NCBI GenBank assembly: GCA_903882665.1
Contig: CAIRXW010000037.1
Location: 1-32,074 of the forward strand
Source: an uncultured Chlorobiaceae bacterium
GTDB lineage: Bacteria; Bacteroidota; Chlorobiia; Chlorobiales; Chlorobiaceae
DNA length: 32,074 bases
Direction of reading: 5' to 3'
A model generated the notes under the pieces. It made no database searches. It had not been told where the DNA came from and saw nothing but the letters and a program-made list of their open reading frames with translations. Shown in pieces: positions 1 to 32,074 of this stretch. The position numbers were made by a program, and so were the translations under genes. Numbering within the stretch: position 1 is the stretch's first letter; every line of letters begins with the position of its first letter.

Positions 1-2
1 AA

Positions 3-167
3 TTTTTTTGGTTAGCTCCATTCGTGAATAAACCATTTTCTTTTGCAGCAGATAGATCAGAATTCACCTATTTCACTGATTGGACATTTGGCATTGAGCT
101 CTTCCTGCTTTTGCTGGCTCTCTCACTGTTGAATATTAGATTGAGCAGCGATTCAAGAGAGAGCTGA
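3..167 (+). CDS. C-terminal fragment of a membrane protein (5' end outside window)
   Basis: An open frame runs from the left edge to a TGA at 165-167 and gives the last 54 residues of a protein. The fragment has an aromatic-rich stretch (WLAPFVNKPF, TYFTDWTF) followed by a strongly hydrophobic segment (ELFLLLLALSLLN) and a short polar tail, as expected for a final transmembrane helix with a cytoplasmic end. The family cannot be told from so little sequence. It converges on the NRPS-like gene, with 64 bases between the two stop codons. In that gap TCGTTG (204-209) and CAACGA (225-230) could form a weak hairpin. Confidence 0.5.
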   Translation, partial: FFWLAPFVNKPFSFAADRSEFTYFTDWTFGIELFLLLLALSLLNIRLSSDSRES

Positions 168-231
168 GCAGTTTGTTGTGTTAACATAAGAGATGAAATC
201 ACGTCGTTGTATTGTTTTAAATAGCAACGAG

Positions 232-3200
232 CTACTCATTGGCTATATGGTAGTTTACCATCCTGATTACCGTTAATTGTGAACCATAACGAAGAAAAGC
301 ACGTTCTCCCGTATCAATAAAACCCATGGATTCATAGAATCTTAAAGATGACATCTGGCGTTCAGGAATCAGAATTTCCATCCTCTCAGCCCCTTTCGAG
401 CTAGCCCACTCAAACGTCTTTTGAAGAAATAATTCATTTAATCCTTTATAGCTTAAATCTGAATCACTCCACATCCATCTCAGATAAGCAAGAGAGGAAT
501 CCTTTGAATCAATTTTCACTGCTGCATATCCTATGCATTTTTTATCCTCATACGCAAAAATGATCGTATCATTTGGAGAATTAACCATAAAAGCCAACAA
601 CCGTATCCAGTATGAATCCGGTTCACCCTTAATCTGATCAATGGTAGCAACAAATGAATCCGGAGAATCCTTGATTGAGCGCAAAGAAATATCTTTTAAC
701 AGATTACTGTCTTCTGAATTAACAGTCCGAAAAAACACATTATTAAAAACAGGCCTTGATTCCTCAATTTCAAGACTTAAAGCTCTGTCAATTGCATGTC
801 TCAACTTTTTTGCTACTGTTTTCACATATGGCTCTTCGAAAATGCCTACATGATTGCCAAGACAATCAATGATCTCCAGACCACCCAATGAAACATCTCC
901 CCATCCAAATTGAGGATCTATGCAGGAATTAAATTCAATAGCTCTTTCATGACTTCTGAAAAGAGTAATTTTTCCTGAATATGCTTCTGGAACATAATGT
1001 TGTGAAGCCTCTTTGTTTGCGTTCCATGCAGCAAATTCTTTCAGTGCAACGGACATATAACCGGCTCTTCCTGTAAATTTGTAGTAGCGTATCAACGTTC
1101 GCAAATACAAATGGTGTACTTTTTGTTTAAAAACAAGCCATTTATATTTCACTTTTGAAAAAACTTTCTTCGCAAGATAGGATACCCCTTGACTTTGCCA
1201 TTGTTCATGATGCTTAATTAACCTGCTTTTTGCATCCATTTTTTTATATCCGCTTGACAACATGCTGTCCAGAAGCGCTACAAAACGAATATCATCTCCA
1301 TTTAAACGCATCTGCCTTGCCATTTCAAATGCAACAAGACCTCCAACAGAAAATCCAATAAGCAGATACGGCCCTTCAGGATAAATTTCCTTTACCTCTC
1401 GAATATAAAATCGCGCAAGATCTTCAACCCGGTTTCTCACTTGAGGCTGTTTATCAAGCAGATGAATCGAAAGTCCGTAAATCGGTCGTTCCGGCCCAAG
1501 GTATTTAATCAGGGGTCTGCAAAACTTCAGACCCGTGCCAAGAACGTGGATAAAAAATAATGGTGGCAGGAGGTTGTCAGCAACACCCGGCTGAATGCAT
1601 ACCATTGAAGAGATGTTTTTACGCCATGAATCCTCTCTTATCCGGTGGGCAAGCTCTTCAATGGTCAATGCCTGAAAAAGAGCTGATAGAGTAATCTTGC
1701 TTGTGATTTTTTCCTGAATTCGCAAAAGCAGCCTTACGGCTAAAAGAGAGTGGCCACCAAGTAAAAAAAAATCCTCCTTGATCCCTATTGGATGAACGCC
1801 AAGAACTTCCTCCCATATTTCAACAAGCATTTTTTCAATGTGATCCCTTGGAGGTACATAGCTGCTTTTTTTTTCAAATATCCTGTGAGGCGAAGGAAGT
1901 GCATTCCGGTCTGTCTTGCCATTGGAGGTCATTGGTATTTTGTTCAGAAAAACAAAAGCCGACGGAATCATATAAACTGGCAATGTCTGAAGCATAAAAG
2001 ATTGAAGCTCGTCCGTATTGACGCTGAAGGCTTTATTACAGACAACATAAGCCACCAATCTTTTTAAACCAGGCTGATCCTCCCGAAGCATCACAACCGC
2101 TTCACATATATTTGGATGACGTCTCAAAACCGTTTCAATCTCACCAAGTTCAATCCGGTATCCCAGATATTTAATCTGAAAATCTTTTCTTCCTGCAAAA
2201 ACCAGATTGCCATCAGCAAGAGCATAAGCAAGGTCTCCCGAGCGATACATCCGGCACTCTTTATCCTGACAGCATGGATCTGCAACAAAGAGACGTTCAT
2301 TCAGCTCAGGCTGGTTCAGATAACCTCTTGAAACACCAATACCTCCAATGCAAATCTCCCCGATCTCACCTTGAGCAACTTCATCCCCCTCCTCACTGAG
2401 AAGATGGATATGTACATTTTGCAATGGCTTGCCAACAGGTGTATTTTCATACTCTGTGCTTGCAGGATCTACCGTATAAAAAGTTGCGCAAACAGCAGTT
2501 TCGGTAGGGCCGTAGGCGTTGATGATTTTAAGTTGCGGAACTGCGGAGAGAATGTTCAGCATCAGTTTATGGGATATGGACTCAACCCCCGTCACTAAAC
2601 ATCGCAACTCACTTTTATCAGGATTTTTTTCTACCCATTGCTGAAAATCTGAAATCATCATCGGAGGAAGGAAGGCGCTTGTAATATGATTGTCATGCAG
2701 CCAATCCATTAAAGAGGGTGCATCAATACGAACATGATCAGGAACAATGACAAGCGCCGCGCCAGAGAGCAATGAAGAGAAAATTTCGAGAACAGATGCA
2801 TCAAAATTAAGGCTTGCCCACCAACAACAGCGATCCTTTGGGCCAAGGGAATGACGTCCCTGCATGTCATCCAGCAGATTTATAACCCCCTTGTGATGAC
2901 AACAGACACCTTTGGGTTTTCCCGTCGTCCCCGAAGTATAGATCACATATGCCGGGTCACCTGAACCAGATGCTGGAAATGGACAGAATGACATTGAAGT
3001 AGAGGGTTGGCCTTGATCTCCGTCCATGAACACCAAAGATGATGAACAAAAAGAGAGCCTCTCCTGAAAGAGATGCTGAGTCAGAATGACTGACAGAAAG
3101 GCATCATCAATGATATATTTAAGTCGTTCAACTGGATATTCCGGGTCAAGAGGGACATAGGCACAACCAGCTTTAAGAATCCCGAGAATAGCGATGATTA

Positions 3201-3462
3201 CCTGTGAAGATCGCTTCAAAAAAACGCCGATAAACGACCCTGGCTTGACTCCCGTATTCAACAGGGAGCGAGCAACATTATTTGCTTTACCATCCAGTTC
3301 CCTGTAGGTCAGCTTGTATTCCCCTCGAATAACGGCAATATTTTCCGGACCTGAAGCCACCCGTGCCTCAAATAGTTCATGAAGGCATTTGGTTATATCA
3401 TAATACTTGAGAGGCGTACATATACCATGACTGATACAACAGGAAGAAACTATTGGTTTCAT
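232..3462 (-). CDS. NRPS-like protein: adenylation, carrier, thioesterase and C-terminal GNAT domain
   Basis: A 1076-residue single-module nonribosomal peptide synthetase-like enzyme that should activate an amino acid as adenylate, load it on a carrier and release it. Domains in order: adenylation at about 20-520 with core motifs YTSGTTGKPKG, NAYGPTET, GYRIELGEIE and NGKTDRNALP; carrier domain with the phosphopantetheine site LGGHSLL, serine near 572; type I thioesterase with GFSVGG (serine near 705), a following Asp in ALLDS and His in GNHVGIF; GNAT acetyltransferase from about 950 to the end (GYAAVKID, RFYESMGF). There is no condensation domain. I chose the ATG at 3462; the frame is also open to a TTG at 3510 and neither has a clear RBS. 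It is divergent from hisF with no biosynthetic neighbours in view, so the product is unknown. Domain calls are firm, function is inference. Confidence 0.9.
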   Translation of the reverse strand: MKPIVSSCCISHGICTPLKYYDITKCLHELFEARVASGPENIAVIRGEYKLTYRELDGKANNVARSLLNTGVKPGSFIGVFLKRSSQVIIAILGILKAGCAYVPLDPEYPVERLKYIIDDAFLSVILTQHLFQERLSFCSSSLVFMDGDQGQPSTSMSFCPFPASGSGDPAYVIYTSGTTGKPKGVCCHHKGVINLLDDMQGRHSLGPKDRCCWWASLNFDASVLEIFSSLLSGAALVIVPDHVRIDAPSLMDWLHDNHITSAFLPPMMISDFQQWVEKNPDKSELRCLVTGVESISHKLMLNILSAVPQLKIINAYGPTETAVCATFYTVDPASTEYENTPVGKPLQNVHIHLLSEEGDEVAQGEIGEICIGGIGVSRGYLNQPELNERLFVADPCCQDKECRMYRSGDLAYALADGNLVFAGRKDFQIKYLGYRIELGEIETVLRRHPNICEAVVMLREDQPGLKRLVAYVVCNKAFSVNTDELQSFMLQTLPVYMIPSAFVFLNKIPMTSNGKTDRNALPSPHRIFEKKSSYVPPRDHIEKMLVEIWEEVLGVHPIGIKEDFFLLGGHSLLAVRLLLRIQEKITSKITLSALFQALTIEELAHRIREDSWRKNISSMVCIQPGVADNLLPPLFFIHVLGTGLKFCRPLIKYLGPERPIYGLSIHLLDKQPQVRNRVEDLARFYIREVKEIYPEGPYLLIGFSVGGLVAFEMARQMRLNGDDIRFVALLDSMLSSGYKKMDAKSRLIKHHEQWQSQGVSYLAKKVFSKVKYKWLVFKQKVHHLYLRTLIRYYKFTGRAGYMSVALKEFAAWNANKEASQHYVPEAYSGKITLFRSHERAIEFNSCIDPQFGWGDVSLGGLEIIDCLGNHVGIFEEPYVKTVAKKLRHAIDRALSLEIEESRPVFNNVFFRTVNSEDSNLLKDISLRSIKDSPDSFVATIDQIKGEPDSYWIRLLAFMVNSPNDTIIFAYEDKKCIGYAAVKIDSKDSSLAYLRWMWSDSDLSYKGLNELFLQKTFEWASSKGAERMEILIPERQMSSLRFYESMGFIDTGERAFLRYGSQLTVIRMVNYHIANE

Positions 3463-3761
3463 AAGCTGTCCATTGAAACTACTTAGAGTATCGCGTTTTC
3501 TTTTCAACAAAAAAAGATCATAGAGAGTTTCCAGCGTATTTCAGATACTTGTCACAATCCCATCCACATTCTGCTCTCCGGCTAACAACCACAAGAGAGC
3601 GGAGCAATTGCCTGCTTCAACTCTTTCTTCTACTGAACACAATGATGAGTTCCGAAAAAGATGCATACATCGCCATCAATGAAAATAATGGTTGTAGAGT
3701 TCGAACTTTATTGATTTCTTGTGTCACGGTTTTCAACAATGCATTTCAGCTCTATACGTCC
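3463..3761. other. Divergent intergenic region between NRPS-like gene and hisF
   Basis: This stretch of about 300 bases must carry the promoters of both flanking genes. The hisF frame stays open back to a TTG at 3549, but that extension has no resemblance to HisF and is probably non-coding. A bulged inverted repeat (3572-3580 with 3600-3606, TGCTCtCCG against CGGAGCA) is the only structure noticed. No clear -10/-35 pair was identified. Confidence 0.4.
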
Positions 3762-4517
3762 ATGTTAGCCAAGCGGATCATACCCTGTCTCGATGTACGT
3801 GACGGCAGGGTGGTAAAAGGAATAAACTTTGAAGGATTGAGAGATGCTGGTTCCATCCTCGAACAGGCACGCTTCTACAACAATGAACTGGCCGATGAGC
3901 TTGTTTTTCTTGATATTTCAGCATCACTTGAGTCGCGCAAAACAACACTTGAAGAGGTTCTGAAAGTCTCCGGAGAGGTATTCATCCCTCTCACTGTCGG
4001 CGGCGGGATCAGTTCGGTTGAGCGGGCCCGGGAGGTCTTTCTGCATGGTGCCGACAAGGTGTCTGTCAATACCGCAGCGGTCAACGACCCCGTCCTGATT
4101 TCGCGGATTGCAGAAAAATACGGATCGCAAGCCGTTGTGGTTGCCATCGATATCAAGAAAAACGGGGATGATTACCTTGTCTACACACATTCCGGGAAAA
4201 ATCCAACCTGCTATGAAGCACTCGAATGGGCACATAAGGTTCAGGAACTTGGTGCCGGTGAAATTCTTCTGACCAGCATGGACCGGGACGGCACCAAAGA
4301 GGGGTATGACAACGATATTCTCAGCAGAGTATCAACGTCCGTGCATATTCCCGTCATCGCATCCGGAGGTGCGGGAAATCTTGAACACCTCTATGACGGA
4401 TTTACAAAAGGCCACGCTGACGCAGCACTTGCGGCCTCGATCTTCCACTTCCGGCAACACTCAATCCTTGAGGCAAAGGAGTACCTGCGAGAGAGAGGAA
4501 TCCCTGTCCGGATCTGA
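3762..4517 (+). CDS. hisF: Imidazole glycerol phosphate synthase cyclase subunit HisF
   Basis: HisF closes the imidazole ring in histidine biosynthesis, using ammonia from HisH to turn PRFAR into imidazole glycerol phosphate and AICAR. The 251-residue product has the normal family length and begins [12 protein letters not shown], placing the catalytic aspartates at D11 and D130 (VVVAIDIKK). Phosphate-binding loops TVGGGISS and IASGGAGN are present. The ATG at 3762 is chosen because it gives the canonical N-terminus; the open frame extends 71 codons further upstream without homology. Its stop lies nine bases from the convergent PPK2 stop. No other his genes are in the window, so the gene is isolated from a his operon here. 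Confidence 0.97.
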
Positions 4518-4526
4518 CCACGGGTA

Positions 4527-5411
4527 TCAGCCAGCCTCATCCATCAGTTGCTTGCGAATATCAGCCAGCTCCTTATGGCGTTGCGGAGATGCTTCCGGAT
4601 ATGACAAACCGAGAGAGGTGAGTGTATGGAAAATAATGTTTGAAACAATCAGCCTGGCATTCTGTTTGTCGTCAGCAGGAACAACATACCAGGGCGCATG
4701 CTTGTGGCTTGTTGCACTAAGGCAAGCCTCATAGGCGTGCATATATTGCTTCCAGTACTTTCGCTCTTCAACATCCGCCACGCTGAATTTCCAGTTCTTT
4801 GCCGGAGCCTCTATCCGATCCAGAAACCGTTTTCGCTGCTCTTCTTTCGAGAGGTGAAGAAAAAACTTTACAATCCTTGTCCCGTTGCGATGGAGGTGGC
4901 GCTCCATATCTACAATCGATTGATAACGGTGTTCCCAAACTTTGCCACCATTGATCAGCTCATCCGGGATGCCCTGCATGAGCAGTATTTCCGGATGCAC
5001 ACGAACAATAAGTACCTCCTCGTAATAGGAACGGTTGAATATCCCGATATGCCCCCGCGCCGGCAAGCAACTGTTGCTTCTCCAGAGAAAATCATGATCC
5101 AGTTCCTGGGCGGACGGATGCTTGAAACTGAACACCTGGCACCCCTGGGGATTGATGCCCGTCATCACATGGCGGATAACACCGTCTTTGCCGGCAGCAT
5201 CCATCGCCTGAAAAATCAGCAACAGCGCATAGCGGTTATCAGCATAATGCACCTGCTGGAGTTTGCTCAACTGCGCAACATGCTCAGCAAGCAGCTCTTT
5301 ATACTCTTTTTTTGAACGATAGACCGGATCAACAAACGTTGGACGACTGTCGAGATTGACTCGCTCGCCCTCATGGATCCTGAGAGCTTCTTGATCAAAA
5401 TACATAGGCAT
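4527..5411 (-). CDS. Polyphosphate kinase 2 family, polyphosphate:nucleotide phosphotransferase
   Basis: A soluble 294-residue PPK2-family enzyme, expected to transfer phosphate between inorganic polyphosphate and nucleoside mono- or diphosphates. Evidence is the Walker A-type motif [10 protein letters not shown] (about 68-77), the following [12 protein letters not shown] segment and the lid/Walker B region [17 protein letters not shown] (about 124-140). Length fits a single-domain PPK2. The [10 protein letters not shown] and NPQGCQV signatures resemble the subgroup annotated as polyphosphate:nucleotide phosphotransferase; whether it prefers AMP, ADP or GDP cannot be read from sequence alone. 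The start ATG is at 5409-5411, with a second ATG two codons later. It is convergent with hisF and divergent from the DUF4405 gene. Confidence 0.93.
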
Positions 5412-5689
5412 AGTTTTTATAAAGTGGTGTCAAACGAGCTCTGCGACAACAGTGTAACACCTTGCTCAAACACCTGGTAAAATGGTACACACATTGTAAA
5501 TTAACTCATTTCAAAAGCAGTTCGTTCGTCAACATCCAGCGCTTGAGAGGAAAAAACTTTTTTCCCATTACCGATTTTAAGCAAAAATTAAGCTTTCTCT
5601 CAGACTTCTTTAAGAATCTCCCTGCTACATTAGAGGCTGTTAAAAGAACGATCAAACGGACAACGACGCACAAAACCACTACCGACACT

Positions 5690-6238
5690 ATGTCACAAAC
5701 GCTTAAATCCTGGGCCACCCCTCTTGCAGTCGGGGCATTTACGATTTCTGCTGTCACTGGCCTTCTGATTTTTTTTGATCTTGAGCCTGGTATTATAGAG
5801 CCTGTACACAAGTGGCTAAGCTGGCTTCTTGTCGCCGGAGTTATTCTCCACCTGGTTTCGAACTGGAAGCAGTTTACCGGATATTTCTCAAAAAAACCTG
5901 CATTGGGGATCATTGGCGCTGCACTCATCGTCACCATTGCCTCCCTTTTTCCCGTCTTCGGTGAAAAGGAAGAGGGAAAAGAGGGCGGAAAAGAGAGAAC
6001 AGGGAAAGTTGCTGCACAGCTTCTTGAATCATCATCGCTGGAAACCGTTGCTTTGGTTACAAAAACCACGCCGAAGCTCCTTATTGAACAACTTGAAAAA
6101 AACGGTATCATGGTCAACGATCCATCCTTAACCATTCAGCAAATTGCAAGCAGTAACAAGAAAAGCAAAAAAGCGCTTCTTGGAGCCATTTTAGAGCGAA
6201 CAAAGGGTTCCGAAACAAAAGATGGCGATAACGATTAA
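5690..6238 (+). CDS. DUF4405-type three-helix membrane protein, possible heme-binding, with helical C-terminal domain
   Basis: A 182-residue membrane protein. Three hydrophobic helices are visible (about 10-29, 41-60, 72-91). H40 and H54 lie in and next to helix 2 (VHKWLSWLL, ILHLVSNWK), the arrangement seen in DUF4405, a family related to small cytochrome b-like membrane domains, so heme binding is plausible but not shown. A charged linker (about 92-105) leads to a cytoplasmic-looking helical region (106-170) that reads as two loosely similar halves. The ATG at 5690 is chosen because the protein then starts just before helix 1; upstream open frame to a TTG at 5462 is probably leader. It is the first gene of an operon with the response regulator (19-base gap) and kinase, suggesting a role in signal input or as a target. 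The 278 bases upstream, shared with divergent PPK2, hold the promoter. Confidence 0.75.
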   Translation: MSQTLKSWATPLAVGAFTISAVTGLLIFFDLEPGIIEPVHKWLSWLLVAGVILHLVSNWKQFTGYFSKKPALGIIGAALIVTIASLFPVFGEKEEGKEGGKERTGKVAAQLLESSSLETVALVTKTTPKLLIEQLEKNGIMVNDPSLTIQQIASSNKKSKKALLGAILERTKGSETKDGDND

Positions 6239-6257
6239 TAGTGTAAAACCTGCATGT

Positions 6258-6935
6258 ATGAGACTACTTATTATTGAAGATGAGCCGGGAATAGCCGGAT
6301 TCCTCCGCGATGGGCTTGAAGAAGAGTACTTCGCCGTCGATATTGCCTATGACGGCAAAAGCGGGCTTGATATGGCGCTGATCAACGAGTATGACCTGCT
6401 CATTGTTGACTGGATGATCCCTGCCCTGAGTGGTATTGAGGTCTGCCGGCAGGTACGCAAAGCCGGAAGCACGGTTCCAATACTTTTTCTGACAGCCAAA
6501 GATACCCTTGAAGATGTGGTCTTCGGCCTTGATGCAGGAGCCAATGATTACATAAAAAAACCCTTTGAGTTTGAAGAGCTGCTTGCACGCATCCGGGTGC
6601 AACTCAGAAATAAAGCCAGCAATGACGACTCGTTAAGCGCGGGAAGCCTTACCATCAACCCGGTAACCCATCAGGTATTCTGTGGTTCAAATGAAATCAC
6701 CCTCACCCCGAAGGAATTTGCCCTGCTTGAATACCTTGTACGCAATAAAGACCGTGTATGTACCAGAAGCCGGATCATTGAGCATGTCTGGGACATCCAT
6801 TTTGATTCCGACACCTCGGTGATTGATGTCTACATTACCTTTCTGCGCAGAAAACTGGAGGCCGCAGGATGTGGAAACATCATTCAAACCATCCGTGGAG
6901 TAGGATATATCGTTCGTGAACCTGGCGTCTCATGA
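6258..6935 (+). CDS. OmpR/PhoB-family response regulator
   Basis: A 225-residue two-component response regulator. The receiver domain has the acidic pocket (IIEDE at 6-9), phospho-acceptor D51 in LLIVDWMIP, conserved Thr/Lys in FLTAKDT, and KKPFEFEELLARI at its end. The winged-helix DNA-binding domain follows (LTPKEFALLEYLVRN, VIDVYITFLRRKLE, IRGVGYIV). The ATG at 6258 gives the standard N-terminus MRLLIIEDE; an in-frame ATG at 6222 would overlap the DUF4405 gene by 17 bases. Its stop overlaps the kinase start (ATGA at 6932-6935), indicating translational coupling and a cognate pair. Targets are unknown; the operon itself is a likely candidate. Confidence 0.95.
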   Translation: MRLLIIEDEPGIAGFLRDGLEEEYFAVDIAYDGKSGLDMALINEYDLLIVDWMIPALSGIEVCRQVRKAGSTVPILFLTAKDTLEDVVFGLDAGANDYIKKPFEFEELLARIRVQLRNKASNDDSLSAGSLTINPVTHQVFCGSNEITLTPKEFALLEYLVRNKDRVCTRSRIIEHVWDIHFDSDTSVIDVYITFLRRKLEAAGCGNIIQTIRGVGYIVREPGVS

Positions 6936-8428
6936 TTATGATGATGAAAAATTCTGTCAAAAAAAGCCACTCTTTCTTTAAAGAATGGTCGGTCATGAGT
7001 TTGCGAAACCGCATAGCTTTCTACTATACCATCACGACAGCAGTTTTAATCGCCCTTGTCTTTGCGATCATCTACTTCACGGTTGAGCGCATTGTTTACA
7101 GGCAATTTGATGAGGAGATAAAAAAAGAAGTTTCAGAAATTCTTTCGGACGCAAATATCTCAACCAACGATTTTAAAGGGTTTGAAAGCTTTCAGAACCG
7201 TGACATTGATGCAGGAGACAATGACAGTGACAATGACAATGATTCGATAAAGAAAAAAAAGGTAAATGTTGATACAGAATTTATACAACTGGTTGACAGT
7301 ACCGGACAGGTAATCAATAAATCATCCAGTCTTTCCTGGTGTGTCCTTGCATTTAATCCAAACCAGGCAGGAGCCGCCTACTTCAACAGCAATTTCGGTG
7401 GTTCAATGGTCCGGCAGGCACAGGTACCTCTTATCACTAACAAGGGGGTAACCCTGGGATACCTTATTGTTGCCGTTCCCCTGAAAAACGCCATGATCGT
7501 CCTGCACGACCTGCATGATATCTTTTTCTTTTCATTTCCGGTCATCATTCTGACGCTGTTTTTGCTGACCCGCCTGATTGCCGGCAAAAGCATACGACCC
7601 ATTGAAAAGGTTATTGCCACGGCCGAAAAAATGACCCAGGCACATCTCGATCAGCGCATTCCACTTCCCTATCATCATGACGAATTGTATCGCCTCTCAG
7701 CAACCTTCAATGCGCTGCTCGACAGGATGCAGGATGCTTTTGAGCGTGAAAAACACTTTACGGCCAACGCTTCACACGAGCTGAAAACACCACTGGCCAT
7801 CGTCAAAGGCACCCTTGAAGTACTGGTTCGCAAGCCGCGCGAGAGAGAGCACTATGAAACGAGGATCCAGTTCTGCCTGAAGGAGTTAAACCGCATGGCA
7901 CGCCTGATCGACCAGTTACTCATGATTGCGCGTCATGAGAGCAACAAGATGCAGCCACATATTGAGACGGTAGAGCTGTCGCAACATCTTGAGAGTATTG
8001 TTGAACGGATGCAATCATCGGCAAGCACAAAAGATATTTCGATCACCATTGATCAGAATGAACACGCCCGAATTGCCGCCGATCCAGGCATGCTTGAGAT
8101 GATCTTCGAAAACATTCTCTCCAATGCCATCAAATATTCACCAACCGGCTCCTCAATAACCGTAGCCGTACAACGCAACGCCAATGCGATTGTCTGTCGC
8201 ATCAGCGATCAGGGAATCGGAATTCCGGCGGAGAAACTGCATGCCATTTTTGAGCGTTTTTACCGTGTCGATGAATCAAGAAACTCAGGGACAGGAGGGT
8301 TTGGCCTGGGACTCTCGATTGTCAAAAAACTTGCCGATCTTCAACACATCAAGGTAGGCGTCACCAGCGAAACCAACAGGGGAACAACCTTTTCGCTCAC
8401 CTTTCCGACCGGGGAGGTTAACTGCTGA
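6932..8428 (+). CDS. Membrane sensor histidine kinase
   Basis: A 498-residue sensor kinase, partner of the preceding regulator. Transmembrane helices at about 30-50 and 196-216 enclose a periplasmic sensor region of roughly 145 residues. Then come a HAMP linker (RPIEKVIATAEKM), HisKA with phospho-acceptor H282 (FTANASHELKTP), and an HATPase domain with N box (ENILSNAIKYSP), G1 (DQGIGIP), F box (FERFYRVD) and G2 (GFGLGLSIV). The sensor region contains an acidic Asp/Asn tract (residues 91-104) directly followed by a lysine run, encoded by near-repeats of GACAAT. Several ATGs cluster at the start; 6932 overlaps the regulator stop. The 3' end overlaps the convergent radical SAM gene by 11 bases. 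The signal is unknown; the adjacent putative cytochrome-like protein makes a redox cue plausible. Confidence 0.95.
   Translation: MIMMMKNSVKKSHSFFKEWSVMSLRNRIAFYYTITTAVLIALVFAIIYFTVERIVYRQFDEEIKKEVSEILSDANISTNDFKGFESFQNRDIDAGDNDSDNDNDSIKKKKVNVDTEFIQLVDSTGQVINKSSSLSWCVLAFNPNQAGAAYFNSNFGGSMVRQAQVPLITNKGVTLGYLIVAVPLKNAMIVLHDLHDIFFFSFPVIILTLFLLTRLIAGKSIRPIEKVIATAEKMTQAHLDQRIPLPYHHDELYRLSATFNALLDRMQDAFEREKHFTANASHELKTPLAIVKGTLEVLVRKPREREHYETRIQFCLKELNRMARLIDQLLMIARHESNKMQPHIETVELSQHLESIVERMQSSASTKDISITIDQNEHARIAADPGMLEMIFENILSNAIKYSPTGSSITVAVQRNANAIVCRISDQGIGIPAEKLHAIFERFYRVDESRNSGTGGFGLGLSIVKKLADLQHIKVGVTSETNRGTTFSLTFPTGEVNC
7217..7242 (+). repeat. In-frame GACAAT-type microsatellite in the kinase sensor domain
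   Basis: Near-perfect hexamer units (gacaat, gacagt, gacaat, gacaat) run in frame and encode alternating Asp-Asn/Ser residues in the periplasmic loop. They fit slippage-driven expansion. Whole-unit changes would keep the reading frame. Confidence 0.6.
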
Positions 8429-9392
8429 AGCCACTTTTTTGCGCCATAACAGAATCACTCTGCACCATCACCCAGTAGGGCTCCCCGCCATGCTCGACCA
8501 GCTTGAACCGGCCTGAAGCAAGCATCTCCTGCATGAGCGTCGAGGCTTTTTCGCCCTCACCGGGGAAACAATCAGCAATGGCGTTCTGGAGTTCACGCTG
8601 CTGCACCGGGTGACGGGAAATGATGGCCGTGACCGCTTCAAGCAGATCGGGAGCGCTACGAAGATCCATATTCCCTTTGAGTGGATGAACAACGGTCGTT
8701 ACCTCTGAAAGGATGGCAATTGCCTGCTCGATACGCTCGACGGAAGGAAGGAGAATCTCCTGCTCGGGAGCTGGCCTGGTAGGCAGCACGATGTGCACCA
8801 TATCGGGGTTGATCTCTTTCAACACAGCGGCAAGGTCGCGCAGCGCTTCATCGGAATCGTTGATGCCGCCAAGCAGCATCACCTCAATCCAGAGCCGCCC
8901 TTTGTACTCCCTGCGAAATGCCACAAGCCCTTCAATATGCCGACGGAAGGTCAACCCTTCGGCAGGACGGTCGATCTGCACGTGCAAGGCCTCCGTGCCA
9001 GCATTGAGCGATGGAAGCACTGCGTCAGCCTGAAGCAGCTCCTCGCGAACTTCCGGCAGATAGAAAAGCGAGCCGTTGGTGATGACCGCGACAGGAGTAG
9101 TGGTCAGCTTTTTCACCTCTGCTATCAGCCAGCCAATCCCTCGATAGAGCATGGTTTCGCCGGAACCAACAAAAGTGATCCAGTCGAGCCCCTTGTGCAG
9201 TGCAAGCGCCTCGCGGATTTCGCCAAGAATCTCCTCACGAGAGAAAAACTCCTGCCTTTCGATAGCGAACTTTTTTGTCTTTCCCAACTGGCAATAGAGA
9301 CAGTTCCAGGTACAGCTTTTCGGAGGAAGCAGGTCAACGCCAAGTGACTGGCCGAGCCGTTTTGAAGAGACCGGCCCAAAAACGTATTTCAT
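8418..9392 (-). CDS. Radical SAM protein (COG0731-like Fe-S oxidoreductase)
   Basis: A 324-residue radical SAM enzyme. The 4Fe-4S cluster motif CX3CX2C is C27-C31-C34 (SCTWNCLYCQ), and a SAM-binding GSGE motif follows in FVGSGETML. The N-terminus FGPVSSKRLGQSLGVDLLP is typical of small stand-alone radical SAM proteins grouped with COG0731, a set that also contains wyosine-type tRNA-modifying relatives. The C-terminal 90 residues look like a small winged-helix-like extension (QQRELQNAI, LVEHGGEPYWVM). Substrate unknown. It reads toward the histidine kinase (11-base overlap of ends) and lies 22 bases downstream of the PucC-like gene, so the two may be co-transcribed. Confidence 0.88.
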   Translation of the reverse strand: MKYVFGPVSSKRLGQSLGVDLLPPKSCTWNCLYCQLGKTKKFAIERQEFFSREEILGEIREALALHKGLDWITFVGSGETMLYRGIGWLIAEVKKLTTTPVAVITNGSLFYLPEVREELLQADAVLPSLNAGTEALHVQIDRPAEGLTFRRHIEGLVAFRREYKGRLWIEVMLLGGINDSDEALRDLAAVLKEINPDMVHIVLPTRPAPEQEILLPSVERIEQAIAILSEVTTVVHPLKGNMDLRSAPDLLEAVTAIISRHPVQQRELQNAIADCFPGEGEKASTLMQEMLASGRFKLVEHGGEPYWVMVQSDSVMAQKSGFSS

Positions 9393-9414
9393 AGTTGGTT
9401 ATTCCATTTTACCT

Positions 9415-10773
9415 TCAGCCGGCCTTCGCTGTAACAACGAATTCCGACATTTTCGCTTCGCTTTCGGCCTCGAAAGCCTCCTTGGAAATATGGGGCAGCA
9501 AGAGGCTCGATGCTGTAAAGGCAAGGATCTCAATAAAAAATATGACAGCATAGGCCAACATGTGGTTGCCGGACAGAGTATAGATCACATCGCGAATCAC
9601 GCCAGCGCCGGAATGGCCTATAAAGATGGCAAGGCTCTGGGCGGTGCCCCAGAGGCCGATATAGATGCCGCTGCGACCCGCTGTCATATTCATCATCATC
9701 GAGATGTTTGAAACGCTTGCCGCACCGAGCCCCATACCGGTCACGACAAGACCGATGCGAAGCAGTGACTGGTCGTGCATGAAACCTGCGGCAATTATGA
9801 CGGCGAATCCGACAGCACTGAACGTATTACCGAAATACGCACCCCGCTTGAACCCGATCCGTGAAAGCAGAAAGCCGGTAACAAGCATGAAAATGAGCTG
9901 GGTTCCGCCCATCATCGGCTTGAACAGCTTGGTCGTTTCTGAAACCTTCATCCCGAAAACTTCCGCACCAAATGGATCCATGACGACTTCGTTGGCGAAA
10001 AGCGCAAAGATGGAGATAAAAATGTAGAAGGCGAACTGCAACGTCCTCGGAGAGGAGGAAAGCAGACGCACCGACTGGGAAAAGCTGATGCTGTGCTTCC
10101 CCTTGCCCTGAGCGGCTTCCTTATTGCGGTTTTCTACGCCAAGAACAGCCACCAACCCGAAACAGAGTGTGATGAGACCGCCGATTTCAGCCACCTGCGT
10201 CAGCCGTTCAGGAGTAAAAACCTTCAGATAATTGCCAATGTTCCAGTTCGAAATGATAGCGGTCAGAACCATGAGGGTCCAGCTCGCTCCGGTTATCTTG
10301 CCGATATGCTCTTCAGGCACGACATCGGCAATCAGTGCGTAATAGGCTGTGGTCGCGACCTGCAGACCAAAACCGAACAGGAGGAAAATAAGGGCAAGCT
10401 TCCACAAACCGATATCGGTCAGAAGAGCTGGCAGCATCTCGGAAAAGGCTGTGCCGCCTATCTTCACTTCATAGGCTGCGGTGGGTGAAAGCACGAAGGC
10501 AACAACGCAGCTCAACAGCCCAAGAAGGATGTAGGGTGTCCTGTGGTAACCGAAAACGCTGAACCGGTCCGAAAGGTTGCCGATCCATACTTTAACACCG
10601 AAAATGGCCAGAAGCTCCTTAAGGCTGATAAGCCCAAGCGCAATAGTTGCCGGCAGGAGCAGCTCCTTGATCATGACCCGGTTCAGGATGTCCTGAATAA
10701 AGCCGAGCATGAGGCCGAAACCCATCTGGAACATACAGAGACGTACCAGATTGAATGTCTTCACGATCTTCAT
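9415..10773 (-). CDS. PucC/LhaA-family (bacterio)chlorophyll-associated MFS protein
   Basis: A 452-residue integral membrane protein of the major facilitator superfamily, with about twelve hydrophobic segments. The N-terminal sequence (LCMFQMGFGLMLGFIQDILN) and the loop RFSVFGYHRTPYILLG match the PucC/LhaA/Bch2 group, whose members assist pigment delivery or assembly of light-harvesting complexes in phototrophs. This gene is the main pointer to a phototrophic host. In green sulfur bacteria, where chlorosomes and the FMO protein replace LH complexes, the precise role of such proteins is unclear. Its upstream neighbour recD2 ends 87 bases away; the gap has distant CCGGCTT/AAGCCGG arms but no proper terminator. 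Confidence 0.88.
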   Translation of the reverse strand: MKIVKTFNLVRLCMFQMGFGLMLGFIQDILNRVMIKELLLPATIALGLISLKELLAIFGVKVWIGNLSDRFSVFGYHRTPYILLGLLSCVVAFVLSPTAAYEVKIGGTAFSEMLPALLTDIGLWKLALIFLLFGFGLQVATTAYYALIADVVPEEHIGKITGASWTLMVLTAIISNWNIGNYLKVFTPERLTQVAEIGGLITLCFGLVAVLGVENRNKEAAQGKGKHSISFSQSVRLLSSSPRTLQFAFYIFISIFALFANEVVMDPFGAEVFGMKVSETTKLFKPMMGGTQLIFMLVTGFLLSRIGFKRGAYFGNTFSAVGFAVIIAAGFMHDQSLLRIGLVVTGMGLGAASVSNISMMMNMTAGRSGIYIGLWGTAQSLAIFIGHSGAGVIRDVIYTLSGNHMLAYAVIFFIEILAFTASSLLLPHISKEAFEAESEAKMSEFVVTAKAG

Positions 10774-10860
10774 AAAACAGCGCTAATGATTTCGGAAATA
10801 CCGACCGGCTTGCACTCAGCAGAAACGAATGGCACGCAATATAACAAAAAAGCCGGATGA

Positions 10861-13089
10861 TTACTGACGCGGGTAATCGTCCGTACCCTCCGCAAGCAGA
10901 GCGGAAAGACCGGTCATCCTCTCTGAAGAACGTTTGTTGCCGATAGCCATAGAAAGTGCCTTGGGGTCACCGATGATCATCACCAGTTTTTTTGCCCGTG
11001 TTACGGCCGTATAGATGAGGTTTCGTTCAAGAAGCGTATAATGCTGCATGGAGAGCGGTATCACCACCGCCGGGTACTCCGACCCCTGACTTTTATGGAT
11101 GGTGATGGCATAAGCGAGAGCAATTTCATCAAGCTCGCCAAACTCATAGAGCACCTCCCGGCCATCATACTCTACCCTGAGTATGCTCTCCTCCTCGTCA
11201 ACCAATGTAATACGTCCGATATCGCCATTAAAAATCTCCTTGTCGTAATTGTTGACCATCTGGATCACCTTGTCGCCCTCCGCATACATGGTCTCAAACC
11301 GGACAATTTTCCTTACCGCATGAGGGTTCAGACTCTGCTGAAGCAGCGTGTTGAGCGCTTTGGTGCCAAGCGCTCCCTTGTTCATCGGCGTCAGCACCTG
11401 AATATCACGAAACGGCTCCATGCCAAACCGGGCAGGAATACGCTCAGCCACCACAAGTAACATCCTTCGCAGAATATCGGCCGTACTCCCGGAGGGAACC
11501 ACATAAAAATCGGAAAGCGCTGCCGCCTCGTCAGCCACAGCTCCCGCCTGAGGGAAGGGAAAAGGCAACTCCCCGCAGTTGATACGGTGAGCATTGACAA
11601 TAATCATGGAAGACTGGGCCTGACGGAAAATCTCCGTCAGACGCACTACCGGAAGTACGCCAGAATTGATCATATCTGCCAGAACAAATCCCGGACCAAC
11701 CGGAGGAAGCTGGTCAACGTCACCCGCAAAGATCAGCGCTGAACGGCTGGAAACAGCAGCCAGCAAACGGTTCATCAGCACCACATCAATCATGGAGGCC
11801 TCATCAACAATCACCAGATCAGCTTCAAGCGGATTAGAGCTACCCCGTCTGAAATCGCGGGCAAACGGATCGAACTCAAGCAAGCGGTGAATGGTTTTCG
11901 CCTCCATACCGGTTGCCTCAGCAAGGCGTTTGGCCGCCCTGCCCGTTGGAGCACAAAGCAGAACATTGAGCTTATCCGTCGCGAGAATCTTGAGAATGGT
12001 GTTGATGATCGTTGTCTTTCCTACCCCCGGCCCGCCGGTTATAACCATAAACTTGCTCGACAACGCAAGAGCAACGGCACTCCGCTGCGATTCCGACAGC
12101 TCAATGGCCGACTCCTTCTCCGCTTCGGGAATAACCGTTGCCACATCAAGCGCTCCCCAGGGAAGCGTTCCCTTCATAATCCGGCTGATACTTTTGGCAA
12201 CTCCTCTCTCCGCACGAAAAAGAGCAACAAGGTAATAACTCTTTGTACCATCCTGCTCAACAGCAACAATGGTGCCGATGGAGAGCTCCTGGCGGAGGGC
12301 CTCCTCAAGCACCGGTTCAGGAATATCAAGCAACCTCCTGCAGGCAGCAAGCAGCATCGGTTCAGGAACCCGGCAATGCCCCTCAAACGAAAGCTCCTGA
12401 AGCGCATGACCGATACCGGCACGCGCCCGCAACGGAGAATCTGTCGGTATGCCGATATTCCGCGCAATCTGGTCAGCACTCCTGAAACCGATTCCGGGTA
12501 TATCGTGAACAAGCCGATAGGGGTTGGCGCTCACCACCGCCACAGCATCATCACCATAGAGACGAAAAATCCGGGCTATGCGCGACGTGCTCACCCCGTG
12601 AGAGTGAAGGAAAAGCATGATTTTTTTAACCGCCCTCTGCTCCGCCCATGCAGCAACAATCTGGCTCAACTTTTTTTTGCCGATACCGGGAAGCCCAAGC
12701 AGTTGTTCCGGATGATCTTCAATAACCGTAAAAACCTCCATACCGTAGGCCTTGAGCAGCACCTTCGCCAGATGGGGGCCAATCCCCTTCACCATACCGG
12801 AAGTAAGATATTTCGTCATCCCCTCAAGCGTATCGGGAGGAATAACTCCAAGAGTGGTCGCCTTGAACTGCAAACCCCAGCTCTTGTCGTTATGCCAGCA
12901 ACCAACCGCCTCAACATGCTGCCCAAGGTTGACCGCAGCAACATAGCCCACCACCGTCACCGCGTCACGCCCCTCTTTTCCGCCAAGACGCAAGACACTG
13001 AACCCCGACGATTCGCTGAAAAAACTTACCTTTTCAACAATGCCGGTAATGCGCTCCTCGCCGGGAGAGAGGGTAGAACTCTCGTTCAT
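10861..13089 (-). CDS. recD2: RecD2 (RecD-like) superfamily 1 DNA helicase
   Basis: A 742-residue 5'-3' DNA helicase of the RecD2 type found in bacteria independently of RecBC. The N-terminal region (about 10-80) is OB-like; helix-hairpin-helix motifs follow (LPGIGKKKLSQI near 133, IPGIGFRSADQIA near 197). The motor has Walker A TGGPGVGKTT (351-360), Walker B VIVDEASMID, the LIFAGDVDQLPPVG motif, and the C-terminal TIHKSQGSEYPAVV and YTAVTRAKK motifs. Length and order match the full family, with no sign of damage. The start ATG is at 13089. It is transcribed in the same direction as the hydrolase upstream (71-base gap) and pucC downstream. Likely role: genome maintenance and processing of DNA ends. 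Confidence 0.95.
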   Translation of the reverse strand: MNESSTLSPGEERITGIVEKVSFFSESSGFSVLRLGGKEGRDAVTVVGYVAAVNLGQHVEAVGCWHNDKSWGLQFKATTLGVIPPDTLEGMTKYLTSGMVKGIGPHLAKVLLKAYGMEVFTVIEDHPEQLLGLPGIGKKKLSQIVAAWAEQRAVKKIMLFLHSHGVSTSRIARIFRLYGDDAVAVVSANPYRLVHDIPGIGFRSADQIARNIGIPTDSPLRARAGIGHALQELSFEGHCRVPEPMLLAACRRLLDIPEPVLEEALRQELSIGTIVAVEQDGTKSYYLVALFRAERGVAKSISRIMKGTLPWGALDVATVIPEAEKESAIELSESQRSAVALALSSKFMVITGGPGVGKTTIINTILKILATDKLNVLLCAPTGRAAKRLAEATGMEAKTIHRLLEFDPFARDFRRGSSNPLEADLVIVDEASMIDVVLMNRLLAAVSSRSALIFAGDVDQLPPVGPGFVLADMINSGVLPVVRLTEIFRQAQSSMIIVNAHRINCGELPFPFPQAGAVADEAAALSDFYVVPSGSTADILRRMLLVVAERIPARFGMEPFRDIQVLTPMNKGALGTKALNTLLQQSLNPHAVRKIVRFETMYAEGDKVIQMVNNYDKEIFNGDIGRITLVDEEESILRVEYDGREVLYEFGELDEIALAYAITIHKSQGSEYPAVVIPLSMQHYTLLERNLIYTAVTRAKKLVMIIGDPKALSMAIGNKRSSERMTGLSALLAEGTDDYPRQ

Positions 13090-13160
13090 GAAATGGATAC
13101 TGGTAAGTGATAATGTTCAAGGGCCAAATATACCCTTTCCCACAGGCAAAAGGAATGTCA

Positions 13161-14255
13161 TCAAACCATCTCTTTTGCGTCAGCAAGGTTATTCACTCCT
13201 GCCAATACGTCCTCCTGCATAATACGCAGCATTTTTTCAGGTTCTTCGAACAATGGGCTGTGTGCAGAGTGCTTAAAGGTGTAAAATCCTTTCAATGGCG
13301 CCTTCAATTGCTCAAAATATGATTTTGCCTCGGTGAAGGAACAGGTGTAATCGTATATACCTTCAAAGAAATAGACCGGAAGGTCAAGCACTGGAAGTTG
13401 TTTACCAAGATCAGTGGTTATCATCTTATCCCACAGGATGCTGACACCGGAGCGAGATTTACCGAGCCACATATTGAGTTTTTCACTCAGCGTATACTCC
13501 CGGCAGAGCAAAGAGGGGAAAAAAATACCGGTGATGACCGAATTCATCTCACGAATCGTGCCAATGCCAAGGCTGTGCATGACTTTGTCACGAACCTTGA
13601 GGTATGCATCAGGTATACCGTCCGTCATAGTGACCGGTGCTGCCTCAAGTTTTCGAACCATTCTACGGTTACCCTTATCCCTGAACTGCTTCAGCATATA
13701 ATCGTACGCCAATTTCTCAGATTTGAGCTGATACGACATCTGGGCAACCCCAAGGTAGGCATGGTATAACTCCGGCACCCTTGCCGCCGCCTGTATGCCA
13801 AGGAAAGTTCCCCCCGAATGTCCCATCAGATAGATCTTCTCCTGACTGAATCGGCGGCGCAAGTAATTCGTCAGCTCCAGCGTGTCAGAGATCATCTGCT
13901 CCAGCGTCATCATCTCCGGCGGAATAGACGGATTGAAAGAGATGCCTGATCCACGCTGTTCCCACCAGACAACGGTGAAACACTCTTCAAGTCCTGTCGG
14001 GTATCGCTTTGTAAGGAAATAATCCGGCATACCCCCGTGGAGATAAAGCAGAACCGGATTTGTTGCATCCTTGCTCTTGATAAACATCCCCTGCATCACT
14101 CCGTTGATGGTAACAAACACTTTCTCTGAAAGACTGCCCTCAAGCTGCCGTCCATGTTCATTCAGGAAAGGTTCCGCTTTTCCGGAGCTGCGTGCCAGCA
14201 TCACGCCCGCAGGGATCAATAGACAAACAAGTAAAACAGCAGCGATAGTCAGCAT
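13161..14255 (-). CDS. Membrane-anchored alpha/beta hydrolase, proline iminopeptidase-like
   Basis: A 364-residue alpha/beta-hydrolase. The first 21 residues form a hydrophobic segment (LTIAAVLLVCLLIPAGVML), so the catalytic domain is probably exported and anchored. The oxyanion-hole HGG is at 73-75, WWEQRGSG follows (resembling the DQRG motif of proline iminopeptidases), the nucleophile is S147 in LMGHSGGT, and the likely catalytic His is in FKHSAHSPLF near the C-terminus. The substrate cannot be assigned: peptidase, esterase or lipase are all possible. It starts 23 bases after the DinB-family gene and probably shares its transcript. Confidence 0.82.
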   Translation of the reverse strand: MLTIAAVLLVCLLIPAGVMLARSSGKAEPFLNEHGRQLEGSLSEKVFVTINGVMQGMFIKSKDATNPVLLYLHGGMPDYFLTKRYPTGLEECFTVVWWEQRGSGISFNPSIPPEMMTLEQMISDTLELTNYLRRRFSQEKIYLMGHSGGTFLGIQAAARVPELYHAYLGVAQMSYQLKSEKLAYDYMLKQFRDKGNRRMVRKLEAAPVTMTDGIPDAYLKVRDKVMHSLGIGTIREMNSVITGIFFPSLLCREYTLSEKLNMWLGKSRSGVSILWDKMITTDLGKQLPVLDLPVYFFEGIYDYTCSFTEAKSYFEQLKAPLKGFYTFKHSAHSPLFEEPEKMLRIMQEDVLAGVNNLADAKEMV

Positions 14256-14278
14256 ATCACTTTTCGTTTTTCAGAGCA

Positions 14279-14809
14279 TCATTCCGAAACTCCCGCAGCA
14301 GAAGGCCAAGCTGGCAAGGGTTTTTGTGCCCAGACCCAGGCAATGAAGTCCGTCATGGGCGGATCAATACCAAGTTCACGGAGCCGTGAGTTAACCTGCC
14401 CCCGGTGGTAAGAGCTGTGGGCGGTTACCTGCAGGAGTGTTTGACCGAGAGAGGGATTGGCAATCTCAAAACCAAGATTGCTGCTCACCTGCTGTGACCA
14501 GGGTAGATGAACGACCCGGTCCAGATCATCGGCAGAAAGAGTGTTCTGAAATACCTGAATCTCCCTGTGCAGTGATTTGGCAAAAAACGCCAGTTCAAGC
14601 GCGTTGAATGAGTCGGTTGCATGAGGGTTGACTGGCTGATGCAGCCAGACATCAAAGAAAGCTTTCTGAACCAGATGAATATGGCGGAGCCTTTTCAACA
14701 AAACTTCGTCCTCTTCCGCCTGTGGTTTGCCAAGAATCGCCGAGAATACAACAGAGTCGGCCCATTCCATATGTTGTACAAGCTCATCGATTATGGTGGT
14801 TGCGTCCAT
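14279..14809 (-). CDS. DinB-family four-helix protein
   Basis: A 176-residue protein of the DinB/YfiT-like fold, a four-helix bundle that usually binds a metal through three histidines. The likely ligands are H45 (RHIHLVQKAFF region), H131 and H135 (HSSYHRGQV), and the latter is the characteristic C-terminal signature. Known relatives include thiol transferases using bacillithiol or mycothiol and damage-inducible proteins; nothing here fixes the reaction. The ATG at 14809 has a good RBS (GGAGAAAG eight bases upstream on the minus strand). It is probably the first gene of an operon with the downstream hydrolase. Confidence 0.85.
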   Translation of the reverse strand: MDATTIIDELVQHMEWADSVVFSAILGKPQAEEDEVLLKRLRHIHLVQKAFFDVWLHQPVNPHATDSFNALELAFFAKSLHREIQVFQNTLSADDLDRVVHLPWSQQVSSNLGFEIANPSLGQTLLQVTAHSSYHRGQVNSRLRELGIDPPMTDFIAWVWAQKPLPAWPSAAGVSE

Positions 14810-14844
14810 GACGACTTTCTCCGTTTTTTTTCATGACAACAGGA

Positions 14845-15186
14845 TCATTTGTCAGCCTGAAAAACAATATCATCCAGCGTTAAGTTCAGCGCTTTGGCAA
14901 CAGCCAATAATACTTCCGTAGTTCCGGTCCGTTTACTGGTTTCGATTTGCGACAAATATGGCGTACTTATTTCCGCCACTTCGGCTAATTGTTGTTGCGT
15001 CAACCCGCGATATTCACGCCATACTTTAACCGGATTTTCACCATCCAATAAAGCAAAAGTAACTTCACCGGGAATAAGTTCTTCTTTGCCTTGCTCAATT
15101 GCCGTTTTGACAGAATCATAATCGCGTATATCCTGCAACATTTCCGCGTCATCAGTGAGTTGCACGTATAAGTCATACGGTAACAT
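14845..15186 (-). CDS. XRE-family HTH protein, antitoxin-like
   Basis: A 113-residue protein with an N-terminal extension (about 1-55) and a C-terminal Cro/C1-type helix-turn-helix (VWREYRGLTQQQLAEVAEIS, then YLSQIETSKRTGT). This layout is common in antitoxins that accompany RelE-type toxins, with the N-terminal part contacting the toxin. Here no toxin gene directly abuts it; instead its first 14 bases overlap the end of another antitoxin gene (15173-15517), so it is the third cistron of a toxin/antitoxin cassette. Autoregulation is likely but no operator was identified. Confidence 0.82.
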   Translation of the reverse strand: MLPYDLYVQLTDDAEMLQDIRDYDSVKTAIEQGKEELIPGEVTFALLDGENPVKVWREYRGLTQQQLAEVAEISTPYLSQIETSKRTGTTEVLLAVAKALNLTLDDIVFQADK

Positions 15187-15517
15187 GATTCTTATTCTTT
15201 GTATAGGAAGTGGTTACCTGGCAGTTGATTCCCTCACTCTTCTTTATTGCCTGAATAACCAGAAACAGGTTTTCCATTCTCGGATTACCCGATGGCGCCA
15301 GCATACGGTGTAGACTTTTACTTGATTTATCAAGTGTTTTAGCCAGCCCTTCAAAACCAATGGTCGAATGTACGATATCCCGCAGAAGCGCTTTACCAAC
15401 TGCTGTTTCACCTTCAAGAAAAGCGTTAATAGCCTCTTCAAATAAAGCCGCACGAAATTCCGGATCGCGCTCAACCCGAGCTTTTATGGTTTCCTTGTAT
15501 GATCGACTTAATGGCAT
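15173..15517 (-). CDS. Type II antitoxin, HigA-like addiction-module antidote (COG3636-like)
   Basis: A 114-residue helix-turn-helix protein of the putative addiction-module antidote family (COG3636/TIGR02684-like). The HTH covers about 53-80 (GFEGLAKTLDKSSKSLHRML, then GNPRMENL). The start has a strong RBS (GAGGAG seven bases upstream on the minus strand). It follows its presumed toxin by 17 bases, the toxin-first order typical of HigBA-like pairs, and overlaps the next antitoxin-like gene by 14 bases. It should neutralise the toxin and repress the operon. Confidence 0.85.
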   Translation of the reverse strand: MPLSRSYKETIKARVERDPEFRAALFEEAINAFLEGETAVGKALLRDIVHSTIGFEGLAKTLDKSSKSLHRMLAPSGNPRMENLFLVIQAIKKSEGINCQVTTSYTKNKNHVTV

Positions 15518-15534
15518 GATAGTCTCCTCACCTT

Positions 15535-15876
15535 TTATTTCCGGATTGTTTTATTAACTGCCTGATGTTCTTCCCAAAGCTTTTTTGCCTTGTCAATAGC
15601 TTTTTTCTGCTCTTTTTTGCTGCTGCCACCAAGCAATAACAGGATAAAGTCATCCTCTTTTGCAAAGTATATCCTGTATCCTGGACCGAAATCGAGTTTT
15701 ATTTCTGATAATGCAGAGCCGATGGGCGCAACATTTGAATAGTTCCCATGAACAACACGCTCTAAATATACAGCCGCTCTTGCTGCTGGCACGGAATCAA
15801 GGGAATCAAACCAATCCCTGAACGGGCAGTTCCCATTTTGATCCACGTATTCTAAAACCTCGACTTTTGTACCCAT
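15535..15876 (-). CDS. Type II toxin, RelE/HigB-like addiction-module killer protein
   Basis: A 113-residue protein of the phage-derived Gp49/HigB-like RelE superfamily (TIGR02683-like). The N-terminus reads VEVLEYVDQNGNCPFRDWFDSL, and the central part has LDFGPGYRIYFAKEDDFILLLLGGSSKKEQKKAI, here quoted only as the GPGYRIYF and LLLGGSSKKEQ motifs that define the family. Related toxins cleave mRNA, mostly at the ribosome. It is the first gene of the cassette; the ATG at 15876 has an AAGAG-type RBS. Confidence 0.88.
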   Translation of the reverse strand: MGTKVEVLEYVDQNGNCPFRDWFDSLDSVPAARAAVYLERVVHGNYSNVAPIGSALSEIKLDFGPGYRIYFAKEDDFILLLLGGSSKKEQKKAIDKAKKLWEEHQAVNKTIRK

Positions 15877-15957
15877 CTCTTATGGTAACACATAAGCTAC
15901 TATTTTCAAAAAACCAGCTCGATCAGGATCAGGTAAACGTCAAAATAAGCGAAACGT

Positions 15958-17130
15958 TCACGCCTCCAGAAACACGATCTCGTCAGGCAGATCACTCAAC
16001 CTGAGGCCACCATCATCAGTGACAGCAAAAGTATTTTCGATACCGATCACCCCTTTGCCGGGAATGACAAACTTTGGCTCAACCGCAATCACCTGCCCTG
16101 CCTGCAAAGGCGCGATAAAACCTTTGGCAAGAACCGGCAGTTCGTCAAGCTCAAGACCCACACCGTGACCGACAAATTTTGCCTGTTCTCCCGGCATACC
16201 CATGAAGAAGGAACCAAACCCGGCACGCTCAGCCATTGCTGCGGCTGCAAGAAAGAGCTCTTCGCAGATAACCCCGGGTTTCATGCCCTGACGTACCATC
16301 TCCTGGATCTCCAGCGCGACATCAAACGCCCGCTGTAGTTCCGCGTCAAGCGTTCCGATGACAAAGATGCGGGTCATATCAGAGATATAGCCATTGAACA
16401 CCCCTCCGAAATCAAGAAGAATCGGCTGGTTTACCCCTATCACGTCGCAGGAGGCCCCGTGCGGTGAGGCGCTCGACAACCCTTTGCCTGTCACCGGTCC
16501 ATCAAAAAATCCGCCATTCAGCCCTCCGGAGGAGACGGCCAAGCCAAAGAAAAGTTCCTGGTTAAAAGCCCTCATCCGCACGTATCCCTCATGTCCTGCC
16601 TTGCGGAGGCGATATTCCATTTCAGCCGACAGGTCAAGCTCCCGCATCCCTGCTTTGAGAAACTGCGGCACCTCGGCAAAGACCGACGCAAGCTTGCCTG
16701 CGCTCAGGCAGAGCTGCTCATATTCAAAGGGCGACTTGACTGAGCGGAGTTCACGCACCATCATTGAAATATCAACAAAAGTGCGACCAGGCAGTGCACG
16801 GGTATAAAAGAGATGCTGCTGAACAGGGACGGCGTCAAAGGTCATGCCAACGCATAGCTGATCCTCACTGAAGAGAGAGGCAAACTCCTTGCTTGGGGGA
16901 AAAGGGCGGATATCGGCAATCGGGCTCTCCTCCCTCGCCCGCGAAAGGCTTTTACGCACCAGCAGCAGGGGCTCTCCCTCCGCCGGAATCCAGAGTATGG
17001 CGTTCTGGCGGGTACCGGCAAAATAGTAGACATCAATCGGCAGAATGAACAGGGCGGCCTGGATACTCTTGCTCTGGAGCATGAGCTGCAAACGGAATAC
17101 CCGCTCTTGTGATTCGTTTTTTGTCAGCAT
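15958..17130 (-). CDS. M24-family metallopeptidase (Xaa-Pro aminopeptidase-like)
   Basis: A 390-residue cytosolic protein with a creatinase-like N-terminal domain (about 1-145) and a pita-bread M24 domain. The five expected metal ligands are visible: two Asp in LDFGGVFNGYISDMTR, His in GHGVGLELDE, Glu in AVEPKFVIPG and Glu in GIENTFAV. Substrates are probably peptides with proline in second position, although M24 members also act on other compounds. The start ATG is at 17130. The gene sits alone between two toxin-antitoxin modules on the same strand; a functional link with them is not indicated. Confidence 0.9.
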   Translation of the reverse strand: MLTKNESQERVFRLQLMLQSKSIQAALFILPIDVYYFAGTRQNAILWIPAEGEPLLLVRKSLSRAREESPIADIRPFPPSKEFASLFSEDQLCVGMTFDAVPVQQHLFYTRALPGRTFVDISMMVRELRSVKSPFEYEQLCLSAGKLASVFAEVPQFLKAGMRELDLSAEMEYRLRKAGHEGYVRMRAFNQELFFGLAVSSGGLNGGFFDGPVTGKGLSSASPHGASCDVIGVNQPILLDFGGVFNGYISDMTRIFVIGTLDAELQRAFDVALEIQEMVRQGMKPGVICEELFLAAAAMAERAGFGSFFMGMPGEQAKFVGHGVGLELDELPVLAKGFIAPLQAGQVIAVEPKFVIPGKGVIGIENTFAVTDDGGLRLSDLPDEIVFLEA

Positions 17131-17180
17131 GTTTTTTTCTCAATTCATTGAAAAAATGAAGCATTGGATGGAATGAGCCC

Positions 17181-17459
17181 TTACCTCTTCAAGTCTCGAT
17201 AGAAATTTTCGTGTGGCCCAACGGCTTCGAGATAAACCAGTCGAACGCTGTCGTCGAGAGTATATCCGAGCAGATACAATTGGCCTGCGCTGTGAAACTT
17301 GTAGACATAAAATGTTGCCAGATCGCCCCTTTTACGATCTCCGATTTCAGGACTTTGCTGTACCTTCTCAACAGCAGCATCCACATCGGCTGCGGTGTTG
17401 TTGTGAAGCTTTTTATATTGCCTGGCAAATCTGCGCGTTTGCCGAACTGACCAACTCAT
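17181..17459 (-). CDS. RelE/ParE-superfamily toxin
   Basis: A 92-residue small basic protein. The N-terminus WSVRQTRRFARQYKKL and the core VYKFHSAGQLYLLGYTLDD followed by VYLEAVGPHENFYRDLKR have the RelE/ParE pattern of a helical N-terminus and a C-terminal beta-sheet. Its ATG shares one base with the stop codon of the upstream antitoxin (TAATG), so the two are translationally coupled. Whether it acts on mRNA (RelE) or gyrase (ParE) is not decided by sequence. Confidence 0.85.
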   Translation of the reverse strand: MSWSVRQTRRFARQYKKLHNNTAADVDAAVEKVQQSPEIGDRKRGDLATFYVYKFHSAGQLYLLGYTLDDSVRLVYLEAVGPHENFYRDLKR

Positions 17460-17689
17460 TAATGAAGACTCCGGGGCACAAATGGCGTGGATTGCTCTCG
17501 CGGTTCAGCCAGCGAAGCCAGTGACTCTGCTATAAAACTGACCGGCAAATCAGGGTTGTCAAGTGCCGCCCTGCCTACTCGTGCCCAGAACTCGATCTGA
17601 CCAGCAATAGAGCGATGCTCCAGCAGAGCGTCTTGCTTCGCTTGTTGATAGAGTTCCTGATTGATGCGTATTGAAGTACTAATCGACAT
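17459..17689 (-). CDS. ParD-like type II antitoxin
   Basis: A 76-residue protein beginning SISTSIRINQELYQQAKQDA, a ribbon-helix-helix-like N-terminus, followed by RSIAGQIEFWARVGRAALDNPDLP, which resembles the ParD-like antitoxin family (PF11903 type). It is the first gene of the pair and carries a good RBS (AAGGAT, eight bases before the ATG on the minus strand). A TATACT -10-like element lies at 17730-17735 (minus strand) with a poor -35. It probably represses its own operon. The pair is divergent from the thiC leader. Confidence 0.8.
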   Translation of the reverse strand: MSISTSIRINQELYQQAKQDALLEHRSIAGQIEFWARVGRAALDNPDLPVSFIAESLASLAEPREQSTPFVPRSLH

Positions 17690-17779
17690 TTTCTGAATCC
17701 TTGTTGAGTATGACTACATTTGTGGTAGAAGTATAACGAATATTTTGTAAAAATGGAACTGCACTCGCTCCCCTGCCCC

Positions 17780-17808
17780 TCAACCTCCCCCACGCTCTCT
17801 TGTATAAT
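17780..17808 (+). promoter_or_regulatory. Candidate promoter of thiC transcript
   Basis: A perfect TATAAT at 17803-17808 is preceded at 17 bases by a weak -35 match (TCAACC, 17780-17785). It lies about 37 bases upstream of the riboswitch aptamer, a sensible distance for the thiC leader. Confidence 0.5.
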
Positions 17809-17844
17809 CCCCTGAATTTAGGTATCATACGGTATAGTTTCTCA

Positions 17845-17941
17845 TCTTGGGGGTGCTGCCTCTTTTCCGCTCTGCTGCCGGGGAAAAGAGTGGGCTGAGA
17901 ATAGACCCTTGTAACTTGATGCAGGTAATGCTGACGCAAGA
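17845..17941 (+). promoter_or_regulatory. TPP riboswitch (THI element)
   Basis: The thiamine pyrophosphate aptamer is recognisable by its conserved elements: GGGGGTGC near 17849, the THI box CTGAGA at 17895-17900, ACCC at 17905-17908 and the AACTTGATGCAGGTAAT-type arm ending in GACGCAAGA. P1 is TCTTG (17845-17849) with CAAGA (17937-17941). P2 is GGGT with ACCC. P3 is CTCTTTTCC (17860-17868) with GGAAAAGAG (17882-17890). It precedes thiC by 88 bases and should lower thiC expression when TPP is abundant. No U-run terminator is visible in the 88 bases, so control may be at translation or through another switch. Confidence 0.93.
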
Positions 17942-17972
17942 AAAGATGAAGCCGGCTCTGTGTTTTCGGTGA

Positions 17973-19685
<1,713 letters not shown>

Positions 19686-19697
19686 ATCGAAGAGAAT

Positions 19698-20453
19698 TTA
19701 AAGCGAAGCGGCTTTGACAATAGCGACAAAATCGGCTGCATCAAGGCTGGCTCCCCCAATAAGACCACCATCAATATTCGGCATGGCAAAGAGTTCGGCT
19801 GCATTGGAGGGTTTGACACTTCCGCCGTACTGGATACGAAGCTTCTCTGCGGCTGTCGGGCCATAGAGTTCGCTGATAAGGGTGCGGATAAAGAGATGCA
19901 CCTCTTCGGCCTGTGCGGACGTTGCAGTTTTTCCTGTACCAATGGCCCAGACTGGCTCGTAGGCAATAACTATGGCACTGATATCGCTGATACCCTCAAG
20001 TCCTTCCCTTACCTGGGAGGAGATAACGGTTTCCATGACGCCGCCTTCACGCTCGGCAAGGGTTTCACCGACGCAGAGAATAACCTTCAACCCTTCTGAC
20101 AAGGCCTTTTTTACCCTCAAATTGACGGTTGCGTTGGTTTCTCCGAAATACTGGCGGCGCTCGGAATGACCAATGATCACGGAGGAACAGCCAACGGCAA
20201 GAATCATTCTGGCCGATACCTCTCCGGTGAATGCTCCATCATTTTCATAATGGCAGTTCTGGGCAACAAGCTGCACCTCACTGCCGGCAATCACCTTTTC
20301 TGTTGCATCAAGGGCAAGGAAGGTCGGTGCAATACCAACTTCACAGCCTGAAAATCCTTCTCCAAGTGCTTCAACAACTTCCGATGCAAGCTGCACCGAT
20401 TCGGCAACACTGTTGTTCATTTTCCAGTTGCCGACTACAATTTTTGTGCGCAT
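19698..20453 (-). CDS. tpiA: Triosephosphate isomerase
   Basis: Interconverts dihydroxyacetone phosphate and glyceraldehyde 3-phosphate in central carbon metabolism. The 251-residue protein has normal length. Active-site residues are visible: K11 in VVGNWKMN, His in VIIGHSERR and Glu in [15 protein letters not shown], with the phosphate-gripping loop [12 protein letters not shown]. The ATG at 20453 follows the small Sm-like gene by only six bases, suggesting that tpiA is the last gene of a greA / small gene / tpiA transcript. Confidence 0.98.
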
Positions 20454-20459
20454 AAGTTT

Positions 20460-20684
20460 TTAATAATCCGTTTTTATTTCACAGAATATCTGATCAATCT
20501 GATTGATGGCGAAGCTATGTTTGCCTGAACGGGCATCCTTGAGTTTCAGTTCACTGCTGTCGACAGCAATGACTGTTCCATGCCACACTCTCGCTTCGTT
20601 GGTTACCAGGTTTACCTCACGATTCAGCAGCTCCTGATTGCCGCCGATCCTGTCCTGACGATAGATGATTTGACGTTTCCCCAT
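20460..20684 (-). CDS. Small conserved-looking protein, possibly Sm-like beta barrel
   Basis: A 74-residue soluble protein with no family I can name. The central part (ARVWHGTVIAVDSSELKLKD, then SFAINQIDQIFCEIK) has the alternation of short beta strands and a turn found in LSm/Hfq-like or other small RNA/protein-binding barrels, which is a structural guess only. It is basic at the N-terminus (MGKRQIIYRQDR). It lies 45 bases after greA and six before tpiA on the same strand, so it is probably expressed with both. No clear RBS precedes its ATG at 20684. Confidence 0.65.
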   Translation of the reverse strand: MGKRQIIYRQDRIGGNQELLNREVNLVTNEARVWHGTVIAVDSSELKLKDARSGKHSFAINQIDQIFCEIKTDY

Positions 20685-20729
20685 GGGAGAGTTGATTTAA
20701 CTGGTTTTTGGGCTGGTTTTTGAGTTCAG

Positions 20730-21209
20730 CTACTTAACGAAAATTTCCAATATCTCAAAGTGAAGTTCCCCTTTGGGAACGACTATCTGAACTTTTTCAC
20801 CGACGGCTTTTCCAATCAATGCCCTTCCGACTGGAGAGCGAACGGAGATTTTGCCTGAATCGGTATCAGCCTCTTCGGAAGAGACCAGCGTATATTCAAT
20901 GATCTCTGTTGGATCATCAAGATTGCGGAGCTTGACTGAGGTCAGAATGTAAACCTTGTCAGTCTTGATCTGTTTCGGGTCAAGAATCGTGGCCGATGCG
21001 AGCTTGTTTTCGAGGTCGGCAATACGAGCCTCAGTGTGTGACTGCTCCTCTCTTGCGGCATCGTACTCTGCGTTTTCACTCAGATCACCATGAGCCCTTG
21101 CTTCAGCAATTTTTTCCAGAACTTCCCTTCTGGTTTGATGAACCAGCACGTATAATTCCTCTTTCAGCCGGTTATACCCATCATTGGTCAGGTAAATTCT
21201 GTCAGTCAT
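20730..21209 (-). CDS. greA: Transcription elongation factor GreA
   Basis: GreA rescues backtracked RNA polymerase by stimulating transcript cleavage. The 159-residue product has the N-terminal coiled coil (about 1-76, containing [20 protein letters not shown] with the acidic tip residues) and the C-terminal FKBP-like domain ([18 protein letters not shown]). The ATG at 21209 gives the canonical start MTDRIYLT with an AAGAG RBS; the frame is open 17 codons further upstream without homology. It is the first gene after the htrA terminator, so its promoter should lie between 21210 and about 21290. Confidence 0.97.
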
Positions 21210-21292
21210 CTCTTGTGCTGTTTTTGTTGAAAATAAAAGAAAATAACTCCATAACCGCAATTTGCAGGGGCCAACGGACAGGAAGGTAAACG

Positions 21293-21331
21293 AAAAAAAG
21301 TAAAGTCAGTTGCTCACCACTGACTTTACTT
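21293..21331 (-). terminator. Rho-independent terminator of trpE-htrA
   Basis: A perfect 13-bp stem (21298-21310 with 21319-21331, arm AAGTAAAGTCAGT) with an eight-base loop is followed on the minus strand by seven Ts (21293-21299). It lies 42 bases after the htrA stop and separates htrA from greA. Confidence 0.9.
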
Positions 21332-21372
21332 CAAATCAATGTACCATTCTTAATCCTTCAGGCAAAAAAACT

Positions 21373-22911
21373 TCACACATTAAAGGCAAAATATATTTTA
21401 TTGCCCTGCCTCTCAACCAGAAGAAAGAGGAGGTCGCCGCTTTTAATGTTTTTAACAAGGGCACTGTACCCGGCAAACGACGACAGGCTCTGGCGGTTCA
21501 GTGAAAGAATGACGTCACCACTCCGCAAACCGGCAAAGTATGCATTCGATGCAGGATCAATGGCCGTAATGACAACCTTGCCTGCAGCAGGATTCAGGTT
21601 CAGTCTCTTTGCCGTCTGGACTGTAAGTTCCTCTGCCCTGAAACCGAATACAGCAGGAATCTTCTGCTGATCATCGGTCATGGCAGCGGCGACGTTCCTT
21701 GCCGGCTGCTCTTCAAGACGAACCTGAAAAAGCCTGATTGTTCCATTCCTGAGCACCCTGAACTTCACGGTCGATCCGGGCGACTGACTGGAAATGGCGT
21801 TGCGCAGTTCATTGCTGCCTTTAACTTTGCTATCGTTAAAGTCCACAATAACATCACCGGTTTTTATACCAATCTTCGCAGCAGGACTTCCTTCAACAAC
21901 CGTTCCGACAAGTGCACCTTCTCCAGCCTTCAGATGCATCGCTTTGGCAATATTCTCATCGATATTCTGGATAGTCACTCCGAGATAGCCTCGGGCAACC
22001 TTTCCGGTCGTGATCAGCGCGGTCATCACTTTTTGAGCCATATTTGAGGGCACGGCAAAACCTATTCCCTCAAATCCACCGGTGCGGCTCGCAATGGCCG
22101 TATTGATACCGACAAGTTCGCCGTTGATGTTGACCAGAGGACCGCCGGAATTCCCCGGGTTGATGGCTGCATCGGTCTGGATGAAGTCCTCATAATCGGC
22201 CAGTCCGACATTGGCGCGCCCTTTGGCGCTGACAATACCCTGGGTAACGGTTCTGGCAAAATTTTCACCAAGAGGACTTCCGATAGCAATAACCCATTCA
22301 CCGACCCTGAGTTTGTCACTGTCACCAATCAGGATTGGTTTGAGATCTTTTGCGTTGACCTTGATAACGGCAAGATCAGTTTTTGAATCCTTGCCGATGA
22401 CTTTGGCCTCAATCTTCCTGTTATCGAAGGTCCGGATATAGAGCTCGTCGGCACCATCGATCACATGATTGTTGGTGAGGATATAGCCATCATGCGTGAC
22501 GATGACCCCCGAACCAATGCCTTGCTGAACCTCTTTGTGGCCTCTTCCGGAACCACTCTGAGGCGTATCAAAAAAGTCATTGAACGGACGACCGAAAAAA
22601 TCATCAAAGGGTCGCCCGAAAAAACCAAACGGAGAGACAACTCGCAGATTCACCGTTTTTTCAGTGAAAATCGTCACCACTGACGGGGTTGCCGACTCGG
22701 CAATCTGAACAAATGCATCGTTAAAGCCTTTGAGCGACTGAACAGGATAGTTTTCGATATTGTTTGTCGCTGTGGCAAAATTAGGTCTGTTGGAGAGGCT
22801 CAATCCCTTGGTCGAAAGGTTGAACTCAACATTGGAAAAGATAAGTGCGCCAACGGCTATACCTGCAAAAACAAGAAGCAGGTATTTCATGATTGCTTGT
22901 TTCTTGTTCAT
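21373..22911 (-). CDS. htrA: Do/HtrA-family periplasmic serine protease with two PDZ domains
   Basis: A periplasmic quality-control protease/chaperone of the DegP/DegQ type, 512 residues from the ATG at 22911. An N-terminal hydrophobic segment (MKYLLLVFAGIAVGALIF) serves as signal or anchor. The catalytic triad is H149 (TNNHVIDGADE), D179 (KTDLAVIKV) and S255 (GNSGGPLV). Two PDZ domains follow (GYLGVTIQNI, with AAKIGIKTGDVIVDF; and the C-terminal AYFAGLRSGDVILSL). A short tandem repeat FFGRPFDD/FFGRPFND (about 98-113) lies in the loop before the protease core. The frame extends to a TTG at 22977, but that would overlap trpE. The gap to trpE is 34 bases and there is a shared terminator downstream. 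Confidence 0.95.
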   Translation of the reverse strand: MNKKQAIMKYLLLVFAGIAVGALIFSNVEFNLSTKGLSLSNRPNFATATNNIENYPVQSLKGFNDAFVQIAESATPSVVTIFTEKTVNLRVVSPFGFFGRPFDDFFGRPFNDFFDTPQSGSGRGHKEVQQGIGSGVIVTHDGYILTNNHVIDGADELYIRTFDNRKIEAKVIGKDSKTDLAVIKVNAKDLKPILIGDSDKLRVGEWVIAIGSPLGENFARTVTQGIVSAKGRANVGLADYEDFIQTDAAINPGNSGGPLVNINGELVGINTAIASRTGGFEGIGFAVPSNMAQKVMTALITTGKVARGYLGVTIQNIDENIAKAMHLKAGEGALVGTVVEGSPAAKIGIKTGDVIVDFNDSKVKGSNELRNAISSQSPGSTVKFRVLRNGTIRLFQVRLEEQPARNVAAAMTDDQQKIPAVFGFRAEELTVQTAKRLNLNPAAGKVVITAIDPASNAYFAGLRSGDVILSLNRQSLSSFAGYSALVKNIKSGDLLFLLVERQGNKIYFAFNV

Positions 22912-22945
22912 CGGTTCTTTACGGGGTTTTATGTTATGGTTGTGA

Positions 22946-24442
22946 TTATGGTTCTGATAAAGCCTCGATGTTTTCAACGGCAGTTAATCCCGCCTTCATT
23001 TTATTCATGGTCTCTTCGTATTCAGATTCGGGTTTTGAATCGGCCACAATGCCCCCGGCTGCCTGAAAATAGATGGTGCTATCTTCTATCACCATCGTCC
23101 GGATTGCAATCGCAGTCGTAAGATTTCCCTTGAAATCAAGGAATCCAACTGCACCACCATACAAGCCCCTTTTCTCCTTTTCAAGCTCATAGATAATCTC
23201 CATGGCACGAACCTTGGGTGCGCCCGTAAGGGTACCTGCCGGAAAACATGACCAGAAAGCGTCCATGGCACCAAGTTCGTCGCGAAGCTCACCGCGAACA
23301 TTACTGACAATATGCATCACGTGAGAGTATTTTTCAACAACCATCATCTCATTGGTCTCGACTGTACCGATTTTGGCGATTCTGCCGATATCGTTCCGGC
23401 TCAAATCGATGAGCATCAAATGCTCGGCCAGCTCTTTTTCATCGGCAAGAAGTTCGCGGGCGTTACGTTCATCCTCTTCAAACGTGCTTCCGCGATGCCT
23501 TGTCCCTGCAATTGGACGGGTATCAACAATACGACGCCCCTGGCTGTTACGCTCAACCTTGACCAGCAGTTCGGGTGATGAGCCGACAATTTCAAACTCC
23601 TTCAGATCAAAGTAATAGAGATAGGGAGAGGGGTTGATCGTTCTCAGCATCCGGTAGACATCGAAAGGACGGGTATTGAGCGGACGGCGGAGTCGCTGTG
23701 AAATCTGTACCTGAAAAATATCTCCCGCAAGAATATACTCTTTTGCCTTTTCCACCTTCTGCAGGTACTCCTCTCTGGTTGTATTGGAAACGACCTGCTC
23801 CGGTCGCTCGGCCTGAAAAACAATCTCCTCACGCTGCAGTGGCCGGAACATCTGTTCGGCTATCAGCTCTATGTTTTTCAATGCCGCAGGCTTGTCACTC
23901 TCGTCAAGGTAATTGGAAACAATGAAGACCTTGCGCATGATATTGTCGAAAACTACAAGGGTATCACAGAAGAGCAGAAAAATATCAGGCATTCCTGCCG
24001 GATCAGGCAGTTCTGGTTTTGGAATCTTTTCGACAAGATGCATGGCATCGTATCCAAAATAGCCGAAAACACCGGAGGTGATCATCTGGGGTGTCCCATT
24101 CTTTTTTCTCGGTATCTCCTCACTGTCAAATGCAGAAAGAGTACGGTCAATCTTCAGGCGAAGGTTGGGTTCCTCTCCGGCAATTCTGCCAAGATCACTG
24201 AATTTTTCATCAAGAATTTCAAGATCAGCCGTTCCATCAACGAAACCACGGAGGATAGCGACCGGATCAATGGCGATATAGGAAAAGCGGGCAAGAAGCT
24301 CCTCACCCTCCACCGATTCGAGCAGGCATGAGTAAGGGCGACGAAGTTTAAGATAGACTGAAACCGGCGTTTCGGTATCGGCATGTACCTCCTTGAAAAG
24401 CGGCTTGAGGCAATAGGATGCATGCCTTTGATTTTCTTGCAT
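22946..24442 (-). CDS. trpE: Anthranilate synthase component I
   Basis: TrpE makes anthranilate from chorismate with ammonia supplied by TrpG, the first step of tryptophan synthesis. The 498-residue product has the N-terminal regulatory region including LLESVEGEELLARFSYI, where LLES is the tryptophan-feedback motif, and the chorismate-binding core with SSPELLVKVE, PIAGTRHRG, LIDLSRNDIGRIA and FPAGTLTGAPKVRAMEI. Length and the LLES motif favour TrpE over PabB. No trpG or other trp gene is adjacent; htrA follows after 34 bases. No attenuator-like leader was recognised in the 124 bases between it and the divergent small gene. Confidence 0.95.
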   Translation of the reverse strand: MQENQRHASYCLKPLFKEVHADTETPVSVYLKLRRPYSCLLESVEGEELLARFSYIAIDPVAILRGFVDGTADLEILDEKFSDLGRIAGEEPNLRLKIDRTLSAFDSEEIPRKKNGTPQMITSGVFGYFGYDAMHLVEKIPKPELPDPAGMPDIFLLFCDTLVVFDNIMRKVFIVSNYLDESDKPAALKNIELIAEQMFRPLQREEIVFQAERPEQVVSNTTREEYLQKVEKAKEYILAGDIFQVQISQRLRRPLNTRPFDVYRMLRTINPSPYLYYFDLKEFEIVGSSPELLVKVERNSQGRRIVDTRPIAGTRHRGSTFEEDERNARELLADEKELAEHLMLIDLSRNDIGRIAKIGTVETNEMMVVEKYSHVMHIVSNVRGELRDELGAMDAFWSCFPAGTLTGAPKVRAMEIIYELEKEKRGLYGGAVGFLDFKGNLTTAIAIRTMVIEDSTIYFQAAGGIVADSKPESEYEETMNKMKAGLTAVENIEALSEP

Positions 24443-24566
24443 AAAAGCAGTGAGCTAAACTGGTTATTGTTTACCTTGTTACCTTGTTGTACAATAAAGG
24501 GATTTGTGTCGATAAAAAAAGAGCTCCGGCGAGACCCTCCGGAAAAGACGAAACACAAAAGTAATC

Positions 24567-24995
24567 ATGGTACCCCGTTTTCCTCACAGTAAGTTCGTGA
24601 TAAACTGGCTGAAAGCTCTGATGCTCTCCCCAGGTATGCTCTTTCCTGCTTCATATCTTCTGATCTATCTTTCCACCAATATCTACCTGAACGCCGATTT
24701 CAAAAAGAACCTTTCCCGATCGATAACCCAGGTAACCGGAAACAGGTGGCAGATCAGCATCAATTCACTGACCTCTGGCCTGGTTCTTGACTCGGTGACG
24801 CTCAATCATATTGAACTAACGCCCGTTGTTCGACCTCAAAACAGCACGCAACATGCCACTCATGCCATTACCATAACATCCCTCAAAATAGCCTGCCCTG
24901 AACTTCAGAATATTCTTTTCAGCCGTAAAGAACGACTCTCTTCAACACAAGCGGTCTGCGAAAAAATTCTTTCCGACAAGCGCCTCGCTCAGTGA
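24567..24995 (+). CDS. Hypothetical membrane-anchored protein, AsmA-like N-terminal character
   Basis: A 142-residue protein with one hydrophobic anchor (about 20-38, MLSPGMLFPASYLLIYLS) followed by an extracytoplasmic domain. The stretch after the anchor (FKKNLSRSITQVTGNRWQI, then SLTSGLVLDSVTLNHIEL) resembles the first repeat of AsmA/DUF748-type proteins, in which a helix is followed by short beta strands, but the protein ends far earlier than those families. This is a weak analogy. It is divergent from trpE and its stop overlaps the convergent lepB stop by seven bases. Confidence 0.6.
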   Translation: MVPRFPHSKFVINWLKALMLSPGMLFPASYLLIYLSTNIYLNADFKKNLSRSITQVTGNRWQISINSLTSGLVLDSVTLNHIELTPVVRPQNSTQHATHAITITSLKIACPELQNILFSRKERLSSTQAVCEKILSDKRLAQ

Positions 24996-25819
24996 ACCAT
25001 CAACCCCGGCCGCGTCCACCTTATCGAGCCAAGTTTGCCGATAGGGTCAGTGAGCAACGAGATATCAGGATCCCACGACCAATAGACCATCAAAGCCTGA
25101 CCGACCAGATCCTTTTCCGGCAAAAAGCCCCAGAAGCGACTGTCGAGGCTGTTATCACGATTGTCACCCATTGCAAAGTAGTAGTTTGCCTGAACGGTAT
25201 ATTGCTGAACAGGAGAACCGTCAACAAAGACCTCCCTTCCCTGCAAGCTCACCTCATGCCCTTCATCAGCAACAAGTGAACTGTAGAGCGGATAGGTTGC
25301 CGCTGTGAGCTGCACAACATCCCCCTTGCGCGGAATGCGTATCGGGCCGTAGTTATCCTTGTTGAAATTGGAAAACTGCGGGAAAATCATGTAATCTCCG
25401 CTTCCGGCGGGCTCACGATTTCCGATAAACTGTGCATGTTCCGGCAGAGTCGCCGGTTTTTTATTGATAAAGAGTTGGTGGTCATGAATCTCAAGGATAT
25501 CACCGCTGATGGCAACACAACGCTTGATATAGTTCAGTGAACGATCTTTGGGATACTTGAAGACGATGATGTCGCCGCGATCAACCTTGTCAACTCCTGG
25601 CAGACGAATTTCGGTAAAGGGAATTTTGGGCCCGTAGACATATTTGTTGACAAAAAGAAAATCGCCTGCAAGCAACGTACTCTCCATTGATCCGGTTGGA
25701 ATACGGTAGGATTCAACCACAAAAACCCGAAGAACCGTTGCAAATATCGCAGCAATAATAAGGGCTTCAAACCACTCCCTTGAATGTTTTTTCCCCGGTT
25801 TACCCTTCTGAATATTCAA
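24989..25819 (-). CDS. lepB: Signal peptidase I
   Basis: Type I leader peptidase, cleaving signal peptides from exported proteins at the outer face of the inner membrane. The 276-residue protein has one N-terminal transmembrane helix (about 18-36). The catalytic Ser is S44 (PTGSMESTLL) and the general-base Lys is K99 (NYIKRCVAISGD); the C-terminal box GDNRDNSLDSR is present. An insert of about 60 residues lies between the K99 box and GDNRDNS, as in many type I enzymes. No in-frame ATG exists upstream of S44's own Met; the best start is TTG at 25817-25819. It follows lepA by 54 bases, the classic lepA-lepB order. Confidence 0.95.
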   Translation of the reverse strand: MNIQKGKPGKKHSREWFEALIIAAIFATVLRVFVVESYRIPTGSMESTLLAGDFLFVNKYVYGPKIPFTEIRLPGVDKVDRGDIIVFKYPKDRSLNYIKRCVAISGDILEIHDHQLFINKKPATLPEHAQFIGNREPAGSGDYMIFPQFSNFNKDNYGPIRIPRKGDVVQLTAATYPLYSSLVADEGHEVSLQGREVFVDGSPVQQYTVQANYYFAMGDNRDNSLDSRFWGFLPEKDLVGQALMVYWSWDPDISLLTDPIGKLGSIRWTRPGLMVH

Positions 25820-25873
25820 TGATGCAGCATTTAATCGTTATTAAAAACAAGGTACGGTATCGCAATGAGATCG

Positions 25874-27691
25874 TTATTCATCGATATTCAACAATGCAAG
25901 GAAGGCCTCCTGGGGAACCTCTACCCTGCCAACCTGCTTCATCCTCTTTTTACCCTCTTTCTGTTTTTCAAGCAGCTTGCGCTTTCGGCTGATATCACCG
26001 CCATAGCATTTGGCCAGCACGTTTTTGCGCATCGCCGATATGGTTTCGCGCGAAATAACCTTGCTGCCGATGGCGGCCTGAATAGCCACTTCATACATCT
26101 GCTTGGGAATAATCCCTTTCAGTTTCAGGCAGAGCTTCTTGCCCCAGTCGTAGGCCTTTGAGCGATGGACGACAATCGAGAGCGCGTCAACCGTTTCGCC
26201 GTTCAGCAGCACATCGAGCTTGACCAGATCAGATTCACGATAACCGATGTACTCGTAATCCATTGATGCATAACCTTTTGAAATTGATTTGAGGCGATCG
26301 TGAAAATCAAAGACAATTTCAGCCAGCGGAAACTCGAAGTGCATAATCACCCTTGTGGTGTCGAGATAATCGGTATTCTTGTACTCGCCGCGACGCTCCA
26401 TACCAAGCTTCATGATGTTGCCGATATAGTCGGAACGCGTAATGATCTGCATCGTTACATAAGGCTCTTCAACCAGGCTTAATCGCCCTGTTTCGGGCAT
26501 TTTGGAGGGATTGTCAACAATGACAACCTCACCATTGGTCATGACAACCCGGTACTCGACGTTCGGCACCGTGGTAATGATATTGACATTGTATTCCCGC
26601 TCAAGACGTTCCTGGATGATCTCCATGTGGAGCAAACCAAGAAATCCGCAACGGAAGCCGAAACCGAGGGCCACGGAGGTTTCGGGGGTATAGACAAGCG
26701 ATGCATCATTCAGTGCAAGCTTTTCGAGCGACTCGCGAAGATCCTCAAATTCATTGGAGTTGATCGGATAAAGTCCGCTGAAGACCATCGGTTTTACCTC
26801 CTTGTAACCCGCAAGACGTTCGTGAGCAGGATTATCGACAAGGGTGACGGTATCGCCAACCTTGGCATCCTTGACATCCTTGATGGAGCAGATCAGATAG
26901 CCTACATCTCCGGATTCAAGAGATAATTTTGGCTGCCGTTTCATGCTCATGGTACCGATTTCGTCCGCAAGAAAAATCTTGTTGCTGGCAAAAAATTTGA
27001 CCCTGTCACCCTTTTTCAGCGATCCCTCCACAATGCGAAGATAAATCACCGCACCCCGATAAGCATCAAAGACCGAGTCAAAAATAAGGGCCCGCAAGGG
27101 AAGGTGATTGTTGTCGGCTGGTGCAGGAATACGCTTGACAATAGCCTCAATGAGTTCATCGACACCGATACCGGCTTTGGCCGAAACCTGAATAATCTCC
27201 TCACGCTGGATACCGATAAGATCCATGATCTGACGGGCAACACCCTCGACATCGGATGAGGGAAGATCAATTTTATTGATGACCGGAATAATATCAAGCC
27301 CGGCATCAAGGGCAAGGTAGAGGTTGGCAATGGTCTGCGCCTCTACTCCCTGGGTGGCATCAACAATAAGGAGAGCCCCTTCGCAAGCGGCAAGAGAGCG
27401 TGAAACTTCATAACTGAAATCAACGTGACCAGGGGTATCAATAAGATTGAGCGTGTATTCAAGACCATCTGCAGCTTTGTATTTCATCTGGATGGCATGG
27501 CTTTTTATGGTAATGCCACGCTCACGCTCAAGATCCATATCATCAAGAACCTGTGCGGAAGCCATCTGGGTGCGGTCAAGCGTATGCGTTATTTCGAGCA
27601 GGCGGTCAGCCAGTGTGGATTTTCCGTGATCGATATGTGCGATAATGCAGAAGTTCCTGATGCGGTTGACCTCTGTACTGGGCAGAGCCAT
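25874..27691 (-). CDS. lepA: Elongation factor 4 (LepA)
   Basis: A translational GTPase that back-translocates or remodels ribosomes under stress. The 605-residue protein has the usual length. G motifs: G1 [10 protein letters not shown]2 region [12 protein letters not shown]3 DTPGHVDF and G4 NKIDLP. The C-terminal LepA-specific domain is present, with [16 protein letters not shown] and a basic tail ([11 protein letters not shown]). The ATG at 27691 gives the normal N-terminus. It is the upstream gene of the lepA-lepB pair. Confidence 0.98.
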
Positions 27692-28187
27692 AAAAAGAGC
27701 GTTTTATTCCTGGTAAAAAAATTCAAGGTGAGAATATAAGCAAATTATACAATTGTGCCGACCAAGAGTCGTAAGAGAAGCTCTAATGCTGTTTCAGAAC
27801 CATTTTCAAGCTTTCAACCTGTCGGGAACACATCATTGGTAGCCACATGGAGCGCCCCTCTTTTTTTTCAGGCCATCTTGTTGACCCCCTCCCAAGCACT
27901 CCATAATAAGATGCCTCTTCTTCCTATAGCAACAACATGACGATAACAGGTTCTTGTACCAAAAATCGCTGCTACATTGAAATGGCGATAATGCGCTGAA
28001 AAACAAGATTATACGCAACAAAGACGAATTATGTACAGTATAAATACTTTTTTCAAATTTAATCTTTATATTGCAGATGTTTGGAGATTAGTTTTAAAGG
28101 CAAATACAAACATGAAGTCATCGAGTTCAGAAAGCCGTCTAAACGATTAATCCGTTAAAGGTTAACTAAAAAAAGGAGTAATTAATC
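27692..28187. other. 496-base intergenic region upstream of the 100-aa gene
   Basis: No convincing gene is present; both strands show only short frames without protein character. The left part must contain the lepA promoter (minus strand). The right part is AT-rich and holds the leader of the 100-aa gene: a possible promoter (TTGCAG 28071-28076, 16 bases, TTTAAA 28093-28098), a 12-codon open frame (28112-28150), and a strong RBS AAGGAG at 28173-28178. Confidence 0.5.
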
Positions 28188-28490
28188 ATGATGCCCATTG
28201 CATCTGCGGTTTCCGAAGCACAACCCTTGTCCGGTCAGGAGAATCGTTCCAGTAATAACATCCAGCTTTTAAGTAGCAATGGTAGCTCCATCACTATCAG
28301 TGGCCCTTCAGGTGAAATCAAGTTTGACATCGCAGAAGATGTAGGGCACGGCGGCAATGATCCGACGCTGGCGACACAAGTTAACGCTGGTGATGTCATA
28401 CCGGGAGGTGTTCTTAAAGTCGGAGTGGACTATTACATTGCAAATCCAAAGAACGCCAACGAGAATTTTGTTATCATATTAAATCAATGA
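28188..28490 (+). CDS. Free-standing 100-residue protein of unknown function
   Basis: I do not recognise this family. The product has no signal peptide, no membrane segment and no cysteine. Residues 1-35 are Ser/Asn/Gln-rich and look disordered; 28-50 form likely beta strands (LLSSNGSSITISGPSGEIKFDI); a Gly/Asp-rich stretch (DVGHGGNDP) follows; and the C-terminal half again looks like beta structure (GGVLKVGVDYYIANP, ENFVIILNQ). It starts at ATG 28188 (a second ATG follows immediately) behind AAGGAG with nine-base spacing, one of the strongest RBSs in the window, and is closed by its own terminator. That points to a well-expressed single-gene unit. Possibilities include a small structural, assembly or secreted protein; none is supported directly. 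Confidence 0.75.
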   Translation: MMPIASAVSEAQPLSGQENRSSNNIQLLSSNGSSITISGPSGEIKFDIAEDVGHGGNDPTLATQVNAGDVIPGGVLKVGVDYYIANPKNANENFVIILNQ

Positions 28491-28507
28491 TGGAGCTTTA
28501 GAGAATC

Positions 28508-28553
28508 AGAACGGGCAACAAATAAAGCTGTTCGTTGCCCGTTCTCTCCTTTT
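28508..28553 (+). terminator. Rho-independent terminator of the 100-aa gene
   Basis: A perfect 12-bp stem AGAACGGGCAAC (28508-28519) with GTTGCCCGTTCT (28534-28545) and a 14-base loop is followed by CTCCTTTT. It begins 18 bases after the stop codon. Confidence 0.88.
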
Positions 28554-28990
28554 AATGTCCGTGCGGCGAATGTGTACCCTGAAGGTTTACGCCGTTACAT
28601 AGAAAGCATTTGGAGTTCTCTTCCCGATCCAGCATTACCCCTTTTTTTCAACATCTTCCAATACCTTGACGTAGTTCCTGAGAATCAGAAACCACGATAA
28701 GGTTATTTTCATGACAATACCGTAAAGTCAAAAAATTGCGTGCAAGAAATGTCTCTGCAATGTTTTTTTGCAACATCTTTTTATGTTCTTTGAGATCATA
28801 ATCAAGAGAGTAGAGATGCGAATTGGAGAGAATAGATGCCTGTCTGCGTTCAGAATGACGCAGGAAAAAGAGTCGTCGGAATGACGCGAAACAGGATGTT
28901 CGGCGAAGGATAAAAACAGTAATTAGAGCGGCAAGCGCAGGGGACGGGAGAACCCCGCCCGCAGTATAAATGATGAGCCTTCAGGAGTCG
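28554..28990. other. 437-base intergenic region downstream of fmt and the 100-aa gene
   Basis: No gene is supported. The right end holds a candidate fmt terminator hairpin: GGG-a-CGGG with CCCG-CCC at 28941-28960, loop AGAAC, but no U-run directly after it. The middle holds a repeat-like segment (28850-28887). A 42-codon minus-strand frame (28648-28776) has no recognisable content. Confidence 0.45.
28850..28887. repeat. Paired TCRGAATGACGC units, candidate dispersed repeat
   Basis: TCAGAATGACGC (28850-28861) and TCGGAATGACGC (28876-28887) repeat at a 26-base period. On the minus strand they read GCGTCATTCYGA, like the GTCATTCTGAgcg core of intergenic repeats seen in many bacterial genomes. 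Whether it is dispersed in this genome cannot be seen from one window. Confidence 0.45.
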
Positions 28991-29935
28991 CTACACAAAT
29001 TGGAGCGACTCGTTTTCGTGGCGGAAGCCTCTGAGGAACTCCGTGACTTCCATTGGTTTACGGCCTTCGAGCTGGAGGGAGAAGAGCTCAATCCAGCCAT
29101 CATAGCCGCTGACATAGAGGCGGCCACGGTCAACAAGAATTGTACCGGGAGGGACTGAGTGGTGGTCCGCCGGATGAACTGCCGGAGTTGCCCTGAAAAT
29201 CTTCATGGTTTTACCCCTGAATGTTGTCCATGCCGCAGGCTTCAGGGCAAGCCCCCTGATAAGGTTATTGATAACCGAAACAGGCTTCGACCACTCAAGA
29301 CGCGTATTGTCACGGGTAAGCTTGGGAGCCCTTGAGGCAAGCGCGTCATTCTGGCTCGATACCATTACACTCCGGGATTCTATCAGATGCAGTGTATCAA
29401 CAACCACTTGAGCTCCAATCACCGAAAGCCGACTGGCAAGATCGCTCGCATTTTCATCAGGAGCAATCGGTGTTTTTTTCTGAAGAATGATATTACCGGT
29501 ATCGACGCGCTGCTGAAGAAAAAATGTGGTGACACCGGTTTCGCCCTCTCCCCTGATAATGGCCCAATTGATGGGTGCCGCACCACGATAGGCTGGCAAG
29601 AGTGACGCATGAAGATTAAAGGCGCCGAGAGTTGCCTGCTCATAGACAGCAGGAGGAAGAATGCGAAAGGCGGCAACAACAATGGCGTCTGCCCGACATG
29701 CAGCAACCGTTTCCGCAAAATCGGAGCAGGTAACATCATCAACTTCATACACGGGAAGAGCGAGCGCGAGCGCCGCCTGCTTTACCGCCGAGGCTTCGGC
29801 ATCGGCATGTTTGCTCCGGCGGGGCTTGTCCGGCCCGGTGACAACCAGAACAATTTCAAACTTCTCCTTTTCAGCCACAATAGCCTGTAATGAGGGAACG
29901 GCAAACTCGGGCGTTCCCATAAAAATAATCCGCAT
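28991..29935 (-). CDS. fmt: Methionyl-tRNA formyltransferase
   Basis: Adds the formyl group from 10-formyl-THF to initiator Met-tRNA. The 314-residue protein has the N-terminal formyltransferase fold starting [16 protein letters not shown], the catalytic block [21 protein letters not shown] (Asn and His) and the conserved Asp in [10 protein letters not shown], followed by the C-terminal OB-like tRNA-binding domain. I chose the ATG at 29935; a TTG three codons upstream would overlap the def stop. It follows def by five bases, so the two are co-transcribed, a common arrangement that pairs formylation with deformylation. Confidence 0.97.
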
Positions 29936-29940
29936 GGCAC

Positions 29941-30507
29941 TCAAGAGTGTTTAGATATCACTGCAACGTCACGCATAACAACCGGATACTCGGTATCGAC
30001 AATACCAGAAGCAAGAACCGCAAGTTCCTTCTGGATTTTTTTCCGGTCGCGCTTCTCCATCCTGTCGACAAAAAGGGTGCCGTCAAGGTGATCGATTTCA
30101 TGCTGAAGCGCCCTGGCAATCATACCGGAAAATTCGCCGACTCGCTCTTCAAAATGCTCATCACGATATTTCATGGTGATAACCGAAGGACGCGTCACAT
30201 AGCCTTTAACGCCGGGAACACTCAAACACCCCTCCTCCATCTCGTTGTAACCCCTGACAGAAAGAATATGAGGATTGATGACCACCATCGGCTTTTCATG
30301 CTCATAGTTGTCCACACAAGCGAGATCAAGCACAAGCAGCCGGATCGACCGCCCAACCTGGGGGGCGGCCAAACCAATGCCCGAAGCATTGCGCATCGAC
30401 TCGAACATAGAAGCGATAAGCTCCTCAATCACGCTGTCAACACCCTTCGGCGGCTTGGCTTTCTGTCGAAGAATATCATCACTGTAGATATTTATCGGTA
30501 AAATCAT
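29941..30507 (-). CDS. def: Peptide deformylase
   Basis: Removes the formyl group from nascent proteins. The 188-residue protein shows all three PDF motifs: [19 protein letters not shown] (metal-binding Cys) and [12 protein letters not shown] (HEXXH with two metal-binding His). The ATG at 30507 gives the usual N-terminus [14 protein letters not shown]. It lies downstream of two tRNA-Ser genes but is separated from them by a terminator (30587-30610), so its promoter should lie within 30508-30586. Confidence 0.97.
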
Positions 30508-30586
30508 AGCGCTTCAATTTTAATCATAATATATCCCTGTTTCAGCAACTCTCCACCTGGAATATTGGCTTTCTTCCTTAAATGCA

Positions 30587-30610
30587 CAAACCCCGCGAAA
30601 GCGGGGTTTG
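30587..30610 (-). terminator. Terminator hairpin after the tRNA-Ser pair
   Basis: A perfect 10-bp stem CAAACCCCGC / GCGGGGTTTG closed by a GAAA loop starts three bases after the end of tRNA-Ser(GCU) on the minus strand. The TTTG on its 3' side is the only T-rich part. Confidence 0.75.
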
Positions 30611-30613
30611 TTG

Positions 30614-30703
<90 letters not shown>

Positions 30704-30715
30704 AGGGTGGTGTTG

Positions 30716-30798
30716 CGGAGGATGAGGGACTCGAACCCCCATGGGCGTGAACCCGGCAGTTTTCAAGACTGCTGCCTTACCAATTAGGCAAATCCTCC
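30716..30798 (-). tRNA. tRNA-Ser (anticodon UGA)
   Basis: An 83-base tRNA. The acceptor is GGAGGAT with ATCCTCC plus discriminator G; the D arm is GCCTAATTGGTAAGGC; the anticodon loop CTTGAAA has TGA at 30763-30765 in stem GCAGT/ACTGC; the variable arm CGGGTTCACGCCC is shorter than in the neighbouring tRNA-Ser; the T arm contains GGTTCGAGTCC. It lies 12 bases upstream of tRNA-Ser(GCU), and the two probably share a transcript. It reads UCA (and by wobble other UCN) codons. Confidence 0.92.
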
Positions 30799-30846
30799 GG
30801 ATTTATAAAGAACAGTGAACGAATATAGTAAATCATCCCGGAAATC

Positions 30847-30942
30847 ATGAAAAAAAAGCCTTTCAACGTTATTTCAGCTATTTTCCTGGCGGTGCTGGGA
30901 GTCATCCGATCACATCTCTTTGCCACCAAAGCTCACTGCTAA
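30847..30942 (+). CDS. Possible 31-residue membrane peptide or remnant
   Basis: A 31-codon frame starts MKKKPFNVISAIFLAVLGVI and ends at TAA 30940-30942. The lysine-rich start followed by a hydrophobic segment looks like the first transmembrane helix of a small membrane protein. A weak GGAA lies six bases before the ATG. It may be a real micro-protein or the start of a longer gene that has been truncated; I cannot tell which. Confidence 0.3.
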   Translation: MKKKPFNVISAIFLAVLGVIRSHLFATKAHC

Positions 30943-31318
30943 CAGGGAAATTATCAAGGAATAACGCAGAATTCTCCTACATGAAACCCTGCAGACCCCT
31001 CTATTTCCTCAGTTGCGAGGGCGAATATAAAAAATTATCAGGGAATAACAGTGAATTTAATTTCAGCAAAAAACATTCGCGAACTCAGCCATGCGCTCCT
31101 CAATGATGACGGGCATTTCGTGCCAAAATCCCCCACTTCACCTATCGTGGCCGAAAGAAATCGCTCAACAGCGAAAAGGTTTTTGAAATGAAACTCCGTA
31201 TTTGGCCTCCCCCGGTTTTGCATGCTCTCCCAGTTGCGCAATGTTTAATTTGGTATTGGGGACTTTCTGGGGGTACGGCTTGCTTTCTTCCAGAATATTC
31301 TGGGGCTTAGCAGGCAAT
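30943..31318. other. Intergenic region with an 18-bp direct repeat
   Basis: No gene is supported; frames on both strands lack protein character. AAATTATCARGGAATAAC occurs at 30948-30965 and 31032-31049 with one mismatch, 84 bases apart. It lies downstream of the AAA/DUF4143 gene (minus strand). A GTG-started 47-codon plus-strand frame at 31051 was seen but is unconvincing. Confidence 0.45.
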
Positions 31319-32074
31319 TTAGTCCGTTTCATGAGCAGACCCCGGGGTGCCTTCGTTGGTTGCGGCTTCACCGGCATACAGATAACTTAACACTGCAGCA
31401 TTGCTGCGTTCCTGTTGTTCCTGACCAGCATATAGCACCACTTTTTTCACGACACGTTCACCAAAAATAGCAGCAACTTTATTGAGTTGTATGAAACTCT
31501 CCTGATTAATCGTCTGCGATGACTTGATTTCGAAGAGCCTTATCATATTACCCGCTTCCAGCAGAACATCAACTTCCAGTCCACTGCTGTCGCGATAAAA
31601 ATGAAGGTTTGCTGCCAGGCCAGCATTGATGCGAGCCTTGAGCATTTCAAGAACCACCAGATTTTCAAACAGCGATCCTCGCAAGGGATGAGCTTGCAGA
31701 TGTGACTCCTGCGTTATTCCGATCAGCCAGGAAGCCAAACCTACATCGTAAAAATAGAGTTTTGGTGACTTTGTCAATCGTTTTCCGACATTGGCAAACC
31801 ACGGGGGAAGTAAAAAAACAATATAGGAGGCCTCAAGCAGGGTAAGCCAGCTTTTTGCTGTCACACTTGAAACCCCAGCATCAGCAGCAAGAGAGTGCAG
31901 GTTGAGCAGTTGTCCCACTCTTCCTGCTGCCAGGCGGACAAAGTTTTCAAATTGCCGGATAGAGCGTAATTGTATCAACTCCCGCAAATCGCGTTCAACA
32001 TAGGTGGCAAAATAATCTCCGAGCATGACTGCCGGATCAAGGTGATCTGCATGAATACGCGGATAGCCACCAGC
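31319..32074 (-). CDS. AAA-family ATPase with DUF4143 domain, C-terminal part (5' end outside window)
   Basis: The frame is open to the right edge, giving the last 251 residues. The segment GGYPRIHADHLDP followed by YFATYVERDLRELIQLR and the C-terminal nuclease-like fold (LFENLVVLEML, FYRDSSGLEVDVLLE, LFEIKSSQT) identify the DUF4143 region of a widespread family of AAA ATPases; the EVDVLLE...EIKSS pattern is PD-(D/E)XK-like. The N-terminal Walker motifs must lie beyond the window. An internal ATG at 32026 is not the true start because homologous sequence continues upstream. These proteins are often strain-variable accessory genes of unknown function. Confidence 0.85.
   Translation of the reverse strand, partial: AGGYPRIHADHLDPAVMLGDYFATYVERDLRELIQLRSIRQFENFVRLAAGRVGQLLNLHSLAADAGVSSVTAKSWLTLLEASYIVFLLPPWFANVGKRLTKSPKLYFYDVGLASWLIGITQESHLQAHPLRGSLFENLVVLEMLKARINAGLAANLHFYRDSSGLEVDVLLEAGNMIRLFEIKSSQTINQESFIQLNKVAAIFGERVVKKVVLYAGQEQQERSNAAVLSYLYAGEAATNEGTPGSAHETD

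Follow-up and report, generated by a model that had tools for sequence, protein, structure and literature searches.

What does a protein do that can activate, load and release an amino acid, has no condensation (C) domain and ends in a GNAT acetyltransferase domain, and how did it arise? Such a protein is encoded near one end of a 32,074-nt contig from an uncultured member of the Chlorobiaceae; the stretch analysed, here termed the window, is the whole of this contig (C37). The source organism is a green sulfur bacterium, as its genome encodes the FMO protein, which is also encoded in all other searched genomes of the order with the exception of one incomplete assembly. Comparison with relatives makes it probable, with real room for doubt, that the gene is a natural contraction of a two-module Chlorobiaceae NRPS, whose loading and release parts still work and whose GNAT domain is a relic. 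The features of the locus are listed below; A1, T1 and A2, T2 denote domains of the first and second modules of the two-module enzymes.

1-167 (3-167 also given), plus strand: 3′ end of a membrane-protein gene, with its homologue in G021 some 250 bp away from the region upstream of hisF
232-3462, minus strand: complete A-T-TE-GNAT gene, 1,076 codons, ATG start at 3462, TTG alternative at 3510, N-terminus aligned with relatives
3388-3462, minus strand: leader, aa 1-25, including 'GICTPLKYYDITKCLHEL', common to the start of the two-module enzymes
1897-3387, minus strand: adenylation (A) domain, core aa 26-420 and C-terminal subdomain aa 424-522, orthologous to A1, pocket DALFVGAVCK
1864-1899, minus strand: seam without T1-C-A2 in the A-T linker, aa 522-533, A1-like upstream and module-2-like downstream (sliding identity and subtrees)
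1648-1866, minus strand: carrier (T) domain of T2 type, LGGHS with Ser572 at nt 1749-1747 (Pfam, alignment, tree)
763-1590, minus strand: thioesterase (TE) with intact triad Ser705-Asp732-His871 and long helical lid (Pfam, motifs, model)
235-729, minus strand: GNAT-fold C-terminal domain with a degenerate acetyl-CoA loop, S-Y-K-G-L-N, at aa 1004-1009, nt 453-436 (Pfam, alignment, model)
3762-4517, plus strand: hisF, the divergent flanking gene, conserved in the genus

Gene and domain content

The open reading frame extends on the minus strand from an ATG (3462-232) or from a TTG (3510-232). The ATG is the better start, since the N-terminus read from there, MKPIVSSCCISHGICTPLKYYDITKCLHELF, matches those of the relatives, MKQGTGDLENRYGIATPLRHYDLFQCLHELF, without gaps. 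A first-pass annotation of the sequence had described an A-T-TE protein that ends in a GNAT domain and lacks a condensation domain; the intact frame bears this out. In a Pfam search the protein displays, in this order, AMP-binding (269 bits), AMP-binding_C, PP-binding, Thioesterase and Acetyltransf_1 (34 bits, against a cut-off of 20.7), and no Condensation domain was found in it. In an AlphaFold model the last 174 residues adopt a GNAT fold (pLDDT 84), and the best PDB match by Foldseek is PaiA, 1tiq (E 4e-13). The catalytic residues are intact in the A domain (equivalents of Asp235 and Lys517, together with the core motifs), in the carrier domain (Ser572) and in the TE (Ser705, Asp732 and His871).

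The window protein and the start of the two-module proteins have in common an unusual N-terminus, GIxTPLxYYDIxxCLHELF. Thus the missing C domain would simply reflect an initiation module, and the leader can be read as the N-terminus of such a module, with no remnant of a C domain.

Relatives of the gene

The survey for homologues covered 61 genomes, comprising that of the window and those of 60 relatives; outside the source genome, G033 (48%) and G005 (47%) gave the best matches. G301, G065 and G081 display A-T-C-A-T-TE-GNAT in a single protein of about 2,160 residues, an architecture obtained from a Pfam run for G301 and by alignment for the other two. In the single-contig genome G197 a frameshift divides the corresponding gene (L063:7894-14380) into frames of 1,288 and 876 residues, and the closely related G065 copy is intact. 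G321 displays C-A-T-TE-GNAT. The A-T-TE-GNAT of G328, which belongs to the window's own genus, is truncated by the contig, and a PPTase gene comes after it. The TE is found without a GNAT domain in the two-module proteins of G184, G033 and G239 and in the single-module proteins of G250 and G005. The NRPS genes of G033 (L033-L034), G005 (L035-L036) and G239 (L089) each end a large exopolysaccharide cluster rich in glycosyltransferases.

A search of 394 genomes of the phylum with the GNAT domain only yielded six further close carriers, all from the same family and all within large synthetases. It had been considered that the homologues might consistently lie in long NRPS clusters, as one module among many; most of them proved to be single genes encoding one or two modules. 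A scan of genome contigs with the whole protein gave only distant Bacteroidota NRPS fragments and no GNAT fusion. In the plasmid collection no record covers both TE and GNAT; the matches there, at about 35%, are to A-T-TE modules from NRPSs of cyanobacteria and proteobacteria. A literature search on NRPSs of green sulfur bacteria returned almost nothing.

Mosaic origin and the seam

The two halves of the window protein resemble different modules of the two-module enzymes. The A domain shows 57-60% identity to A1 of G301, G065, G081 and G197 and 37-38% to A2, whereas the T domain shows 63-71% identity to T2 and about 36% to T1. Sliding identity switches from module 1 to module 2 at aa 522-535. 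Subtrees agree, placing the A core (100/100) and the A subdomain (97/95) in the A1 clade and the T domain in the T2 group (89/96). The TE is 44-54% identical to the second-module TEs and has the motif GTGLKFC in common with them. The block absent from the window protein is exactly T1-C-A2.

An ancestor of the form A1-T1-C-A2-T2-TE-GNAT, the architecture found in four relatives, would account for these data if T1-C-A2 was lost in frame and A1 was thereby joined to T2; the seam is read from the sequence and the direction of change is suggested by parsimony. The reverse direction, whereby a single-module A-T-TE-GNAT is ancestral and gave rise to the two-module enzymes when a T-C-A block was inserted behind its A domain and ahead of its T domain, is a less probable but live rival. 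The boundaries of the block would be identical for insertion and deletion, and in the drawn tree the window A domain is the first branch inside the A1 clade. However, the two-module forms of G184 and G301 have orthologous A2 domains, and A2-T-TE-GNAT is also present in G321 and, within the window's genus, in G328. In addition, in trees whose root is not fixed, the single-module protein of G250 is nested next to a two-module one, so that contraction clearly occurs.

The seam could also be produced if a two-module gene had collapsed over repeated A/T segments during assembly. The contig is from a draft of 57 contigs, repeated modules are a known hazard, and the two modules of G033 have exact runs of about 50 nt in common. 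In G301, G065 and G081, the closest relatives by A1, such inter-module runs do not exceed 14 nt; moreover, the frame is kept at a domain boundary, there is no orphan T1-C-A2 in the source assembly, and G250, from another genus, shows the layout again. Collapse of the window gene is thus unlikely, and strongly so.

Probable repeated contraction

The G250 protein, from the sister genus, is an A1-T2-TE of 905 residues with a PPTase-like gene directly downstream. Its domain origin and order are like those of the window protein, to which it is 52% identical over 891 aa, but it has no GNAT domain and retains the pocket DVYYLGGICK. The nearest relative of G250 in both the A and the T-TE trees is the two-module G184, and a clade joining G250 with the window is rejected in both (p-AU 1.1e-4 and 2.6e-5). 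These tests reject a common origin and would give the two layouts separate origins. The single-module form of G005 is a third one, and its seam is elsewhere: an A core with the G033 A1 pocket is followed by the A subdomain and T-TE of module 2. Thus similar shrinkage seems to have taken place separately in at least one related bacterium.

Loss of T1-C-A2 may not be the whole history of the window gene. Its T-TE groups with the GNAT-less G033, G239 and G005 (100/97), but its A domain groups with the GNAT-bearing type, and these conflicting groupings make a more complex recombination history possible. Uniting all GNAT-bearing forms in one clade of the T-TE tree was rejected (p 5e-4 when G321 is included and 3e-3 without it). 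The GNAT domain therefore probably either was there early on, with losses in two lineages, or has been exchanged.

The GNAT domain

The GNAT tail of the window protein would be an inheritance from the two-module ancestor. Six relatives display R-G-[KAH]-G-x-[GA] in the acetyl-CoA loop, whereas the window has S-Y-K-G-L-N. With a change from R-G-K-G-L-G to S-Y-K-G-L-N the R/Q-x-x-G-x-G/A signature loses its initial Arg and final Gly, two of its three positions. The Pfam score of the domain is 34 bits, against 61-72 in the relatives. At 158 sites, 18 changes are private to the window at positions invariant in the other five sequences, compared with 0-1 in G328, G301, G065 and G081; the distant G321 GNAT also has 18 private changes, yet it retains the loop. 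Because of the substitutions in the loop, the window GNAT domain is probably an inactive relic.

PaiA, a B. subtilis acetyltransferase, is the closest solved GNAT to that of the window by both sequence and fold. It has 20% identity to the window domain, but is free-standing and has an intact Q-K-H-G-L-G loop.

The adenylation pocket

Alignment to GrsA gives the window A domain the pocket DALFVGAVC plus Lys, the same residues as had been picked out by eye in the first-pass annotation, and the hydrophobic character stated there is real. The A1 pocket of the relatives is DVYYLGG[IV]CK. A search of the PMC literature with DALFVGAVCK, DVYYLGGIC and other codes gave no match. Asp235 is the amino-group anchor of amino-acid-activating A domains, and pockets for keto acids lack it. 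The window A domain keeps Asp at the equivalent position, and an identity as an alpha-keto-acid quinone or furanone synthetase was rejected on this basis.

The A2 pocket is DGEDIG[TS]VVK in all six other GNAT carriers (partial in G328). These codes differ by one or two residues (DGEDIGTVVK by one) from DGEDHGTVVK, which is given among Lys-activating domains (PMC12283262), and the A2 pocket is accordingly described as Lys/Orn-like by sequence. The probable substrate of the ancestral GNAT domain was an amine in a dipeptide that contained Lys or Orn. With A2 gone and key acetyl-CoA-binding residues lost, the domain in the window would be a hitchhiker.

These observations bear on the proposal that the protein is a one-protein route to an N-acylated amino acid. 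The domain order, the missing C domain, the hydrophobic pocket and the GNAT tail on which that proposal was built all hold; it is weakened by the probable origin of the protein as a two-module remnant, by the inherited GNAT domain and by the degenerate loop. In view of the missing Lys/Orn-like A2 and the degraded acetyl-CoA loop, a single-protein route to N-acetyl amino acids is unlikely. In its fullest form, a functional synthetase would load a hydrophobic amino acid, acetylate it by GNAT on the carrier or after release, and free the N-acyl amino acid by TE. An intact frame, intact A, T and TE motifs and a GNAT fold predicted with good confidence suit such an enzyme. The acetyl-CoA loop without the first Arg and last Gly of R-x-x-G-x-G/A does not, every other GNAT carrier has a Lys/Orn-like module, and the single-module G250 and G005 proteins lack any GNAT domain. 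We regard such a synthetase as very improbable.

Loading, release and possible transfer

Under the contraction reading, the intact motifs suggest that the enzyme would activate a hydrophobic amino acid and load it onto the carrier, and that the TE would free it, either through hydrolysis or by passing it to a second aminoacyl group or other acceptor. In the model the TE has a long helical lid and comes structurally closest to Pks13 thioesterases, to which it is about 20% identical. The Pks13 thioesterase transfers an acyl chain to trehalose. A speculative extension, which we hold to be a long shot, is that the repeatedly arisen single-module A1-T2-TE proteins are working aminoacyl transferases whose TE passes a hydrophobic amino acid to an external acceptor, e.g., an exopolysaccharide sugar. 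The hints for this are the Pks13-like TE, the NRPS genes in exopolysaccharide clusters of G033, G239 and G005, and a glycosyltransferase beside hisF in G024 and G010. The latter resembles one adjoining the NRPS of G033, and is a weak hint of an exopolysaccharide context.

It should also be considered that the window gene may be a non-functional remnant heading for loss, for which there is a small but appreciable chance. The same gene family is broken in G266, where a decayed remnant is found (L092:7552-8993, contig C8). The family has a patchy distribution, with matches to the TE/GNAT query in 18 of 86 family genomes, and the GC content of the window gene drops from 44% in the A domain to 37% in the GNAT domain, in a contig of 48%. 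Against this, the gene has 1,076 stop-free codons and retains all catalytic residues of A, T and TE, and G250 has an intact single-module form adjoining a PPTase-like gene.

Genomic setting

The homologue of the membrane-protein gene in G021 has no NRPS gene between it and the hisF region. The G021 locus is thus an empty site, and relative to it the window NRPS gene is an insertion. The first-pass annotation found no pathway among the neighbours. This stands inside the window; however, the contig ends 231 nt past the stop codon of the A-T-TE-GNAT gene, and the 3′ neighbour is beyond view. The 141 bases with which the window begins are repeated at the beginning of contig C24, and this accounts for the break. 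Elsewhere in the window, on the minus strand, a gene for an HTH protein (14845-15186) is beside two small open reading frames, which resemble an addiction-module pair (region 14845-15876), and a separate ParE-like toxin (115 bits) is at 17181-17459.

A nearby PPTase gene had been suggested as a check. None adjoins the window gene, and the source genome has an Sfp-like PPTase at C42:86992 and an AcpS-like one at C23:170907; in G328, G250 and G033 a PPTase gene does adjoin the homologue. The C domains of the source genome are confined to an NRPS of 4,184 residues on C42 (G000:C42:91016-103564; L040:1016-13564), which has four A domains and lies near the Sfp-type PPTase gene. This type of NRPS is conserved in size (4,184-4,230 aa) in at least nine genomes of the genus. 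Large NRPS clusters on single contigs are also found in the genus (G010:C81, G012:C2, G007:C37, G015:C3 and G021:C20), with frames of about 4,185, 3,187, 1,725, 1,557 and 1,180+ aa in one region; no description of them was found in the searched literature.

Comparison with known systems

A natural NRPS shrinkage with a visible seam and intact two-module relatives helps to show which junctions evolution tolerates. Repeated contraction, with decay of the acetyltransferase upon loss of the presumed Lys/Orn module, connects a tailoring domain with its substrate in a way that can be tested.

Relative to the two-module Chlorobiaceae NRPSs (G301, G065, G081 and G197 with GNAT; G184, G033 and G239 without), the N-terminus, A1, T2, TE and GNAT of the window protein are orthologous to those of the GNAT-bearing type. 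It differs in that it lacks T1-C-A2, has an altered A1 pocket (DVYYLGGICK to DALFVGAVCK) and has a degenerate GNAT loop.

In layout the protein is also similar to the non-reducing NRPS-like A-T-TE enzymes, i.e., fungal quinone and furanone synthetases such as AcyN, and bacterial RalA, which have no C domain and in which bond formation and release are both done by the TE (PMC9047271). However, those enzymes activate aromatic alpha-keto acids (PMC9047271), whereas the window protein keeps Asp235 and would derive from a true peptide synthetase.

A natural module deletion inside an NRPS, as proposed for the window, has a precedent in nodularin synthetase, a probable descendant of microcystin synthetase in which two modules have been deleted (PMC8097286, fig. 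1d). The window protein differs in that only one module, lacking a C domain, is left, and its seam is in the Asub-T linker, at an interface that in a broad survey was usually kept intact (PMC8097286).
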